From: Archangium violaceum
GTDB lineage: Bacteria > Myxococcota > Myxococcia > Myxococcales > Myxococcaceae
Assembly: GCF_016887565.1 (NCBI RefSeq)
Contig: NZ_CP069396.1
Span: 8,662,001-8,726,000 of the forward strand
Length of the DNA: 64,000 bases
Direction of reading: 5' to 3'
In this document: positions 1 to 64,000 of the stretch, piece by piece
Position numbering within the stretch: position 1 is the first letter of the stretch
Layout of the letters: each line of letters opens with the position of its first letter
Translations under genes and position numbers: made by a program
The notes under the pieces: model-generated
The model's input: only the letters and a program-made list of their open reading frames with translations
What the model was told of the DNA's origin: nothing
Databases searched by the model: none

Positions 1-1196
1 AGGGCGTCGCTGGTGAAGTCGACGCCGCGCTTCCAGCGCTCGCGCAGTTGCTGCGCGCCGGAGAGCACCCGGCCATTGAACGCGAAGGACTCGTCGACGA
101 AGGCCTTGGGCAGGAAGGGCGTGGCATGCGAGATGGCGTGGAAGGTCAGGTAGTCCTTCCACGTCTGCACGGGAGCGTCGCCGACGAGCCGGGAGATCCC
201 CGTCACCGCGCTCGGCTGCCAGATGATGATCTGGCGCTGCTGTCCGAGGCCCGCGGCGCCAAGGTAGGCGTCCCAATCCAGGCCCGGAGCGCGCCGCGCG
301 AGCTCCTCCCGGGTCCAAGGGTTGTTGGTCTTGACCACGTCCTGCGTGTCCACCTGGGCCCAGTGGACCCGCGCGATGTCACGCTCGAGCTCGAAGACGC
401 GGCGGGCCCTGGCCTCCACGTCGGTGATACCCGCCAGACGCAACAGATTGGCGATGTGCTGCTGGTACTGCTTGCGGACCTCCACGAACCTGGCGTTGTC
501 GACGAGGTAGTAGTCGCGATCCGGCAGGCCCAGACCGCCCTGCAACAGATAGGCGGCGTAGCGCGAGGGCTCGTTCAGGTCCTCGGCCACCCAGAGGCCC
601 AGGAGCCGGTCCGTGGTGACATCGCCCATGTTGAGCGGATCGACGTCGGCGCGCAGCGTGTCTCCGAGGGCGGCGGAGAGCTCGCGCCGGGTGGAGATGG
701 AGGCGATGCGGCCGAGCTCGGGCTGGAGCGGCGACACGCCCCTGGCCTCGATGGCCGCCTCGTCCATGAAGCTCGCGAAGGCGTCACCCATCTTGCGGAC
801 GTCGCTGCCCGCGGGCGCGTTGGCGCTCGCGGCCTCCTCGATCAGCGCGCGCGTGCGCAGGCTCGCCTCTTCCGCGAGCTTCGTGAACATGCCGTAGCTG
901 GACCGGTCGGCGGGGATCTCCGTCTTCTCGAGCCACTTGCCATTGACGAAGCGATAGAAGCTGTCGCCGGGCGCGACGGACCGGTCCATCCCCGCGGTGT
1001 CGACACCGAAGCTGCCGTAGGTGGGTTTCGGGGAAGCAGCCGGAGCGGAGGCCGCCGCGGCAGGGGGCGTCACCTGCGCCGGCCCCGCCGCCTTGTCCAT
1101 CGGAGCGGAAGTGGCACATGCGGCGAACAAGGCGGAGGCACTGGCAGTGAGCACCGCGCGCGTGGCGCCCGGAGTACGTCGTTTCTGAGATGGCAT
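1..1196 (-). CDS. M13 family metallopeptidase (neprilysin-like) lipoprotein, C-terminus outside window
   Basis: The protein starts at an ATG (plus-strand cat 1194-1196) and runs off the left edge, so about 398 N-terminal residues are visible. The N-terminus has a lipoprotein signal ending in LFAAC (Cys about 27), then an Ala/Pro linker. The M13 N-terminal signature follows: PGDSFYRFVNGKWLEKTEIP, then SSYGMFTKLAEE. The visible end, FAFNGRVLSGAQQLRERWKR, matches the region just before the catalytic half. The HExxH zinc site lies outside the window, so activity cannot be judged. M13 enzymes are zinc endopeptidases that cleave small peptides; the lipobox suggests a cell-envelope location. It is divergent from the TonB-dependent receptor, with about 240 bases between. 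Confidence 0.9.
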   Translation of the reverse strand, partial: MPSQKRRTPGATRAVLTASASALFAACATSAPMDKAAGPAQVTPPAAAASAPAASPKPTYGSFGVDTAGMDRSVAPGDSFYRFVNGKWLEKTEIPADRSSYGMFTKLAEEASLRTRALIEEAASANAPAGSDVRKMGDAFASFMDEAAIEARGVSPLQPELGRIASISTRRELSAALGDTLRADVDPLNMGDVTTDRLLGLWVAEDLNEPSRYAAYLLQGGLGLPDRDYYLVDNARFVEVRKQYQQHIANLLRLAGITDVEARARRVFELERDIARVHWAQVDTQDVVKTNNPWTREELARRAPGLDWDAYLGAAGLGQQRQIIIWQPSAVTGISRLVGDAPVQTWKDYLTFHAISHATPFLPKAFVDESFAFNGRVLSGAQQLRERWKRGVDFTSDA

Positions 1197-1439
1197 ATGA
1201 CGGAAAGTCCCTGGGGAAGTCGCCCTCCAACACCCGGTGCCCCGGCCCATTCCCCCTGTGCGGTGGAAAGGGGGTGAAGGGACCCCGGATGGGCGTGGTC
1301 GGCTATTGCATGAGCGGCGCCATGGCGGTGCACGGTCAAAGCAGGGCTTGATCCTTTCGAATGTGGACGCTTTGCTGCGTTCCCCGAGGAGCGCCCGGTG
1401 GAGACCCTCCCCCCCCCACCACCGGGCAACAACACCCCC

Positions 1440-4400
1440 ATGACAGATAGAAGGATCCTCCGGCACTCCGGCTTGCTCGCGCTCGCCTTGTGCCTGGCAG
1501 GTAACGTGGCCCTGGCGCAGGGAACCTCCGTGCTCCTGGGCACGGTGGTGGATGCGGCCAGCCGGAAGCCCGTGGCGGACGTCGTGGTCACGGCGACCTC
1601 TCCCGCCCTCCAGGGCGAGCAGACGGTCGTCACCGACGCGTCCGGCCAGTATCGCATCCCCCAGCTTCCACCCGGCGTGTACACGCTGAGGTTCGACAGG
1701 GAGGCCTACAAGCCCCTGTCCCGCGAGAACATCGGCGTCCGGCTGGACTACTCGGTGCGCGTCAACGTGGAGCTGCTCCCCGAGGGGCTCGGAGAAGAGA
1801 TGAGCGTGGTGGCCCAGGCGCCCACCGTCGACATCGGCTCCGCCTCCACCGGGGTGAACGTCAGCAAGGACTTCCTGCGCAACATCGCCGTCGTCTCCCC
1901 GAGCGGAAAGGGCGCGGGCTCGCGCTCCTTCGAGGCGCTGGCGGAGCTGGCCCCGGGCGCGAACGCGGACACCTACGGCGTCTCCGTCAGCGGCTCCACC
2001 TCGCCGGAGAACCAGTACATCGTGGATGGCGTCTCGGTGAATGATCCGGGCTTCGGCATCAACGGCACCCCGCTGAGCGTGGAGTTCATCGGCGAGGTGA
2101 ACGTCATCAGCGGCGGCTACCTGCCCGAGTACGGCCGCTCCACCGGCGGCGTGGTCAACGCGGTGACGAAGTCGGGCTCCAACGAGTTCCACGGCTCGGT
2201 GTTCGGCAACCTCACCCCGGGTGCGCTGGGCAGCCGGGGGACGGAGATCCGTCAGGAGGCGGGCACCATCTCCGGCCAGGCCTCGCTGTGGAACCTGGGC
2301 GACATCGGCGCCGAGGTGGGTGGTCCCATCCTCAAGGACAAGCTGTGGTTCTACGCGGGCGTGGCGCCCTCCTTCACCCGGTACCAGCTGGAGCGCAACC
2401 TCAACGCCCTGGTGCTGGACGAGAACGGCCAGCCCGTGCAGGACGAGCTGGGCTTCTCCCAGACGCAGCGCATCGAGGGCACGCGGCGGCTCTTCTTCGC
2501 GGACCAGCGGACCTTCCAGTTCATCGGCAAGCTCACGTATCTGCTCAACCAGGACCACAACGTCAGCGTGTCGGTGACGGGCACGCCGTCGTCCGCGGGA
2601 GGCCCGGGCCGCTTCTCCATCAGCGAGCGCACCGGCGCCCCGGAGGTGGAGCGCATCAACGGCCAGCCGGGGGCCATCGCCACCCAGCGCATCGCCAACA
2701 GCCTGGACACCAGCCTCAAGTGGTCCTCCTCCTTCATGGAGAAGCGCCTGCTCTTCGACGCGACCCTCGGCTGGCACCACCAGGACTTCAGCGCGCGCGC
2801 CTCGGACGGCACGCGGGCCGGCAGCTCCGAGGGGCTCGCTGGCATCTCCAACACCACCTGGGAGCGCACCGTCGGAGGCCAGCACTCCGTCACCGAGTTC
2901 GAGCAGCTGGCGGATCCCTCCATCTGCGCCTCCCCCACCGCCGGGCTGGCCACGCGCTGCCCGGTGCTCTCCTACCTGACGGGCGGTCCGGGCCGCCTGG
3001 ACGAGAGCAAGCTGGATCGCTTCCAGGGCAAGCTCATCGGCACCCTGCTGCTGCAGGCCGGGGGCCAGCACGTCATCAAGGCGGGTCTGGATCTGGAGCA
3101 GATGCGCTACGACCACATCCGCGCGGTGACCGGCAGGACCGTGCTCATCGAGTCGGATGAGGGCGACTACTTCTATGACTACCGCCAGTACGGGTACCTG
3201 ATCGGCCCGGACCAGGTGGTCATCCAGGACTCCCAGCACCCGGTGTCCACGTCCAACTCCGTGGGCGGCTTCCTGCAGGACAGCTGGAGCCTGTTCGACA
3301 TGGCCACCCTCAACGTGGGGTTGCGCTACGACGTCCAACACCTGGTGGGCGGTGGACAGCTCGCCATGGTGCTGGCCAACCAGTGGTCGCCGCGGCTGGG
3401 AGTGATCGTCGACCCCACCCGCTCCGGCAAGGCCAAGCTCTACGCCAACTACGCCCGCTACTACGAGAGCGTCCCGTTGGATCTCGTGGACCGCTCGTTC
3501 CCCGGCGAGCCCGGCGTGCGCTCGCAGAAGGACTCCAGCCTCTGCGACCCGCGCGACCCCGAGCAGCAGCGGGGCGTGTGCTCCACCGACGCCGCGCGCA
3601 TGCCCTACCGGCCCGGGCTGGACTCCAGCCGCCTGTGGGAGACCGTGGGCGCGGGCGCCACCATCGTGGACCCGAGCATCCAGCCCCAGTCCACCGACGA
3701 GTTCGTGGTGGGCGGCGAGTACGAGCTGCTGGCCAACTCGCGCGTCGGCCTGTCCTACACGCATCGCTCCCTCAACATCGCCATCGAGGACATGAGCCGG
3801 GATGACGGCGCCACCTACTTCATCGGCAATCCGGGGCGCGGCTTCGCCACGGACTTCGACAAGCCGCAGCGCACGTATGACGCGGTGACCGTCTTCTTCC
3901 AGAAGAACTTCGCCGACCTCTGGCTGGCCCAGGTCAGCTACACGTGGTCCTCGCTGCGCGGCAACTACGAGGGCCTGTTCCGCTCCGACACCGGCCAGTT
4001 GGATCCGAACATCAACTCCGACTTCGACCTCGTCTCCCTGCTGCCCAACCGCTATGGCCCGCTGCCGGCCGACCGCACGCACCAGTTCAAGGCCTTCGGC
4101 GCGCGTGAGTTCGTCCTGCGGCCCGACCTGAGCATCAACCTGGGCGCGTCCTACCGGGGCAGCTCGGGCACGCCGTACAGCTACCTCGGGGCGCACGAGG
4201 ACTACGGCACGGGACAGGCCTTCATCCTGCCGCGCGGAGAAGCGGGCCGCCTGCCCTGGGTGCACCGCATCGACGGCCGCCTGGCCCTCAACTACAAGAT
4301 GACCCAGCAACTCACCGCCTCGCTCAGCGTGGACGTCTTCAACGTCTTCAACTTCCAGGCGCCCGTCGCGTACGACCAGAACTACACGACCGCGGACGTG

Positions 4401-4559
4401 CTGCCCATCGAGGGAGGAAGCACGAACGATCTGCCGTCGAAGCTGGTGGATCCGGACGGCAACCCGATCGACCCGTCGTCCGTCAACAAGAACTTCGGCA
4501 GGCCCACCGCCTACCAGTCGCCGCGCACCGTCCGGTTCGGCGCCCGGCTGTCCTTCTAA
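1440..4559 (+). CDS. TonB-dependent receptor, Oar-like, with carboxypeptidase regulatory-like N-terminal domain
   Basis: This is a 1039-residue outer-membrane protein. I chose the ATG at 1440 because it places a signal peptide (TDRRILRHSGLLALALCLAG ... ALAQG) at the N-terminus; an in-frame GTG at 1398 would add 14 Pro-rich residues. Residues about 28-105 form a carboxypeptidase regulatory-like domain (TVVDAASRKPVADVVVTATS, then GQYRIPQLPPGVYTL). A plug domain follows (ENQYIVDGVSVNDP, YGRSTGGVVNAVTKSGSNEF), then a long beta-barrel ending in the aromatic C-terminus RFGARLSF. No TonB box is clear. Oar-type receptors transport or secrete substrates across the outer membrane with TonB energy; the substrate is unknown. 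A small lipoprotein gene follows 29 bases downstream and is probably cotranscribed. Confidence 0.92.
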   Translation: MTDRRILRHSGLLALALCLAGNVALAQGTSVLLGTVVDAASRKPVADVVVTATSPALQGEQTVVTDASGQYRIPQLPPGVYTLRFDREAYKPLSRENIGVRLDYSVRVNVELLPEGLGEEMSVVAQAPTVDIGSASTGVNVSKDFLRNIAVVSPSGKGAGSRSFEALAELAPGANADTYGVSVSGSTSPENQYIVDGVSVNDPGFGINGTPLSVEFIGEVNVISGGYLPEYGRSTGGVVNAVTKSGSNEFHGSVFGNLTPGALGSRGTEIRQEAGTISGQASLWNLGDIGAEVGGPILKDKLWFYAGVAPSFTRYQLERNLNALVLDENGQPVQDELGFSQTQRIEGTRRLFFADQRTFQFIGKLTYLLNQDHNVSVSVTGTPSSAGGPGRFSISERTGAPEVERINGQPGAIATQRIANSLDTSLKWSSSFMEKRLLFDATLGWHHQDFSARASDGTRAGSSEGLAGISNTTWERTVGGQHSVTEFEQLADPSICASPTAGLATRCPVLSYLTGGPGRLDESKLDRFQGKLIGTLLLQAGGQHVIKAGLDLEQMRYDHIRAVTGRTVLIESDEGDYFYDYRQYGYLIGPDQVVIQDSQHPVSTSNSVGGFLQDSWSLFDMATLNVGLRYDVQHLVGGGQLAMVLANQWSPRLGVIVDPTRSGKAKLYANYARYYESVPLDLVDRSFPGEPGVRSQKDSSLCDPRDPEQQRGVCSTDAARMPYRPGLDSSRLWETVGAGATIVDPSIQPQSTDEFVVGGEYELLANSRVGLSYTHRSLNIAIEDMSRDDGATYFIGNPGRGFATDFDKPQRTYDAVTVFFQKNFADLWLAQVSYTWSSLRGNYEGLFRSDTGQLDPNINSDFDLVSLLPNRYGPLPADRTHQFKAFGAREFVLRPDLSINLGASYRGSSGTPYSYLGAHEDYGTGQAFILPRGEAGRLPWVHRIDGRLALNYKMTQQLTASLSVDVFNVFNFQAPVAYDQNYTTADVLPIEGGSTNDLPSKLVDPDGNPIDPSSVNKNFGRPTAYQSPRTVRFGARLSF

Positions 4560-4588
4560 CGACCGTGGACAGGAAAGATCCCACGCAC

Positions 4589-5245
4589 ATGACTCGACGA
4601 ATCCTCGGTCTGGCGGTCGCCGCCACCCTCGCCTCTTCCTGTGACACCACGCAGCCGCCCATCGGCTGTCCGGTGCAGAGCCTGGAATGGGCCGCCACCT
4701 ACAAGCCGAAGGGCGAGAGCACCTGCCCCGTGAAGCCGGGGGAGCAGCTCGGCATCCTGAAGTTCTCCACGCCCTCCGGCGACGAGCGGCTCTCCATCAA
4801 CCCCGCGACGCTCGTCGCGCTCAATGAGCGAGACGCGGTGAACCTGTCGTACTCGCTCGGAGCGATGGCCAAGGCCTCGAACGCGGAGGGCTTCTGCTCC
4901 GCCTTGGACATGGCGGTCGCGGAGAAGCACGCTCCCGCCGATGCCACCCGGGAACTGCCCGCGGCGGACATCGTCTACAAGTGGAGCAACGTCCAGGTGC
5001 TCGCCATCGCGAGGGCTCCGGGCACGCAGCTGGTGGCGGACCTGGAGTACACCGAGAACGGGTGTACCGCGCAGTACGAGGTCTGGGCCATGTGGCCTGG
5101 AGACATCGACTGCGAGGGTGAGGACGGGCAGCCGGACAACTCCCTCTGCGAGACCGAGGCGAGCATCAATCCGGACTTCGCGGTCACCTGCGATCCGACC
5201 CAGCTTCGCTGCGTGCCGGCGAAGCGGCCCCCCTCCCTGAAGTAG
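4589..5245 (+). CDS. Hypothetical Cys-rich lipoprotein, companion of TonB-dependent receptor
   Basis: A 218-residue protein starting at ATG 4589, preceded by an AGGAAAG ribosome site at 4571-4577. The signal peptide ends in a lipobox (LASSC, Cys 18). The mature part has several further Cys residues (IGCPVQS, STCPVKPGE, EGFCSALD, ENGCTAQYEV, ITCDP-like), suggesting disulfides outside the cytoplasm. I do not recognise a named domain. Its position just behind the receptor suggests, by inference, a surface or periplasmic accessory lipoprotein of that receptor. The next gene has its own ribosome site after about 120 bases. Confidence 0.75.
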   Translation: MTRRILGLAVAATLASSCDTTQPPIGCPVQSLEWAATYKPKGESTCPVKPGEQLGILKFSTPSGDERLSINPATLVALNERDAVNLSYSLGAMAKASNAEGFCSALDMAVAEKHAPADATRELPAADIVYKWSNVQVLAIARAPGTQLVADLEYTENGCTAQYEVWAMWPGDIDCEGEDGQPDNSLCETEASINPDFAVTCDPTQLRCVPAKRPPSLK

Positions 5246-5367
5246 TCGGAGATGGACCGGGAGGTGAGCGAGGGGTTCTTCAAATCCCCTTGCTCGACAA
5301 ACGGTCTTCCCTACTCTCCTCCGGGCACCCGATCCACGGGAGCGCGATGCCCGGAGGAAGTAGCCCG

Positions 5368-6453
5368 ATGAAGACCCTGCGTTCGTCCTTGTTGATGCTC
5401 GGATGGCTGTCCCTGTCCATGGGATGCCAGCCCGAGGAAACCCTTCCAACGCCCGGCACCGGGCTGGAAACCCGGGGCGAGTCCCTGACCAGTCCGGTCG
5501 GAAGCTGGTCCACTACCGCGTCCGCGGGAGGCTCGTTCCAGGTGGCCACCCTGATGCGTGGCACGGGCGATGTGCTGACCCAGCATTGCGGCATCGCGTA
5601 CGTGTACAACCCGTACACGGACACGTGGCGGTGGTCGGGGACGATGAGCGCGCTGGGCCGTTGCGCCTACACCTTGACGGAGCTCCCCTCGGGCAAGGTG
5701 CTGGCGGCCGGCGGAGACATCGGCCCGAAGTACTCGGCCAGCAGGACGGAGCTGTATGACCCCGCCACCTCCACGTGGAGCACCCTCCCGAGCACCCTGA
5801 GCTCGCCCCGCTACCGGCACACCGCGACGCTGCTCGACTCGGGGCAGGTGCTGCTGGTGGGCGGCTACGGCTACCGGGAGCAGCGGACCATCCAAGGCAC
5901 GGAGCTGTACACCCCGGAGACGGACACGTGGAGCATCGCGGGCAGCACCCTCATCCCCCGCTCGTCGCACACCGCGACGCTGCTCTACTCGGGCAAGGTG
6001 CTGGTGGCGGGGGGTGAAGCCCCCTCGCTCGAGTCGCACACCTCGGCGGAGATCTACGATCCGGCCACGAACACCTGGACGCTCACCGCCAGCATGGCCC
6101 GGGCGCGCAAGTACCACCTCGCGGTCCGGCTCTACTCGGGCAACGTGATGGTGCTGGGCGACGCGCATCCCACGGAGACCTCCGTGGAGATGTTCGACCC
6201 GTACAACGAGCGGTGGTTCGCGGGCCCGCCCCTGCCGTTCAGCGGCGCCTACTCCGCGACGATGCTCTACTCGGGTGAGGTGCTGGTGACGGGCAGCTTC
6301 GGGCGGGCGGCTGTGTACGATCCGTCGACGAACACGTGGCTCCCCGCCGCGACCAGGAACCAGATCCGCGCGGCGGGCGTCCCGGTGCTGCTCCACACCG
6401 GGCAGGTGCAGGTGTTCGGCCCCAACGGCCTGTCCGAGCGCTTCACGCGCTGA
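5368..6453 (+). CDS. Kelch-repeat lipoprotein
   Basis: A 361-residue protein. The ATG at 5368 is preceded by GGAGGAAG at 5353-5360 and opens a lipoprotein signal peptide ending LSMGC (Cys 20); in-frame starts further upstream would bury this signal. The mature protein consists of Kelch-type beta-propeller blades of about 50 residues, each with a pattern like ELYDPATSTWS ... RYRHTATLLDSGQVLLVGGY. Six or so blades are readable, enough for one propeller. Such Kelch lipoproteins occur in many copies in myxobacteria and probably bind partners at the cell surface; no ligand can be named. The gene ends at a strong hairpin shared with the convergent cytochrome gene. Confidence 0.88.
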   Translation: MKTLRSSLLMLGWLSLSMGCQPEETLPTPGTGLETRGESLTSPVGSWSTTASAGGSFQVATLMRGTGDVLTQHCGIAYVYNPYTDTWRWSGTMSALGRCAYTLTELPSGKVLAAGGDIGPKYSASRTELYDPATSTWSTLPSTLSSPRYRHTATLLDSGQVLLVGGYGYREQRTIQGTELYTPETDTWSIAGSTLIPRSSHTATLLYSGKVLVAGGEAPSLESHTSAEIYDPATNTWTLTASMARARKYHLAVRLYSGNVMVLGDAHPTETSVEMFDPYNERWFAGPPLPFSGAYSATMLYSGEVLVTGSFGRAAVYDPSTNTWLPAATRNQIRAAGVPVLLHTGQVQVFGPNGLSERFTR

Positions 6454-6459
6454 CCCGGC

Positions 6460-6485
6460 GGCTGGAGGCCCGAGAGCCTCCAGCC
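6460..6485. terminator. Bidirectional hairpin terminator between convergent genes
   Basis: A perfect 10-bp stem (GGCTGGAGGC at 6460-6469, GCCTCCAGCC at 6476-6485) with a 6-base loop lies between the stop codons of the Kelch gene (+) and the cytochrome gene (-). Only a short T run follows (CCGTTTCC). It probably ends both transcripts. Confidence 0.75.
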
Positions 6486-6501
6486 CCGTTTCCCCGTCAG
6501 G

Positions 6502-8727
6502 TCACAGCGACTCGAGGAAGGCGATCACGGCCGCACGCTCTTCCAGCGAGAACGCCTCGAACAGCTCGCGGCTGGCGGTCGCCTCGCCACCGTGCCAGCC
6601 GATGGCCTCGGTCAGGGTGCGGGCGCGGCCGTCGTGCAGGTAGCGCACGTTCTGCACGCCCCCCTGCACATACTTCAGCGATCCCACGCCCCACAGCGGC
6701 GCCGTACGCCACAGGCTCGGGCCGGCCTGGCCCTCGGTCAGCGTGTCGGCCAGCTCCGGCCCCATGTCGTGCAGCAGCAGGTCGGTGTACGGGCGGATGG
6801 TCTGGTTGCGCAGCTCGGCGAACGGGTGGGTGTTGCCCGTGGTCATCTGCGGCGTGTGGCAGGTGGTGCAACGGGCCTGGGCGAACAGGGCACTGCCGCG
6901 CTCGATGAGCTGCGGATTCACATCGTGTTCCGGCGAGACGCGGATGCCCTCGGGGTAGCCGCTGCGCAGGCTGCGCTGGGCCGGCACACCGACCAGCGAC
7001 AGGTAGTCCGACATGCGCTGCAGCTCCGTGTCCGACACCGCCGTGGTCGCGGTGGTGGAGCGGCAGTCGGGCGCGCCCTGCTGGCAGCTGCGCGACGGGA
7101 ACACCGGCGAGGTGACGCCCATGTCCTTGACGAGCGCATCACCCACCTGGTGGCGCAGGCTCGCCTTGGTGGCCTTCCAACCGAAGCGGCCGAGGTGCAC
7201 CTTGCCGGTCTCCGGGTCGTTCACCCAGTGCGGCACGCCGCGCACGCCGTCACCATTGGCGTCATCGGGGTCGGCCAGCGCCAGGATGGTGGGCTCGGCC
7301 ACGGCCTCCAGCAGGCCCATGCCGATGACCTGCGGAGCCTGCCGCACGGAGAAGAGCGACGGCACGGGCCCCTTGAAGGTGTAGACGGGCTTGACCAGCT
7401 CGACCTGCTCGCCACCGGCCAGCGTGCGCACCGTCTTGTCGTAGGACGCCACGCTGACCGCGTAGTCGGGGGCGGTCGTGGAAGCGGCCCGCTGCTGCAC
7501 GTTCAGACCGTAGATGGGGTCGGGCAGCACCGTGCCGTTGGCGCCCGCGACACCGGTGAGCACCGACAGGGTGTCGAGCCGCGCGCCCAGCACCGGCGCC
7601 GGGCTGCGGCCATTGGCCGTATGGCATTCGATGCAGCGCGACTGGTTATAGCGCGGGCCCAGTTGGCCCACGTGCTCGGTGAATATCGGGTTGGTGGTCG
7701 GGTGCTCGGAGTGCTTGCCATCCGCGAACGAGGTGTGGAACAGGCGGCGCCCCTGCACGAACCGCTTGGTGTTGCCGATGCCGATGTTGTTGGCCATCTG
7801 CTGGAACACCCGGTGCGGCTCCTCCGAGTAGTTGTAGGAGACACTGGCCTGTCCGCCCAGCAGGGTGGAGTCCGGCAGGGGTTCGGAATCCAGGTTGGGG
7901 ACGATGCCGTACCAGGGACGCATGCCCTTGCCCACCACGTAGAGCTGCTCGAACGAGTAATAGCGCTCACCGCCGCCGTCGATGGCCGGGCTCTGCAGGC
8001 GCGGCGCGGGAGCCAGCTCGATCTTGTCGCCAATCTTCAGCGGGCTGTGGGGGGACGTGCGCCAGTTGGACGTGAAGGACATCTTGCACGTGCGCTGACC
8101 GGCGTGGCAGATGGGTTTGTTGCCTTCCTCTGGATTGTTGAAGCCATAGTTCAACGACCAGCCGAAGTCGCGCACATTGGGGTTGTTGATGTTGCGGAAC
8201 AGGCTGAAGGTGGTGCCATTGAACGTGCCGTCGTTGACGTGCAGGATCACCTCGATGCGCTGGCGGCCGGCGGGCACTTCGTCACGGATCTCCAGACCGA
8301 AGGTCCTGTTCTGGAAATAGAAGGTGGGGAAGGTGAAGTACCGGCCCGGACCCTGGTCGGGTGCGTCCCAGGCCTCGCCGCGCTCACGCGCATGGCGTTC
8401 GGTGGGCCGTGCACCCATGAAGGTGACGAGGGTGCCGTCGGGCTCGGTGTACTGGAGCTGCTCGACGATCGGGGTGTCCGCCGCGTACAGCGGCGTGTAC
8501 TCGGCCGTCACGCCGGTGCCCGATGGGGTGGGCGTGACGGGGGCGTTGGGAGGGGTGGCCGAGTCTCCACCTCCATTGCCGCCGCAAGCCGTCAGTGAGA
8601 CGACAGCGGCGAACACGGTGGCCAGAGACGAAGCGGATGGGCGGCCGGACGAATCGAGGGGGGGCGGTATCGTCGATTTCGCGAAGCGCATGGGGGGGGA
8701 GCTTCTTTGATTAGGGTTTGTCGGCAT
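6502..8727 (-). CDS. Di-heme oxidoreductase (DUF1111-type), lipoprotein
   Basis: A 741-residue protein with two c-type heme-binding motifs: CIECH (about residue 364) and CTTCH (about 620). The sequence around the second (FAQARCTTCHTPQM ... LLHDMGPELAD ... LWRTAPLWGVG ... YLHDGRARTLTEAI) is typical of the DUF1111 di-heme oxidoreductase family, related to di-heme peroxidases. About 330 N-terminal residues precede the first heme and form an additional uncharacterised region. The N-terminus has a lipobox (SLTAC, about Cys 48), so the protein is likely lipid-anchored outside the cytoplasm. Starts at 8727 or at an internal ATG near 8691 are both possible. The electron donor and substrate are unknown. 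Confidence 0.88.
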   Translation of the reverse strand: MPTNPNQRSSPPMRFAKSTIPPPLDSSGRPSASSLATVFAAVVSLTACGGNGGGDSATPPNAPVTPTPSGTGVTAEYTPLYAADTPIVEQLQYTEPDGTLVTFMGARPTERHARERGEAWDAPDQGPGRYFTFPTFYFQNRTFGLEIRDEVPAGRQRIEVILHVNDGTFNGTTFSLFRNINNPNVRDFGWSLNYGFNNPEEGNKPICHAGQRTCKMSFTSNWRTSPHSPLKIGDKIELAPAPRLQSPAIDGGGERYYSFEQLYVVGKGMRPWYGIVPNLDSEPLPDSTLLGGQASVSYNYSEEPHRVFQQMANNIGIGNTKRFVQGRRLFHTSFADGKHSEHPTTNPIFTEHVGQLGPRYNQSRCIECHTANGRSPAPVLGARLDTLSVLTGVAGANGTVLPDPIYGLNVQQRAASTTAPDYAVSVASYDKTVRTLAGGEQVELVKPVYTFKGPVPSLFSVRQAPQVIGMGLLEAVAEPTILALADPDDANGDGVRGVPHWVNDPETGKVHLGRFGWKATKASLRHQVGDALVKDMGVTSPVFPSRSCQQGAPDCRSTTATTAVSDTELQRMSDYLSLVGVPAQRSLRSGYPEGIRVSPEHDVNPQLIERGSALFAQARCTTCHTPQMTTGNTHPFAELRNQTIRPYTDLLLHDMGPELADTLTEGQAGPSLWRTAPLWGVGSLKYVQGGVQNVRYLHDGRARTLTEAIGWHGGEATASRELFEAFSLEERAAVIAFLESL

Positions 8728-8803
8728 TCATATCATATTCCTCTCATTGATGCGATGGATTGAGCATGGCGCACGCACTGGATGCACCCTCTCGCCAAAC
8801 CTC

Positions 8804-8857
8804 ATGATCTGGGAATGGACTCTCATCCTCACGATCTGGGAATGCATTCTCATCATC
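8804..8857. repeat. Two tandem 27-bp repeats upstream of the kinase gene
   Basis: The units at 8804-8830 and 8831-8857 match at 23 of 27 positions around the shared core GATCTGGGAATG. The second unit holds the 10-bp palindrome GAATGCATTC. GATCTGG in the second unit (from 8833) and CCAGATC just after the array form an inverted pair. The region is more A/T-rich than its surroundings and lies between the divergent cytochrome and kinase genes, so it is a candidate regulatory element. Confidence 0.55.
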
Positions 8858-8977
8858 CAGATCCGCCCATCGTGTTGGGGAGGTGTTGAACATTCATTTT
8901 TTCATCTCTTGATTCATCCGCACGCCCACCAGTCGGCAGCGGTCATGTTACGCTGCCCCACCTCGGAGGTGCAGTGC

Positions 8978-10990
8978 ATGAACGGAGCCCAGCCTTCTCG
9001 GCCAGGACATGACGGAGCTCGGCGGCAGCTGCCGCATCCGCCTCGGCGGCACGACGCGCCGGAGCAGCACCTGCCCCAGGTGGGAATGGAGGTGGCCGGC
9101 TACCGGCTGGAGGCGACCCTGGGCAGCGGCGGCCAGGGCACCGTGTTCCGCGCCCGGCGCGAGGACCAGCTCTTCGCGGTGAAGTTCATCTCCCGGCCCC
9201 ATGCTGCGTCCTGGGCCCGGCGTGAGCTGGACGTCATGGTGAAGCTGTGGTGCGCGGGAGGGTTGCCATTGGTGGGACACGGCGAGTGGCCCGCCCTCGA
9301 GCCCCGCTTCCTCTTCCTCGTCACGCCCTATGTGCGCGGGCTGCCGCTGGACGCCTGGGCCCGGGAGCACAACCCCAACGCGCTCGAGGTGGCGGACCTG
9401 GTGCGCCAAGCCGCACGGTTGCTGGGAGCGGTGCACGCGGCCGGAGTCGTCCACCGCGATGTGAAGGGGTCCAACCTGCTGGTGTACGGCGAGCGTCGGC
9501 TGGTGCTGGTGGACTTCGGGGTGGCTACCTACGAGGGCGCGCCCAAGGTGACGGGGCCCGTGCCTCCGGGCACCTGGCCCTATCTCAGCCCCCGGGTGTG
9601 GCGCTCCTGGCGCGGTGAGGAGGACTCCCGCGCCAGCCCGGGTGATGACCTCTGGGCGCTGGGAGTGGAGCTCTATCAATTGCTCACCGGCGAGCTGCCC
9701 TTCCGGGGAAGCGAGGGCGCGCTGGTGCACGCCATCCTGCACCAGGAGCCGAGGGTGCCGCACGAGCTCAACCCGCGGGTGCCCAGGGCACTGGGGGAGG
9801 TGTGCTGGCGCATGCTGCGCAAGCAGCCTGGGGAGAGGTACGCGGACGCGCGGGCGGTGGAGGCGGCGCTGGAGGAGGCAGTGAAGCAGGCGGACGCGGC
9901 GTGGAAGGTGCCACTGTGCGAAGCCTGGGGTCCGAACAACGCCACCACCTCATGGCAACAGGAGCTGGGAGGAGACGTGGACCTGCTGGCGCTCTACGAG
10001 CGCCGGGCCGTCTACGCGCAACAGCCGGTGAGGGGAAAACCGCGTCCGCCGGATGAAGTATCCACCCAGGGCGTGCCAGGAGAGGTGCCGCCTGGACCCG
10101 AAGAGCCAGCGCGACCGCGTGCCCCGGACTCGCCCACCCCGCGCTCGCGACGGGTGCTCCAGGTCGCCGGTGCGGTGCTGGCGCTGGGCCTGAGCGTGTG
10201 GCTCGCCGTGCGCGCGCTCCCGCGTCCCTCCATGTCCACGACCTCACCGGTGGGGACACCCCGAGCCGTCCTACCAGAGGAGTTCTACCCCATCACCCTG
10301 GAGCCGGGTGGCCAGGAAGTGGCGCCTCCGTGGCGGCGGCTGGAAGGTGACGGCGGCGCGGCGCCCGAAGAGGCGGTAACCCCCGCGCCCGTTGCCAGCG
10401 CGACGCACTCCCAGGACACGCGCGTGAGGACACTTCGCAAGGCTCCCCAGGACACCCCGCAGCAGCCGCCGAAGGACTCGGGCTCCACAGCCACCAAGGT
10501 GGGGGCGGCCCTCCTCGGCTGCACCCTCGCCGCCGGTTGCCCCGGCCCCACCACCACGGCCGTGCAGGTGCGGCCCCTGCCCGCTCCCACCGAGTGCCCA
10601 CCTGACTCGGTGCAAACCATGAAGGAACTGGGCTTCCGCATCGGCAAGAGCGAAACCGCCCTGTTGCCCCGGCAGGAGGAGAGCGAGCCCTTCGTTCCCG
10701 TGCGCGAGGGCCCGGGCACCACGATGCGCATCGTCCTGAGAAGACCCACGACGGAGGTGCCCGCGGGCTCCATGGTCTCGGGGCAGCTCTTCTTCGGCAC
10801 GGACCGCATCCACGGCCGCTTCACTCAACTCCATACGCCGAATGGGTACACGTACCCCATCTGCATGGTGCTCGTTGATCGGAGCGACGACATGGGCGTG
10901 GGCGGCGACAACGTGAAGCCGGGCGAGAAGCCGGGCACCCTGCGCATGTCGTGGTCCGAGGGCGTCATGCCGGTGGAGCGTTTCAAGTAG
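8978..10990 (+). CDS. Membrane-bound serine/threonine protein kinase with C-terminal extracytoplasmic domain
   Basis: A 670-residue protein. ATG 8978 is preceded by GGAGGTG at 8965-8971; longer in-frame starts add low-complexity residues and are unlikely. The Hanks-type kinase domain covers about residues 38-300: glycine loop LGSGGQGTVF, Lys in LFAVKFI, catalytic loop VVHRDVKGSNLL, DFG in LVDFGVATYEG, and DDLWALGVELYQLL. A transmembrane helix is at about 391-413 (VAGAVLALGLSVWLAVRAL). The remaining ~250 residues contain a second hydrophobic patch (ALLGCTLAAGCPGP) and an unnamed C-terminal domain ending in MSWSEGVMPVERFK. In large myxobacterial genomes such kinases recur beside DUF2381 genes, as here. 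The signal sensed and the substrates are unknown. Confidence 0.92.
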   Translation: MNGAQPSRPGHDGARRQLPHPPRRHDAPEQHLPQVGMEVAGYRLEATLGSGGQGTVFRARREDQLFAVKFISRPHAASWARRELDVMVKLWCAGGLPLVGHGEWPALEPRFLFLVTPYVRGLPLDAWAREHNPNALEVADLVRQAARLLGAVHAAGVVHRDVKGSNLLVYGERRLVLVDFGVATYEGAPKVTGPVPPGTWPYLSPRVWRSWRGEEDSRASPGDDLWALGVELYQLLTGELPFRGSEGALVHAILHQEPRVPHELNPRVPRALGEVCWRMLRKQPGERYADARAVEAALEEAVKQADAAWKVPLCEAWGPNNATTSWQQELGGDVDLLALYERRAVYAQQPVRGKPRPPDEVSTQGVPGEVPPGPEEPARPRAPDSPTPRSRRVLQVAGAVLALGLSVWLAVRALPRPSMSTTSPVGTPRAVLPEEFYPITLEPGGQEVAPPWRRLEGDGGAAPEEAVTPAPVASATHSQDTRVRTLRKAPQDTPQQPPKDSGSTATKVGAALLGCTLAAGCPGPTTTAVQVRPLPAPTECPPDSVQTMKELGFRIGKSETALLPRQEESEPFVPVREGPGTTMRIVLRRPTTEVPAGSMVSGQLFFGTDRIHGRFTQLHTPNGYTYPICMVLVDRSDDMGVGGDNVKPGEKPGTLRMSWSEGVMPVERFK

Positions 10991-11073
10991 AGGGCCCAAA
11001 CCAGCTGGAATCAGTTCTTTCAGGGGTGCTCTTGCAGGAAAAGACGGGGCACCTTCCGGGCGCGCTCCGGACG

Positions 11074-11098
11074 AACTGGTCCGACAGTCAGACCAGTT
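11074..11098. promoter_or_regulatory. 25-bp near-perfect palindrome upstream of DUF2381 gene
   Basis: AACTGGTC (11074-11081) and GACCAGTT (11091-11098) are perfect inverted arms. Inside them, after one C/A mismatch on each side, GAC and GTC pair again around a central A, so the whole element is symmetric apart from one position pair. It lies 135 bases before the DUF2381 start and 84 bases after the kinase stop. It could be a protein-binding operator or a stem-loop; there is no T run after it. Confidence 0.5.
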
Positions 11099-11233
11099 GC
11101 TCCCGAGCGCGACCGGGACCTCCCTCCTGAAAGGACCTACCCACCTGGCCTGGCTGCGAACAAGGGCGGACGAAAAGCAGGGGCGACGTAGGAGGTGCTT
11201 GTTTCCCTGAGCACTCCGGAGGTAGTACGGCCC

Positions 11234-12166
11234 ATGCCCAGCCCACCACCCACCGTCCCCCTGCTGCTCGCGATTCTCGCCACGGCTCCAGCCCTCGCCG
11301 AGCCTCCGTCTGAAGCTTGGGACACGGCGGCCGCTCGCCACCTCGAGCTGACGGCAGAGAGCCCCGGGCAGGTGCACGAGGTGCGTATCAGCCCTGGCCT
11401 CACCACCACCCTGGTGTTCAACGCGCCGCTGCTGCGCGGGGGAGTCGTGGTGGAGGAGCGAGAGCGCTTCCGGGTGGTAACGGTGGACGAGACCACGGGC
11501 TTCGTTGCGCTCCTGCCCTCGGGTGCGCTGTCACCAGGGCAGCGACTGCTCCTCACGGTGCGCTTCGCGGATGGCGCGGTGCCGGCGAGTACCACTTTCC
11601 GACTGGCGGTGCACCCCACCCGGGCCGAGCCACAGGTGAACGTGTACCGCCAGCCGCGCTCGGCCGAGTCCTTTCAGATGGAGGCGCGGCAGGAGCACGA
11701 GCGGGCCGAGCGGTGCGAAGCGCGGCTGGCGCAAGCCCAGACAGAGCAGAAGAGTCCCGGAGGCCTCACCGGGCTCATCGAGTCCGGGCTGGTGGAGGGC
11801 AAGAAAGGCATCGCGGCACAGGACATTTCAGACACCACCCAGCAGCCTCCCGGTGAGACTCTCAAGAGCAACAAGGCTTACAGCTACCGGGCAGAGGGAC
11901 GAGTGGCGGTGGCGCTGGAGGTGGAGAACACGAGCGCGCAGCCCTGGACGGTGGATGAGGAAGGCGCGGCGCTGATGGGCAAGGGAGGCGCGCGGCTACG
12001 GTTGCTGCGTGTATGGCAACCGGAGCCCCTCCCCCCCGGAGGAACGGACCGGGTAGTGGTGGAGGTAGAGGCCACGGAGGTGCAGCCCCGGGGCACCTAT
12101 GTCCTCCGACTGGGAGAGGCGAGCGGGCCGCGCACCATCACCCTTCGTGGCGTGACGTTTCCGTGA
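11234..12166 (+). CDS. DUF2381 family protein (myxobacterial paralogous family)
   Basis: A 310-residue protein from ATG 11234, with GGAGGTAG at 11218-11225. The signal peptide (PLLLAILATAPALAEP) is followed by an N-terminal beta-rich region (VHEVRISPGLTTTLVFNAPL), a charged helical segment (MEARQEHERAERCEARLAQAQTE, shortened here to its first part), and a C-terminal beta domain (VAVALEVENTSAQPWTVDEE, PEPLPPGGTDRVVVEVE). This order is characteristic of DUF2381, a family largely restricted to myxobacteria. Its function is unknown. Adjacency to a transmembrane kinase suggests a periplasmic partner (inference). A strong hairpin follows the stop codon. Confidence 0.85.
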   Translation: MPSPPPTVPLLLAILATAPALAEPPSEAWDTAAARHLELTAESPGQVHEVRISPGLTTTLVFNAPLLRGGVVVEERERFRVVTVDETTGFVALLPSGALSPGQRLLLTVRFADGAVPASTTFRLAVHPTRAEPQVNVYRQPRSAESFQMEARQEHERAERCEARLAQAQTEQKSPGGLTGLIESGLVEGKKGIAAQDISDTTQQPPGETLKSNKAYSYRAEGRVAVALEVENTSAQPWTVDEEGAALMGKGGARLRLLRVWQPEPLPPGGTDRVVVEVEATEVQPRGTYVLRLGEASGPRTITLRGVTFP

Positions 12167-12181
12167 GCCTCTCCCAGAGGG

Positions 12182-12218
12182 CCGGGCCACATCCTCACGA
12201 GCGGAGGATGTGACCCGG
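12182..12218 (+). terminator. Hairpin terminator after DUF2381 gene
   Basis: CCGGG then CACATCCTC (12188-12196) pair with GAGGATGTG (12204-12212) then CCCGG, giving 14 base pairs with one C/A mismatch and a 7-base loop. It starts 16 bases after the stop codon. No T run follows, as is common in GC-rich genomes. Confidence 0.7.
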
Positions 12219-12244
12219 GACGAGTGTGTGGATGGCGGCGGCCT

Positions 12245-12294
12245 GGTGACAGCAGTCATCAGTGATGACGGGTGTCACCTGGGGGCCTGATGAC
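12245..12294. promoter_or_regulatory. Nested palindromes, candidate enhancer (UAS) for the sigma-54 promoter
   Basis: Outer arms GGTGACA (12245-12251) and TGTCACC (12273-12279) enclose inner arms GTCATCA (12255-12261) and TGATGAC (12263-12269) around a single G. A third half-site TGATGAC is at 12288-12294. The centre (12262) lies about 142 bases upstream of the start site predicted from the sigma-54 promoter, within the usual range for binding sites of sigma-54 activator proteins. A transcribed stem-loop is an alternative reading. Confidence 0.5.
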
Positions 12295-12377
12295 GGCGCT
12301 CACCCCCCGGAAGCTCGTGAGGTCCCTGCCTCCGCGTAACTCATCGGAATCACGTCCGGTTACGGGGCGGCCACCCC

Positions 12378-12393
12378 TGGCACGAGCGCTGCA
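12378..12393 (+). promoter_or_regulatory. Sigma-54 (RpoN) promoter, -24/-12 type
   Basis: TGGCACGAGCGCTGCA matches the sigma-54 consensus TGGCACG-N4-TTGC[A/T] at every specified base except one (C for the first T of the -12 element). The GG and GC dinucleotides have the correct spacing. Transcription would start near 12404, giving a leader of about 60 bases before the ATG at 12465. Confidence 0.65.
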
Positions 12394-12464
12394 CTAAGGC
12401 CTTCACGTCAAGGCATCGCCCCCCTCTCTCGGCAACCAGCCCCGTCTTCTCAGGAGATAAGTCC

Positions 12465-13529
12465 ATGCGTATCAAGAGCTTCCCGAAGATCTCGCTCCCC
12501 AACCTCAAGGGACCCAAGGCGCCCACCGCCAAGCCCGACGGCGTGAAGCCCTCGCCGCGCCCGGACATCAACGGCAACCTCCCTGGCAAGAAGCCCGACG
12601 TCGGTCCCAAGTTCTCTCCGCGCCCGGACATCAACGGCAACCTCCCCGGCAAGAAGCCCGACGTCGGTCCCAAGTTCTCGCCGCGCCCGGACATCAACGG
12701 CAACCTCCCCGGCAAGAAGCCCGACGTCGGCCCCAAGTTCTCTCCCCGCCCGGACATCAACGGCAACCTCCCCGTCCAGAAGCCCGACGTCGGCCCCAAG
12801 TTCTCTCCCCGCCCGGACATCAACGGCAACCTCCCCGGCAAGAAGCCGGACTTCAACCTCGACGGGTTCACGCCGGGCAACGGGCTGAACAACCTCAAGC
12901 CGAACCGTCTCGGAGGCCTCGGCGATGGCCTCTCGGCCGCGGGTGATGTGTTGGGCGGTGTGGCGAACGGTGTGGCCGGGCTGGCCGGCGCGGGTCTCGA
13001 GGCGGCCAGCATGCTGCCCGGCGCCCTGGGCATGATGGATCCGTACGCGCTCAGCGGCATGGCTCCGGAGCTGGCCGGTGGTCCGATGATGGACCCGTAC
13101 GCCGCTGGCGCCCTGCCCCCGGAGCTGGCCGCTGGTCCGATGATGGACCCGTACGCCGCCGGCGCCCTGCCTCAGCAGCTGGCCGCTGGTCCGGTGATGG
13201 ACCCGTACGCCGCTGGCGCCCTGCCTCAGCAGCTGGCCGCTGGTCCGGTGATGGACCCGTACGCCGCTGGCGGCCTGCCCCAGCAGCTGAGCGGCCTGAC
13301 GCCTCCGACCGATCTCCAGCACTCGGACCTCGGGAACATCCTCGGCTCGGTGGCCCACGCGCTCGACACCGCGACCCAGGCCCTCGCGGCCGTGAAGGAT
13401 CTCGTGGGCCAGGGCGCCGCCACCGTGGCCCAGCCCCTGCAGAAGAAGCTCGCCGAGAAGCTGCCCACGGAGCTCGCCGCCGTGGTGGCCCCCAGCCAGG
13501 ACGCCCAGGCGGGCATCCAGGAAGTCTGA
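12465..13529 (+). CDS. Repeat-built protein with two tandem repeat arrays, probable partner of the CD38-like protein
   Basis: A 354-residue protein from ATG 12465 with AGGAG at 12452-12456. Residues 30-134 are five copies of a 21-residue Pro/Gly/Asn/Lys repeat beginning SPRPDINGNLPGKKPDVG. Residues about 155-185 are Gly/Ala-rich (SAAGDVLGGVANGVAGLAGA). Residues about 189-277 hold five copies of an 18-residue repeat built around MDPYAAGALPQQL. The C-terminus is helical (NILGSVAHALDTATQALAAVKDLV). There is no signal peptide. The N-terminus (RIKSFPKISLP) resembles that of the next protein (TIRFRPRVNVP). I do not recognise a family. The sigma-54 promoter upstream probably drives this gene and the next, whose start lies 48 bases after this stop. 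Confidence 0.85.
   Translation: MRIKSFPKISLPNLKGPKAPTAKPDGVKPSPRPDINGNLPGKKPDVGPKFSPRPDINGNLPGKKPDVGPKFSPRPDINGNLPGKKPDVGPKFSPRPDINGNLPVQKPDVGPKFSPRPDINGNLPGKKPDFNLDGFTPGNGLNNLKPNRLGGLGDGLSAAGDVLGGVANGVAGLAGAGLEAASMLPGALGMMDPYALSGMAPELAGGPMMDPYAAGALPPELAAGPMMDPYAAGALPQQLAAGPVMDPYAAGALPQQLAAGPVMDPYAAGGLPQQLSGLTPPTDLQHSDLGNILGSVAHALDTATQALAAVKDLVGQGAATVAQPLQKKLAEKLPTELAAVVAPSQDAQAGIQEV
12552..12866 (+). repeat. Five in-frame 63-bp tandem repeats
   Basis: Units start at 12552, 12615, 12678, 12741 and 12804. The first four are almost identical; the fourth changes GK to VQ, and the last diverges after its first 15 codons. The period is exactly 21 codons, so the array is coding and can change copy number without breaking the reading frame. 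Confidence 0.9.
13029..13295 (+). repeat. Five in-frame 51/54-bp tandem repeats (MDPYA repeats)
   Basis: A divergent first unit at 13029-13079 (17 codons) is followed by four 18-codon units starting at 13080, 13134, 13188 and 13242. Each encodes GP-[MV]-MDPYAAG-[AG]-LP-[PQ]-[EQ]-L. The third and fourth units are almost identical at DNA level, which suggests recent duplication. Confidence 0.9.
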
Positions 13530-13577
13530 TTCCCAGGGCCAGGGAAACCTGGGCAACCCCCTACGAACGGTGCACCC

Positions 13578-14594
13578 ATGACCATCCGATTCCGCCCCCG
13601 AGTGAATGTCCCCCTGCCGACGAGCACCCAAGACAAACCCACCTCGGTCGGTGCACCGTCGAAGACCCCCCCCACCCAGAGCGCGAACGGGCTCCACACT
13701 CCCCGGACTCCGGGGAGCACCGACGGCTTCGACGGCCCGGTCCGCCCGAACAGGGCCAATCGCCCGGAGCTCGCCGGAACCCTGGCGGAGATGCGAGTCC
13801 CCGTGGAGCAGGCCATGGGCCCCGCCCTGTCCTCGGGCAAGCACAGCACCACCGCGGCCCAGGTGCTCGACCTGAAGAACCCCCTCTCGCACCCCGAGGC
13901 GCCGCAATTCCAGCAGGCCTTCAACGCGCTCGGCATGAGCGAGGGGAAGACATCGGAGGTGTGGAGCGACATCCTCCATGGCGTGAAGCGCCAGGAGGAG
14001 ATCCGGGCCAACGTCAAGGAGAGCCGGACCACTCCCTGGACCCCGGACAAGCCCGTTCCGGACAAGTCCAACCCGCACTACGAGAAGGTGGCCCAGGAGC
14101 TGGGACCCTACCTGCGCATCGAGGACGGCCAGGGACCGCTGGCGCTCTGGTCGGGCGGCTACGATGTGAGCAAGCACGCCCAGCTCAAGGGGTACACCAC
14201 GCTGGAGAGCACACCGGCCGGCCGGGCCCTCTCGGGGCTGGAGATCTACAAGGACCCCAAGGCCGTCACGCCCATGTGGAACCATCTCTCCGAGGAGTTC
14301 GTGAGGCAGAACCCGGAGGGGACCGCGCACGCCTTCATGCGCACCCATGATCCGACGAGCGTGCTCTACCGCCAGGAGATCCAGACGATCGAGAAGTTCT
14401 CGCCCGATCGACCCGTGACCTGGCATCCCCTCGTGGGAGACAAGTTGGAGGATTTCCAGGCCGTCCAGCCGAACAAGACGCTCGGTCCCGACTCGGCGTA
14501 TACGAGCGAGGCGCAGGCGCGCAAGGACCTGAAGGACTACCTGTCCCAGACGAACAGTGAGAGCTTCTCGGCCCAGGCCATGAAGATCCTCTGA
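13578..14594 (+). CDS. Putative CD38/ADP-ribosyl cyclase-like NADase effector
   Basis: A 338-residue protein. The N-terminal ~60 residues are Pro/Thr-rich and disordered-looking, without a signal peptide. From about residue 187 the sequence carries the landmarks of the CD38/ADP-ribosyl cyclase family in order: LALWSGG (Trp 191), YTTLEST (Glu 210), PMWNHLSEEF (Trp 234) and LYRQEIQT (Glu 267). In human CD38 the equivalents are FWS (Trp125), FTLEDT (Glu146), VFWKTVSRRF (Trp189) and GSVEV (Glu226), which form the NAD-cleaving site. The CD38 disulfide cysteines are absent, which fits a cytoplasmic enzyme. I infer an NAD(P)-hydrolysing or cyclising effector, possibly an antibacterial toxin. It sits 48 bases behind the repeat protein gene, and its ribosome site is weak. 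Confidence 0.6.
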   Translation: MTIRFRPRVNVPLPTSTQDKPTSVGAPSKTPPTQSANGLHTPRTPGSTDGFDGPVRPNRANRPELAGTLAEMRVPVEQAMGPALSSGKHSTTAAQVLDLKNPLSHPEAPQFQQAFNALGMSEGKTSEVWSDILHGVKRQEEIRANVKESRTTPWTPDKPVPDKSNPHYEKVAQELGPYLRIEDGQGPLALWSGGYDVSKHAQLKGYTTLESTPAGRALSGLEIYKDPKAVTPMWNHLSEEFVRQNPEGTAHAFMRTHDPTSVLYRQEIQTIEKFSPDRPVTWHPLVGDKLEDFQAVQPNKTLGPDSAYTSEAQARKDLKDYLSQTNSESFSAQAMKIL

Positions 14595-14667
14595 GTCAGG
14601 CCCTGGCTCCCGACCGGGGAACCGGGATACTGGGTGCGAGAACCCTCTTCCGCACCCGGAGTCCCTC

Positions 14668-16059
14668 ATGTTCCCGCATCGCGCGCCCCTGGCGCGTCTG
14701 CTCGGTGTCCTGCTGCTCTCCCTGACCGCCCTGGCGCACGCGGCGGAGCCGAGCCCCAAGGCTCCCGCCACCCCCAAGGCTCCGGGAACACCGTTCCCCC
14801 AGGAGGTGCTGCACACCTCGGAGCTCTTCTACTCGGTGTTGCTGTTCCACCCGACGGAGCCGAAGGGCAACGTGGTGGCGGAAGCGAACGCGCTGCTGGC
14901 GGCGAAGTACAAGGAGCTCAACGGCGCGTGGAAGTCCGGCGCGCCGGCCCCCGAGGTCGTCATCGAGAGGGTGTCACAGGACAAGTTGGATCCGATCGAC
15001 GAGGAGCTCCTGCGCTACTTCGGCGGGAAGGTGGAGCCCGAGGATCGCAAGCGGCTGCTGGGCGCGAAGCACGCGACGGCGCTGAACTTCCACATCCCCT
15101 TCGCCAAGCGCCACGAGTCGCTGCTGGCGGCCATGCGCTTCGCGCACCAGCTCGCCACCCAGCAGAAGGCCCTCCTCTGGGACGCCGAGACGCGCGAGTA
15201 CTTCTCCCCCAAGAGCTGGAAGGAGATGCGGGTGGACGGCTGGACCGGTGGAGTGCCCTCGATTCCCGCGCACATCACGATGCACGTGTACGCCAGCCGT
15301 GGGGCCCAGCGGATGGTCACCCTCGGGATGGTGAAGCTGGGCCTGCCGGATCTGGTGGTGGAGCAGGTGCCGGGCTCGATGACGACCGAGATGGGGAAGC
15401 TCGTCAACGCCGTGGCGCAGTTGCTCACCGAGGGGCTGGAGCCCGCGAAGACCGGAGAGCTGGCGGTGGACCTGACGCGCGTGAAGGACGCCCGGGTGCA
15501 GCGCATGGTCGCGGCGGATGATCCGAAGACGGCGCGGCGGAACGCGAAGTTGTGGGCCATCGAGGGCCGCCGGGACAATGGAGACCCGGAGAACCCGCTG
15601 CTGGAGATCGCCTTCCCGGGGAGCGGGTCGGCGCACGAGCGGCAACTGGCGGCGCTCGACGGGCTGTTCGGCAAGAAGCCGGACAACATCACCGCCGCGC
15701 CCCCGGGAGACCCGGAGCTGGAGGCGGTGGCTCGCAAGGCACGCGCCCGGCTCAACGAGCTGCGTCCCCGCATCGCCAAGGGAATCCATCCACCCGAGGT
15801 GCTCCTGGTGAAGGCGGGCTTCCGCACGGATGACGACAACCTCGAGTACATGTGGATGGAGGTCATCACCTGGGAGAAGGACCGGCTGAAGGGGACGCTG
15901 GCCAACGAGCCCTTCAACGTGAGCCGGCTTCGCCGGGGCTCGCCCGTGGACGTGGCGGAGTCGGAGGTGCAGGACTACCTCTACATGAGCCCCAACGGCA
16001 CGCGTGAGGGCGGCGAGAGCAGCACCATCCTCATGCGCCGCGAGCAACAGGGCCAGTAG
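14668..16059 (+). CDS. Exported DUF2314 domain protein
   Basis: A 463-residue protein from ATG 14668 (GGAGTC upstream). A signal peptide (LLGVLLLSLTALAHAAE) precedes about 370 residues without a recognised domain, which include an HVYASRGAQRMVTLGM segment. Residues about 393-440 match DUF2314: YMWMEVITWEKDRLKGTLAN, then a Gly-x-Pro turn and SEVQDYLY. DUF2314 proteins are common in myxobacteria and elsewhere, with unknown function. The gene lies 73 bases after the CD38-like gene on the same strand. Its signal peptide argues against it being a cytoplasmic antidote to an NADase, so a shared role is only a possibility. Confidence 0.75.
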   Translation: MFPHRAPLARLLGVLLLSLTALAHAAEPSPKAPATPKAPGTPFPQEVLHTSELFYSVLLFHPTEPKGNVVAEANALLAAKYKELNGAWKSGAPAPEVVIERVSQDKLDPIDEELLRYFGGKVEPEDRKRLLGAKHATALNFHIPFAKRHESLLAAMRFAHQLATQQKALLWDAETREYFSPKSWKEMRVDGWTGGVPSIPAHITMHVYASRGAQRMVTLGMVKLGLPDLVVEQVPGSMTTEMGKLVNAVAQLLTEGLEPAKTGELAVDLTRVKDARVQRMVAADDPKTARRNAKLWAIEGRRDNGDPENPLLEIAFPGSGSAHERQLAALDGLFGKKPDNITAAPPGDPELEAVARKARARLNELRPRIAKGIHPPEVLLVKAGFRTDDDNLEYMWMEVITWEKDRLKGTLANEPFNVSRLRRGSPVDVAESEVQDYLYMSPNGTREGGESSTILMRREQQGQ

Positions 16060-16078
16060 GCCGGGGCACGAGCGGGAC

Positions 16079-16786
16079 TCACGCCGGCGCGGTCGCTTCC
16101 CGCACCGCCCGGCGCAGGGCCGCCCTCGCGAGCAGGCGCGTGGAATCGAGCGTCGGCAGCGGAGAATTCGAATCGTTCATGATCAACGGGATCTCGGTGC
16201 AGCCGAGGACGACGGCGTCACAGCCCTCCCCTTTCATCCGTTCGATGACCCGCTGGAAGCAGGCGACCGCCTCGGGCTTGAAGACGCCGCACACCAACTC
16301 CTCCATGATGATGCGGTTGATCTCCTCGCGTTCGGCGGTGTTCGGGCGCACGTACTCCAGTCCACGCGCCGCGAGCTTCTCTGGATAGAGCTCGCTCTCG
16401 ACGAGCCAGCGGGTTCCAGTCAGGCCGATACGCCGGAACCCGCGCTCGACGGCCCGTTCGGCGACGACCTCGGCGATGTGCAGCCAGGGCAGCGGTGAGC
16501 GCGGCTCGACGGAGGGAAGCGCCTGGTGGATGGTGTTGTCGGGGCAGATCAGGAAATCCGCGCCGCTCCTCGCGAGCTTGTTCGCCGAGGAGAGCATCAG
16601 CTCACCGACGCCCCGCCAGTCACCCCGGTCGATGCATTCCACGTACTCGGCGAGCGAGTGCGTGTGCATCGAGACCTCGGGATGGGCGTGCGGGCCAAGA
16701 AGCTGCGCGCCTTCCACGCAGACGGTCCGATAACAGAGAGCCGCGCCTTCAGCCGAGCAGCCAACGATGCCGATGTGGAGGGACAT
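16079..16786 (-). CDS. Aspartate/glutamate racemase family protein
   Basis: A 235-residue protein starting at plus-strand cat 16784-16786 with SLHIGIVGCSAEGAALCYR, the typical N-terminus of this racemase subgroup. The two catalytic cysteines are visible in FLICPDNTIHQ and VVLGCTEIPLI. These enzymes interconvert L- and D-amino acids without cofactor, using two Cys as acid and base. Whether the substrate is Asp, Glu or another amino acid cannot be told. The reading frame stays open upstream, but those residues do not look like protein. It is divergent from the YciI gene, 144 bases away. Confidence 0.88.
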   Translation of the reverse strand: MSLHIGIVGCSAEGAALCYRTVCVEGAQLLGPHAHPEVSMHTHSLAEYVECIDRGDWRGVGELMLSSANKLARSGADFLICPDNTIHQALPSVEPRSPLPWLHIAEVVAERAVERGFRRIGLTGTRWLVESELYPEKLAARGLEYVRPNTAEREEINRIIMEELVCGVFKPEAVACFQRVIERMKGEGCDAVVLGCTEIPLIMNDSNSPLPTLDSTRLLARAALRRAVREATAPA

Positions 16787-16930
16787 GACGATCGTATCCC
16801 ATGATTTCGAGCCTTTGGGGCACCCCTGAAAAAAGATGCTCCGGCGTGTCGATCTCGCGGCTCCTCGTTCGACGAGACAATAGAGGCCCCAATAGAGGCC
16901 CCCAACCCGAAGCCAGAAGGAGCGCCGAGC

Positions 16931-17335
16931 ATGCGATTCATGATGCTGATGATCCCCAAGGGGTACGAGAAGGCAGCGCCGGGCACGATGCCGGACGCCA
17001 AGGCCGTCGCCGAAATGATGAAGTACAACGAGTCCCTGAAGAAGGCCGGCGTGCTGCGCGCGCTGGATGGCCTCCACCCCCCCTCGATGGGCGCGCGCGT
17101 CTCGTTCTCCGGTGGGAAGCCCAGGGTGACCGACGGGCCCTTCGCCGAGACGAAGGAGGTACTCGGCGGCTACTGGATGATCGAGGTGAAGTCGAAGGAG
17201 GAGGCGATCGAATGGGCGTCGCGCTGCCCCGCTGCGGACAACGAAGTGATCGAGGTTCGCCAGGTGCAGGAGTTCTCGGACTTCCCCGCCGATGTCCAGC
17301 AGGCCGCGGCGAGGTTACCCGAGCTGCAGGGGTAG
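16931..17335 (+). CDS. YciI family (DGPF domain) protein
   Basis: A 134-residue protein beginning RFMMLMIPKGYEKAAPG, with a GAAGGAG ribosome site. It carries the signature VTDGPFAETKEVLGGYWMIE of the YCII-related/DGPF family, small ferredoxin-fold cytoplasmic proteins often linked in genomes to ECF sigma factors or TetR regulators. No sigma-factor gene is adjacent here. The biochemical role is unknown. It ends 18 bases before the convergent RluA-like gene. Confidence 0.9.
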   Translation: MRFMMLMIPKGYEKAAPGTMPDAKAVAEMMKYNESLKKAGVLRALDGLHPPSMGARVSFSGGKPRVTDGPFAETKEVLGGYWMIEVKSKEEAIEWASRCPAADNEVIEVRQVQEFSDFPADVQQAAARLPELQG

Positions 17336-17353
17336 CCCGGCAGCCAACCCCTT

Positions 17354-18250
17354 CTATGGCACCTGCAGCTCGCGAGGGATGCAGGCATGGAGCTCCAGGC
17401 GCTTTCCCGTGAGCGGATGTACGAAGCACAGCCGCTCCGCGTGCAGCAGGTAGCCGATATCCCCGAGCAGTCCCGGATGCTCGGCGCGCGGCACGCCTCC
17501 CACGGTGTAGACGGGATCTCCTTCGAGCGGATGCCCGATGAAGGCCAGGTGGATGCGGATCTGCTGGGAGCGGCCCGTCTGGATGTCCACCTCGAAGAGG
17601 GTGCTCGCCGCGCGCCGCTGGAGCACGCGCGCCAGGCTCCGGGACGCCTTCCCGCCTGGAGTCGCCATGGGAACCATGCCCATGTCTGGATGCACCACCT
17701 CGCCGATGGGCGCGGTGATGTCGTAGCGCTCCTGGGTGGCCACGTTGAGCGACAGGGCCCGGTAGCGCTTCTCCACCTCGTGCTCGCGCCAGGCGCGGGA
17801 CAGTTTCGCCGCCGCGTCGTGCGTGCGCGCGAAGAGCACGAGGCCCGAGGTACCACGTCCCAGCCGATGCAGGGGGCTCGCCTCCGGGAAGCGCTCCCGC
17901 ACGACGCTGAGCAGGGTGTTCACGAGGAATCCCCCGCCCGGCACCGTGGGCAGGCCGACCGGCTTGATGACCGCCAGGATCGCCTCGTCCTCGTGCACGA
18001 GCGAGTAGTCGCGCGGCGTCTCCCTTTCCTCCCAGGGCGGCCGGTTCCACACGAGCCACTGGCCGGCCTTCAGGAGCTCCTCGCCCGTCGCGGAGATGTC
18101 ATCCAACAGGACTTCTCCCCGAGCGAGCCGCTCCCGCCACACCGCCTCCGAGGAGTGCCGGTAGGCATCGACCAGGTAGGAGAGCGTGCTCGCTCCCCGG
18201 GCCCGCGTGCCCAGTTGTTCGCGGTAGGCATAGCCCGTATTGAGCGCCAT
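17354..18250 (-). CDS. RluA-family pseudouridine synthase-like protein lacking the catalytic Asp
   Basis: A 298-residue protein with the RluA fold: an N-terminal S4-like region ([20 protein letters not shown]), [13 protein letters not shown], the motif II region [16 protein letters not shown], and motif III ([22 protein letters not shown]). In active family members motif II reads HRLDxxTSG, where Asp is the essential catalytic residue. Here the codon is GGA (Gly), two base changes from an Asp codon, while everything around it is intact. It may act as an RNA-binding or chaperone-like protein, or belong to a variant subgroup. It should not be taken as an active synthase. Confidence 0.85.
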
Positions 18251-18672
18251 GCCGCTACCCTCCCCCGAAGGGCCTCATGGAGACCCTCCCGTGCCGAGCC
18301 CCCGGGCCCGGTCCAGGTTCGCGCCTGCCCATCCGTGTCTTCTTCACGATGCACGGTGTAGGCATCCCGCGCATCACGACGCAACTGGAGCGAGCGCCTG
18401 AAATACTTTCAGCGATTTGAAGGCTCACACCCCGCGGCAGTGGTCGGATTCCTGCTCGCGGGTCAGCGATTCCAGGCGTTGAACGGCGGCCCGCACTTCA
18501 ATTTCACCGAGGCCATCTCCCTGGTCGTGGACTGCGACTCGCAGGAGAGGGAAGCCTGCACCCCCCTCCCTATACCTGGAGTGTAGACCTCTATACACTT
18601 GGGTCTGACGCACAGCGTCGTACTGTCCGGGCCCCTGGTGTCCCGGGCTTCTCCAGAGAGGTGACCGCCGCG
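18251..18672. other. Non-coding region with a 20-bp imperfect palindrome
   Basis: No convincing gene in either strand. An A/T-richer stretch lies around 18390-18420. At 18580-18599 the arms AGTGTA and TACACT form a symmetric element (7 of 10 pairs), about 75 bases before the start of the ATP-grasp operon; it could be an operator for it. An AGAGAGG ribosome site sits at about 18654-18660. Confidence 0.4.
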
Positions 18673-20148
18673 ATGAGACGATTGCTGCACGTCCCGGGAC
18701 TCTTCGAGGAATATGGAATGACGCCGGGGACCATCGACGAGCTGATCGGTCCCGATGGAGTGCCCCGGCCGGATTTCCTCGGACTGCTGACGTTGTTGGG
18801 GACGCGAGCACCGGAGGACTTCGCCCGGCTGCAGTCGTTGGCGGAGCGGGCCCTGCTCAACCAGGGCGTCACCTTCTCCGTCTACTCGGACCAGCGCGGC
18901 ACGGAGAGGATCTTCCCCTTCTGCCTCATTCCCCGCCTCATCTCGGCGCCGGATTGGGCGCACCTGGAGCGGGGATTGGAGCAGCGCGTGCGTGCGCTGA
19001 ACCTGTTCCTGAATGACGTCTATGGCGAGCAGCGCCTGTTCGCCGAGCGGCCCGAGCTGAGGGACCTCATCCTGAGCACCTCCCTCTACCTGCCCCTGTT
19101 GCGCGGCGTGCGTCCACCCGGCGGCGTGCGCATCCACATCGCGGGCATCGACCTGGTCCGCGATGGCCAGGGGACGTTCCGGGTGCTGGAGGACAACCTG
19201 CGCACGCCCTCGGGCGTGTCGTATGTCATGGAGAGCCGCGTCATCTCCAAGCGCGTGCTGCCCGACATCCTGGAGATGGCCCGGGTGCGCCGGGTGGACC
19301 ACTATCCGGCCCGGCTGGCGGAGACGCTGCGGTCCGTTTCTCCCGAGGATCCGGAGCGCTCCACCGTCGTCGTGCTCACCCCGGGGCCGTACAACTCCGC
19401 CTACTTCGAGCACAGCTTCCTGGCGCGCACCATGGGCGTGCAGCTGGTGCAGAGCGAGGATCTCTTCGTGGACCGGGAGCGGGTCTTCATGCGGACCACC
19501 CGCGGGCCCCAGCGCGTGCACGTCATCTACCGGCGCATCGACGATGCCTTCCTGGATCCGGAGACCTTCCGTCCGGACAGCCTGCTGGGCGTGCGCGGCT
19601 TGATGAGGGCCTGGGCCGCGGGCCATGTGACGCTGGCCAACGCCCCGGGCAACGGCGTGGCGGACGACAAGGCGGTGTACGCCTTCGTGCCGGAGTTCAT
19701 CCGCTACTACCTGGGCGAGCAGCCCGTGCTGGAGCAGGTGCCCACCTACGTGTGCGCCCGCGAGGAGGATCGCCGCTACGTGCTCGAGCACCTGGAGGAG
19801 CTGGTGGTGAAGACGGTGGACGAGGCCGGTGGCTACGGCATGCTCATGGGTCCCCAGTCCACCCGGGAAGAGCGCGAGGACTTCCGCCAGCGCATCCTCG
19901 CCACGCCCCGGCGCTACATCGCCCAGCCTCGCGTGGAGCTGTCCACCTGTCCCACCTGGGACGCGGCCTCGGGACGCGTGGTGCCGCGCCGGGTGGATCT
20001 GCGGCCCTACATCGTCTCCGGACCCCAGGGGCCCTGGGTGCTGCCCGGAGGGCTCAGCCGCGTGGCCCTGCGCGCCGGCTCCTATGTCGTCAACTCCAGT
20101 CAGGGGGGCGGTTCCAAGGACACCTGGGTGCAGAAGGAGGCGGCATGA
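18673..20148 (+). CDS. Circularly permuted ATP-grasp type 2 protein
   Basis: A 491-residue protein. I prefer ATG 18673 with AGAGAGG about 12 bases upstream over the in-frame GTG at 18661. The sequence follows the DUF404/DUF407 pattern now called CP_ATPgrasp: FLNDVYGEQRLF, RVLEDNLRTPSGVSYV, YIAQPRVELSTCPTWD and VDLRPYIVSGP. Members are predicted ATP-dependent carboxylate-amine ligases. The stop codon overlaps the start of the alpha-E gene (ATGA at 20145-20148), showing translational coupling. The combination with alpha-E and transglutaminase-like proteins is a recurring bacterial neighbourhood, proposed from comparative genomics to make or modify a peptide. The product is unknown. Confidence 0.93.
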   Translation: MRRLLHVPGLFEEYGMTPGTIDELIGPDGVPRPDFLGLLTLLGTRAPEDFARLQSLAERALLNQGVTFSVYSDQRGTERIFPFCLIPRLISAPDWAHLERGLEQRVRALNLFLNDVYGEQRLFAERPELRDLILSTSLYLPLLRGVRPPGGVRIHIAGIDLVRDGQGTFRVLEDNLRTPSGVSYVMESRVISKRVLPDILEMARVRRVDHYPARLAETLRSVSPEDPERSTVVVLTPGPYNSAYFEHSFLARTMGVQLVQSEDLFVDRERVFMRTTRGPQRVHVIYRRIDDAFLDPETFRPDSLLGVRGLMRAWAAGHVTLANAPGNGVADDKAVYAFVPEFIRYYLGEQPVLEQVPTYVCAREEDRRYVLEHLEELVVKTVDEAGGYGMLMGPQSTREEREDFRQRILATPRRYIAQPRVELSTCPTWDAASGRVVPRRVDLRPYIVSGPQGPWVLPGGLSRVALRAGSYVVNSSQGGGSKDTWVQKEAA

Positions 20149-21128
20149 TCGCCCGCATCGCGGAGCATTGCTTCTGGCTGGGGCGCTACCTGGAGCGCGC
20201 GGAGAGCACCGCGCGGGTGCTGCAGATCACCGGCCAGCTCGCCCTGGACGCGGAGCTCCCCCCCGAGCAGTTCTGGACTCCGGCCCTGGCCATCTTCGGC
20301 GAGCGCCTCGCCTTCACCACGCGGCATGGAGCGCAAGCCGAGGCGGACGGCGAGGCCGTGCAGCACTTCCTCACGTGGGAGGAGGAGAACGCCTCCAGCC
20401 TGCTGAGCACCATCTGCGCGGCCCGGGAGAACGCCCGCACCATCCGCGAGGTGGTGAGCCGCGAGTGCTGGGAGGTCACCAACGAGCTGTACCTGTGGCT
20501 CGTGGGCGAGGCGGGCCGGGAGGAGTACGCCCACTCCCGCTTCGCCTTCTACCAACACATCCGCCGGATGGTGCAGCTGTGCCTGGGCCTGTTCCGGAGC
20601 ACCATGCTGCACGACACGCCCCTGGACTTCATCTGGCTGGGGGTGATGTTGGAGCGGGTCGGTCAGACGGCGCGGCTGCTGGACGTGCACCACCACGTCT
20701 TCACGGGGATGAAACCCGAGCACCCGGTGGTGGAGACGGCGCTGTGGCTGTCCCTGCTGAGGGCCTGCTCCGGCTTCGAGCCCTTCATGAAGAGTCACTC
20801 GGGCCGGGTGACGGGAGACGCCGTGGCGGCCTTCCTGCTCTTCGAGTCCCGCTTTCCCCGCTCGGTCCGCTACTGCGTGGAGTCCGCGCACCGCTACCTG
20901 CGCCAGCTCTGTCCACCCGAGTCCCAGGGTCCCGGCCGGGAGAGCCTGGCCCGCATCGAGCCCCTGGTGGAGCTGCTGCGGCCCGAGTCCCTGGTGGGCC
21001 CGGGAGCGTCCATGCATTCGCTGCTCACTCACATGGTGGAGGAGACGGCGGGCCTGTGCTCGCTCCTCTCGCACGAGTACTTCGGCAGGCCCCTGACGAC
21101 GCTGGGCGCACAGAGGATGGCCGGGTAG
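20145..21128 (+). CDS. Alpha-E domain protein (DUF403)
   Basis: A 327-residue, mostly helical protein starting at ATG 20145 within the upstream stop codon; an AAGGAGG site lies at 20134-20140. The N-terminus IARIAEHCFWLGRYLERAES and the inner motif FIWLGVMLERVGQTARLLDV are hallmarks of the alpha-E (COG2307) family. Its biochemical role is unknown. It almost always accompanies circularly permuted ATP-grasp proteins, as here, so it probably works in the same complex or pathway. Confidence 0.93.
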   Translation: MIARIAEHCFWLGRYLERAESTARVLQITGQLALDAELPPEQFWTPALAIFGERLAFTTRHGAQAEADGEAVQHFLTWEEENASSLLSTICAARENARTIREVVSRECWEVTNELYLWLVGEAGREEYAHSRFAFYQHIRRMVQLCLGLFRSTMLHDTPLDFIWLGVMLERVGQTARLLDVHHHVFTGMKPEHPVVETALWLSLLRACSGFEPFMKSHSGRVTGDAVAAFLLFESRFPRSVRYCVESAHRYLRQLCPPESQGPGRESLARIEPLVELLRPESLVGPGASMHSLLTHMVEETAGLCSLLSHEYFGRPLTTLGAQRMAG

Positions 21129-21141
21129 AGTCCCGCCCGCC

Positions 21142-22926
21142 ATGCTCAACCTGCTCGCGTTGTCCTTCGAAGGAGAGCTCGCCCCCAGTCTGGACCTGCG
21201 GTGCCTTGCCCCGGGCCGCAAGCCACCAGACGGATGGGGGGTGGGCTACTACCCGGGCGGAGAGTTCGCGGCCACCCTGCTCAAGGAGGCCGCGCCCCAG
21301 TCCGGCAGCATCCGCAGCGAGCTGGTGAAGACGTGGGACCCGTTGGAGTCCTCCATCTTCATGATGCACATGCGCTCGGCGACCTGGGGCCCCATCACCG
21401 AGGCCAACACCCAGCCCTTCTGCCGCAGCGCCTGGGGTCGCGACTGGCTGCTGGCCCATAGCGGCAGCCTGGAGCAGCGCCTGCCCACCCCTCCGGGCGC
21501 GCGCTTCGAGCCGGTGGGCTCCACGGACTCGGAGGCCCTCTTCTGCCGGCTCCTGGACTGGATGCAGGAGCAGGGCTGGCGCAGCCTCGCCGAGGTGGAC
21601 GCGCCCCGGCTCCGCGGCTGGCTGGAGGAGATGAACGGCCTGGGTCCGCTCACCCTCGTCCTCTCGGATGGAAGGGACCTGTGCGTCTACGCGGATCGGA
21701 CGGGGACCACGAACTGCTGGCTGTGGCAGGTCTCCCCGCCCTACGAGCGGCTCATCGTGGGCGACGCGGACCTGGAGTTGGATCTCACGCGGCGAGGCGC
21801 CAAGAGCCGCAAGGGAATCATCGTCAGCACCCACCCGCTCGAGTCGCGCACCGAGGACCCCGTCACCTGGAAGCAGCTGCCTCCGAGCGCGCTGGTGATC
21901 CTGCGCCAGGGCTCCGTGCGCGCCGAGGTGCTGCCGTCCAGGCCCCCGGGGCCGGGAGCCGCCCCACCCGCCTCGGCCGCCGAGTTCGTGGCCCGCAGCC
22001 GCCTGCGCCGTCCGCCGGTGAGCCCGGTGCGGGTGATGGACGTGCGCCACCGGACCGTCTACCGCTACGAGCGGCCCGTGGAGCGCAGCTCGCACAAGCT
22101 GCGGCTCACCCCGCTGCACGACCGGCTGCAATCGCTGCTCTCGCACGAGGTGACTCTGTCCTCGGGCGTGACGCAGGCCGAGTACGAGGATGTCTTCGGC
22201 AACCGGGTGCGCAAGGTGCTGGTGGATACGCCATACACGGAGCTCATCATCGAGGCGCGCTCGCTGGTGGAGCTGCGGGACACGGATCCGCTGAGCTACC
22301 GCCCGCTGCGCGAGCGCTCCACCCTGCCGCTGGTGTGGATGCCCTGGCAGCGCAACATGCTCCAGCCCTATCTGCTGCCGCCCGAGCTGCCGGAGACCCA
22401 GCTGGAGGAGCTGCTCGAGTACGCGATGAGCTTCGCGCGCCGCAACGACTTCGATCTGCTGGACACGCTGCTGGACATCAACTTCAGCATCTTCAAGGAG
22501 TACCGCTACCTCCAGGGCTCCACGACGCTGATGACCACGCCCTTCGACGTGTACTCGTCGCGCAAGGGAGTGTGTCAGGACTTCGCCAACGTCTTCATCT
22601 GCCTGGCGCGCCTGCTGGGAGTGCCCGCGCGGTACACGTGTGGCTATGTGTACACCGGCCCCAAGCACGCCAACACGGCCCAGTCCGAGGCCTCCCACGC
22701 ATGGGTCCAGGTGTACCTGCCCGAGGTGGGCTGGAAGGGGTTCGACCCCACCAATGGCATCCTCACGCAGACGGACCACGTGCGCGTCGCCATGGGAAGG
22801 CAGTACGCGGACACCACGCCCACCCGGGGCACCATCTACCTGGGCGGAGGTGGTGAGAGGCTCGAGGTCTCCGTGCGCTGCGAGCCCGTGGAGCCCGAAC
22901 GCGGCGAACGTGTTGACCGGACGTAG
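21142..22926 (+). CDS. Fusion of class II glutamine amidotransferase-like domain and transglutaminase-like peptidase
   Basis: A 594-residue fusion, 13 bases after the alpha-E gene. Residues 1-270 resemble YafJ/EgtC-type class II amidotransferases (GRKPPDGWGVGYYPGG, FMMHMRSATWGPI, WLLAHSGSLEQ, STDSEALFCRLLDW). The nucleophile normally at residue 2 (Met-Cys) is Leu here: the protein begins Met-Leu-Asn-Leu. No other start codon restores Cys. Residues about 295-575 are a bacterial transglutaminase N-domain (DVRHRTVYRYERPVERSSHK) and core with a complete Cys-His-Asp triad: KGVCQDFANV, ASHAWVQVYL and GFDPTNG. The second half therefore looks active as a protease or acyltransferase, the first half as a binding module. 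Confidence 0.9.
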   Translation: MLNLLALSFEGELAPSLDLRCLAPGRKPPDGWGVGYYPGGEFAATLLKEAAPQSGSIRSELVKTWDPLESSIFMMHMRSATWGPITEANTQPFCRSAWGRDWLLAHSGSLEQRLPTPPGARFEPVGSTDSEALFCRLLDWMQEQGWRSLAEVDAPRLRGWLEEMNGLGPLTLVLSDGRDLCVYADRTGTTNCWLWQVSPPYERLIVGDADLELDLTRRGAKSRKGIIVSTHPLESRTEDPVTWKQLPPSALVILRQGSVRAEVLPSRPPGPGAAPPASAAEFVARSRLRRPPVSPVRVMDVRHRTVYRYERPVERSSHKLRLTPLHDRLQSLLSHEVTLSSGVTQAEYEDVFGNRVRKVLVDTPYTELIIEARSLVELRDTDPLSYRPLRERSTLPLVWMPWQRNMLQPYLLPPELPETQLEELLEYAMSFARRNDFDLLDTLLDINFSIFKEYRYLQGSTTLMTTPFDVYSSRKGVCQDFANVFICLARLLGVPARYTCGYVYTGPKHANTAQSEASHAWVQVYLPEVGWKGFDPTNGILTQTDHVRVAMGRQYADTTPTRGTIYLGGGGERLEVSVRCEPVEPERGERVDRT

Positions 22927-22943
22927 ACTCGATTCCCACTGAA

Positions 22944-22969
22944 GCTTCATACCCTGCGTGCTATGAAGC
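22944..22969. promoter_or_regulatory. Hairpin between transglutaminase and aldose epimerase genes
   Basis: GCTTCATA (22944-22951) and TATGAAGC (22962-22969) are perfect 8-bp inverted arms with a 10-base spacer, 18 bases after the transglutaminase stop and 100 bases before the epimerase start. It has no T run, so it may be an operator for the downstream gene or a weak terminator. Confidence 0.45.
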
Positions 22970-23068
22970 CGGCGCTCGCTTGCCTGGGCTGGATGCTGAA
23001 GGTTCGCAATCGGCCCAGGACCTTCGCGCGGCAAGCCGCGCGCATTCATCTTCATCACAGGAGGCATC

Positions 23069-24133
23069 GTGGAACGGACCCCCTTCGGTACGGCCCCAGG
23101 CGGACAGCCTGTCGATGTCTACACCCTCACCAACAGGCGAGGGGTAGAGGCGCGGGTCACCAACTACGGCGGAATCATCCTCAGCCTGCGTGTGCCGGAT
23201 CGGGACGGCCGCTTCGATGACGTGGTGCTCGGCTACGACTCGCTGGCTGGCTACCTGGCGGAGTCCCCGTATTTCGGCGCGCTGATCGGCCGCTACGGCA
23301 ACCGCATCGCCCAGGGCCGGTTCACGCTCGATGGTCGGCAATACACCCTGGCGACGAACAACGGCGTCAACCACCTGCACGGCGGTCTCAAGGGCTTCGA
23401 CAAGGTGGTGTGGACCGCGGAGCCGTTCGAGAACGACCAGGGCATGGGCATCGTCCTCACCTACGTCAGCCCCGACGGCGAGGAGGGCTACCCGGGGACC
23501 TTGACCGCGAGGGTCACCTATACGCTGACCGGCGATGACGAGCTCGTCTTCGACTACCACGCCACCACCGACAAGGCGACGCCCGTCAACCTCACGCAAC
23601 ACAGCTATTTCAACCTGGCCGGCGACGGGAAGGGCGACATCCTGAGCCATGTCGTCACGATCAACGCGGACCGCTTCGTCCCGATCGATCCGACGTCCAT
23701 CCCCCTCGGCGACCTCCGCGACGTCACGGGCACGCCGTTCGACTTCAGGCGGCCCACGGCCATCGGCGCGCGCATCCGCCAGGAGGACGAGCAGCTTCGC
23801 AACGGGCAGGGCTATGATCACAGTTTCGTGTTCGACAAGGGCGGCAAGGCCGGCGAGCCGACGCTGGCCGCGCGCGTCCTGGAGCCCACCACGGGCCGCG
23901 TGATGGAGATCCTCACCACCGAGCCGGGCATGCAGTTCTACTCCGGCAACTTCCTCGACGGCACGCTGAAGGGAAAGAAGGGCGCGGTCTACCACCGCCG
24001 TTTCGGTTTCGCGATGGAGACCCAGCACCTGCCGGACTCGCCGAACCAGCCGGGCTTCCCCTCGACGATTCTGCGCCCCGGTGAGCACTACCGCTCGCGC
24101 TCCGTCTACAGATTTTCCGTCTCGGGTGCGTGA
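23069..24133 (+). CDS. galM: Aldose 1-epimerase (galactose mutarotase)
   Basis: A 354-residue protein from GTG 23069, with a strong AGGAGG site at 23058-23063. Family landmarks are all present: VTNYGGIILSLRVPD, FGALIGRYGNRIAQGRF, NHLHGGLKGFDKVVW, the catalytic His in NLTQHSYFNLAG, and the catalytic Glu in TTEPGMQFYSGNFLDGT. It interconverts alpha and beta anomers of aldohexoses in sugar metabolism. There is no signal peptide, so it should be cytoplasmic. No galactose pathway genes are adjacent. Confidence 0.95.
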   Translation: MERTPFGTAPGGQPVDVYTLTNRRGVEARVTNYGGIILSLRVPDRDGRFDDVVLGYDSLAGYLAESPYFGALIGRYGNRIAQGRFTLDGRQYTLATNNGVNHLHGGLKGFDKVVWTAEPFENDQGMGIVLTYVSPDGEEGYPGTLTARVTYTLTGDDELVFDYHATTDKATPVNLTQHSYFNLAGDGKGDILSHVVTINADRFVPIDPTSIPLGDLRDVTGTPFDFRRPTAIGARIRQEDEQLRNGQGYDHSFVFDKGGKAGEPTLAARVLEPTTGRVMEILTTEPGMQFYSGNFLDGTLKGKKGAVYHRRFGFAMETQHLPDSPNQPGFPSTILRPGEHYRSRSVYRFSVSGA

Positions 24134-24246
24134 GCCTGGCCCCCTGCGCGGCTCCTGGGGAACAACAAGGTCGCCCTCGAGTGACTCAGGGGCTTGCTCG
24201 TGGGATTCGAGGTCCAACACGCGCAAGCCATTCTGGAGCGCTCTGG

Positions 24247-24404
24247 TCAGTGAAGATAAGGCCCGAGGCTTTTGAAGTGGAAGTAGTGGGTCCGCTTCTG
24301 CTCGTCGTTGAGCCATCCGGGGGCGCCCCCCGCGGCGTTGTAGATGCCCTCCAGCTTGGAGGAATCATGCGTGTCGATTTCGTAGGCGACATGTTTCCCA
24401 GGGT
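24247..24404 (-). pseudogene. Gene remnant (C-terminal fragment) next to the toxin-immunity locus
   Basis: A minus-strand frame ending at TGA 24247-24249 encodes a protein-like stretch of about 50 residues (VAYEIDTHDSSKLEGIYNAA, ending HYFHFKSLGPYLH). The frame continues upstream only through the 3' end of the immunity gene and has no plausible start or ribosome site of its own. I read it as the tail of a lost gene, perhaps another immunity or toxin cassette. A very short intact gene is not excluded. The family is not recognised. Confidence 0.4.
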
Positions 24405-24419
24405 GGCGCCCACAATCAG

Positions 24420-24983
24420 CTACACCTCCTTGAACTTGCCCCCGGTAGCTCCAATGCTCTCCAGGGCCTCTTTGATCTGCTCGGAGACGAGAAGCACTAC
24501 GAGCCATCCCCAGGGACGGAACACCTTGGCATCACCGACCTTGGAGGGGTCGATGCGCAGGCCATGTACGGCTCGATAGTTGCCCGTCTTCTCCGGGCGA
24601 CCGTCCTCGGGCTTCCAGTATTGGACCTCGGCGGACGCCTTGTCATCGATGCACTTCACCACGCGCGTGACATTGAGGATGAAGAACTCATCGGCCTGGT
24701 CTTCGACATCCACCGGAACGAGCTGCACGTCCGCAGAAGCCAGCTCCGCGAAGATGGCGGCCACCCTTGCGTGAACGATGGGGGTACCACCGACGGCCGT
24801 CACGCAGAAGTCCAGCGGCCTCCCAGGACGGTAAAGGGGAACCCGAAGGCGTCCGTCGATGGCTACGGGCAACCCGCCCTCAAACTGCCATCGGTCTACC
24901 TCGCGGCCCCGTGGATCAACGGGATCATCCAGATACCAGCGCCCGGAGACGTGAACGTCATCGGACAATCTGAAGTACCGCAT
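24420..24983 (-). CDS. Imm11-like (DUF1629) immunity protein, SitI-type
   Basis: A 187-residue protein. The start is ATG 24983 (AAGGAGG 11 bases upstream); a TTG nine bases earlier is too close to that ribosome site. The sequence MRYFRLSDDVHVSGRWYLDD, PLDFCVTAVGGTPIVHARVA and DEFFILNVTRVVKCIDD matches the Imm11/DUF1629 immunity family of polymorphic toxin systems, common in myxobacteria. There is no signal peptide, so it acts in the cytoplasm, where a nuclease toxin would be neutralised. It begins 22 bases after the SitA toxin stop, the usual toxin-then-immunity order. Confidence 0.85.
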   Translation of the reverse strand: MRYFRLSDDVHVSGRWYLDDPVDPRGREVDRWQFEGGLPVAIDGRLRVPLYRPGRPLDFCVTAVGGTPIVHARVAAIFAELASADVQLVPVDVEDQADEFFILNVTRVVKCIDDKASAEVQYWKPEDGRPEKTGNYRAVHGLRIDPSKVGDAKVFRPWGWLVVLLVSEQIKEALESIGATGGKFKEV

Positions 24984-25005
24984 GGGAATCAAGGCCTCCT
25001 TCGGG

Positions 25006-26361
25006 TCACTCAGCCCGCGTGACCAGCTTGTTGAGGTGAGTGCCCTCGGTGACGATCTCCTTGGCCAGCCTCCGGAGTTCCGCCGTCAGTGCCTCCCTGC
25101 ACTGCTGCATGCTACGACAGCCCTTCATCGCGTCCCTCAGACGATCGAGCACTTCCTCATGGTACTCCTGCGGATGCGGGCCGACGTGGCCCCTGACGCG
25201 CACCTTGTTCGCCGGATCGTCCAGCGACATGCCAGCCTGATCAAAGAGCTGCTTGAACTTGGGAGTCCACGGGCCACCACTGTGGGTGGCATCGGTCCAT
25301 TTGTCGGTGGCGATGTGATGCTCGGGCCCCTCCACGTCCACCGGCCTGGAAGCCGCCCCATACACGCTCTGGGCCGTGGCAGCGACTGCATTGGGAGCCA
25401 GGGCGATGGTGACGGCATCTGCGGTCACGGCCACGGCTTCCACCTGCGCAACTTCAGCCAGTTGGATTCCCACCCGCGCCACACCCGCCGCTGACGCTCG
25501 AGCCGAGCCGGGCAGGTTGGTCACCTTCGCCGAGAAGCTGGCGGCTGTCTGACCGATGGCGGCAGTGAGCAGCAGTGCGAAGGCCCGCGCCGCATTCTTC
25601 CCCATCACCTTGCCGTACTTCTTCCCGGCCTCGCGGATCGCCGCAAACGAGGTGGCGTGATCCTGCTCCTCCACCAGCCGCCTGAAGCCCTGGATGAGCG
25701 TCCAGAACGTGTCCACCCCGATGTAGCAGACGAAGGTGGCCGTGACGACCGTCGCCAGCCCCTTGGAGAACACCGGTTCGGGCGCCAGCCACATCGCGGC
25801 GTAGATCGCCATCGTCCAGTAGAGCGACGCCTTGATCGCCTCCGGGTCGGCCATGTCCTTGAAGGCCTGCATCATCTCCGGAACGATCTCCTCGATGGCG
25901 AAGGACATGCCCAGAGCGTAGCGGCCATCCCCGGTGAGGAGAGGGTTGTTCATCAGCACGTTCCGGCAATCCCCAGGCTTCCCGAGGGCCTCGCAGAACC
26001 GCAGGTACTCCTGGGTCACTCGCACATTCACCTCGGCCCACTGCGAAGCCGAGAGCGGCTCGTCCAGAGGAACGACACCGTCGCGCTGGGTGTACCGGTA
26101 CCAGCCACTGCGTGGGGGGACCTCGAACAGCTCCCTCGCGGCTTTCTCAGGGTTGACCGAGGGCCTCTTCTGCCGGATCTCCTTCGCGATGGCCCGCGTG
26201 AACTCCTCCTCCCCCAACTCCACCGGCCTGACATCGTCCGTACGGGGGACGTGGATGAGGGGCTGGTCTTGTCCCGTGTCGAGGCGTACCACGCGCGTGG
26301 GGCTGCACGAGGTGGACAGGGCCAAGAACAAGGCCGCAACGACCAGACGACGAGGAGCCAT
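25006..26361 (-). CDS. SitA5/6-type polymorphic toxin lipoprotein with C-terminal AHH nuclease domain
   Basis: A 451-residue protein with a lipoprotein signal (LVVAALFLALSTSC, Cys 19) followed by VVRLDTGQDQPLIHVPRTDD, the start of SitA5/SitA6 toxins. The middle is hydrophobic/helical (YALGMSFAIEEIVPEMMQAF, AAMWLAPEPVFSKGLATVV, YGKVMGKNAARAFALLLTAA). The C-terminus is an AHH-type HNH nuclease: EHHIATDK (about 344-351), PWTPKFKQLFDQAGMSLDD, NKVRVRGHVGPHPQEYHEEV. In Myxococcus, Sit lipoproteins pass between kin by TraA/B-dependent outer-membrane exchange and poison recipients lacking the matching SitI. By family logic this protein cuts nucleic acid in non-immune siblings. Confidence 0.88.
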   Translation of the reverse strand: MAPRRLVVAALFLALSTSCSPTRVVRLDTGQDQPLIHVPRTDDVRPVELGEEEFTRAIAKEIRQKRPSVNPEKAARELFEVPPRSGWYRYTQRDGVVPLDEPLSASQWAEVNVRVTQEYLRFCEALGKPGDCRNVLMNNPLLTGDGRYALGMSFAIEEIVPEMMQAFKDMADPEAIKASLYWTMAIYAAMWLAPEPVFSKGLATVVTATFVCYIGVDTFWTLIQGFRRLVEEQDHATSFAAIREAGKKYGKVMGKNAARAFALLLTAAIGQTAASFSAKVTNLPGSARASAAGVARVGIQLAEVAQVEAVAVTADAVTIALAPNAVAATAQSVYGAASRPVDVEGPEHHIATDKWTDATHSGGPWTPKFKQLFDQAGMSLDDPANKVRVRGHVGPHPQEYHEEVLDRLRDAMKGCRSMQQCREALTAELRRLAKEIVTEGTHLNKLVTRAE

Positions 26362-26533
26362 GAGACACCCTCCAGCTCGAGGAGGGTTCGAGTCTACGGA
26401 CGGGGTACTCCAGAGACGATGACGCCCCAGGTCCTATTCGCATTCCACCACGGGGGTGAAGCTGCCCGGCCTCCCCTCCACGGCGGTGCACCTGGTGTGC
26501 CGCACGTGCCCTACCGGGTTGGACGCATGACGT

Positions 26534-27307
26534 CTAGCGCTGGCCCCGGGTGCGTGCCTGGATGAACACCTCGAGTCCATCCAGGACGCGCTGCAAACCG
26601 AACTCGAAGGCATGTGCGGGATGGGTCGCGGCCCCGAACTCCGCCCCCGCCGCCGAGCCCACCCGGGCCGCGGTGGGGTAGCGCTGGGGATCCAGCACCT
26701 TCTCCAACAGCGGAGCGTGCGCCGCCCACCACTGCTCATCGCTCATGCCGGTGTGCCGCTCGGCCTGCGCTGCCTCCACCGAGCGGCGCGCCGCCCCCTC
26801 CACGTGCCCCGCCACCAGGCTCACCACCGAGTCCATCTCCACGTCGGTCAGGCCAATCCCCTCCACCGCACGCAGCTCGTGGTCATACCGGGCGATGAGG
26901 TTCGGTCCCATCACCGGCCGGCTCTTCGCGATGTGCAGCATCCACGGATGCCGGTGGTAGAGCGCCCAGTTCTCCCGGGCGATCCGCTCCAGCCGCCCCC
27001 GCCAGCCCCCGGATACGTCCTCGCTCCGCGGAAGCTCGCCGTAGGCCCGGTCCAGCATGACGTCGATCAGCTCCGCCTTGCTCGGCACGTAGGTGTACAG
27101 CGACATGGGGGCCACCTTCAGCGCGTCCGCCACCCGCCGCATGGACAGCGCTCCCAGCCCCTCCGCGTCCGCCAGCGCGATCGCCTCCTGGACGATCTGT
27201 TCCACCGTCAGCCGGGGCTTGGGCCCCCGCTTTCCACGCTCCTGGAGCCCCCACAGCAACTCGATGCTCCGCTGGGGATCTCCACTGCCGCTGTACTCGG
27301 TCGTCAC
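26534..27307 (-). CDS. TetR/AcrR family regulator with TetR_C-type ligand domain
   Basis: A 257-residue protein. I place the start at GTG 27307 (GGGAAG upstream), because a longer frame to 27343 would run through the operator repeat. The helix-turn-helix segment is PRLTVEQIVQEAIALADAEG, then LSMRRVADALKVAPMSLYTYVPSKAELIDVM. The C-terminal ~150 residues resemble the tetracycline-repressor ligand domain (YHRHPWMLHIAKSRPVMGPN, EMDSVVSLVAGHVEGAARR). It is divergent from the epoxide-hydrolase-like gene and likely represses both through the repeated GTACACCGTAC element between them. The inducer is unknown. Confidence 0.88.
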   Translation of the reverse strand: MTTEYSGSGDPQRSIELLWGLQERGKRGPKPRLTVEQIVQEAIALADAEGLGALSMRRVADALKVAPMSLYTYVPSKAELIDVMLDRAYGELPRSEDVSGGWRGRLERIARENWALYHRHPWMLHIAKSRPVMGPNLIARYDHELRAVEGIGLTDVEMDSVVSLVAGHVEGAARRSVEAAQAERHTGMSDEQWWAAHAPLLEKVLDPQRYPTAARVGSAAGAEFGAATHPAHAFEFGLQRVLDGLEVFIQARTRGQR

Positions 27308-27337
27308 CCCGTCATTCTTCCCACAAGCGGAAATACT

Positions 27338-27383
27338 GTACACCGTACGCGGTTATAGAGTAGAGAATCCGTACACCGTACGG
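27338..27383. promoter_or_regulatory. Two copies of a GTAC-ACC-GTAC inverted repeat, probable TetR operators
   Basis: GTACACCGTACG occurs at 27338-27349 and again at 27371-27382; around the second copy the arms extend to CCGTAC/GTACGG (27369-27383). The centres (27343 and 27376) are 33 bases apart, about three helical turns, so two dimers would bind the same DNA face. An A/T-rich segment with possible -10 sequences (TTATAG, TAGAGAAT) lies between. Location and symmetry suggest control of both divergent genes. Confidence 0.65.
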
Positions 27384-27397
27384 AGTGGAGGAGCCCC

Positions 27398-28591
27398 ATG
27401 CGTTCGACCCGGGAAGAGAGCCGTGAGATCCGTCCCTTTCACATCGACGTTCCCCAAGCGGAGCTGGACGAGCTGCGAGAGCGGCTGGGGCGCACCCGCT
27501 GGCCGGACGAGCTGCCCGGGGCCGGTTGGCGCCATGGCGCGTCCCTGGGCTACCTGAAGGAGCTGGCCGCGTATTGGCGCACCACCTACGACTGGCGAGC
27601 CCACGAGGCCACACTCAACAGCCACCCGCAGTTCATCACCCGCATCGACGGGCAGGACATCCACTTCCTGCACGTGCGCTCGCCCGAGCCCCACGCACTG
27701 CCGCTGATCCTCACCCACGGCTGGCCCAGCTCGATCGTGGAGTACCTCGACGTCATCGGCCCGCTCACGAATCCCCGAGCCCACGGTGGAGACCCCGCCG
27801 ATGCCTTCCACCTGGTCATCCCCTCGCTCCCGGGCTACGGGTTCTCCGGACCCACGCACGAGGCGGGCTGGGGCTCGCGCCGCATCGCCCGGGCCTGGGC
27901 CGAGCTGATGCAGCGGCTCGGCTACACACGCTACGGCGCCCAGGGCGGCGACTGGGGCACGTGGATCTCCCGCGAGCTCGGCCTGCTCGTACCCGACCGG
28001 GTCGTGGGCGTGCACACCAACGGGCTCATCACCTTCCCGGTGGGAGCGCCCGGCGAAATGGAGGGCCTGAGCGACGCCGATCAGGCCCGCCTGGCATTCG
28101 CGGACCACTACCAACGTGAGTTGTATGGCTACAAGAAGATCCAATCCACGCGGCCCCAGACCCTGGCCTACGGTCTGACAGACTCCCCCGTGGGCCAGCT
28201 GGCATGGATCATCGGGGTGTTCAAGGAGTGGACCGACTGCACCCACTCGCCCGAGGACGCCATCAGCCGGGACCGCCTGCTCACCAACGTCATGGTGTAT
28301 TGGCTCACCCAGACGGCCCACTCCTCGTCCCGTTCCTTCGTCGAGACTCCGGACACTCCCGAGGATGCGGATCTCGCGGAGGACGTGAAGCCGACGCCGG
28401 TGCCCACCGGGGTGGCGCTCTTCCCCCGTGACATCCTGCGGCCCATCCGCCGCTTCGCCGACCGCGATCATACGAACATCCTTCATTGGAAGGAGTTCGA
28501 CCGCGGCGGCACCTTCGCCGCCCTGGAGGAGCCCGACCTCTTCATCGGCGACGTGCGGGAGTTCTTCCGCCGCGTGCGCTCGAACAGGTAA
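27398..28591 (+). CDS. Epoxide hydrolase family protein (alpha/beta hydrolase) with His-to-Thr change at the catalytic base
   Basis: A 397-residue protein from ATG 27398 (GTGGAGGAG upstream). The N-terminal epoxide hydrolase domain ([34 protein letters not shown]) is followed by an alpha/beta-hydrolase core: oxyanion motif [11 protein letters not shown], nucleophile elbow [10 protein letters not shown] (Asp 185), and the C-terminal [20 protein letters not shown]. In relatives that last motif is RGGHFAALE, His being the general base; here the codon is ACC (Thr 372). Either the enzyme is impaired or another residue substitutes. No signal peptide, so cytoplasmic. It is probably controlled by the divergent TetR protein. 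Confidence 0.88.
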
Positions 28592-28617
28592 CCCGCCCCA
28601 GCTCCGCCGCCAGGATG

Positions 28618-29970
28618 TCAGTCCTTGCGCGGAGGAGAGATCTTCCGGAAGAACACCACCGCGTCCGCGTTCCGCCCCACGGGGCCGTGCGCGTATGAGC
28701 TCGGGTTCCCGTAGTCCGTGACTTCGTCGAGCAGTGTCCCCGGTGGGCGCTGACGCAGGTCGAGCAGGAATGCATCGCCATGAGGTGCGAGCGCGGCCTC
28801 GACGCTGCCCTCGCGTAGCGGCACGCGGCGGGTGACAGGCTGTCGGCCGTCGGGCATGAGGTGCTCTCCCTCGGGGGCCAGCAGCCAGAACACGAAGACC
28901 TCCTGGGGGCGTGGCTCCACGACATGGGTGCCGATGGAGCGCCACATCGGCTCGTGCTCGCCGTCCGACGGGCCGGCCCTCAGCGTCGAGGAGTCGCGAG
29001 ACAGGTGCGTGTTGTGACCCAGGAGGATGAGCTTCTCGCCGGGGTGTGCCTCGAGCCAACGATCGAGGGTCTTGTGCATGAACTCCTCGCGCCGCGCGTA
29101 GAAGCGGTGTCGGTCCGCGAGTGTCCGCGACTGCAGCCGGCCGAGCTGGAACACGAACGACTCGGAGAGCGCGTCGAGCTGCTCCAGCAGGCGTGTCGCC
29201 ACTGCCTCGCCGAAGGCCGCGCGGTAGGGAGCCGGATCCTCGCGGACTTCTTCGGCGAGCTTGAACACTCGCAGGGCCTCGTCGCCGAGGGACTCGCCTT
29301 CGACCAGCGCGAGGCGCGCGAGCAGCCCCTGGGCTTCGGCGCGGTCGGCATGAGGCGCCAGCGTGTCGCGGAGATCCTGATAGCCTCCGCCGAGAATGCC
29401 CTCGGTGTCGAAGCCGAAGAAGTGCAGCCGCTCGGTGCCCGGCGCGCGAGACTCGCTGAGCTCGCGCATCGCATGAGCGAAGCGCTTCTCCTCGGCGGCG
29501 AAGGCGGTGGTGGCCTCACGGTCGGACTCGGTCCGCGGCTGGAAGCGCTCGAGCTCCCGCCGCTCCTGCGGAGTCGCCCCGGAGTAGCCATGGAGCACCA
29601 CGCGCTCGAGCGAAGCCGGGTCGCCAAGCTCCAGGAAGCGATCGATGCGCGCCGCATCGGAGGTTCCCATCTCCATGCCCACGTGGCGGAAGCCACGCGC
29701 GAAGAGATGACGCAGGAGCGCGAGGCGGTACGGGTACTTCTCGTGGATGTAGTGATCGGGCTCGCCGAGATAGACGATGCGCGCATCCCCGATCATCGCA
29801 TCCACTCGCTCCGCGACCCTGGGCTCGAGCTGGGTGGACTCTGGGTCGGACCACCCCGTGCTGTTCGCTCGCACCCACGCGGAGTCGAGCTTCGCGCCGG
29901 AACAACCGGCCAGAAGAGCCGCCAGTGCCGTGAGCACGCGCACGCATCCCATGCCTTCTGACTTCCCCAT
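28618..29970 (-). CDS. Erythromycin esterase-like lipoprotein (EreA/ChaN-like fold)
   Basis: A 450-residue protein from ATG 29970 (GGAGGA just upstream). Its signal peptide ends in LAALLAGC (Cys 23). The core has the erythromycin-esterase-type motifs YLGEPDHYIHEKYPYRLALL, FRHVGMEMG, HFFGFDTEGI, ILLGHNTHLSRDSSTL and VVEPRPQEVFVFWLL. True Ere enzymes hydrolyse the macrolide lactone ring. Many relatives have other, unknown substrates, and the lipid anchor outside the cytoplasm is unusual for a resistance esterase. I therefore do not claim macrolide resistance. It is convergent with the epoxide-hydrolase-like gene. Confidence 0.82.
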   Translation of the reverse strand: MGKSEGMGCVRVLTALAALLAGCSGAKLDSAWVRANSTGWSDPESTQLEPRVAERVDAMIGDARIVYLGEPDHYIHEKYPYRLALLRHLFARGFRHVGMEMGTSDAARIDRFLELGDPASLERVVLHGYSGATPQERRELERFQPRTESDREATTAFAAEEKRFAHAMRELSESRAPGTERLHFFGFDTEGILGGGYQDLRDTLAPHADRAEAQGLLARLALVEGESLGDEALRVFKLAEEVREDPAPYRAAFGEAVATRLLEQLDALSESFVFQLGRLQSRTLADRHRFYARREEFMHKTLDRWLEAHPGEKLILLGHNTHLSRDSSTLRAGPSDGEHEPMWRSIGTHVVEPRPQEVFVFWLLAPEGEHLMPDGRQPVTRRVPLREGSVEAALAPHGDAFLLDLRQRPPGTLLDEVTDYGNPSSYAHGPVGRNADAVVFFRKISPPRKD

Positions 29971-30104
29971 GTTTCCTCCAGTCCGATGACCGTGATGAAG
30001 AGGACCGCGGAGGGTAGTCGGCGAGCGTGACTGGAGAATGACTGGGAGGGCGGGTAATCGTGGGCTGGGATGTCCGGACGGCACCACGCCCTCAGGACGG
30101 TCGG

Positions 30105-30641
30105 CTAAGGAACCCAGCCGGGCAACGCGGCGGCCTGCTTCACCCAGGTCGCCATCTGGGCCTCGTCGAGCTCGTCGCCTTCGCGGATGTCGAGGTAGCG
30201 CGTGTTCTTGTCCTTGCTGGGGCCGGGCGGGACCGGTCGCAGCGACGTGCCGCGGAAGAAGGTCACCTTGACGTAGTGGGTGAAGACGTGGAACCCCAGG
30301 AACCAGCCCTGGCCTTCGATGCCGTACAACGGCGTGTTCCACTTCACGGCCTTGCGCACGTTGGGCACGTTCCGCACGATGAGCGCGTCGAGCCAGCGCC
30401 CGACGTCACTCTTCCAGCCCGGCATCGCGGCGATGTACGCCTGCACCGGGGCGTCGCCGTCGGCCTTCGCGATTTGTGGATTGCCGCCTGAAAGGAGTTT
30501 CACCGGCTTGGCCTCACTCGCACCTGGCTTGGCCTTGGTGCCTGCCTTCGGCGTGGACTTGGACCTGGTGGCCGACTTGCGTGGCTTGCTCGCGCGCGAC
30601 GTGCCCTTGGCCTTGGGCTTCGCCTTGCTCTCAGTCATCAT
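30105..30641 (-). CDS. DUF1801 domain protein with Lys-rich N-terminal tail
   Basis: A 178-residue protein. The first 45 residues are a Lys/Ala/Ser/Pro tail (KAKPKAKGTSRASKPRKSAT) like that of histone-like DNA-binding proteins. The remaining part is a DUF1801 (YdhG-like) domain: VQAYIAAMPGWKSDVGRWLD, RKAVKWNTPLYGIEGQGWFL, VKVTFFRGTSL and YLDIREGDELDE. DUF1801 proteins are small cytoplasmic proteins of unknown activity, often beside SRPBCC/AHSA1 genes. Fittingly, its start overlaps the stop of an AHSA1-like gene tail (ATGATGA). Confidence 0.88.
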   Translation of the reverse strand: MMTESKAKPKAKGTSRASKPRKSATRSKSTPKAGTKAKPGASEAKPVKLLSGGNPQIAKADGDAPVQAYIAAMPGWKSDVGRWLDALIVRNVPNVRKAVKWNTPLYGIEGQGWFLGFHVFTHYVKVTFFRGTSLRPVPPGPSKDKNTRYLDIREGDELDEAQMATWVKQAAALPGWVP

Positions 30642-30733
30642 TCGTCCCTTTTTATTAGATGGTTCTCGAGCCGCTCCAGGTGTTCATCCCAGAACCGTTC
30701 ATAGTACGCCATCCAGTCCCGTACGGGCCTGAG
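30638..30733 (-). pseudogene. 3' remnant of an SRPBCC/AHSA1-type gene
   Basis: The 31 codons before the TGA at 30638-30640 encode LRPVRDWMAYYERFWDEHLE and a short tail, the C-terminal helix typical of AHSA1/SRPBCC proteins. Upstream in the same frame the sequence turns into non-homologous residues, and only about 130 bases separate it from the next gene's stop codon. The rest of the domain (about 130 residues) is missing. Its stop overlaps the DUF1801 start, a normal operon arrangement, so I infer deletion of an upstream partner gene. Confidence 0.5.
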
Positions 30734-30866
30734 CCGCGCAGGGATGAGGCTCCCACAAATGGGGGCAGAGCCGAAGCCGGAAGAGGCGAGCGGGCCAGCA
30801 CAGACAGCGGTGAGGGTGGAGCCGACGAAGGAGCGCACGCCGCCGCAGGGGAGTCTCGTCGCGAAG

Positions 30867-31877
30867 TCACACACGTTGAACGCGGGTACCGAACTCTTTC
30901 AACCGTGCGATCACGTAGGCCGGGTCGAGCAGTCCCTCGGGGTGGTAGAGCCCTGGCGATACGGGAGGACCTCCCGCGAGGCCGAGCAGCCGCTCTACCG
31001 CGAGCGCCGCGCCTCGGGCGCTCATGCCGGAGTGCACGTCGCCGTCGGAGAGCTCGTGACGGACGCGTCCCGTCGTCCCGTCCTTCCGCTCGCCCACGAT
31101 TTCGATGATGACCTCGTGTGAAAGGCCTTGGCCGGGGCGGCGGCTGGCCGTGGGCCTCACCGCGAAGTCGAGGCGAACGGTTCTGGCGTCCGTCGCGGCC
31201 GCGAGGCTCACGACGTCGAGCAGCGGGTAGGCCTGCCCCTTCCACTCCGTTCCATCCACACCTCGGAAGACGCGGGTTGCTTCCTCTCCCCGGGCCCAGA
31301 GGAACTTCCCGTCCTCGAGCATCAGCGGATGCGGCACGCTCTGGGCGACACGCTCCAGGTCGCCTTTCGCCGCGGGCCCACCCACGTCCTCCTCATCGAA
31401 GACCGCGCCGATTTCGATGGAGTGAATGCGCTGGAACTCCCTGGCGAAGTGGAGGGCCGCCAGCGTCACCGTTCCGCCGAGGAAGTGGCCGAGCATGAGG
31501 ATGGGGGCGCTGCCAGGCTTCTGGATGTAGTGCGCTACCGCTGGCCCGATGTCGAAGACGAAGTCCGAGAAGGCGACATAGGGGATGCCCTTTGCCTGCG
31601 CGTACTTCAGCGAATGGAGCGAGGTGTCCTTCAGGAACACGACCACGGCACTGAAGGCCGCATCGGTGGGGAGGCCCAGGTCCTGGCGCTCCAGGTCGAT
31701 TCTCACCGCATTCGCACCGCCGAGCTCCTTCGCGAGCGCGTCGGCCCGGGCGAGGTCTCGCGCGCCGATGGTCATGGCAAGGGCTGGCTGGAGCCGACGA
31801 AGTGCTCGGGCCGCGCGACCGCCGACGACGCCGGAGCCTCCGATGATGAGAACGGATGGATTCATGGGGGATGACAT
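30867..31877 (-). CDS. Saccharopine dehydrogenase-like NAD(P)-binding protein, copy 2 of a tandem pair
   Basis: A 336-residue protein starting at ATG 31877 with CCAGGAG ten bases upstream. The N-terminal Rossmann motif is VLIIGGSGVVGGRAARALRR, and ARDLARADALAKELGG carries the basic residues expected for NADP. The downstream region (SLKYAQAKGIPYVAFSDF, FDEEDVGGPAAKGDLERV, LERLLGLAGGPPVSPGLY) aligns closely with the neighbouring 31939-32949 gene, so the two are tandem duplicates. The C-terminal half differs from lysine-pathway saccharopine dehydrogenases and the substrate is unknown. It lies 61 bases behind its paralogue. Confidence 0.85.
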   Translation of the reverse strand: MSSPMNPSVLIIGGSGVVGGRAARALRRLQPALAMTIGARDLARADALAKELGGANAVRIDLERQDLGLPTDAAFSAVVVFLKDTSLHSLKYAQAKGIPYVAFSDFVFDIGPAVAHYIQKPGSAPILMLGHFLGGTVTLAALHFAREFQRIHSIEIGAVFDEEDVGGPAAKGDLERVAQSVPHPLMLEDGKFLWARGEEATRVFRGVDGTEWKGQAYPLLDVVSLAAATDARTVRLDFAVRPTASRRPGQGLSHEVIIEIVGERKDGTTGRVRHELSDGDVHSGMSARGAALAVERLLGLAGGPPVSPGLYHPEGLLDPAYVIARLKEFGTRVQRV

Positions 31878-31938
31878 GGTGGATGCACTCCTGGGGTTGT
31901 TCTGGGAATGGACCGTCTGGGGACGTGCTGGCCGCCGC

Positions 31939-32949
31939 TCACACCCGACGGATGCGGGTGCCGATCTCCTCCAGGCGCCGCACCATGTAGGCCGGGTCGA
32001 TGAGGACGTGCGGGAGGTAGAGACCTGGCGCCACGGGCGGGCCGCCCGCCAGGCCGAGCAACCGCTCGAGGCCCACGGCGACGCACTGGGCCGTCACGGG
32101 CGCCTGACCCGCCGGATGGACGAGCTCGTAGCGGACGCGTCCCGTCGTTCCATCCCGCTGCTGGCCCGACAGCTCGATGATGATTTCCGTCGAGAAGGGC
32201 TCGCCGCGCCTGCGGGTCGCTGACTGCCCCACCGCGAGGTCGAACCGGATGGACCGGGCGTCGGTTGCTCCGGCGAGGCTCATGAGGTCGAGCGGTGCGT
32301 AGGCCTGGACCCGCAGCTCCGCTCCGTCCACGCCCACGAGGGTGCGTGCCGCGTCCTCGCCCTGGGCCCAGCGCCACTTGCCGTCCTCGAGGAGAAGGGA
32401 GCTCGCCGCGGCCTTCGTCATGCGCTCGAAGTCGGCATACGCCGCCGGTCCGCCCATGTCCTCCTCATCGAGCACCGCGGCGATTTCGATGGCCTCGAGG
32501 GTCCGGAACTCCCTGGCGAAGTGCAGGGCTGGCAGCGTGGCGGCTCCTGCCAGCCAGAGGCTGTCCATGAGGATGGGCGCGCCGCCGGGCTTGTGGATGT
32601 AGAGCCCCACCTCCGGTCCGACTTCGAACAGGGCCGTCGAGATGCTGACGTAGGCCGCCCCCGTGGCCTGCGCGTACCGCAGCGAGTTGAGGGTGTCGTC
32701 CTTCACGAACATGGCGATCGCGCTGAAGGACTTCCCGGCAGGCAGGCCCAGGTCCGGTCGCTCCAGCTCAATCCTCGCGGTGTCCGCGCCGCCCACCTCC
32801 CTGGCGACGGCGTCGGCCCGGGCCAGGTCGCGTCCTCCAATCGTGATGGGCAGCTCCGGGTGGAGCCGGCGGAGCATCTTCGCGGCCTGGGAGCCGACGA
32901 GGCCGGAACCTCCAATGATGAGGACGGGCTGCTGCGTATTCGTGGACAT
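31939..32949 (-). CDS. Saccharopine dehydrogenase-like NAD(P)-binding protein, copy 1 of a tandem pair
   Basis: A 336-residue protein; ATG 32949 has AGGAGC upstream, and an in-frame start 21 bases earlier is less likely. The Rossmann motif is VLIIGGSGLVGSQAAKMLRR, followed by GGRDLARADAVAREVGG. Later shared motifs are VLDEEDMGGPAAYADFERM and LERLLGLAGGPPVAPGLYLP. It is the first gene of the minus-strand pair and diverges from a TetR-family gene. A 29-bp palindrome 72 bases upstream of its start is the likely operator. The pair probably performs an inducible NADP-dependent reaction of unknown substrate. Confidence 0.85.
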   Translation of the reverse strand: MSTNTQQPVLIIGGSGLVGSQAAKMLRRLHPELPITIGGRDLARADAVAREVGGADTARIELERPDLGLPAGKSFSAIAMFVKDDTLNSLRYAQATGAAYVSISTALFEVGPEVGLYIHKPGGAPILMDSLWLAGAATLPALHFAREFRTLEAIEIAAVLDEEDMGGPAAYADFERMTKAAASSLLLEDGKWRWAQGEDAARTLVGVDGAELRVQAYAPLDLMSLAGATDARSIRFDLAVGQSATRRRGEPFSTEIIIELSGQQRDGTTGRVRYELVHPAGQAPVTAQCVAVGLERLLGLAGGPPVAPGLYLPHVLIDPAYMVRRLEEIGTRIRRV

Positions 32950-33020
32950 GGCGGGAGGGCTCCTCTGCATGGCGGGGCGGCGGCGTGACCGGAAGCGGTC
33001 GCGCCCATCCGGCCCAGATT

Positions 33021-33049
33021 CCTACCTTTAGTAAGTTACCAATAGTAGG
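33021..33049. promoter_or_regulatory. 29-bp palindrome, probable operator of the divergent TetR regulator
   Basis: The element is symmetric about the G at 33035: inner GTAA/TTAC (33031-33039) and outer CCTAC (33021-33025) / GTAGG (33045-33049) are exact mirror arms, and 11 of 14 position pairs match overall. It lies in an A/T-rich pocket between the dehydrogenase pair (-) and the TetR gene (+). Confidence 0.65.
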
Positions 33050-33161
33050 TTCGCCACGATTTGTTCATAGGGAGGGCGAGGGGCAGTGACGCGGCTCGTG
33101 CTCCGCGCCTGGCGGCGAGTTACAGTCACTTGACACCGGTTCAGGTGCGAGCCGCGTTGCC

Positions 33162-33746
33162 ATGAGCGAGACATCCAGCAAGAAGCTGCCGAAGGCCCAG
33201 AGGCGCGACCAGTTGCTCGACATCGCGCAGACCCTCGTGCGCGAGGAGGGGACGGACGCGTTGACCCTCGGCTATCTCGCCGAGCGTGCCGGCGTCAGCA
33301 AGCCGGTGGCCTACGAGCATTTCAAGACGCGCTCCGGGCTGCTCATCGCGCTCTACGCGGAGATAGACGCCCGGCAGGTCAAGGTGCTGCAGGATGCGCT
33401 CGCGCGCACACGGCGCCGGCTGGAAGACGTCGCCCGTGTGGTGAGCCGCGCCTACATGAATTGCTACACGTCGGTCGGCCCGGAGTGGCATGCCATCTCG
33501 GCCGCGCTGAAGGGCGACGAGGAGATGGAGGCCTTCCAGCGGGAACTGATCGACAGCTACGTGGCCCTCTATTGCGAGGCGTTCGCGCCCTACACGAACC
33601 TGTCGAAGGAGGAGCTCCACCTGCGCTGCGTCGGAATCATCGGCGCGGCGGAGGCGATTTCGCGGGAGATGATTCGAGGCCGCGTCGAGGAAGCCAAGGC
33701 CGCCGCGACCCTGGCCGCGCTCATCATCCGCGGGCTCTCCACATAG
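33162..33746 (+). CDS. TetR/AcrR family transcriptional regulator
   Basis: A 194-residue protein from ATG 33162. The DNA-binding segment is AQRRDQLLDIAQTLVREEGT, then LTLGYLAERAGVSKPVAYEHFKTRSGLLIALY, a standard TetR helix-turn-helix with recognition helix around residues 43-54. The C-terminal ligand domain (SRAYMNCYTSVGPEWHAISA, LRCVGIIGAAEAISREMI) is generic. Being divergent from the dehydrogenase pair, with a palindrome between, it most likely represses that pair and itself. The upstream ribosome site is weak. Confidence 0.9.
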   Translation: MSETSSKKLPKAQRRDQLLDIAQTLVREEGTDALTLGYLAERAGVSKPVAYEHFKTRSGLLIALYAEIDARQVKVLQDALARTRRRLEDVARVVSRAYMNCYTSVGPEWHAISAALKGDEEMEAFQRELIDSYVALYCEAFAPYTNLSKEELHLRCVGIIGAAEAISREMIRGRVEEAKAAATLAALIIRGLST

Positions 33747-33942
33747 GCGCCGCGGAAGGCGCGGAAGGTCTCAACGGCCTCGGGCCGCGCTCGAGCTGCT
33801 CGGGCCGGGTATGCGGGTGCCCCTGTGATGGCGCTCACTCTCCGGGCGTTGGCGCCGTCACAGTCCCCCGGCGGCCTCCAGGGCAGAGTGCTTCGTGTCA
33901 GGGCGTGAACCCCACACGCGACGCCCTGGCATCGAGGCCGCC

Positions 33943-34950
33943 ATGTCCCGCATCACGAGCACCGAGGTCATCCTCCCCTCCTCCCTGTCCGCCGAGGCGC
34001 GGCACCAGCTCACCGACAGCCTCTACGCCGTCCACGCCCGGCTCTTCGAGTCGGAGGAGGAGCGCGAGGCGTGGGCCCCCCGCGACGGGCCCGAGGCGCT
34101 CTACTTCCTCGAGACCGCTACGGGCCATGCCGAGGGGCACGGGCTGTTGACGGTGGCGCCCATCACCCTGGAGAACGTGCTGAGCATGGCCCGCTCCCTG
34201 CTGAAGCGGCGGCTGCACCAGTCCATGGTGAGGCTGGCGGCCCGGGTGCTGGGTACGCGGCTCGGGGCGCGCCTGGGCCGCTCCCTGGTGGTCCACACGT
34301 TGCGCCACGTGCCGCTCTTCGCCCAGCTCGACGAGGCCACCCTGCGCGACCTGGCCGAGCACGCGGAGCTCCTCGTGCTGCCCGCGGGCAGGGAGGTCTT
34401 CCACGCGGGAAGTGCCAGTGACGAGCTGTACCTGCTGGAGACCGGCGTGGTCCATGTGCTGGCCCAGGGAGGGAAGCTCATGGAGGAGCTGGGCAGCGGC
34501 GCCGTGTTCGGGGAGCTGGCCCTGCTCACCCGCGAGCGCCGCTCGGCGACCGTCCGCACGGCGACGGCCTCGACGCTCATCCGTATTCCCCGCTCGGCGC
34601 TCCTGCCACTGCTCGAGGGGAATGACCGCCTGCGCGAGCGGATGTGGAAGACGCTCGCCGAGCGGCGCTTCGATGATGTGGTGCGGGGGCTGGAGGGCTA
34701 CGGGCACCTGGGGCGCGCGCGCCGGCTCTCCCTGCTGCGCTCCGGAGAGCATCGCGAGCTGAGGCCGCAGGAGTGGCAGAAGCTCGAGGCGGGCACCCAC
34801 CTGTTCGTGCTGTCGGGCGCGGTGGACTTCGAGCACGCGGGGCTCGTGGTGACCCAGCGGGACGCCACGCTCCTGGAGGTCGGCCAGCCGCTCCGTGTGA
34901 GGGCCCGGGAAGCCACGCGGCTCGTGCTCCTGAATCCGCGGGCCGCGTGA
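33943..34950 (+). CDS. Cyclic nucleotide-binding (CRP-like sensor) domain protein
   Basis: A 335-residue protein; I use ATG 33943 rather than a GTG 48 bases earlier. The N-terminal ~75 residues are of unknown type. Residues about 125-240 form a cNMP-binding domain: HVPLFAQLDEATLRDLAEHA, LPAGREVFHAGSASDELYLL, GSGAVFGELALLTRERRSAT, the last being the phosphate-binding cassette. No helix-turn-helix follows; the C-terminal ~90 residues hold a second short beta-rich segment (WQKLEAGTHLFVLSGAVDFE). It is therefore probably a nucleotide-responsive adaptor rather than a CRP transcription factor. The ligand is unknown. Confidence 0.82.
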   Translation: MSRITSTEVILPSSLSAEARHQLTDSLYAVHARLFESEEEREAWAPRDGPEALYFLETATGHAEGHGLLTVAPITLENVLSMARSLLKRRLHQSMVRLAARVLGTRLGARLGRSLVVHTLRHVPLFAQLDEATLRDLAEHAELLVLPAGREVFHAGSASDELYLLETGVVHVLAQGGKLMEELGSGAVFGELALLTRERRSATVRTATASTLIRIPRSALLPLLEGNDRLRERMWKTLAERRFDDVVRGLEGYGHLGRARRLSLLRSGEHRELRPQEWQKLEAGTHLFVLSGAVDFEHAGLVVTQRDATLLEVGQPLRVRAREATRLVLLNPRAA

Positions 34951-34961
34951 GGGTGTCATGC

Positions 34962-37487
34962 CTACCAGGTCCGGGCCCAGCGGAGCTGGCTCACCGCGCC
35001 GCCGCCGGCTTCGTAGTAGTCGAGCGTCACCTCGTGCTCCCCGTGGAGCAGGAAGAGATAGGCGCGGTACGTGGTGGGGGGTTGATTCCTCCAGGCATCG
35101 ATGAGCGGTGAGCCATCCACCCAGAGCCGCACCCCGTCGTCGGCGGTGGTGGTGAACCGGTAGAAACCCGCGGAGAAGCGGAAGCGTCCGGTCCAGCGCA
35201 CCGAGAAGTCGTCGGACGGAAGGCCGGTGCCGGGCGGCGAGTCCGTACCCCAGTCATTGTTGATGGGCGCGGGCTCGCAGCGGACGAGGGCGGGGGGGCC
35301 ATGGAGGTCTCGGTTGTTGAAGTACTCCGCGCGGAATTGCCCCTCCGGACAGGTGATGGGGGTCGGTGGGTTGAACGTCGCGGTGTACACGGCGTCCAGC
35401 TCGCCGGTCGTCACCAGGTGCTGCGGGTCGCCTCCATCCGACCAGGAGAAGAACGTGAGGTCTCCCTGCGGTGAAGGCGCGAAGATCGTGTGGCGTGTGC
35501 CGACGATCGCCATGTGGGTGAAGGGTGCCGTTCCGGCCGTGCCGTCGTACACCACCTGCAACCCGGGGGGCGAGGTGTCGAGCGTGAGTCGCACCGTCTG
35601 GGGATGGATGGCCACGCTCTTCGTGTCCGTCAGGCCATTGAGATCCGTGGCGGTGAGCCTGAGCTCGAGGAAGAACTCGTCGCCGTGGTCCGGGGCGACG
35701 AAGCTTCCACCCGCCCCCGTGCGCGAGAGGAGCGGGTGGACGTGACATCCCCCGTTGGGGCAGTGCTGCAGGACGATGTTCCACGCCAGGTTCGCGTCGG
35801 GAAGGGTTCCATCCTCGGGGTCCGTCCCCGACCCGGAGAAGGAGATGACATCCCCCACCTTGAACAGGAGCGAGGGAAGGGGTGCGTGGATGAGTGCGGT
35901 GGGGGCGTGATTGCCGACGCTGATGCCCACCACCGCCGAGCTGCTCCCTCCACGGCCATCCTCGACGGTCAGCCGCGCGGTGTAGGTGCCACTGGCGGAG
36001 TAGATGTGCAGTGGATCGCTCTCGCTCGAGGTGGGCGTGCCATCCCCGAAGTCCCAGGTGTAGCTCAGCGGGTCCCCCTCCGGGTCACTGGAGCCGGCAC
36101 TCGAGAAGCGCACGCTCAAGGGGGCGCTGCCGTTGTTCGGGGTCGCCGAGGCCACCGCGAGGGGAGGCGAGTTCGCTCCCGCGTAGCGGATGCGGCGCAG
36201 CTCTCCGCTGAAGATGGAGAGGTAATAGAGGTGGGTGTCCGGGCCGAACTTGATGTCGACGACCCCGGCGGTCTCGGTGGCGAAGTCGTTCACACTGACC
36301 AGGTTGTCCCCGGCATCCACCGTCAGGGCGTGCATCCAGTCCTGCGTGCAGTCTCCGAAGATGAAGGCATCCTGGAACGGAGCGGGCCAGGAAGTGCCGG
36401 AATGAAAGGCGCCTCCGATGCTGCACGCGGTGGTCTGGTGCAGCCAGACATGGAGCGGCATCTTCACGGCGGAGGGGCCGAGTGCATAGAGGGCCTGGCA
36501 TGCCGGCTTGGGCTCGTAGCCACTCTGACGTTCCGTGCCCTCGTAGCAGGGCCAGCCGAAGTTCGCTCCCGGGGTCGCGACGTCGATCTCCTCGTAGGTG
36601 TCCCAGCCGACGTCCCCCAGGTAGGGGACGCCGCTGCCCGGGCGCAGTCCGAACCGCAAGGCGTTGCGCAGGCCGAAGCTGAAGACCTTCGAGCGGTTGG
36701 CGGTGGCGTCTCCGTTCCAGAAGGGGTTCGTCGGCAGGCCGGCCCCGCCCGGTGTGATGTGGAGCAGCTTGCCCGCGAGCGAGTCGAGGTCCTGCGCCCT
36801 CAATGCGTCGTCGTCGACGTGGGTGAAGTGGGCGCCGTCCCCGAGGGTCACGAAGAGGCTGCCATCGGAGGCGAACTCGAGGTCACCCACGGAATGGGAA
36901 GGGCTGTCCGAGGGAATACAGTCGGTGCCCGGCGGGAAATCGTTGCAGGAGCGGCCCACGCTGGTTCCGAGGAGCACGGTCTCGCTATCCGGTGAAGCCG
37001 TGTCCCCCACGGCGGTATAGCGAACCATACGCCCTGTCTTGGGTCCATCGAAGTCACCCGGGTCGTTCTCGTAGGTGTAGAGCATGTAGACGAAACCATT
37101 GCGAGCGAAGTCCGGGTCGGCCGCCAGTCCGAGGAGCCCGCGATCGGCAAAGCCATTGACGCGGCTCCGGATGTCGAGGAAGGGCGTGCCCAGGAGGATC
37201 CCGTTCTTGTAGACCTTCACCACGCCTGCTTTCTCGGCGATGAGGATGCGGCCATCCGGGAGGGGGGCGAATGCCGTCGGGTCACTCAGGCCCGAGATGA
37301 GCACTTCCTGGGTGAAGCCCGCGGGCAGGGCTGACGGGACGGTTCCGGGAGCACCGGAGGCCCTGGGTCGGTCGCTGAACAGGAAGCCCTCGCGGCCTTC
37401 GGCGGCACCTGCTCCGGGCAGGTGCAACATCATGAACAGACAGACTGGACCCAGAACGTACGTGCGCCACGGATGGATGCTTCTCAC
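34962..37487 (-). CDS. Secreted PQQ-dependent sugar dehydrogenase-like protein with PKD and PA14 domains
   Basis: An 841-residue exported protein (signal LGPVCLFMMLHLPGAGAAEG). Residues about 55-430 form a six-bladed glucose/sorbosone dehydrogenase propeller: GLSDPTAFAPLPDGRILIAE, DRGLLGLAADPDFARNGFVY, HSVGDLEFASDGSLFVTLGD, FGLRNALRFGLRPGSG, GDVGWDTYEEIDVATPGANF. Then come a PKD domain (WDFGDGTPTSSESDPLHIY), a second Ig-like segment (about 535-640), and a C-terminal PA14-type module (FRAEYFNNRDLHGPPALVRC, FRFSAGFYRFTTTADDGVRL). The last two classes of module commonly bind carbohydrate or surfaces. Sugar oxidation outside the cell is inferred. It is convergent with the cyclic-nucleotide-binding gene, 11 bases apart. 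Confidence 0.88.
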   Translation of the reverse strand: MRSIHPWRTYVLGPVCLFMMLHLPGAGAAEGREGFLFSDRPRASGAPGTVPSALPAGFTQEVLISGLSDPTAFAPLPDGRILIAEKAGVVKVYKNGILLGTPFLDIRSRVNGFADRGLLGLAADPDFARNGFVYMLYTYENDPGDFDGPKTGRMVRYTAVGDTASPDSETVLLGTSVGRSCNDFPPGTDCIPSDSPSHSVGDLEFASDGSLFVTLGDGAHFTHVDDDALRAQDLDSLAGKLLHITPGGAGLPTNPFWNGDATANRSKVFSFGLRNALRFGLRPGSGVPYLGDVGWDTYEEIDVATPGANFGWPCYEGTERQSGYEPKPACQALYALGPSAVKMPLHVWLHQTTACSIGGAFHSGTSWPAPFQDAFIFGDCTQDWMHALTVDAGDNLVSVNDFATETAGVVDIKFGPDTHLYYLSIFSGELRRIRYAGANSPPLAVASATPNNGSAPLSVRFSSAGSSDPEGDPLSYTWDFGDGTPTSSESDPLHIYSASGTYTARLTVEDGRGGSSSAVVGISVGNHAPTALIHAPLPSLLFKVGDVISFSGSGTDPEDGTLPDANLAWNIVLQHCPNGGCHVHPLLSRTGAGGSFVAPDHGDEFFLELRLTATDLNGLTDTKSVAIHPQTVRLTLDTSPPGLQVVYDGTAGTAPFTHMAIVGTRHTIFAPSPQGDLTFFSWSDGGDPQHLVTTGELDAVYTATFNPPTPITCPEGQFRAEYFNNRDLHGPPALVRCEPAPINNDWGTDSPPGTGLPSDDFSVRWTGRFRFSAGFYRFTTTADDGVRLWVDGSPLIDAWRNQPPTTYRAYLFLLHGEHEVTLDYYEAGGGAVSQLRWARTW

Positions 37488-38101
37488 TGTGGAACCCTCT
37501 CCCCGGACTCCGCGTCAGGGCATTCGATGAGAGGAGCACAAGTAGGCGAGTCTCCGGTGGATGGCTCTCGTCCAGCGGTTCTTGTCATCTGTAGCGAATC
37601 CTGCAAATCCCCACCGGTCCCGTGAGGGCCGTGAGGGTGTCAAAGAGTGAGCTGTCTCATGTTCGGAGAGTGGCGGGGGAGTGAGGCGATCTCGTCATCG
37701 TCCCCTCTCCAGGCGACGCCCCCTGGAGCTGGGAGCCTCTTGCTCACATCCGAAAATGTCCCCGTCTAGCTGAATGGCTGAGGATGTCAGGAGTTGGTCA
37801 TGCGCACGAAGCAGCGGCGAGCCAGCCCCCGTGCCCTGCTCACCTGCGGGCAGCGGACACTACAACTGCCAGTGGTACACGCTGGGCGACGGGCGCACGG
37901 GCGGCACGCCGGTCTTGAGCTCCAACGGAGGTTGGTGGGCCTGGACCGAGGCGGCTCCCAACAACACGACGGGCTGGCCGCACCAGGAGCCACCATCGTC
38001 AGCAGTGGCACGGTCGACGGACCAGGACAAGAGCCCGCCAGCCATCGATATCGAACAACCGGTCTTCCTGCCCAAACCCAGGGCACTGCAAGGAGGGATG
38101 C
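37488..38101. other. 614-base region without a confident gene
   Basis: Open frames exist here (for example + strand 37774-38109, containing NGGWWAWTEAAPNNTTGW), but none has a good start, ribosome site or recognisable domain, and they overlap each other. The + strand frame may be a decayed gene. A strong AGGAGGGA ribosome site at 38091-38098 belongs to the next gene. Promoters for the dehydrogenase (-) and the coiled-coil gene (+) should lie here, but I cannot fix them. Confidence 0.4.
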
Positions 38102-39175
38102 ATGGCTGACAAGTACTTCATTCGCCAATCCATCGCGAGGCTGCAGGAGGAATTGCGGCTCATACAAGCTTCCGGCGGTGATGAGTCGGTGGACTGGAAG
38201 GCTCGACGTGATGCTCTGCTGGCCGAGATCGAGCAGATAGTCGACATGGCGCTGCCTCCGGACTCCCAGCTCGTCAAGCTCCTGAAAAACACCATCGCGG
38301 AGGCGCCAAGACCGGCATCAGCAGAGAAGTCGACCGTGCCCGATGCGACCTCCAGCGACTCGCACACGTTCAGCGTCGTAGCCCGGGTGCTGGAGGCGAC
38401 CCATCGCTTGAACGAAGCGCGCTTCGATGACGAGGCTATCGGCAGGCTGTCCGATGACATCAATTGGGTCTTGAGCCGCAAACTTCTAAAGCAGCCGGTG
38501 GTATTGGTATCGATAGCGATCCTGGTTGTGTCCTTCGGTTTCGCCGTCTTTGGAGCGCTCAGATTCAAGGACATGAAGTTCGACGTGATTCAGCAGATTC
38601 AAGAGCGAGGCGTTCAGGCGAAATCCGAAATTGACGAGAAGAGAAAGCAGGCCGAGCAGTCCTTCGTGCAGCTTCAGCAGCAGGAGCAGGCCACGGCCGG
38701 CAAGTTGAAGGATCTGGACAACGAGATTGACAAGCACGGTGACCGCATCACCAGCTTGTCGAAGAAAACCGCTGACGCCATCTATCAACAAGGCCAGTCC
38801 AAGTTGAACAGCCTCGACAAGGCAGTGAATGATGCGAAAGAAGAGATATCGAAAGCCGCCAACCAGCGCGCCACCGAAGTGAAGCAGCAAGTCACCCCTC
38901 AGTTCGATGAAATGCTGAAGGAGGACTTCGATAAGCTGCAAGAGCTCGACCGCAATCTGACGAAGCTGAACGAACGGGGGGTACTACTGGCCAGCTCATT
39001 TCGGTTGATGGACACGCCAGACAAAGACATCAGGCACAAGCTCGCCGCGGCGTTCAACACGACCGTGACCATGGTCCACGTCGTGTTGGTGGGGCTGCTG
39101 CTCCTGTTGATACTCAACGTGGTGCTGATCATCCGGAACTGGAATCCGCCCAGGCCTTTGTCAGACAAGGTCTGA
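38102..39175 (+). CDS. Two-TM coiled-coil membrane protein of unknown function
   Basis: A 357-residue protein from ATG 38102 with AGGAGGGA close upstream. Residues 1-125 are charged and soluble (SIARLQEELRLIQ, DWKARRDALLAEIEQIV). A transmembrane helix at about 132-153 (PVVLVSIAILVVSFGFAVFG) is followed by about 170 residues of coiled coil (EIDEKRKQAEQSFVQLQQQE, KLNSLDKAVNDAKEEISKAA) and a second helix near the C-terminus (about 326-347, HVVLVGLLLLLILNVVLII). Both ends would be on one side and the coiled coil on the other. The family is not recognised. The DNA has visibly more A and T in coding positions than its neighbours, which hints at transfer. Confidence 0.85.
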   Translation: MADKYFIRQSIARLQEELRLIQASGGDESVDWKARRDALLAEIEQIVDMALPPDSQLVKLLKNTIAEAPRPASAEKSTVPDATSSDSHTFSVVARVLEATHRLNEARFDDEAIGRLSDDINWVLSRKLLKQPVVLVSIAILVVSFGFAVFGALRFKDMKFDVIQQIQERGVQAKSEIDEKRKQAEQSFVQLQQQEQATAGKLKDLDNEIDKHGDRITSLSKKTADAIYQQGQSKLNSLDKAVNDAKEEISKAANQRATEVKQQVTPQFDEMLKEDFDKLQELDRNLTKLNERGVLLASSFRLMDTPDKDIRHKLAAAFNTTVTMVHVVLVGLLLLLILNVVLIIRNWNPPRPLSDKV

Positions 39176-39240
39176 AAGAGCGACCCGGAACAACGCGCGG
39201 CGAGAAGGAGCCCCCTGCATCCAGCACATGGACCCGGTGA

Positions 39241-39255
39241 GCGCCGCATCGGCGC
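39241..39255. terminator. Small hairpin between convergent genes
   Basis: GCGCCG and CGGCGC pair perfectly around a CAT loop, midway between the coiled-coil gene (+) and the TldD-like gene (-). No T run follows, so a terminator role is plausible but weakly supported. Confidence 0.35.
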
Positions 39256-39307
39256 CCACGCGGGCAAGACGTACCTGCGGCGGATTTGAAACCGTCTCCC
39301 CTTCCGC

Positions 39308-41035
39308 CTACTTCACCTCGCCGCTGGCGGTGCTGCTCGCCGCAGGGCTCATCAGGATGGGCGGCCGGTCCTTGCCCTCCACCGCCCGCTGCAATTCGAT
39401 CTCCTGCAGCAGCACCGCCGGCGCCACCGTCGACACCGGCACGTTCCCGCTCTCCGCTCCGCAGAAGCCGTTGAACACTCCCTGCTTGCGGCCCGTCGCC
39501 AGAATCCGGTTCATCGACGACAGCGGCGTGCCCACGATCTCCACCCCTCTCACCAGCGTCTCCTGCCCCGTCTTCACGTCCACCCGGTACACCATCCTCG
39601 GCATCCCCTTGAACGCCTGGTACCCGTAGCTCGACGTGTTCGTGTTCCCTCCCGTGATGTCCCGGATGATCAGCCCGTACGGCTTGCCCTGTCGCTTCGC
39701 CTCCGCGATCAGCTGCTTCTTCAGCTCCACGTCATCCACCTGCTTCGACGACTCGGCGATCAGGTTCGCCATCCGCGCCACCGGCTTGCGCGTCCCCTGG
39801 CTCCGCCCGTGTCCGTTCGACTGCAGGAAGCCGTCCACCGGACGCCTCGACACCAAGTAGCTCTTCAGCACCCCCTTCTCCACCAGCACCGTCCTCTGCC
39901 CCTTCACGCCCTCCTCGTCGTACTCGTAGAAGCCGTTGAGCGGCTCGCCTTGCAGCGTGCGAAGGGTCGGGTCATCCACGATGCTCAGGAACGTCGGCAG
40001 CACCTGCTTGCCCACCTGTCCGCGGAACGTCTTCCCCTCCCCTTCCCCATCCTGCCGGTCTCCCTCCAGCCGGTGCCCCAGCGTCTCGTGGAAGAGCACC
40101 CCCGCCGCCTCGGGCGCGAGGATCGCCGGTCCCGTGTACGGATCGATCGACGGCGCCTTGCGCAGCGCCGCCAGTTCCTCGATCACCTTGTTCGTCGCCT
40201 CGGCCAGCTTCTTCTCGTCCGGCAGCCCCGCCTCGGTGGGCGAGTAGTAGTTGCGCGAGTTGTCCAGCAGCTGCCCGTCCTCCGCCCGCGTCACCGCCAT
40301 CACGTGCAGCCCGTACATCGTCTGCTCGCTGATGATCCGCCCGCCCTCGCTCGACACGAAGACGCGCGTCACCTTGTCCGCCGTCACCCGCACCTCCGAG
40401 TCGAAGATGTCCGGGTGATTCTTGAACCTCGACGACACCTCGCGCGCCACGCGCACCCAGCGCTCGCGATTGAACGGGAAGGCCAGCGGCGGCTGCGTGT
40501 ACGTCGCCGGCTTCTCCTTCGAGAAGGACGGCGGCTGCTTCGGATCCTCCACCGCGTACACGTTCTCCGCCTTCTTCTTGAGGAAGCTGGAGAGCGCCGC
40601 CTTGTACTTCTCGTCCGTCACCAGCCACAGCGACGTGCGCAGCGCCAGGGGCGAGTCGTCGAGCGGGGCGTCCTTGTTGGTGATGTAGCTGGAGCCCTTG
40701 CCTCCTCCGAAGAAGTCGTACTCCTCGGGCCCCGAGTTGTCGAACTCGTACGTGCCCACCCGCACGTCCACGTACAGCTTGCGATCCCGGTACGTGTCAT
40801 CCAGGAAGACCGCCCCGTAGCGGGCGACGATGCCGTACTGATCCGTGTCCTTGAGCTGGTAGCTCATGAAGTACGGCGGCTCGTGGTTCTGCAGCTTGAG
40901 CTGCTGCTGGTTGCGCTGGAGCTCCTCCGCCATGGCGTCCATCAACACCACCCGCGTGTCCGGAGCGGGCGCGGCGGCGGTGAGCAGGGCGGATGCGGCG
41001 AGCAGCGGGAGGACTGGCCAGGTTCGTATTCTCAC
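39308..41035 (-). CDS. Exported TldD/PmbA family metalloprotease homologue
   Basis: A 575-residue protein with a signal-peptide N-terminus (TWPVLPLLAASALLTAAAPA). The zinc motif of TldD is intact: VLFHETLGHRLEGD (about residues 312-325). Other family motifs are SRRPVDGFLQSNGHGRSQGT, LIIRDITGGNTNTSSYGYQA and ATGRKQGVFNGFCGAESGNV, the last with the C-terminal Cys region. E. coli TldD pairs with TldE in the cytoplasm to cut unfolded peptides. Here no partner gene is adjacent and the protein appears to be exported, so it likely belongs to the stand-alone envelope branch seen in myxobacteria and relatives (inference). Confidence 0.9.
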   Translation of the reverse strand: MRIRTWPVLPLLAASALLTAAAPAPDTRVVLMDAMAEELQRNQQQLKLQNHEPPYFMSYQLKDTDQYGIVARYGAVFLDDTYRDRKLYVDVRVGTYEFDNSGPEEYDFFGGGKGSSYITNKDAPLDDSPLALRTSLWLVTDEKYKAALSSFLKKKAENVYAVEDPKQPPSFSKEKPATYTQPPLAFPFNRERWVRVAREVSSRFKNHPDIFDSEVRVTADKVTRVFVSSEGGRIISEQTMYGLHVMAVTRAEDGQLLDNSRNYYSPTEAGLPDEKKLAEATNKVIEELAALRKAPSIDPYTGPAILAPEAAGVLFHETLGHRLEGDRQDGEGEGKTFRGQVGKQVLPTFLSIVDDPTLRTLQGEPLNGFYEYDEEGVKGQRTVLVEKGVLKSYLVSRRPVDGFLQSNGHGRSQGTRKPVARMANLIAESSKQVDDVELKKQLIAEAKRQGKPYGLIIRDITGGNTNTSSYGYQAFKGMPRMVYRVDVKTGQETLVRGVEIVGTPLSSMNRILATGRKQGVFNGFCGAESGNVPVSTVAPAVLLQEIELQRAVEGKDRPPILMSPAASSTASGEVK

Positions 41036-41166
41036 GCCCCGACTCTACCCGAGCCCTCCCTCGCTCCCCATCGGGGAAAAAACGGAGCGTCTCTCCCGGA
41101 CAGCATGATGGGCACTCCTACCTGCCCGGGAAGCAAACGGCCGGGTTCTCCCCTTTGTCGGCCATT

Positions 41167-41201
41167 ACCCTCACCCCCCGCCCTCTCCCAGAGGGAGAGG
41201 G
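41167..41201. repeat. Dispersed intergenic repeat, copy 1
   Basis: An ACCCTCACC lead followed by a hairpin: CCCTCTCC (41181-41188), loop CAGAG, GGAGAGGG (41194-41201). A second copy is at 46861-46894. Here it lies upstream of the SDR gene, between divergent genes, so it is not a terminator at this site. Confidence 0.7.
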
Positions 41202-41276
41202 AGCATGCGCAACACGAGTATGTCCACGAACTTCTTGGACTCTCCCATTAGCATTCGCTCCTCTGAGGAGGCCGTC

Positions 41277-42053
41277 ATGGACAAGAAGGTCGTGGTCATC
41301 ACCGGGGCGAGCGCGGGCATCGGCGCCGCCCTGGCCGAGCAGGTGGGCAAGAAGGGCTGGCAGGTGGTTCTCGCCGCGCGGCGCGAGCCCGAGCTGCGTC
41401 AGGTGGCCGCGCGCTGCGGCACCGAGGCGCTTCCGGTCATCGCCGACGTGTCCCGGCGTGACGAGGTGAAGCGCGTTCTGGACGCGGCGCTCGGCCGCTT
41501 CGGGCACGTGGATGTCTGGGTGAACAACGCCGGGCGGGGCATCAGCAAGCGCGTCTCCGAGCTCACCGACGACGACTTCGACGAGATGATGCGCGTCAAC
41601 GTCAAGTCCGCCCTTTACGGCATCCAGGCCGTGCTTCCGCATTTCCAGTCGCGCGGGAGCGGGCACATCATCAACGTCTCGTCCATGCTGGGGCGGGTTC
41701 CCTATGTCCCCGAGCGCTCCGCCTACAACGCGGCCAAGCACGCGCTCAACGCGCTGACGGCCAACCTGCGCCAGGAGCTGAGCGAGCGCTACCCGGGCAT
41801 CCATGTGACTACGTTCCTGCCGGGCGTGGTGGCCACCGAGTTCGGCGTGAACGCGCTCGGAGGCGGCGTGGACTCGCGCAAGATTCCCGGCGCCCAGCCC
41901 GTCGAGGAGGTCGCCTCCGTCCTCGTGGGCGTCATGGAGCGGCCCCGTCCCGACGTGTACTCGCGGCCCGAGTACAAGCAGCAGGTCCTCGCCTACTACG
42001 CGTCCGAGGATCTGACCTTCGCCAGGCCCGGCGCGCCCAACGACAAGCGTTGA
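41277..42053 (+). CDS. Short-chain dehydrogenase/reductase (SDR)
   Basis: A 258-residue protein; ATG 41277 follows TGAGGAGG and opens directly with the cofactor motif KVVVITGASAGIGAALAEQV, so the 24 extra upstream residues are not used. Other SDR landmarks: DVSRRDEVKRVLDAALGRFG, VNNAGRG, IINVSSMLGRVPYVPERSAYNAAKHA (Ser, then Tyr-x3-Lys; shown in pieces), and FLPGVVATEF. It is a cytoplasmic NAD(P)H-dependent oxidoreductase of unknown substrate. It ends just before a long hairpin shared with the convergent nucleotide-sugar dehydrogenase gene. Confidence 0.92.
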   Translation: MDKKVVVITGASAGIGAALAEQVGKKGWQVVLAARREPELRQVAARCGTEALPVIADVSRRDEVKRVLDAALGRFGHVDVWVNNAGRGISKRVSELTDDDFDEMMRVNVKSALYGIQAVLPHFQSRGSGHIINVSSMLGRVPYVPERSAYNAAKHALNALTANLRQELSERYPGIHVTTFLPGVVATEFGVNALGGGVDSRKIPGAQPVEEVASVLVGVMERPRPDVYSRPEYKQQVLAYYASEDLTFARPGAPNDKR

Positions 42054-42060
42054 AAGAATA

Positions 42061-42110
42061 GAGGCCCCGCCCCGGCGTCCCCCCCTCCGTGGACGCCGCA
42101 GCGGGGCCTC
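42061..42110. terminator. Long bidirectional hairpin terminator
   Basis: GAGGCCCCGC (42061-42070) pairs with GCGGGGCCTC (42101-42110). Inside, CGGCGTCC (42073-42080) pairs with GGACGCCG (42091-42098), with a small two-base bulge on each side and a 10-base loop. The stem has 18 pairs and lies between convergent genes. Confidence 0.85.
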
Positions 42111-42150
42111 CTGCTTCACCGGACGGCAACCGGGCCGGCCGGTGTCAGCG

Positions 42151-43476
42151 TCAGGCCTTGGTCACCTTCTCGCGGCCCGGCCCGATGTTCTTGCAGGCGT
42201 TGCGGGTGTCGACGACCACCGGCGACTGCTTCACCACCATGGCGTAGTCGATGCTCGAGTGGTCCGTGAGGATGACCACCGCGTCGTACTTGCTGATCGT
42301 CTCCGGCGTCAGCGGCACCGACTGCATCGTGTAGTGGAAGCCGTGGCCCTCCTCCAGGCGCGGCACGTACGGGTCGTGGTAGTCGACCTCGGCTCCCTTC
42401 TCCTTGAGCAGCGAGATGACCCGCAGGCTCGGGCTCTCGCGCATGTCGTCGATGTCCTTCTTGTACGCCGCTCCCAGGCACAGCACCTTCGCGCCGTTGA
42501 GCGTCTTCTTGTTCTTGTTCAGCGCCTCCATGGTCCGGGTGACCACGTAGTACGGCATCTGCGTGTTCACCTCGCCCGCCAGCTCGATGAACTTGGTGTG
42601 GAACTCGTACTCGCGCGCCTTCCACGTCAGGTAGAACGGATCGATGGGGATGCAGTGACCGCCCAGGCCCGGACCCGGATAGAAGGGCATGAAGCCGAAG
42701 GGCTTCGTCGCCGCCGCGTTGATGACCTCCCACACGTCGATGTTCATCCGGTCGCAGAGCATCTTCATCTCGTTGACCATCGCGATGTTCACGCACCGGA
42801 AGATGTTCTCCAGCAGCTTGGCCAGCTCGGCCACGCGCGTGGAGGACACCGCCACCGTCTCCTTCAGCGCGCTCGCGTACAGCGCCTGCGCCACCTCCAG
42901 GCACGCCGGCGTGTGGCCACCGACGATCTTCGGAATCGTCTTGGTGTTGAAGCTCTTGTTGCCCGGATCCTCTCGCTCGGGGCTGAAGGCCAGGTGGAAG
43001 TCCACGCCCGCCTTCAGGCCGCTCTTCTCCAGCAGCGGCTTGAGCACCTCGTCCGTCGTCCCCGGGTACGTCGTGGACTCGAGGATGAAGAGCTGACCGG
43101 GCCGCACGTGCGGCGAGAGCGCCTCGCCCGTCTTGATGATGTAGCTCATGTCCGGCTCACGCGACGCCGTCAGCGGCGTGGGCACGCAGATGATGATGCA
43201 ATCCATCTCCCGTGCCTTCGAGAAGTCCGTCGTGGCCTTCAGCTTGCCCGCGCTCGTCAGCTCCTTCAGTGGAGCGCTGGGGATGTGCTTGATGTAGCTC
43301 TCCCCCTTGCCGATGCTCTCCACCTTCCGCGTGTCCACGTCGAGCCCCATCACGGGGAAGCCGGCCTCCGCGAACGCCATACCCAGCGGCAGACCCACGT
43401 AGCCCATCCCCACCACGCCCACCTTCGCCTCCCGCCGGCGGATCTGCTCCAGCAGCGGGCTCACCATGACGCGCAT
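42151..43476 (-). CDS. Nucleotide sugar dehydrogenase (UDP-N-acetylglucosamine 6-dehydrogenase type)
   Basis: A 441-residue protein; ATG 43476 is preceded by GAGAGGTGA. Domains in order: NAD-binding Rossmann (AKVGVVGMGYVGLPLGMAFA), VPTPLTASREPDMSYI, catalytic region with ESTTYPGTTDEVLKPLLEK, central dimer domain (AELAKLLENIFRCVNIAMVN, FMPFYPGPGLGGHCIPIDPF, the Cys being the catalytic nucleophile), and C-terminal UDP-binding domain (AAYKKDIDDMRESPSLRVI). The sequence style is that of WbpA/WecC-like enzymes that oxidise UDP-HexNAc to the uronic acid for surface polysaccharides. The heparinase-like gene upstream on the same strand supports a polysaccharide role. Confidence 0.9.
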   Translation of the reverse strand: MRVMVSPLLEQIRRREAKVGVVGMGYVGLPLGMAFAEAGFPVMGLDVDTRKVESIGKGESYIKHIPSAPLKELTSAGKLKATTDFSKAREMDCIIICVPTPLTASREPDMSYIIKTGEALSPHVRPGQLFILESTTYPGTTDEVLKPLLEKSGLKAGVDFHLAFSPEREDPGNKSFNTKTIPKIVGGHTPACLEVAQALYASALKETVAVSSTRVAELAKLLENIFRCVNIAMVNEMKMLCDRMNIDVWEVINAAATKPFGFMPFYPGPGLGGHCIPIDPFYLTWKAREYEFHTKFIELAGEVNTQMPYYVVTRTMEALNKNKKTLNGAKVLCLGAAYKKDIDDMRESPSLRVISLLKEKGAEVDYHDPYVPRLEEGHGFHYTMQSVPLTPETISKYDAVVILTDHSSIDYAMVVKQSPVVVDTRNACKNIGPGREKVTKA

Positions 43477-43531
43477 CTGCTTCACCTCTCTGATGGCGTG
43501 CCGGTTCCCCGGTCACGCGACGTCCCTGTCT

Positions 43532-45607
43532 TCAATTGAAGACGACCACCCACCTCAGCCTCGCCGGGGGCGACAGCCGCACCCCGAACACCACCACCTG
43601 TGACGCCACCACCTGGCCGTAGCCCGGCGAGTACCGGGACGGCTCCAACCGTGGCACCAGGCCTTCCGCGAAGAGCACCAACGCCTCCGGTGCCTCCGCC
43701 GACCCCAGTTCCACGCCGAGAGACTCGAAGCTCCGTGGGGCGTCCGGCACTCGCAGCGCCCTCGCCAGTTCCTCCGGCGTGGGTGCCCTCAGCCGTGCTT
43801 CGCGGTCCGGAAGGTGGATCCTCCCCACCACTTCGTGAAGCCCCACCCCCACCAATGCGTCCGTCACCCCGAGCGCGCGCTCACGCTTGTCCAGCACGAA
43901 GGTGCGCTCCACGCCCACGGGCGAGGGCAGCACGCGATAGCCATCGTGCCGCACGGTGAGGCGATCCAGCTCGGCGCCCGGCTGGAACACCTGAACCCGC
44001 GCCCGCGCCGTCTCGGGCAGCGCGAACAGCCGGCCCGGCGACAGCGGCGTCTGCTCCACCCCGTCCACCTGCGGCGTGTTGTGCGCCGCCGTCGAGCGGA
44101 ACGCGTTGCGCATCTCCGGGTCGCGTGTGTACGTGCCCGTGCCTGGATCCACGATGACGGGGCGTCCGTGCAGGTGCAGCTCGAACGACAGCTTGTCGTT
44201 GTGGCTGTGTCCCCCCACTCCGCCCTGGCCCTGCGGGCCCGCGCTCACCGTCACCACCGCTCCCGCTCCACGCAGCACGTGGAAGCCGCCCCGAGGGAAG
44301 CTCACCGACTCCGCGGGTCGCGCGGGCCGCAGCCCCTGGAAGCGCTCGAGCCCGGGTTGTCCCAGCAGCCACGCCGCCTCGTCCGGGAACTCGCCCTCCG
44401 CCAGCTCCGCGGCTCCGAAGAGCGCCGCCCCCAGCGGCACCAGGTAGCCCTGCTCGCGCGGCTCCCTCTCCCGGAACGGGAAGACTCGGCCCGAGTCGTT
44501 GTCCCCTATCTGCGGCGCCAGCCCGCGCTCGGAGCACCAGGCCCGCGAGGCCGCGTACATCCGGCGCAACCGCGTCTCGTATCTCGGCCCCAGTTCCACG
44601 CCCAGGCCTCGCGCCACCACGAGCGCCAGCGTGAAGAGCTCCACCGCCAGCCGGTGGTACGGCACCGAGCCCTCGAAGGAGGTGCCCTCCGCGTGCACCT
44701 GCGACGCCATCTGCGCTCGCAGCCCCGACACCGCCCGCGCCACCTGCCTCGGCGCGTCCGGCAGCTCCGGGAAGAGCAGCCCCATCACCAGCAGGCCCAC
44801 GTAGTTGGAGACGAGGTGGTTGTTGGGCACCGCCCCCTTGTCCTCCAGGTGCGCCTCCACCCACGCGGCGTGCTCGGCCAGCGACTCGAGCACCGGCACG
44901 AGGAACTCCGGCCGCCGCGCCTCCGGTGCGTCCGCGAACATCACCAGCGCCTGCGCCAGGTTGGCCCCGCGCAGCGCGACTTCCATGGCGCACGTCCAGT
45001 GCACCCCCTGCCCCACCGGGTTCGCCTGGAGGAAGTCCAGCGTCCGCGTCACGAAGGCCCGCGCGAACGCCCTCCTCGGCTCCTCGTGGCGCCCCACCCA
45101 GTACCCCTGGCCGAGCGCCACCAGGCAGTCCAACCGGCCCAGCTCCCACGGGTACTTCGGATCCACCCCCGGGCGCTCCAGCCGCAGCTGCTCCACCGGC
45201 ATGACCGGGTAGCGGTAGCCACTCACCGGATCCTTCGACCAGTCCACCGGCTGGCCCTCGCCGAAGCACACGTGCGTCCCGAAGACGTCGAACTCGCCCC
45301 GCAGTGCCGCCCGGGCCCGCTCCAGCGCCCGCGTCTCCGCCCCCGGAATGGCCGCCAGCGCCTGCTTCACCGAGGCCCTCTGCCCCACCTCGCACCAGGC
45401 CACCCCGGGACGCGACGACAGCACCCGCTCGGCCAGCGCTTCCGCCGTGGAGACGCCGAAGGCCTCCAGCAGCCTCAGCTCGTCCAGCCGCTCGCGCCTC
45501 CTATAGAGGGCCTGCCGCGCCGCCCCCTGGACCCGTCTCGCCATCCCCCTGGCGAGCCCCCCGGGCGCGAGCCGCATGATCGTCGAGTAGTAACCCAGCG
45601 TCCCCAT
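43532..45607 (-). CDS. Heparinase II/III family protein (polysaccharide lyase-like)
   Basis: A protein of about 691 residues; the start is uncertain (ATG 45607 has GGAG six bases upstream; another ATG lies 15 bases earlier). The N-terminal half is an alpha/alpha toroid (GVHWTCAMEVALRGANLAQA, LEDKGAVPNNHLVSNYVGLL, EGTSFEGSVPYHRLAVELFT), and the C-terminal half is the heparinase II/III beta-sandwich (GQGGVGGHSHNDKLSFELHL, VIVDPGTGTYT, RSTAAHNTPQVDG). There is no clear signal peptide. The enzyme is expected to cleave uronic-acid-containing polysaccharide; it precedes a gene that makes UDP-uronic acids. Often such proteins belong to exopolysaccharide biosynthesis clusters. Confidence 0.88.
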   Translation of the reverse strand: MGTLGYYSTIMRLAPGGLARGMARRVQGAARQALYRRRERLDELRLLEAFGVSTAEALAERVLSSRPGVAWCEVGQRASVKQALAAIPGAETRALERARAALRGEFDVFGTHVCFGEGQPVDWSKDPVSGYRYPVMPVEQLRLERPGVDPKYPWELGRLDCLVALGQGYWVGRHEEPRRAFARAFVTRTLDFLQANPVGQGVHWTCAMEVALRGANLAQALVMFADAPEARRPEFLVPVLESLAEHAAWVEAHLEDKGAVPNNHLVSNYVGLLVMGLLFPELPDAPRQVARAVSGLRAQMASQVHAEGTSFEGSVPYHRLAVELFTLALVVARGLGVELGPRYETRLRRMYAASRAWCSERGLAPQIGDNDSGRVFPFREREPREQGYLVPLGAALFGAAELAEGEFPDEAAWLLGQPGLERFQGLRPARPAESVSFPRGGFHVLRGAGAVVTVSAGPQGQGGVGGHSHNDKLSFELHLHGRPVIVDPGTGTYTRDPEMRNAFRSTAAHNTPQVDGVEQTPLSPGRLFALPETARARVQVFQPGAELDRLTVRHDGYRVLPSPVGVERTFVLDKRERALGVTDALVGVGLHEVVGRIHLPDREARLRAPTPEELARALRVPDAPRSFESLGVELGSAEAPEALVLFAEGLVPRLEPSRYSPGYGQVVASQVVVFGVRLSPPARLRWVVVFN

Positions 45608-45853
45608 TCCGCTCCGTCCCATCCCGGACGGCTTCGATAGCAAGTGGTCGGCCAGCGCCCTCCGAGGGGAAAACCCGCGTTGGGAACGAGGAAACCCTGT
45701 AGGCCAGTAAAAAAGTTGGGTGGCCGGGTGAATGGGTGGGAAAGAGTTTTCCTTCCGTCACCCCTTTCATTCCCACGCAGGGTTGCGTTGCACCTCTCGC
45801 CCACCGTGGCCATTCCTCCATGTGTGCAGGCAGGTGCTTGGAGTGGGCGGCGT

Positions 45854-46822
45854 GTGGGAAGGAGTGCCAGCGCCTCCGAGGTGGAGCGAACGGTCTCGGC
45901 TGTCGCCGAGCGGGCGCTGCACCACGGGGCGAAGGCAGGCCTCGATGCGCTCGTCGAGGCGGCTGTAGGTCTCACTGGTGCGAGCGGCGCCGCGCTGTAC
46001 GCGGCCGGTCGCCGCGTGGCGATCTCCGGACTCTCGCCTCCAGCGCCGGCTCGCGCCCATCCCCTGCAGATGCAGAAGGATGGGCACACGACGCTGGTGA
46101 TTGGCGAGCCCTGTGTGGAGGCTTCGGACCGGCTGATCCTCACCCGTCTGGCGGTGCTCGGCAGCGCGCTGCTCGCGTGCCGGGAGCGGGAGGACGCCGC
46201 CCGGGCCGAGCAGACACGTCTGCGGTGGGAGCGGCTCCGCCTCGTGGAGCTGCTCGCGCACTGGGACCGGGCGAGATCCCGCCAGGCTCATGACCTGCGC
46301 ACCCCGCTGCAGGTCATCCAGGGGTATATCGACATGTTGAATCGGGGCATGGCGGGGGCTCTCACTCCCCCCATGCAGCGGTACCTCGAGCGCATCAGCC
46401 GCGCCGCCAGTGAGTTGAACGTCCGTCTCCAGCACCGGCCCTCGCGTGAGAAGGTTCCGGCGGAGGATCTCCGCGCGCTGTTGAGCGCTACCTTCGGGCC
46501 CGGACGGCGCGCGGCCGTGCGGCTGGAGTTGCCTGCAGTGCCCGTGCGCATCCGCGCGTCCCGGACGGTGCTCGCGCTGCTGGTCCGAACCCTGGAGCGA
46601 CTGCTTCGCGGAGTCGGGGCCTCGGAGATCGTGCTGCGCGTGGAGGCGCCGGAGAGCACCGAGGCGTGGCAGTTGATCGTTCAGGCGAATGCCGAGCGTC
46701 CATTGTCGGAGAAGGCTCGGGCTTCGTTGGAACGGCTCGCTCGCGGCATGGAGGCCCGGCTCTCGGTGACGGAGTCTCCGGAGCTCCAGGTGTCCTTGCT
46801 GCTGCCGCGGATCCTGGGGTGA
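45854..46822 (+). CDS. Histidine kinase-like protein with degenerate ATPase domain
   Basis: About 322 residues; the start is uncertain (GTG 45854 used, GTG 45881 possible). An N-terminal GAF-like region (HHGAKAGLDALVEAAVGLTG, GAALYAAGRRVAISGLSPPA) precedes a HisKA dimerisation domain with the phospho-acceptor motif RQAHDLRTPLQVIQGYIDML. The C-terminal ~130 residues occupy the HATPase position but show no clear N, G1 (DxGxG) or G2 box; only SEKARASLERLARGMEARLS resembles the domain end. Kinase activity is doubtful, so it may act as a phosphotransfer or adaptor protein. It is divergent from the heparinase gene. Confidence 0.75.
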   Translation: MGRSASASEVERTVSAVAERALHHGAKAGLDALVEAAVGLTGASGAALYAAGRRVAISGLSPPAPARAHPLQMQKDGHTTLVIGEPCVEASDRLILTRLAVLGSALLACREREDAARAEQTRLRWERLRLVELLAHWDRARSRQAHDLRTPLQVIQGYIDMLNRGMAGALTPPMQRYLERISRAASELNVRLQHRPSREKVPAEDLRALLSATFGPGRRAAVRLELPAVPVRIRASRTVLALLVRTLERLLRGVGASEIVLRVEAPESTEAWQLIVQANAERPLSEKARASLERLARGMEARLSVTESPELQVSLLLPRILG

Positions 46823-46860
46823 GTGGTTCCTCGTGGGGCGAGTGCCTCACGGGTGCGAAT

Positions 46861-46894
46861 ACCCTCACCCTGACCCTCTCCCAGAGGGAGAGGG
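46861..46894. repeat. Dispersed intergenic repeat, copy 2, hairpin between convergent genes
   Basis: ACCCTCACC followed by CCCTCTCC (46874-46881), loop CAGAG and GGAGAGGG (46887-46894), the same element as at 41167-41201. Here it lies between the stop codons of the histidine-kinase-like gene and DedA, and it may also serve as a terminator. Confidence 0.7.
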
Positions 46895-46903
46895 GATATA
46901 TGG

Positions 46904-47566
46904 CTACGGTTCAGCCTCGGGTGCTTGGATGACTCGCGCGGCTCGCATCAGCGCGCGACGTTTCATCCATCGCACGCAGAGCATTCCCACGCCCGCCGCC
47001 ACCGCCACGTACAGCAGCCATCTCAGGCCCCCCTGTACGTCCGCGAGCACCGTGGGGCCGAAGCGGTAGCCCAGCCACGTCATCCCCATCGCCGCCACCC
47101 AGGCCGCCGCCCCATCCGCCAGCAGGAATCGGCGATAGGGCACTCCGGTCGCTCCCGCCAGCAGGAACGCCGGCGCTCTCAGTCCCGGCAGGAAGCGCGC
47201 GAGGAACACCGTCAAGGCCCCTCGTCGGGCGAACATCTTCCGCAGCAGCTCGACCCGTGTTGGCGTCAGCATCTTCGCCAGCTTCGGGTGCGAGAACACC
47301 CTCGGCCCCAGCGAGCGCCCGATCCGGTACAGCGCGCTGTCTCCCGCCAGGATGCCCAGATAGGCGGTGAGCGCCATCATCGGCAGGCTGGCTCCGCTTC
47401 GCGCCACCACCAGCCCTCCCGTGATGACGACCAGCTCCTCGCTCAGTGGCGCTCCCACTCCACAAAGCACGAGGAGCAGGAACACCGCCGGGTACGAGAA
47501 TCCCGCGATCCACAGCGCGACCTGCGCCTCCACGCCGCCTCCTGGCAAGAACGCCAAGGTGCTCAC
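46904..47566 (-). CDS. DedA family membrane protein
   Basis: A 220-residue inner-membrane protein from GTG 47566. The DedA/SNARE-associated pattern is clear: VFLLLVLCGVGAPLSEELVV, GILAGDSALYRIGRSLGPR, FARRGALTVFLARFLPGLRA and PAFLLAGATGVPYRRFLLAD. Four to five hydrophobic segments span the membrane. DedA proteins are proton-dependent lipid flippases or maintain membrane homeostasis. It is 54 bases downstream of the hybrid CheA gene on the same strand, but is probably not part of chemosensory signalling. Confidence 0.9.
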   Translation of the reverse strand: MSTLAFLPGGGVEAQVALWIAGFSYPAVFLLLVLCGVGAPLSEELVVITGGLVVARSGASLPMMALTAYLGILAGDSALYRIGRSLGPRVFSHPKLAKMLTPTRVELLRKMFARRGALTVFLARFLPGLRAPAFLLAGATGVPYRRFLLADGAAAWVAAMGMTWLGYRFGPTVLADVQGGLRWLLYVAVAAGVGMLCVRWMKRRALMRAARVIQAPEAEP

Positions 47567-47620
47567 GCCCGGCCATGGGGAGAAGAAGCCTCTTCAACGA
47601 GGCCCCGCTCCCTCGCCTGC

Positions 47621-50146
47621 TCAGGCGCTCGCGGGGAGGAGCTGGCGCACCAGGTCCAACAGCTTGCCGCGCTCCACCTCGCGCTTGACGAGGTAGCCGT
47701 CCGCGCCCGCCTCCAGTCCGGCGGCCCGCTCCTGCGGACTGTCCAGCGACGTACAGAGGATGACCGGGATGTGCGACAGCTTGGGGTTCGCCCGGATGCG
47801 CCGCGTGAGCCCGATGCCATCCAGCCGCGGCATCTGCCAGTCACTCACCACCATCTGGCAGGGCGTCCGCTCCAGGATGCCCAGCGCCTCCTCGCCATCC
47901 CCGGCCGTCACCACCGTGTAGCCGGCGATCTCCAGCAGCGCCTTCATGGCGAAGCGCGTGGTGAGCGCGTCGTCGCACACGAGGATGGGCGGGCGGCGCA
48001 CCTCGGTGGCCGCGCGCAACACCACCGGCGCCGAGGCGGCGCGCAGCAACTCCGGCGCGTTGAGCACCGGCACCACACTGCCGTCGTCCAGCACGGCGGC
48101 TCCTGCCAGGTGCGCCACGCTCTGCAGGTGCCGCCCCAGCGAGCGCACGACGATCTCCTGCTGGCCCACCACCGCGTCGATGGCGAACACCGCGCGCACT
48201 CCGCCGAGCACCAGCACCATGGCCGTCTGCGGCTTGCCCGACTCCAGCGCCAGCGGCAGCCGGGGCATGCCGATCGCCACCGACAGCGGATAGAAGGGCA
48301 GGTGCTCGTCCTCCACCTGCGCCATCACGTGCCCGGCCACCGTGCCCACGTCCGATGGCGCCAGCCGCATCACCCGCTCCACCGCGTCCGAGGGAATGGC
48401 CACCACCGCCGTTCCCGTGCGCACCAGCAGCCCCAGCGCTCCCGCGAGAATCAGCGGCAGGTCGATGGTGAAGCGCGTCCCCTTGCCCTTCTCGAAGGAG
48501 ATGTCCACCGCGCCCTGCAGCCGCGTGGCCGTCGTCTGCACCACGTCCAGGCCCACGCCGCGCCCGGACATCTCCGTCACCTGCTCGCGGGTGGAGAAGC
48601 CCGGCTCGAACACCAGCCGCGCGGCCTGCATGTCCGTGAGCTTCGCGGCCTCCGCCTCCGTGAGCAGCCCCCGGCGCACCGCCGTGGCCCTCACGTTCTC
48701 CGGCGACAGGCCCGCTCCGTCATCCTCCACCACCACCGCCAGGCGCGTGCCCCTCGGCTCCACCCTCACCGTCAGCTGCCCGCGCGGGGACTTGCCCGCC
48801 GCCACGCGCTCGTTCACCGCCTCGATGCCGTGGTCCAGCGCGTTGCGCACCAGGTGCAGCAGCGGATCCTTCAGCACGTCCACGATGCGCCGGTCGATGC
48901 GCACGTCCCCACCGGCGATCTCCAGCTCCACGTCCTTGCCCAGCCGCGCGCACAGCTCGCGCACCGTGCGCTTGAGCGGCTCCAGCATCTGCGAGGCCGG
49001 CACCATCCGCAGGTCGCGCAGGTCATCGCGCACCACCTGGGCCACCAGCGCGAGCTGCTCGCCCTCGCGGTGCACGTCCTTGGACAGCTGCACCAGCCGC
49101 TTCTGCACGCCCCGCACCTGCCCCACCCCGGCCCTCAGCGACTCCAGCGCCCCACCGCCACCGGACAGCGCCAGCTGCTGAGCCGCGCGCTCCAGCTGCA
49201 ACAGGGCCTGGTTCGTCTGCTCCAGCAGCTCGCGGTGGGCCTCCGAGCGGCGCATCTGCTGCGCCCGGCCCGCCGCCAGCTGCTCCACCTGGAGCGCCAG
49301 CGAGTCGAGCGTGCGCACCGACACGCGCACCGCCCGGTCCATGTCCTGCTGGCGCCGGCCGCCCGAGGCCGAGCGCGCCGTCACCACCGGCTCCGCCGGG
49401 GCCACCGCGGGCTCGGCGGCCACCTCCTCGGTGAGCGACTCCAGCGCGCCCCTGAGCTGCACCAGCGCGCCCGCGATGTCCGAGGCCGCCACGCTCGCCC
49501 CGACGCCCGACTCCTCCATGCGCGCGAAGCCCGCGCGCACGGAGCTCGCCAGTGACTCCACGGCGGAGATTCCGGCCGTGTTCGCCGCCGCCTTCAACAG
49601 CTCGGCCAGGCCCACCGCCTCCCACACCGCGCCGGCCCGGTCCTCCAGGCCCGGCGAGCACAGCCGGCCCAGCGACGTCTCCAGCTTCTCCAGCGTCTGC
49701 ATGCCCTCGCGCCGGAATTGCGCCGGCACCTTGGGCTTCACCTCGGTGGGCAGCTCCACCCCGCCCCGCCCGAGCCCGGACAGCAGTTGCGCCAGGTTCT
49801 CCACCGCCGGCTGCTCCCCGGCGTCCCCGCGGTTGATCGCGGTCTCGATGGCCGTGAGGCTCCGCAGGGTGCTCTCCACCAGCCCCGGCGGCGGCACATG
49901 CCCCGGCGAGCAACGCGCCAGCGCGTCCTCGATGGCGTGCACCAGCTGCTCGATGTCCGCCAGGCCCAGGCTGGCCGCGGACCCCTTCAGACTGTGCACC
50001 TCCCGCTTGAGCGCGATGAGCTGTTCCGACACCTGCTCGGACGTCCCCTGCTCCAGGCCCATCACGGCCGTGCCAATGGTCTGCAGTTGCTCGCGCGTCT
50101 CCGCGGCGAAGATGGGCCAGAGGCTCCGGAGTACCCGAGGATCCAT
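47621..50146 (-). CDS. Hybrid chemosensory histidine kinase CheA with C-terminal receiver
   Basis: An 841-residue protein. Domains: Hpt (about 1-105) with phospho-acceptor His 51 in REVHSLKGSAASLG; a linker of over 200 residues with an Ala-rich helical region; the kinase dimerisation and ATPase domain (about 290-560) with HLVRNALDHGIEAV, VVEDDGAGLSPENV and SGRGVGLDVVQTTA; a CheW-like domain (about 560-700); and a receiver domain (about 722-838) with acceptor Asp 769 in VVSDWQMPRLDG. The P2 CheY-binding domain is not evident. It phosphorylates its own receiver and/or the separate CheY-like protein of the cluster. It is the last che gene of the operon, 9 bases after cheW. Confidence 0.93.
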   Translation of the reverse strand: MDPRVLRSLWPIFAAETREQLQTIGTAVMGLEQGTSEQVSEQLIALKREVHSLKGSAASLGLADIEQLVHAIEDALARCSPGHVPPPGLVESTLRSLTAIETAINRGDAGEQPAVENLAQLLSGLGRGGVELPTEVKPKVPAQFRREGMQTLEKLETSLGRLCSPGLEDRAGAVWEAVGLAELLKAAANTAGISAVESLASSVRAGFARMEESGVGASVAASDIAGALVQLRGALESLTEEVAAEPAVAPAEPVVTARSASGGRRQQDMDRAVRVSVRTLDSLALQVEQLAAGRAQQMRRSEAHRELLEQTNQALLQLERAAQQLALSGGGGALESLRAGVGQVRGVQKRLVQLSKDVHREGEQLALVAQVVRDDLRDLRMVPASQMLEPLKRTVRELCARLGKDVELEIAGGDVRIDRRIVDVLKDPLLHLVRNALDHGIEAVNERVAAGKSPRGQLTVRVEPRGTRLAVVVEDDGAGLSPENVRATAVRRGLLTEAEAAKLTDMQAARLVFEPGFSTREQVTEMSGRGVGLDVVQTTATRLQGAVDISFEKGKGTRFTIDLPLILAGALGLLVRTGTAVVAIPSDAVERVMRLAPSDVGTVAGHVMAQVEDEHLPFYPLSVAIGMPRLPLALESGKPQTAMVLVLGGVRAVFAIDAVVGQQEIVVRSLGRHLQSVAHLAGAAVLDDGSVVPVLNAPELLRAASAPVVLRAATEVRRPPILVCDDALTTRFAMKALLEIAGYTVVTAGDGEEALGILERTPCQMVVSDWQMPRLDGIGLTRRIRANPKLSHIPVILCTSLDSPQERAAGLEAGADGYLVKREVERGKLLDLVRQLLPASA

Positions 50147-50155
50147 GTGCCCCGC

Positions 50156-50734
50156 CTATCCCCGCCCCACGGCGGCGGGATCGGCCAGTTGCTCGAGGTC
50201 GAGCACCATCAGCCGCTCCCGGGTGAGGAACGTGAAGGGCCCCGGGGGCGGATGCGACAGCTCCGCGCGGGCCAGCTCCTGCCGTCCGTCCACCTCCTCC
50301 GCCGCCAGTCCGAAGAACTCCTCGGACACCTCCACCACCACCACGCGCGTCAGGTCCGACATGCCGCCCCCCTCCAGGCCGAGCACGTGCCGCAGATCCA
50401 ACACAGGCACCACCCGCGAGCGCGACACCAGCGCGCCCAGCACATACCGGGGCGAGCCCGGCAACGGGCACAGGCCCCTGGACTCCAGCACATGGTCCAC
50501 CGCGTCGATGGGCACGGCGTAGCGCTCCCCGCCCACGCGGAAGGCCAGCACCGACATCGTCTCCCTGCGCTCCTCGTGACGTGACTCGGCCAGCGCGCGC
50601 GCACGCTCGGCGAGGACCTCGCGCCGGCGCTCCGGACTGAGCACCTGCGCGCCCTCGAGCACGGCCTGCGCCTCGTCCAACTTGCGGCGCAGTGCCGCGT
50701 AGTCGATCTTCCCGCTCGACTCGTCGCCGGCCAT
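50156..50734 (-). CDS. CheW-type chemosensory coupling protein (second of two)
   Basis: A 192-residue protein. About 60 N-terminal residues form a charged helix (AALRRKLDEAQAVLEGAQ, RREVLAERARALAESRHEE), then the CheW domain: VLAFRVGGERYAVPIDAVDH, LPGSPRYVLGALVSRSRVVP, VLDLRHVLGL. CheW links receptors to CheA at the membrane. The long N-terminal helix is an addition to the usual 150-160 residue protein. It lies between the CheY-like and CheA genes with gaps of 18 and 9 bases. Confidence 0.92.
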   Translation of the reverse strand: MAGDESSGKIDYAALRRKLDEAQAVLEGAQVLSPERRREVLAERARALAESRHEERRETMSVLAFRVGGERYAVPIDAVDHVLESRGLCPLPGSPRYVLGALVSRSRVVPVLDLRHVLGLEGGGMSDLTRVVVVEVSEEFFGLAAEEVDGRQELARAELSHPPPGPFTFLTRERLMVLDLEQLADPAAVGRG

Positions 50735-50752
50735 GGTTCCTTCTCGGCTCCT

Positions 50753-51130
50753 CTAGTACTTGCTGGCCGGGAGCTTCAGGATGCTGCGCACCTTCTCGCG
50801 CAGATCGTCCACCGCCACCGGCTTGTTGAGGAAGGCGCTCGCCCCCACCAGGCGTCCCCGCTGGCGGCTGGCGTCATCCTTGAGCGAGGTGAGCATCACG
50901 AAGGGCGTGGCGAAGAGGATGGGGTCCGCCCTCACCGCCGCGCACAGCGCGAAGCCATCCATCTCCGGCATCTGCACGTCGGAGATGATCAGATCCGGCT
51001 TGACCTCCCGGGCGCGCGCCAGCCCCTGCACCCCGTTGCTGGCCTCGAAGAACTCCAGCCCCCACCCCATCAGGTACACCTGGATGAGGTTGGTGATGGT
51101 CTTCGTGTCCTCGACGATCAGCACCTTCAT
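50753..51130 (-). CDS. CheY-like single-domain response regulator
   Basis: A 125-residue protein; ATG 51130 follows GGAGG. It is a lone receiver domain: KVLIVEDTKTITNLIQVYLM with the acidic pair, phospho-acceptor Asp 51 in LIISDVQMPEMDG, Thr/Ser in FVMLTSLKDD, and Lys in ASAFLNKPVAVDDL. There is no output domain, so it signals by protein contact. It is the likely target of the CheA in this operon. Confidence 0.93.
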   Translation of the reverse strand: MKVLIVEDTKTITNLIQVYLMGWGLEFFEASNGVQGLARAREVKPDLIISDVQMPEMDGFALCAAVRADPILFATPFVMLTSLKDDASRQRGRLVGASAFLNKPVAVDDLREKVRSILKLPASKY

Positions 51131-51165
51131 TCTTCCACTGCCTCCCGACGCGCCGTGTGCTGTTG

Positions 51166-52770
<1,605 letters not shown>

Positions 52771-52813
52771 GGCGTTGCCTTCCACAAGTCCTCCGAGCTC
52801 CTACGGGCGCCTC

Positions 52814-54214
52814 TCATCTCGCCCCCGACTTTCCCTGCTTCGTCCCCGGCACGAGCGCCCGCCGCAGTCCACCGACCGTCATCGTTTCCACGCCTCGCAG
52901 CACGTGCTCGTCATCCAAACCTTCCAGCGCCCGGAGCGCGTTGCGCCGGGCCCGCTCGGCCTCCTCGGGGTGCCCCAGCTGTCCATACAACGCCACGAGC
53001 ATGGCATGGCCAATGGCCAGTTGTGGCTCCAGATAGAGCGCCTTGCGCACCGCGGCCACGGCCCCCTGCACGTCCCCCCGCCCTTCGGACACCATGGCCA
53101 GCAGCAGGTAGGCCTCGGGTGACAGCTCCCGGGCCGCCAGCCGGGCGAGCTCCTCGGCCTGCTCGAAGTGTCCCTCGCGCGCCGCGGCCAGCGCCCGCGT
53201 CAGCGTCTCCGGCACCAGGGGCGCGGAGGGAGCCGGGGAGGACTCGGCCGGCGGGAGGGCCAAGGGCACCGGGGCCCGTGAAGCGCTCGGCGCCTCGGCG
53301 GCCCGTACTGTCTGGGAGGGAGCCAGCACCCGCCGCAGCGGGCTCGGCGCCCGCGTCGCGATCCGGAGGGGCCCGGGCCGGGAGGCGCGCGTGGCGACCC
53401 GCTCGCCGGGCAGGGGCTTGCGCAGGATGAGCTGCCCCCCCACCTCACGCTCCTCCAACCCCATGCCCTTGGCGAAGGGCACCTCGGCCGGAGAGAGGAA
53501 GAGCCAACCACCGGGCGCGAGCGCCAGGATGAGCCGCTCGACCACCCCGGGGATGACCTGGGTGGGGAAGTAGATGAGGACGTTGCGGCAGAAGACGGCC
53601 TGCGCGCCCGCCACGGGCGGCGCATCCGTGACGAGGTTGTGCCGCCGGAACTCCACCCGGGCACGCACCTCGGGGGGCACGGAGACGGAATCCGGCCGGA
53701 GGGAAAGAAAGCGTCGCTCCAGCTCCGGCTCCATGCGCCGCACGGACCAGGGGGAGTACGTGGCCTGCCGGGCGCGCTCGAGGGCCCGGTTGGACACGTC
53801 CGTGCCCACCACGCGGATGTTGTCGGGCGCGACGCCCGCCGCCAGCAGGGACATGGCGATGCTGTAGGGCTCCTCCCCACTGGCGCACCCGGCGCTCCAG
53901 ACGAGGAAGGGCCCCACGTGCAGGGCGGCCAGTCGCGACAGCTCGCGCAGCTGCTCCGGATGGCGGAAGAAGTACGTCTCGCCGATGACGGCGTAGCCGA
54001 TGAAGGTCTCCACCGCCGCGGTGTCCCGGGCCAGCACCCGCTGGAGGAAGTCGGCGACGGGCAGCCCCTGGGACTCGGCGGCGCGCGTCAGGGCGGTACG
54101 CAGGGAGCGGCGCACGCTGGGCGCGAGCACCATGCCGCACGCCGCGCGCAGCACGGACTCCAGCCCGCCCAGCGTCTGCTCGTCGAGGCGCTCCACGCGC
54201 ACCGGCTCCTTCAC
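52814..54214 (-). CDS. CheR-type protein-glutamate methyltransferase with C-terminal TPR region
   Basis: A 466-residue protein. The start is GTG 54214 (GGAGG upstream), overlapping the cheW stop (GTGA), so translation is coupled. The CheR part (about 1-275) has YAVIGETYFFRHPEQLRELS, the SAM site LVWSAGCASGEEPYSIAMSL, VVGTDVSNRALERARQATYS and FCRNVLIYFPTQVI. A Pro/Ala linker leads to TPR-like helices (ALAAAREGHFEQAEELARLA, VAAVRKALYLEPQLAIGHAM). It methylates receptor Glu residues. CheR-TPR proteins are frequent in chemosensory systems that control functions other than flagella. Confidence 0.92.
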   Translation of the reverse strand: MKEPVRVERLDEQTLGGLESVLRAACGMVLAPSVRRSLRTALTRAAESQGLPVADFLQRVLARDTAAVETFIGYAVIGETYFFRHPEQLRELSRLAALHVGPFLVWSAGCASGEEPYSIAMSLLAAGVAPDNIRVVGTDVSNRALERARQATYSPWSVRRMEPELERRFLSLRPDSVSVPPEVRARVEFRRHNLVTDAPPVAGAQAVFCRNVLIYFPTQVIPGVVERLILALAPGGWLFLSPAEVPFAKGMGLEEREVGGQLILRKPLPGERVATRASRPGPLRIATRAPSPLRRVLAPSQTVRAAEAPSASRAPVPLALPPAESSPAPSAPLVPETLTRALAAAREGHFEQAEELARLAARELSPEAYLLLAMVSEGRGDVQGAVAAVRKALYLEPQLAIGHAMLVALYGQLGHPEEAERARRNALRALEGLDDEHVLRGVETMTVGGLRRALVPGTKQGKSGAR

Positions 54215-54822
54215 GGTGCCTCCGGGATGGCCAGCACGGCCGAGGCGCGCAGCAGCGGGCGGATGCCCTCGGGGGTACGGCACAGGCCCGCCATCAACCC
54301 CGTCCCATCCCAGGACGTGCCCTCTCCCTCGCCGGCGCCTTCCACCAGCAGCGGCGACTCCACCAGATCGCGCACCCGGTCCACCAGGAGCGCCACCGTG
54401 CGCGGGCCGCTACAGATGACCAGATGTGCGTCCAGGTCGGGTTCCCTGCGCACCCGGAGCATCGCGGCCAGATCCACCACCACCGCGGGGGTGCCCCGGT
54501 AGAGCATGGTGCCGAGCACGTGGGGTTGGGCCGCCGGCAGGGGCTCGATGGCCACCAGGCGCACCACCTCCACCACGGCCTCCACGGGCAGCAGCGCCGT
54601 GGTGCCGGCCACCTCCACCGTCAGGAAGAGCCCCGGCAGCCGCTGGGCCTCGCCGAGCGTGGCCAGCTCCCGCCGGAGCCGGACGACCTCCTCTTCCAGC
54701 AACGCCAGGCGTTTCTGTACCGACGCACGCCTCGCCTGGGCTTCAGCCGTCATCGAAGGGGAATCGACCATCGCGAGCCCGCGTGAGTCCATACGCGGAA
54801 GGATTGAACGGTAGTCCGACAT
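54211..54822 (-). CDS. CheW-type coupling protein (first of two), first gene of the che operon
   Basis: A 203-residue protein. I take ATG 54822 (SDYRSILPRMDSRG) as start although no strong ribosome site is visible; later ATGs are possible. A coiled-coil N-terminus (AQARRASVQKRLALLEEEVV) precedes the CheW domain: LFLTVEVAGTTALLPVEAVV, QPHVLGTMLYRGTPAVVVDL, HLVICSGPRTVALLVDRVRD. It is the promoter-proximal gene of the chemosensory operon and diverges from the Ser/Thr kinase gene with a 156-base gap. Confidence 0.88.
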   Translation of the reverse strand: MSDYRSILPRMDSRGLAMVDSPSMTAEAQARRASVQKRLALLEEEVVRLRRELATLGEAQRLPGLFLTVEVAGTTALLPVEAVVEVVRLVAIEPLPAAQPHVLGTMLYRGTPAVVVDLAAMLRVRREPDLDAHLVICSGPRTVALLVDRVRDLVESPLLVEGAGEGEGTSWDGTGLMAGLCRTPEGIRPLLRASAVLAIPEAP

Positions 54823-54978
54823 TGCGGGAAGCGTCAATGCGGGCGGCACACGGTGGACGAGCGGACGGCTGCCGGGCAGGCACTGATCTCCCAAGTCGCG
54901 TGTTTCCAGGAGATGTGGTTTCATGACGCGCCAGACGATGGTTCTCTCACCCAGGCAAAGACCGGGGGAGCACGACGA

Positions 54979-56997
54979 ATGGTGACCGGCGACTCGCAGG
55001 GTCCGAGTGATACCGGGGCGGATCCTCTCATCGGGCGGACGCTCAACGGCCGCTTCAGCATCCTCGAGCCGATAGGCATCGGGGGGATGGGTCGGGTCTA
55101 CCGTGCCCAGCAGACGCCCTTGGATCGGGTGGTCGCGCTCAAGGTGCTCAACCCCAATTTCCCCACCAGCAAGGATCCGGGCTTCCAGAAGCGCTTCCTG
55201 CGCGAGGCCTCGCTGTCCTCGAAGCTCCGCCACCCCAACACGGTGACGGTGATCGACTACGGGCAGACGGACGACGGCATCTACTACATCGCCATGGAGT
55301 ACCTGGAGGGGCGCACCCTCGGCCAGGTCCTGGCGGAAGTGGGGCCGCTGCCCTGGGCGCGGGCGCTCAACATCGCCCAGCAGGTGTGCCGCTCGCTGCG
55401 CGAGGCGCACAACCAGGGCATCGTCCACCGAGACCTGAAGCCCGCCAACATCATGCTCCTCAACGAGGCCGATCAGGATCTCGTGAAGGTGCTGGACTTC
55501 GGGCTGGTGAAGTCCATCGCCCCGGGCTCCGAGGAGACGCCCAACCCGGAGATCACCCAGAGCGGCACCTTCCTGGGCTCCCCGGCGTACATGGCGCCGG
55601 AGCAGGCGCGCAACGAGGCGGACGTGCGCAGCGACGTGTATTCGCTGGGCGTGGTGCTCTACCAGATGCTGGTGGGGCGGCCGCCGTTCGTCTCGAAGGA
55701 TCACATCGAGCTCATCTTCGCCCACCACAAGGAGCTGCCGCCGGCGTTCAGCTCGGTGCGGCCGGACATGCCGGTGCCGCAGGAGATCGAGACGCTGGTG
55801 CGCCGGTGCCTGGCGAAGGATCCGGCGCAGCGCTTCCAGACGATGGACGAGTTGCTGGAGGCGATGCGCGGGGCCAGCATGGCCGCGGGAGGCCACAGCG
55901 GCATCTTCAAGCGTCCGGGCGGGCACACCACCACGGGGCCGCACAAGACGCCGCTGTTCGCGGGCATCGCGGGAGAGGCCCCCTCGGGCGGCGATACGAT
56001 CGCCGTGGACATCAGCGTGGAAGTGCCGCCCGACATGCAGAAGACGCGTCGGCGCACGCTGCTGCTGGGAGGGCTGGTGGGCGGAGGCATCGCCGTGGCC
56101 CTCACGGGTGGCCTGCTGCTGTCCTCGGGCATCTTCACGCCCAAGCCGCCCCCCGTGGAGACGGTGGCCCCGGCCGCCCAGGCCACCGCGCCCGCCGTGC
56201 AGAAGGCCCCGGCGGAGGTGGTGCGCTTCCGGCTGATGAGCCAGCCCAAGGGCGCGCGCGTCAGCTACAAGGGCCAGGAGCGCGGCGAGACGCCCCTGCT
56301 GCTGGAGATTCCCAAGGAGCCGGGCCAGGACACCGTCACCGCCGAGTTCACCTTCGCGCTCGACGGCTACCAGACGGAGACGGTCATCACCGGCGGCTCG
56401 GGCGAGGTGGTGTTCGCCCAGAAGCTGCAGCGTGCGCGTGGAGGCTCCTCCGCCTCGGCGCGCAACGCGAGCGCCGGGAGCCGGGTGGAGCAGGTCTCGG
56501 GCAGGGCGGGCGAGTCCCACACGATGGCGGCCATGGGCTCGTCCATCTCGGCGCCCGTGATGCTGGAGTCCGATCCGCCCCCGGCGCCGGTGCCCGCGGG
56601 AGCCCCGACCCGGGTGGACGCGAAGCCCGCGGCGGAGCCCACCGGTGGCCAGACGGTGTCCGCGTCGGCGCTGGCCAACAGCGCGCTCCCCACGGGTGAC
56701 GGCCCCGTGCCCTACCAGGACGGCATGCCGCGCCTGGTGCAGCTCGAGGGCAAGGACATCGTCTACACGCGCGAGGCCCTCGCGGCCCGCGTCGAGGGAC
56801 TGATGGTGGTGAAGTGCGTCATCACCAGGCAGGGCCGGGTGGACAACTGCCGCGTCATCAAGGGCCTGCCGCACATGAACGAGGCGGTGGTGGCGTCGCT
56901 GCAGTCGCGCGTCTACAAGCCCATCGCCCTCGAGGGCAGGCCGGTGGCGGTGGACTACGTGTTCACCGTCCGGCTCGTGGCGCCGCGCCGCCGCTGA
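54979..56997 (+). CDS. Serine/threonine kinase with PEGA and TonB C-terminal domains
   Basis: A 672-residue protein; ATG 54979 follows GGGGGAG. Residues about 20-290 are a Hanks kinase: ILEPIGIGGMGRVYRAQQTP, VVALKVL, GIVHRDLKPANIMLL, KVLDFGLVKSIAPG, GSPAYMAPEQARNEADVRSD. A transmembrane helix (about 358-380) is followed by a PEGA domain (about 414-480, VSYKGQERGETPLLLEIPKE) and a Pro/Ala linker. The C-terminal ~75 residues are a TonB-C-type domain (VVKCVITRQGRVDNCRVIKG, then YKPIALEGRPVAVDYVFTVR). TonB-C domains bind outer-membrane receptors, so the periplasmic part may sense envelope or receptor state. It is divergent from the che operon. Confidence 0.92.
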   Translation: MVTGDSQGPSDTGADPLIGRTLNGRFSILEPIGIGGMGRVYRAQQTPLDRVVALKVLNPNFPTSKDPGFQKRFLREASLSSKLRHPNTVTVIDYGQTDDGIYYIAMEYLEGRTLGQVLAEVGPLPWARALNIAQQVCRSLREAHNQGIVHRDLKPANIMLLNEADQDLVKVLDFGLVKSIAPGSEETPNPEITQSGTFLGSPAYMAPEQARNEADVRSDVYSLGVVLYQMLVGRPPFVSKDHIELIFAHHKELPPAFSSVRPDMPVPQEIETLVRRCLAKDPAQRFQTMDELLEAMRGASMAAGGHSGIFKRPGGHTTTGPHKTPLFAGIAGEAPSGGDTIAVDISVEVPPDMQKTRRRTLLLGGLVGGGIAVALTGGLLLSSGIFTPKPPPVETVAPAAQATAPAVQKAPAEVVRFRLMSQPKGARVSYKGQERGETPLLLEIPKEPGQDTVTAEFTFALDGYQTETVITGGSGEVVFAQKLQRARGGSSASARNASAGSRVEQVSGRAGESHTMAAMGSSISAPVMLESDPPPAPVPAGAPTRVDAKPAAEPTGGQTVSASALANSALPTGDGPVPYQDGMPRLVQLEGKDIVYTREALAARVEGLMVVKCVITRQGRVDNCRVIKGLPHMNEAVVASLQSRVYKPIALEGRPVAVDYVFTVRLVAPRRR

Positions 56998-57010
56998 GCC
57001 CCCTGCCCGC

Positions 57011-57709
57011 TCACCGCGAGGAGACGTCCAGCGCGACGTCTCCTCCACCCCCCGGTACGCCCCAGTCCACCACGGGCCAGCCGCGCCGCAGGGCCTCGCG
57101 GCGCAGGCGGCGATCCGGGTGGACGGCCACGGGGCGGCCCACCACCTCCATCACCGGCAGGTCCGAGTACGAGTCCGTGTAGAAGGCACACGCGGACAGC
57201 TCGACGCCGGCCTCCGAGGCGAAGGACAGCGCGTAGGAGCGCTTGCCCTCGCCGAAGCACACCTCGCCCAGGGGCCGGCCGGTGCACAGCCCCGAGACAT
57301 CCACCTCGAAGCGGTTGCAGAGCACCGCGTGCAGACCGAGGTCTCTCGCCACCAGCTCGGACAGGTAGCCCGAGGACGAGGTGAGCAGGACGAGCGTGTC
57401 TCCAGCCGAGCGGTGCTCCTCCAGGGCGCGCAGGGCGCCGGGCCGGAACTGCGAGCGGACCCACTCCTCGTAGAACTGGACGGTGCGCTCGCGCAGATGC
57501 CGCTCGCCCATGCCCTCGAGATGGGAGATGGCCCGCACCAGCGCGTCCTGCATGGAGACGAAGCCCAGGTGGTAACGGGCCAGCCAGTAGCTGGCGCGCA
57601 AGGCCTGCACCCGGGTGATGTGGCCCTGCTCCAGCTCGCGTCGGACCCAGAGGGCGCCCGAGTTCACCGCGAGCAGCGTCTTGTCCAGGTCGAAGAAGGC
57701 GATGGTCAT
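57011..57709 (-). CDS. HAD-IB family phosphatase (SerB-like)
   Basis: A 232-residue protein starting TIAFFDLDKTLLAVNSGALW, where DLDKT is HAD motif I (nucleophile Asp 7, acid Asp 9). Motif II is VLLTSSSGYLSELV, the motif III Lys is in GEGKRSYA, and motif IV is AFYTDSYSDLPVMEVVGRPV. This layout is that of HAD-IB hydrolases (phosphoserine phosphatase relatives), cytoplasmic phosphomonoesterases whose substrates vary. It lies 14 bases upstream of the convergent kinase stop codon. Confidence 0.92.
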   Translation of the reverse strand: MTIAFFDLDKTLLAVNSGALWVRRELEQGHITRVQALRASYWLARYHLGFVSMQDALVRAISHLEGMGERHLRERTVQFYEEWVRSQFRPGALRALEEHRSAGDTLVLLTSSSGYLSELVARDLGLHAVLCNRFEVDVSGLCTGRPLGEVCFGEGKRSYALSFASEAGVELSACAFYTDSYSDLPVMEVVGRPVAVHPDRRLRREALRRGWPVVDWGVPGGGGDVALDVSSR

Positions 57710-57723
57710 GCACCCTCTTCTTC

Positions 57724-58674
57724 CTAATCACGCGTCAGGCGCGGGACACGGCCGCGCCCACCCGGACGCTCGCGACGCCGGCCGAGCACCAGCAGTCCGA
57801 GCAGCGCCGCCGGAGCGAGGAGCGCTCCGGGCGCCGCACCACAGCCCATGCCCGGGCCATTCGACACCGCCTGGACGTGGCGGCCCAGGTCGGGGATCTC
57901 ACCGCACTGGGTGGGCGGCAGGCCCCGGGGGTAGGCGTCGCAGAAGCCCGCGGCGCTCCCCACGTCGATGATGCGCTTGTGCGTCTCTCCCGGAGGCGCG
58001 GTGGGCTCCATGGTGGAGCCGGACACGGACACGTGGTCCAGCCCCACCACGTGCCCCATCTCATGGGTGACCGTGTTCTGCACGTCCGTGGCGACGCAAC
58101 TGGTGGTCTGCACGCCCCCCTCGCACGGCGGCGAGTCGACGGTGGTGAAGAGAAAGCCCCTCCCGGGGGCGCCCGCGTTGAGCTCGATGTCCGCGTCGAG
58201 GATGTAGCCGGTGCGGAAGCTGAACGTGGTGGTGGTCAGCCCGATGACGGCGCTCCCGTGCTCCCAGCAGGAATAGACGTTGGAGCAGGTGTCGTCCTCG
58301 ATGCACGGATCATTCGGCTCGACGACGTCGTTGCAGTCGCGCTCGCGGAAGGTGATGACGTTCTGGTTGTCCTTGCTGTCCTTGTCGTACCCCACCCTGG
58401 GATTCTGGATGTCCGGGCCGCGGGTGAAGGTGTAGTCGCTGCAGGTGTTGGAGACGGCCCGCCAGGAAGCGATAGCGGCCTCGACGGCCACGAGCTCGGA
58501 GTCTCCTGGAGTGCGGCTGCTGCCGGTGGGGTCCAGGTGGTACTGGTAGTCACGGCCGGGCCAGACGACGCAGAAGGGCCGGCCGGGCACCAGGGTGCGC
58601 TGGTACGTCTGCGCCTCGGACTCGGGAGCGGATAGCGCGAGCGCGGCGAGGGCGAACCACGGAAGGGAGCGCAT
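57724..58674 (-). CDS. MYXO-CTERM metalloprotease, second of a tandem pair
   Basis: A 316-residue protein. Its ATG overlaps the stop codon of the previous gene (TGATG). Signal peptide (WFALAALALSAPESEAQ), then a matrixin-like zinc protease domain: ASWRAVSNTCSDYTFTRG, the metal site VTHEMGHVVGLDH (about 201-213) and downstream Met in STMEPTAPPGETHKRIID. Six or more Cys suggest disulfides. The C-terminus has the MYXO-CTERM sorting signal: GMGCGAAPGALL, hydrophobic helix, RRRER, here followed by a 12-residue tail. Such proteins are processed by myxosortase and displayed on the surface. It closely resembles its upstream neighbour and corresponds to the MXAN_2677/MXAN_2678-like family (from memory). 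Confidence 0.9.
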   Translation of the reverse strand: MRSLPWFALAALALSAPESEAQTYQRTLVPGRPFCVVWPGRDYQYHLDPTGSSRTPGDSELVAVEAAIASWRAVSNTCSDYTFTRGPDIQNPRVGYDKDSKDNQNVITFRERDCNDVVEPNDPCIEDDTCSNVYSCWEHGSAVIGLTTTTFSFRTGYILDADIELNAGAPGRGFLFTTVDSPPCEGGVQTTSCVATDVQNTVTHEMGHVVGLDHVSVSGSTMEPTAPPGETHKRIIDVGSAAGFCDAYPRGLPPTQCGEIPDLGRHVQAVSNGPGMGCGAAPGALLAPAALLGLLVLGRRRERPGGRGRVPRLTRD

Positions 58675-59600
58675 CACGAGCGAGCGCCTCCGCGGCGGCG
58701 CCACGCGAGCAGGGCGAAGCCGGCCACCGCGGGCAGCCATGTCCCGGCGCCGGTGCTGGAACAACCCGAGGCCGAGTCCCCAAGCTTCGCCGACCTGGCG
58801 CCCGAGTCCGGCGTGGGCGTGAAGCAGCTCTGACTGGCGAGGCCCTTCGGGTACGTCGTGCACACGAAGTCACGCGAGCCCTCGTCGATGATGCGCTTGG
58901 ACGTCTCGCCCACCGGGGCCCTCGGGAACATGACGGAGTTGGGAGCCTGGGTGTGGTCCAGGCCGATCAGGTGGCCGATCTCGTGCGTCATGGTGTTCTG
59001 CACGTCCGTGGCCACGCAGTTGCCGGGGTTGCTGGAGATGGGCTGGGCGCAGATCGGATAGGGCGGACTGTCCACCGTCGTGAAGACGAAGTTCGCCGCG
59101 TTCAGCTGGATGTCCGAGTCGTAGATGATGCCGGACTTCTCGTCGTAGGTGGTGAGCGTGAGGGCGATGGTGCGCTCATCGCCGTCCCAGCAGTCGTAGG
59201 TGTTGCCGCAGTCCGTGTCCTCGTCGCACCGGACACCGGAGGGCACGACGTCCACGCATTTGTTGGAGCGGAAGAGGACGAGGTTGCGGTTGGGACCCTT
59301 GGGGTCGTAGCCGACCTTGTTGCGCTCGCCGTCCACCAGGGGACCCTCCTGGAAGCGGAGGTTGCCGCAGTCCTCGAAGATGTCCTGCCAGCTCTGGAAG
59401 GAGCGGCGGATGGCGGCGAACTCGTTCTGCTTCTGGGCCTCCGAGCTCTTGGGGTTGCCCACGCTGCTGAACTGCCACTGGATGGTGGGCACCGTCCAGA
59501 AGAGGCACTGGGAGCTCGCGTTGCCCTGCTGCACCCGGCTGCGAACGAAGGGGTCCGAGCTCTGTCCGAGGGCGAGCGAGACCAGGAGCGAGGCGAGCAT
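58674..59600 (-). CDS. MYXO-CTERM metalloprotease, first of a tandem pair
   Basis: A 308-residue protein. ATG 59600 overlaps the upstream stop codon (TGATG), and the ribosome site GGAG lies in the 3' end of the preceding gene. Signal peptide (LASLLVSLALGQ), protease domain with FQSWQDIFEDCGNLRFQEGP, zinc motif MTHEIGHLIGLDH (about 200-212) and SVMFPRAPVGETSKRIIDEG. The MYXO-CTERM signal is complete: SGCSSTGAGTW, helix, AWRRRGGARS. It shares order, Cys pattern and active site with the following gene. The two proteases are a duplicated, cotranslated pair of predicted surface enzymes. Confidence 0.9.
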   Translation of the reverse strand: MLASLLVSLALGQSSDPFVRSRVQQGNASSQCLFWTVPTIQWQFSSVGNPKSSEAQKQNEFAAIRRSFQSWQDIFEDCGNLRFQEGPLVDGERNKVGYDPKGPNRNLVLFRSNKCVDVVPSGVRCDEDTDCGNTYDCWDGDERTIALTLTTYDEKSGIIYDSDIQLNAANFVFTTVDSPPYPICAQPISSNPGNCVATDVQNTMTHEIGHLIGLDHTQAPNSVMFPRAPVGETSKRIIDEGSRDFVCTTYPKGLASQSCFTPTPDSGARSAKLGDSASGCSSTGAGTWLPAVAGFALLAWRRRGGARS

Positions 59601-60184
59601 CACGGCCGTTTCTCCTGGGCGCGCACGGGAGGCTGTTGCAGCGCCGTGCGGATGGAGGCCTTGAGCTCCGAGAGCGACAGGGACTGGAGCGAGGAGGTGG
59701 TGGCCTGCCGGGTGTTTGGATCCACCAGGAGGGTGTCACCGGTGGGCTCGGGCACGGCCATGACCCGGGAGCCATCCGCCGAGCGCTGCACCTTGTACTT
59801 GCCCTGGGCCATGCCGGCCACGCGGAAGGACTGGGTGCCCCGGCGCTCGAGGAAGAGCACCACCTCCTCCCCCGGGGTGAACGAGGCCAGGCCGCTCACC
59901 CTCTGGCCGATGTCGCCTACACGCCCACCAGGCTGGGTGACGAGCACCGTGCCGCCCGCCTGCCCCTTGAGGGCCTCGGTCACCTGGATTTCCACATCGG
60001 TGACGATTCGGCGGCCATCCCCGCTCCACCGGCTTTCCACCCGGCGCACCGTCCCGTGGACGATGGTATCGGCCGAGCGGGCGAGCTCCGGCAGGTCCGC
60101 CCGCAGCATCGTGGTGGCGTCCGCCGACAGGGAGAGCAGGAGAACGACGGGGAGGAGCGCGCGGAGCGCGATGGGAAATTTCAT
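59600..60184 (-). CDS. Exported hypothetical protein, first gene of the MYXO-CTERM protease operon
   Basis: A 194-residue protein from ATG 60184. Signal peptide (ALRALLPVVLLLSLSADATT) followed by a compact beta-rich domain: SADTIVHGTVRRVESRWSGD, TDVEIQVTEALKGQAGGTVL, FTPGEEVVLFLERRG, FRVAGMAQGKYKVQ. This pattern is common in exported myxobacterial proteins encoded beside metalloproteases; its function is unknown. Its stop is overlapped by the next start, so all three genes are translated together, and it may be a chaperone, inhibitor or substrate of the two proteases (inference). Confidence 0.85.
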   Translation of the reverse strand: MKFPIALRALLPVVLLLSLSADATTMLRADLPELARSADTIVHGTVRRVESRWSGDGRRIVTDVEIQVTEALKGQAGGTVLVTQPGGRVGDIGQRVSGLASFTPGEEVVLFLERRGTQSFRVAGMAQGKYKVQRSADGSRVMAVPEPTGDTLLVDPNTRQATTSSLQSLSLSELKASIRTALQQPPVRAQEKRP

Positions 60185-60292
60185 GCAAGGACCCTCGGTG
60201 CGCGGCAGTTTAATGCATTGGCCACGCCACGGGCAGCGAACTCGGCCCCTCGTTGACCACCCAAGCCCGCTCCTGCTATCCGCGCCCCTTCT

Positions 60293-61732
60293 ATGGCATC
60301 CGTACCCCGCGTCCGTTTCGCGCCGTCCCCCACTGGCTACCTCCACATCGGCGGAGCCCGTACGGCCCTCTTCAACTACCTCTACGCGCGGCGCCACGGC
60401 GGCGTCTTCATCCTGCGCATCGAGGACACGGACCAGGAGCGCTCCACCCCCGAGTCCGTGAAGGCCATCCTCGACGGCCTCACCTGGCTGGGCATCGACT
60501 GGGACGAGGGCCCGGGCAAGGAGGGCCCCTCGGCGCCCTACTTCCAGACGCAGCGGTTGGAGCTGTACACGAAGTACGCGGAGCAGCTCATCGCCGAGGG
60601 CAAGGCGTACCGCTGCTACTGCACGCGCGAGGAGATCGACGCGCGCCGCGCCGCCGTGGAGAAGGCCACGGGCAAGCCGGGCACCTACAAGTACGAGGGC
60701 ACCTGCCGCGACCGCAAGGACATCCCCGAGGGCCGCACCTCGGTCATCCGCTTCCGGATGCCGGACGGCGAGGGCCAGGTGACGTTCGACGACAAGGTGC
60801 TCGGGCCCATCACCAAGGCGTACTCGGACCTGGATGACTGGGTCATGCTGCGCGCCGACGGCATCCCCCTCTACAACTACGGCTGCGTCATCGACGACCA
60901 CACCATGGACATCACCCTGGTGGGGCGCGGGCAGGAGCACGTCAACTCCACCTTCCCGCAGCTGATGCTCTACCAGGCCTTCGGGTGGAAGCCGCCCGAG
61001 TTCGCCCACTTCCCGCTCATCCTCGGGCCGGACCGCGAGAAGCTCTCCAAGCGCAAGCACCCCGAGGCGGACGTGATGCTGCACAAGCGCAACGGCGTGC
61101 TGCCGGAGGCGCTGCTCAACTACGTCATCCGCCTGGGCTGGAGCCACGGCAACGACGAGGTCATCAGCCGCGAGCAGATGGTGGAGTGGTTCGACTTCGA
61201 CCACGTGGGCACCACGTCCGGCGTGTGGAGCCCGGACAAGCTGATGTGGCTCAACCAGCAGTGGCTCAAGATGCTGCCCCCGGCGGTGGTGGCCGAGACG
61301 CTGGTGGACTTCCTGGTGGCCAGGGGCGTGCAGGTGAAGAAGGGCGACCCGCGGCTGGAGCGCGTGGTGCTGGCCTTCCGCGAGCGCGCCAAGACGATCC
61401 AGGAGATGGCCGACATGGCCCTCAAGTACTTCCAGCATGGCGTGACGCTGGACGAGAAGGCCGCGGCCAAGCACCTCACCGCCGAGTCCAAGCCGCTGCT
61501 CACCCAGGTGCGCGAGCAGGTGGCCGCGCTGCCGCAGTGGAGCGCCGCCGCGCTGGATGAAGTGGTGAAGAAGGTGAGCGAGCAGGCCGGGGTGGGCATG
61601 GGCAAGGTGGCCCAGCCGGTGCGCGTGGCGGCCACGGGCGGCACGGTCAGCCCGGGCATCGGCGAGACGCTCGAGCTGCTGGGCCGCGAGGAGACCCTCC
61701 ACCGGCTGGACGCGGCGCTCGCCCGGCCGTAG
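60293..61732 (+). CDS. gltX: Glutamyl-tRNA synthetase
   Basis: A 479-residue class I aminoacyl-tRNA synthetase. HIGH-type motif in VRFAPSPTGYLHIGGARTAL, IEDTDQERS, the substrate-binding segment YNYGCVIDDHTMDITLVGRG (first Tyr supplied by LYNYG), and the KMSKS-type motif as EKLSKRKHPEADVM. The C-terminal helical anticodon-binding region ends with ATGGTVSPGIGETLELLGRE. It charges tRNA-Glu (two copies lie 650 bases downstream) and, in organisms without GlnRS, tRNA-Gln. Start ATG 60293 is close behind a C-rich leader without a strong ribosome site. Confidence 0.97.
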   Translation: MASVPRVRFAPSPTGYLHIGGARTALFNYLYARRHGGVFILRIEDTDQERSTPESVKAILDGLTWLGIDWDEGPGKEGPSAPYFQTQRLELYTKYAEQLIAEGKAYRCYCTREEIDARRAAVEKATGKPGTYKYEGTCRDRKDIPEGRTSVIRFRMPDGEGQVTFDDKVLGPITKAYSDLDDWVMLRADGIPLYNYGCVIDDHTMDITLVGRGQEHVNSTFPQLMLYQAFGWKPPEFAHFPLILGPDREKLSKRKHPEADVMLHKRNGVLPEALLNYVIRLGWSHGNDEVISREQMVEWFDFDHVGTTSGVWSPDKLMWLNQQWLKMLPPAVVAETLVDFLVARGVQVKKGDPRLERVVLAFRERAKTIQEMADMALKYFQHGVTLDEKAAAKHLTAESKPLLTQVREQVAALPQWSAAALDEVVKKVSEQAGVGMGKVAQPVRVAATGGTVSPGIGETLELLGREETLHRLDAALARP

Positions 61733-61797
61733 CCCCTCGACAGGGGCCCGCACGCGGGGGTGGACACCTCCGGCGGCGGGCCCTATTCTCCCCCGCG

Positions 61798-62229
61798 ATG
61801 ACACGAGCGCTTGACAGCCTGAAGGGCCTTTTCTATAAGCCGCGCCCGCTCGGGACGGCGGTGGTCGCGGCGCTCTGGGCGTCGGTGGCGGTGGCGGAGG
61901 TGGTGAGCGGGGCTCAGCTCCCCGATGGCGCGCAGAAGGTGGGCGAGAACAGGTATCGGGCGCCGGGGGACCTCGAGAAGACGATGGAGTACTACAAGAT
62001 CGTCTACCCGGCGGGCGCCTATCCTCGGAGGGCAGTCGTCAACCAGCCGGGCGTGAAGGCGGTCCACATCACCAACCCCTCGGGGAAGAATTTCGAGGGT
62101 CTGAACATTTACGAAGCGAACGACGAGGTCCGTATCTACGTCGTTCCGCTGCAGGCCGCGCCGGCGAAGTCGACACCGGCCAAGCCCGCGAAGAAGGCTG
62201 AACCGAAGGGTGGGAAGAAGTCGCGGTAG
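61798..62229 (+). CDS. Small exported protein with Lys-rich tail, unknown function
   Basis: A 143-residue protein. N-terminus with a hydrophobic segment (GTAVVAALWASVAVAEVVSG) that may be a signal peptide or anchor. The central ~70 residues read AQKVGENRYRAPGDLEKTME, YYKIVYPAGAYPRRAVVNQP and GVKAVHITNPSGKNFEGLNI. The tail is Lys/Ala/Pro-rich (PAKPAKKAEPKGGKKSR), resembling nucleic-acid- or wall-binding tails. I do not recognise the family. It lies 65 bases after gltX and before the tRNA genes. Confidence 0.78.
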   Translation: MTRALDSLKGLFYKPRPLGTAVVAALWASVAVAEVVSGAQLPDGAQKVGENRYRAPGDLEKTMEYYKIVYPAGAYPRRAVVNQPGVKAVHITNPSGKNFEGLNIYEANDEVRIYVVPLQAAPAKSTPAKPAKKAEPKGGKKSR

Positions 62230-62295
62230 CCCGGTGGTTCGGAAAAAAGGCAGTTGAAGTGGTGAGGTAGTTGCGGTAGTCAGAAGCGCAGTTCT

Positions 62296-62366
62296 TGGGG
62301 AATCGTCTAACGGCAGGACAGCAGACTCTGACTCTGCTTATCTAGGTTCGAATCCTAGTTCCCCAG
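62296..62366 (+). tRNA. tRNA-Gln (anticodon CUG)
   Basis: Acceptor arms TGGGGAA / TTCCCCA with discriminator G, anticodon stem GCAGA / TCTGC around loop CTCTGAC (anticodon CTG), and T arm CTAGG-TTCGAAT-CCTAG. CCA is not encoded. About 71 nt. Confidence 0.92.
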
Positions 62367-62389
62367 CTCGTTGTACCCGGTAGCAAACC

Positions 62390-62461
62390 GGCCCTGTCGT
62401 CTAGCGGTTAGGACGGTGCCCTCTCACGGCACAAACTCGGGTTCGAATCCCGGCAGGGTCA
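62390..62461 (+). tRNA. tRNA-Glu (anticodon CUC), copy 1
   Basis: Acceptor GGCCCTG / CAGGGTC (one G-T pair) with discriminator A, anticodon stem GTGCC / GGCAC around loop CTCTCAC (anticodon CTC), and T arm CGGG-TTCGAAT-CCCG. CCA is not encoded. 72 nt, identical to copy 2. Confidence 0.94.
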
Positions 62462-62473
62462 CTCGTAGCAAAG

Positions 62474-62509
62474 GCGCCCACCTTCTTGGGAAGGTGGGCG
62501 CTTCGTTTT
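62474..62509 (+). terminator. Intrinsic terminator after tRNA-Glu copy 1
   Basis: An 11-bp perfect stem (GCGCCCACCTT at 62474-62484, AAGGTGGGCGC at 62491-62501) with a 6-base loop, followed by TTCGTTTT. It starts 12 bases after the tRNA. Confidence 0.9.
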
Positions 62510-62511
62510 CC

Positions 62512-62583
62512 GGCCCTGTCGTCTAGCGGTTAGGACGGTGCCCTCTCACGGCACAAACTCGGGTTCGAATCCCGGCAGGGTCA
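62512..62583 (+). tRNA. tRNA-Glu (anticodon CUC), copy 2
   Basis: Every base matches copy 1 (62390-62461), including the acceptor stem and discriminator. It begins three bases after the T run of the preceding terminator, so it needs readthrough or a promoter overlapping that hairpin. Confidence 0.94.
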
Positions 62584-62588
62584 CTGAG

Positions 62589-62627
62589 GCGCCCGCTTCT
62601 CGCAAGAGAAGCGGGCGCTTCGCTTTT
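62589..62627 (+). terminator. Intrinsic terminator after tRNA-Glu copy 2
   Basis: A 13-bp perfect stem (GCGCCCGCTTCTC at 62589-62601, GAGAAGCGGGCGC at 62606-62618) with loop GCAA, then TTCGCTTTT. It shares the GCGCCC base and TTCG exit with the first terminator but has a different stem top. Confidence 0.9.
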
Positions 62628-62650
62628 GCGGGCATCGCGCCCGCCCTCCC

Positions 62651-63625
62651 CTACCCGCCCTGCTGGAGGCTCTTGCGGAAGGCGGCCAGTGCCGAGGCCA
62701 GCCCCGCCTGGGCGCGCTGGAGGTTGCGGCGCATCAACAGCATCCGCACCCGCTCCGGCAACACCTGGGGCGATGAGGAGCCGAAGCCCACCAGTTCCAG
62801 CCGCAGGGTGATGGCGTCCAGCAGGTCCGCCAGGTCCGCGTTCGGGCCGGCTAGCAGCACCAGATCGGGCGCGGCGGACTGGAGGCGCTCGGCGAGCTCC
62901 CACCAGCGAGGCGCGCCCGTCTCCAGCACCACCACGGCCGCGCCCAGCAGCGCCGGCGAGTCCGGGGGCAGCGCCACGGCCTCGAGCCCCTCGCGCAACA
63001 GGGCCTCCAGCGCGTCGGGGCTGCCCACCACCGCCACCTGCCCGCCCGCGGCCATCCGGCTGGCCTGCTCGTAGGTGTACAGCTGGGACTCCAGCAGCTC
63101 GCGCGCCTCGGGCAAGGCCTGCCCGCCCGCCTCCAGCAGCGCGGCGGCCTCGCGCGCCATGCGCCGCGCCATCTCCCGGCCCCGCACCCGCTCGGCCCGG
63201 CGCTCCAGCGCGGCGCGCACCTTGGCCCGCACCAGCCGCAGGTCCTCGAAGGGCTTGAGGATGTAGTCGCTCGCGCCCGCCGCGAAGGCGGCGATCACCG
63301 ACTCCGAGCTGGAATAGCCGGTGATCATCACCGCCTCCAGCGCCGGCTGCAGCGCCCGGGCCTCGGCGATGAGCTCCACGCCGCCCAGGCCCGGCAGGTT
63401 CTTGTCGGTGATGAGCACGTCGAAGCGCTGGGCACGGAGCAGCTCCAGGGCCTCCTCGGCATCCTGGGCCAGGCTCACCACCAGGTCCGGCTCGCGCGCC
63501 AACAGCCGGGCGCACACGTCGCGCACCACGGCCTCGTCATCCACCACCAGAACGGTCGAGGCGAGGGTTCCCCCACGACCCTGCTCACTCCCGCCACCCT
63601 CATCCGTTTCGAAGGGGAGATCCAT
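62651..63625 (-). CDS. Response regulator with unclassified C-terminal region
   Basis: A 324-residue protein from ATG 63625. The receiver domain is at about residues 22-140: TVLVVDDEAVVRDVCARLLA, phospho-acceptor Asp 74 in VLITDKNLPGLGG, Thr in AVMITGYSSSESV, Lys in GASDYILKPFEDLRL. A coiled coil follows (VRAALERRAERVRGREMARR). The C-terminal ~150 residues contain AALLGAAVVVLETGAPRWWE and LADLLDAITLRLELVGFGSS, perhaps a degenerate second receiver-like fold. There is no DNA-binding domain. It is divergent from the membrane-protein gene at the right edge. Confidence 0.88.
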   Translation of the reverse strand: MDLPFETDEGGGSEQGRGGTLASTVLVVDDEAVVRDVCARLLAREPDLVVSLAQDAEEALELLRAQRFDVLITDKNLPGLGGVELIAEARALQPALEAVMITGYSSSESVIAAFAAGASDYILKPFEDLRLVRAKVRAALERRAERVRGREMARRMAREAAALLEAGGQALPEARELLESQLYTYEQASRMAAGGQVAVVGSPDALEALLREGLEAVALPPDSPALLGAAVVVLETGAPRWWELAERLQSAAPDLVLLAGPNADLADLLDAITLRLELVGFGSSSPQVLPERVRMLLMRRNLQRAQAGLASALAAFRKSLQQGG

Positions 63626-63692
63626 GCCTTCGAGAATCGCACAGCTCGCGCCGGACTTCGAGCGAAGCGGAACGGGCCCTATGCTGTGAGAC

Positions 63693-64000
63693 GTGGCGAG
63701 CTTCGAGAAAGCACTCGAGGAGAACCCCGCGCCGAAGCGGCTGGGTGACGTGCGCCTGCGCTACGAGCCCGGTCGGCTGCTGGGAGAGTCCCTGCCGCCC
63801 TCCTTCCTGAGGAGGCAGCTGCCGGGCACCTGTCTGGTCCTGGCGGCCCTGTGCACGGCGGGCGCGGTGGTGGGAGTGCTGCTGGGCAGCGCCCACGAGG
63901 CAGTGCCCCCCACGGCCCTGGCATTGGGCACGGCGGCCCTGGCACTGGTGGGCTATGCGCTGCGGCTGGAGGGCCAGCTGGGCCGGCGCCGCTTCGTGTT
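63693..64000 (+). CDS. Hypothetical membrane protein, C-terminus outside window
   Basis: From GTG 63693 about 102 residues are visible before the window ends: ASFEKALEENPAPKRLGDVR, then RRQLPGTCLVLAALCTAGAV and two adjacent hydrophobic helices (VLAALCTAGAVVGVLLG and ALALGTAALALVGYAL). No frame interruption is seen. The family is not identifiable from this part. It is divergent from the response-regulator gene, 67 bases apart. Confidence 0.65.
   Translation, partial: MASFEKALEENPAPKRLGDVRLRYEPGRLLGESLPPSFLRRQLPGTCLVLAALCTAGAVVGVLLGSAHEAVPPTALALGTAALALVGYALRLEGQLGRRRFV

What the first reader, a model, noticed from the sequence alone, without database searches (positions are those of the whole stretch)
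12378..12393. Near-consensus sigma-54 promoter drives the repeat/NADase gene pair
TGGCACG-N4-CTGCA matches the -24/-12 consensus at all but one specified base and lies 72 bases before the start codon. In myxobacteria sigma-54 promoters are tied to development and starvation responses. This would place a putative NADase under activator-dependent, ATP-requiring control.
Basis: partly seen in the sequence, partly recalled or inferred. Interest (0 to 1): 0.55.

Follow-up and report, generated by a model that had tools for sequence, protein, structure and literature searches.

The report
Sigma-54 promoter of putative effector regulon
The promoter-like site in front of a repeat-protein gene and a putative NAD-degrading-enzyme gene in an Archangium soil bacterium looks real, and it belongs to a scattered set of similarly built switches that appear to turn on a group of putative secreted weapons through one activator protein.

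Summary
The site is where reported (TGGCACGAGCGCTGCA, 12378-12393; one mismatch to TGGCACG-N4-TTGCW). The match alone proves little: this 13.2-Mb Archangium genome has 17 such sites against 17 for the reversed pattern. Comparison settles it. All 18 repeat-gene homologues examined with an intact upstream region carry the site, and in all 19 aligned promoters tandem dyads, TGGTGAC-N4-GTCACCA, begin 134-135 nt before the -24 T. In this genome 11 of 13 intergenic dyad clusters, but 0 of 25 in-gene dyads, have a strong sigma-54 site nearby. The genes behind them encode mostly proteins without a hydrophobic N-terminus and with Pro/Ser/Thr-rich leaders: transglycosylases, M91 and M4 proteases, thaumatin/allergen-like folds, repeat proteins and the window's CD38-fold putative NADase. 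The likely activator is an FHA-domain enhancer-binding protein: 9 of 11 of its neighbourhoods fetched without foreknowledge hold such a promoter, and the one relative with a changed recognition helix has no composite promoter match. The promoter reading is upheld, the NADase call supported by fold, the developmental link not supported. The regulon is a candidate effector arsenal for predation; export by Kil/T3SS* is untested.

The parts
12378..12393 (+). sigma-54 -24/-12 element TGGCACG-AGCG-CTGCA
   Evidence: in 18 of 18 intact homologues examined and in 19 aligned promoters
12244..12261 (.). activator-site dyad 1, TGGTGAC-AGCA-GTCATCA (candidate UAS)
   Evidence: core 12245-12260 is one of 46 genome dyads against 2 reversed controls per strand
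12263..12280 (.). activator-site dyad 2, TGATGAC-GGGT-GTCACCT (candidate UAS)
12288..12305 (.). activator-site dyad 3, TGATGAC-GGCG-CTCACCC, core with one mismatch (candidate UAS)
12337..12349 (-). slot of an IHF-like element that is near consensus in many sister promoters but degenerate here (3 mismatches)
   Evidence: the consensus WATCAANNNNTTR is recalled, not from a call
12404..12404 (+). predicted transcription start
   Evidence: 12 nt after the C of the -12 GC; not measured
12465..13529 (+). repeat-protein gene, 354 aa, no hydrophobic N-terminus; repeats 63 bp x 4.8 at 12551-12851 and 54 bp x 4.8 at 13032-13289
13578..14594 (+). 338-aa protein: disordered leader (about residues 1-94) plus a CD38/ADP-ribosyl cyclase-like domain, putative NAD(P)ase

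Best explanation
12378-12393 is a genuine sigma-54 promoter of a multi-gene regulon. An FHA-domain enhancer-binding protein (candidate gene at own-genome C1:11481097-11482470) binds two or three tandem TGGTGAC-N4-GTCACCA dyads at about -160 to -99 from the predicted start; DNA bending (in many sister promoters probably helped by an IHF-like protein at a slot about 40 nt upstream of the -24 T) brings it to RNA polymerase-sigma54 at -24/-12, and ATP hydrolysis opens the promoter. Here the output is the repeat protein and a CD38-fold putative NADase; elsewhere in the genome it is transglycosylases, M91 and M4 proteases and thaumatin/allergen-like proteins, mostly without a hydrophobic N-terminus but with a Pro/Ser/Thr-rich leader often holding a [D/S]-x-F motif near residues 39-65. 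The most likely role is a co-regulated arsenal of exported effectors used against other cells. Shown here: the conserved sequence architecture, its association with a class of genes, and linkage to the activator gene. Inferred: binding, transcription, IHF, export and use in predation.
For: Site in 18 of 18 intact homologues examined; UAS-to-promoter distance 134-135 in 19 of 19. Dyad: 46 places against 2 per strand reversed. 11 of 13 intergenic dyad clusters (9 of the 11 scored, plus the window and the paralogue at L038, both 21.4) have a sigma-54 score of at least 19.2, against 0 of 25 in-gene dyads and a chance rate of 0.8% per dyad. Composite pattern: 10 hits against 0 in the own genome. 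RpoN-type DNA-binding domain present. Activator: promoter in 9 of 11 orthologue neighbourhoods fetched without foreknowledge, and in 10 of 10 fetched because a nearby hit had been seen; 0 of 5 neighbourhoods of the other own FHA-EBPs listed (FHA; 5-8 kb each instead of 8-12); of 25 genomes with an orthologue of 71% identity or more, 24 have 2-19 composite matches, while the other 33 have 0-2; the exception, G018 with 0, has a changed recognition helix. Products. NADase; W-E-W-E order and the 24- and 33-residue spacings equal those of ARCtox in PMC12605009.
Against: No expression, binding or secretion data. The -24/-12 consensus alone is not enriched genome-wide. Two intergenic dyad clusters (308740, 5501814) lack a strong sigma-54 site; L111 drives an MshEN protein that does not fit the theme and has a weak -12; L115 has a Sec-like start. 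The window's own promoter is not among the 10 composite matches, since its third dyad is imperfect. G080 has composite matches but no promoter within the 12 kb fetched round its best EBP orthologue. A stricter tandem-dyad pattern was found in only 19 of the 25 close-orthologue genomes, and in two others (G020, G028). Related genomes are not independent, and several genomes carry two to four EBPs above 70% identity that could share the site. The IHF-like slot is degenerate in the window. The leader motif was chosen after looking at the proteins, and hydropathy was a crude stand-in for a signal-peptide predictor.
Confidence: 0.8

Rival explanations
1. The site is a sigma-54 promoter with these dyads, but a different activator (one of the other EBPs, or a hetero-oligomer of paralogues) binds them; linkage to the FHA-EBP is a by-product of synteny.
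For: The genome holds further FHA-EBPs (one search lists five at 47-50% identity; domains), and relatives carry several close paralogues. G018 has the EBP but no composite match, and G080 lacks the linkage.
Against: Promoter-EBP linkage recurs with different target genes in different genera (M4-protease-type gene in g1 and g11, MSLAPLSRN-type in four g15 genomes, MALSPLSK-type or similar in g26); the recognition helix is kept in 19 of 20 relatives; the five other own FHA-EBPs show no linkage.
Confidence: 0.2
2. The promoter serves starvation and fruiting-body development; the products are structural or lytic proteins of development.
For: Sigma-54 regulators, FHA-EBPs among them, are linked to M. 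xanthus development (PMC6971385, passages and a reference title). Lytic enzymes could serve developmental lysis.
Against: Products such as an M91 effector-type protease and a CD38-fold protein look like weapons. No known developmental family came up in the Pfam and NCBIfam scans of the own-genome products, apart from weak below-cutoff spore-coat LysM matches of L110. Not tested by expression.
Confidence: 0.2
3. The site is a chance near-consensus match and the pair is transcribed from another promoter.
For: Motif frequency equals the reversed control genome-wide.
Against: Conservation, fixed distance to the dyads and recurrence before unrelated genes; no sigma-70-like match in 12150-14700.
Confidence: 0.03
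4. The dyads are hairpins or terminators of upstream genes rather than activator sites.
For: They are inverted repeats and lie behind the upstream gene in the window.
Against: Two or three dyads in tandem at a set distance from -24; no terminator-like match; the window's upstream DUF2381 gene was not found in the seven relatives' loci compared, while the dyads are kept.
Confidence: 0.03

Closest known systems
Sigma-54 promoters with NtrC-type enhancer-binding proteins (UAS, IHF bend, -24/-12)
   Same: -24/-12 element, upstream tandem dyads, intervening IHF-like slot in many members, EBP with FHA, Sigma54_activat and HTH_8 domains
   Different: The dyad TGGTGAC-N4-GTCACCA and this set of targets did not turn up in the papers searched; the spacing is rigid within the repeat-gene family
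FHA-domain EBPs of Myxococcus xanthus (Jelsbak 2005, known here only from reference lists; one search found it not held)
   Same: Domain order FHA, AAA+, HTH
   Different: By its title that paper concerns fruiting-body development; the EBP here is linked to effector-like genes
Bacterial CD38-fold ADP-ribosyl cyclase toxins (ARCtox, PMC12605009, passages; Tac1, named there; PMC12356396 seen in a listing only)
   Same: Fold, and the W-E-W-E residues in order, with the E-W 24 and W-E 33 spacings of ARCtox
   Different: Stand-alone protein with a disordered leader, no known delivery domain found, no immunity gene apparent next door
Kil (Tad-like) and needleless T3SS* predation machinery of M. xanthus
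   Same: Its effectors are described as unknown or only proposed (PMC10433427, PMC12075869, passages); this regulon supplies candidates of the expected kind
   Different: No link to these machines was shown; the stretches round two FHIPEP genes (about 80 kb) have no promoter of this class

Membership tests
Sigma-54-dependent promoter | -24 GG and -12 GC with correct spacing | tested here: met
Sigma-54-dependent promoter | conservation upstream of homologous genes | tested here: met
   18 of 18 intact homologues examined
Sigma-54-dependent promoter | upstream activator sites | tested here: met
   as sequence only: tandem dyads; binding not tested
Sigma-54-dependent promoter | sigma-54 gene in the genome | tested here: met
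   PF04552 at C1:11058321-11058797, E 9.4e-66
Sigma-54-dependent promoter | IHF site between UAS and promoter (optional) | tested here: inconclusive
   26 of 67 promoters with at most 1 mismatch against 29 of 385 control windows; 3 mismatches in the window
Sigma-54-dependent promoter | transcription start and dependence on RpoN and an EBP | not testable with these tools
   needs the bench
NtrC-type EBP (candidate activator) | AAA+ sigma-54 interaction domain with GAFTGA, and a DNA-binding HTH | tested here: met
NtrC-type EBP (candidate activator) | binds TGGTGAC-N4-GTCACCA | not testable with these tools
   linkage and co-occurrence only
CD38-fold ADP-ribosyl cyclase/NADase | fold | tested here: met
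   the nine best Foldseek rows are ADP-ribosyl cyclase/CD38 entries, E 1.8e-3 to 0.11 (none at or below 0.001, TM-scores 0.21-0.39); VIA best Z 9.2, rmsd 4.8, 170 aligned, 12% identity; model mean pLDDT 67.8, low only in the leader
CD38-fold ADP-ribosyl cyclase/NADase | two W and two E catalytic residues | tested here: met
   W191, E210, W234, E267 invariant in 8 of 8; aligned to CD38 chains; pattern as in PMC12605009
CD38-fold ADP-ribosyl cyclase/NADase | sequence-family match | tested here: not met
   no Pfam, NCBIfam or PADLOC match at E 1; PDB profile best E 0.25
CD38-fold ADP-ribosyl cyclase/NADase | NAD(P) hydrolysis | not testable with these tools
   needs an enzyme assay
Polymorphic toxin | delivery module plus adjacent immunity gene | tested here: not met
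   no known delivery domain; neither immediate flanking gene is conserved over seven loci, apart from DUF2314 in G005
Kil/T3SS* effector | exported by that machine | not testable with these tools
   no co-regulation with the two FHIPEP loci seen; the Kil genes were not looked for

The most novel reading that the evidence does not exclude
This FHA-EBP/sigma-54 regulon is the long-sought effector repertoire of myxobacterial contact-dependent predation: hydrolases and an NADase without a Sec signal, with a shared disordered leader carrying a [D/S]-x-F motif that is the export signal for Kil/T3SS* or for an undescribed export route, all switched on together by one enhancer-binding protein.
Probability: 0.22. 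Interest if true: 0.88.

Novelty: new member of a known kind. Interest (0 to 1): 0.66.

Why it matters
A 2023 review and a 2025 study describe the effectors of myxobacterial contact killing as unknown or only proposed (passages). A DNA signature that picks out about a dozen loci in this genome, most of them lytic or toxin-like proteins without a Sec-like start, plus a single candidate activator, gives a short list and a one-gene deletion with which to test the question. It also adds a CD38-fold putative NADase outside the delivery settings named in PMC12605009 (T6SS, T7SS, CDI).

Tried and rejected
Motif counting alone: rejected as evidence, the genome count equals the reversed control. TGGCACGNNCGCTGCA alone also hits places without dyads (G070:C4, G004:C135) and twice in G008 (surroundings not read); treated as chance. 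Site 1711151 (one of the 17) has no dyad nearby in the list. 7862629 fits the composite pattern but has no promoter by the dyad test. Two dyad clusters without a sigma-54 site (308740, 5501814) were left out of the regulon; they are the 2 misses of 13.

Model R1: 23 places with E below 1e-20, of which 19 had built the model and 4 are new (G064 twice, G071, G033:C2). Weaker hits in most of the 58 genomes were not followed beyond those read, and the tool scores only 52 first-look candidates per genome.

Downstream DUF2314 gene as immunity protein: found only in G005 of the seven loci compared, rejected. Upstream DUF2381 gene as part of the unit: not found in those seven loci, rejected; the kinase further up was not compared. 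In G033 and G019 a different gene (MITISAFQW...) follows the NADase gene in both; not tested as immunity. T3SS loci as regulon members: no promoter in about 80 kb. The distant NADase homologue in G034 (L008/L015) shows no such promoter (one search scanned L015 and lists no target there).

Pfam, NCBIfam, PADLOC and PDB single-sequence searches gave nothing for the NADase; the profile search (not significant) and the fold searches gave the answer. Genome contigs found two relatives. Rfam: nothing in 12100-14700 at gathering thresholds. Literature searches found no description of this dyad or regulon; some searches listed only part of the papers found, and the library holds open-licence papers only, so this is a weak negative. 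Recalled, not from a call: the IHF consensus, the sigma-54 consensus and the weights used in my scripts, and CD38 residue numbers (used in a note only). An earlier count gave 12 clusters and 26 in-gene dyads; recounting one search gives 11 and 25. An earlier count said 'CD38/BST1'; the list shows 19 chains named ADP-ribosyl cyclase 1 and one uncharacterized protein.

Full report
WHAT IS THERE. The 16-mer TGGCACGAGCGCTGCA lies at 12378-12393 on the + strand, 72 nt before the ATG at 12465. It differs from TGGCACG-N4-TTGCW at one base. The window lies in an Archangium genome of 13.2 Mb: same-genus handles G001 and G004 have contigs of the same length and place as A. lansinium and A. violaceum records. 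By itself the match is weak evidence: 17 TGGCACGNNNNYTGCW in the genome against 17 for the pattern read backwards.

CONSERVATION. The repeat gene has matches in 11 of 59 genomes searched. Among the stretches I fetched, 19 distinct frames met the repeat criterion; one is cut by a contig end (L049), and all 18 others have the site in front of them. Weak matches in G030, G052 and at G004:C303:15300 met no criterion or were not read. Aligning these 18 with a further copy in G003 that sits directly before the NADase gene gives 19 promoters. Upstream of each stand tandem 18-bp dyads with half-sites TGGTGAC/GTCACCA and a 4-nt spacer; the distance from the first dyad to the -24 T is 134 or 135 in 19 of 19. 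Specified -24/-12 columns average 98.7% identity, the first 27 UAS columns 89.5%, the spacer 67.6%. The 19 were gathered with a pattern of the promoter's shape, so the first figure is partly by selection.

GENOME-WIDE TEST. GRTGACNNNNGTCAYC occurs at 46 places in the genome against 2 per strand for the reversed pattern. In one search, 43 of these 46 were scored: 18 intergenic dyads in 11 clusters and 25 in genes. Nine of the 11 intergenic clusters have a sigma-54 site scoring at least 19.2 of 21.7 within 200 nt on one side; none of the 25 in-gene dyads does (best 18.5). The other three dyads are the window's two and the paralogue's one, whose promoters both score 21.4, giving 11 of 13. The chance rate for such a site is 0.8% per dyad. 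A composite pattern, GTCAYC-N62-92-TGGCAYRNNNNNTGCW, gives 10 hits against 0 reversed; 8 were known by then, 11038195 is a convincing new member, 7862629 a doubtful one, and the window's own promoter is missed because its third dyad is imperfect. Gene coordinates outside the window come from my own codon-composition gene finder (onwards), not from an annotation, and the start of the L082 gene was chosen by eye.

WHAT THE REGULON ENCODES. Own-genome targets: M91 'effector protein' peptidase (L102, E 1.5e-16), LysM plus SLT (L110), SLT (L116), M4 thermolysin without a Sec-like start (L083/L121), weak thaumatin match (L114), Asp f 4 allergen-like (L117), CBM6/I36 with a Sec-like start (L115), MshEN (L111, weak -12, off theme), two with no family (L118, L082), a short leader-like frame followed by a truncated SLT frame (L164), the repeat-protein paralogue (L038), and the window's pair. 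Over all fetched loci, 56 target proteins against 554 background: [DS][GSDE]F motif in the first 110 residues 34 against 38; mean P+S+T in the first 60 residues 31.6% against 17.9%; hydrophobic N-terminus by a crude hydropathy test 1 against 119. In the own genome 10 of 14 targets against 10 of 270 background genes have a [DS]-x-F motif at residues 35-72. The motif was read off these proteins first, so the P value (2e-10) is optimistic, and many of the 56 are homologues of each other.

THE NADase. The gene has matches in 8 of 59 genomes. The 338-aa product has no Pfam, NCBIfam, PADLOC or PDB single-sequence hit. A profile of 8 homologues lists 20 chains, 19 named ADP-ribosyl cyclase 1 and one 'uncharacterized protein' that aligns in the same way, at insignificant E-values 0.25-1.7. 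The AlphaFold model is disordered to about residue 94 and mostly confident beyond (mean pLDDT 67.8). Foldseek ranks 1-9 are ADP-ribosyl cyclase/CD38 entries (E 1.8e-3 to 0.11, low TM-scores); VIA gives Z 9.2 to CD38, with the Vibrio RDTND NADase domain at Z 8.8. W191, E210, W234 and E267 are invariant in 8 of 8, in the order and with the last two spacings of W273, E299, W323, E356 of ARCtox (PMC12605009, passages). The gene keeps the promoter even without the repeat gene next to it: in G033 and G019 it has its own one-mismatch dyad plus TGGCACGGAAGACGCA, with a weak -12, and in G003 its own full promoter. The window's two immediate flanking genes are not conserved over seven loci, apart from the DUF2314 gene in G005, so no immunity gene is apparent; the distant homologue in G034 has no such promoter.

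THE ACTIVATOR. A gene for an FHA/YscD_cpl, Sigma54_activat, HTH_8 protein ends 1.3 kb before the dyads of the M4 protease gene (L121:1398-2774). In the table of 58 genomes its close orthologues (71% identity or more) are in 25 genomes of genera g1, g11, g14, g15, g23 and g26. Composite matches number 2-19 per genome in 24 of these, 0 in the one g14 genome (G018), and 0-2 in the other 33, with reversed controls 0-2. A stricter tandem-dyad pattern (2 mismatches allowed) was found in 19 of the 25 and in two others, G020 and G028, with 0 controls. I fetched 20 orthologue neighbourhoods (12 kb, one of 8) plus the own one (8 kb). Ten, the own one included, were chosen because a hit nearby was already seen: 10 of 10 have a promoter. 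Eleven were fetched for the EBP alone: 9 of 11 (misses G018 and G080). Targets beside the EBP differ between genera, so the linkage is not one inherited arrangement. Controls: 197,621 bases of other stretches gave only the window's promoter and the two NADase-orthologue promoters; five other own FHA-EBPs gave 0 of 5 (5-8 kb each). The recognition helix reads IDRVYLRKLL[KR]KHG in the own protein and 19 of 20 relatives; G018, the only close-orthologue genome without composite matches, has IARLYLRKLLHKHG. Other close paralogues could share the site.

IHF-LIKE SLOT. 26 of 67 promoters have WATCAANNNNTTR (recalled consensus) with at most one mismatch in the 70 nt before -24, many at -40/-41 from the -24 T; 300 first-order Markov resamplings give a mean of 0.4 (max 4), and upstream windows of other genes 29 of 385. 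Many of the 67 are homologous. In the window that slot has three mismatches, so IHF involvement here is open.

HOW IT PROBABLY WORKS AND WHAT IS NEW. The parts are those of a textbook enhancer-dependent promoter; what appears new is the dyad, the activator assignment and the target set. In the review PMC10433427 and in PMC12075869 (passages) the effectors of Kil/T3SS* are unknown or only proposed. The regulon offers candidates, but no link to these machines was found: about 80 kb round two FHIPEP genes has no promoter of this class, and the Kil genes were not looked for. Literature searches turned up no description of the regulon; titles and abstract starts were seen for the papers listed, and passages for PMC6971385, PMC12288465, PMC10433427, PMC12075869, PMC3162934, PMC12605009 and PMC9548883. 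No paper was read whole.

VERDICT. The NADase reading is supported by fold and active-site residues. The developmental reading is not supported. The regulon is worth a specialist's time.

Noticed in passing
window 12183-12221: Inverted repeat ccgggccacatcctc/gaggatgtgacccgg just behind the DUF2381 gene, perhaps its terminator, though without a T tract; not called by the terminator scan.
   Followed up: no
L051 (G003) - strand, promoters at 3461, 5410 and 7586: Three copies of the promoter in a row: two repeat genes and the NADase gene each have one, suggesting tandem duplication with the enhancer.
   Followed up: partly
L157 (G018) EBP C-terminus: Natural variant of the recognition helix (IARLYLRKLLHKHG) in the only close-orthologue genome with no composite promoter match: a ready-made specificity control.
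   Followed up: partly
L113 (own genome 5501814): A perfect TGGTGACAGCAGTCACCA dyad before a ricin/thaumatin-domain protein with a lipoprotein-like start, but no strong sigma-54 site nearby.
   Followed up: no
own genome C1:7862629 (L165) and look-alike composite matches in G001-G005 and G015: Full-consensus site TGGCACGCCTGTTGCT about 1.1 kb upstream of a response-regulator-type EBP gene on the same strand; similar matches recur in six relatives. Possibly a separate sigma-54 promoter.
   Followed up: no
L164:4275-5119: Regulon member that looks like a transglycosylase split into two frames; only the second has an SLT match, and that is truncated.
   Followed up: partly
L038, L085, L092, L094, L095 C-termini: A repeat-protein paralogue and other regulon proteins share a C-terminal stretch like WKGAAEGVLGALGTGKVNPASALLGAYTGAL...APQEVKD that the window's protein lacks.
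   Followed up: no
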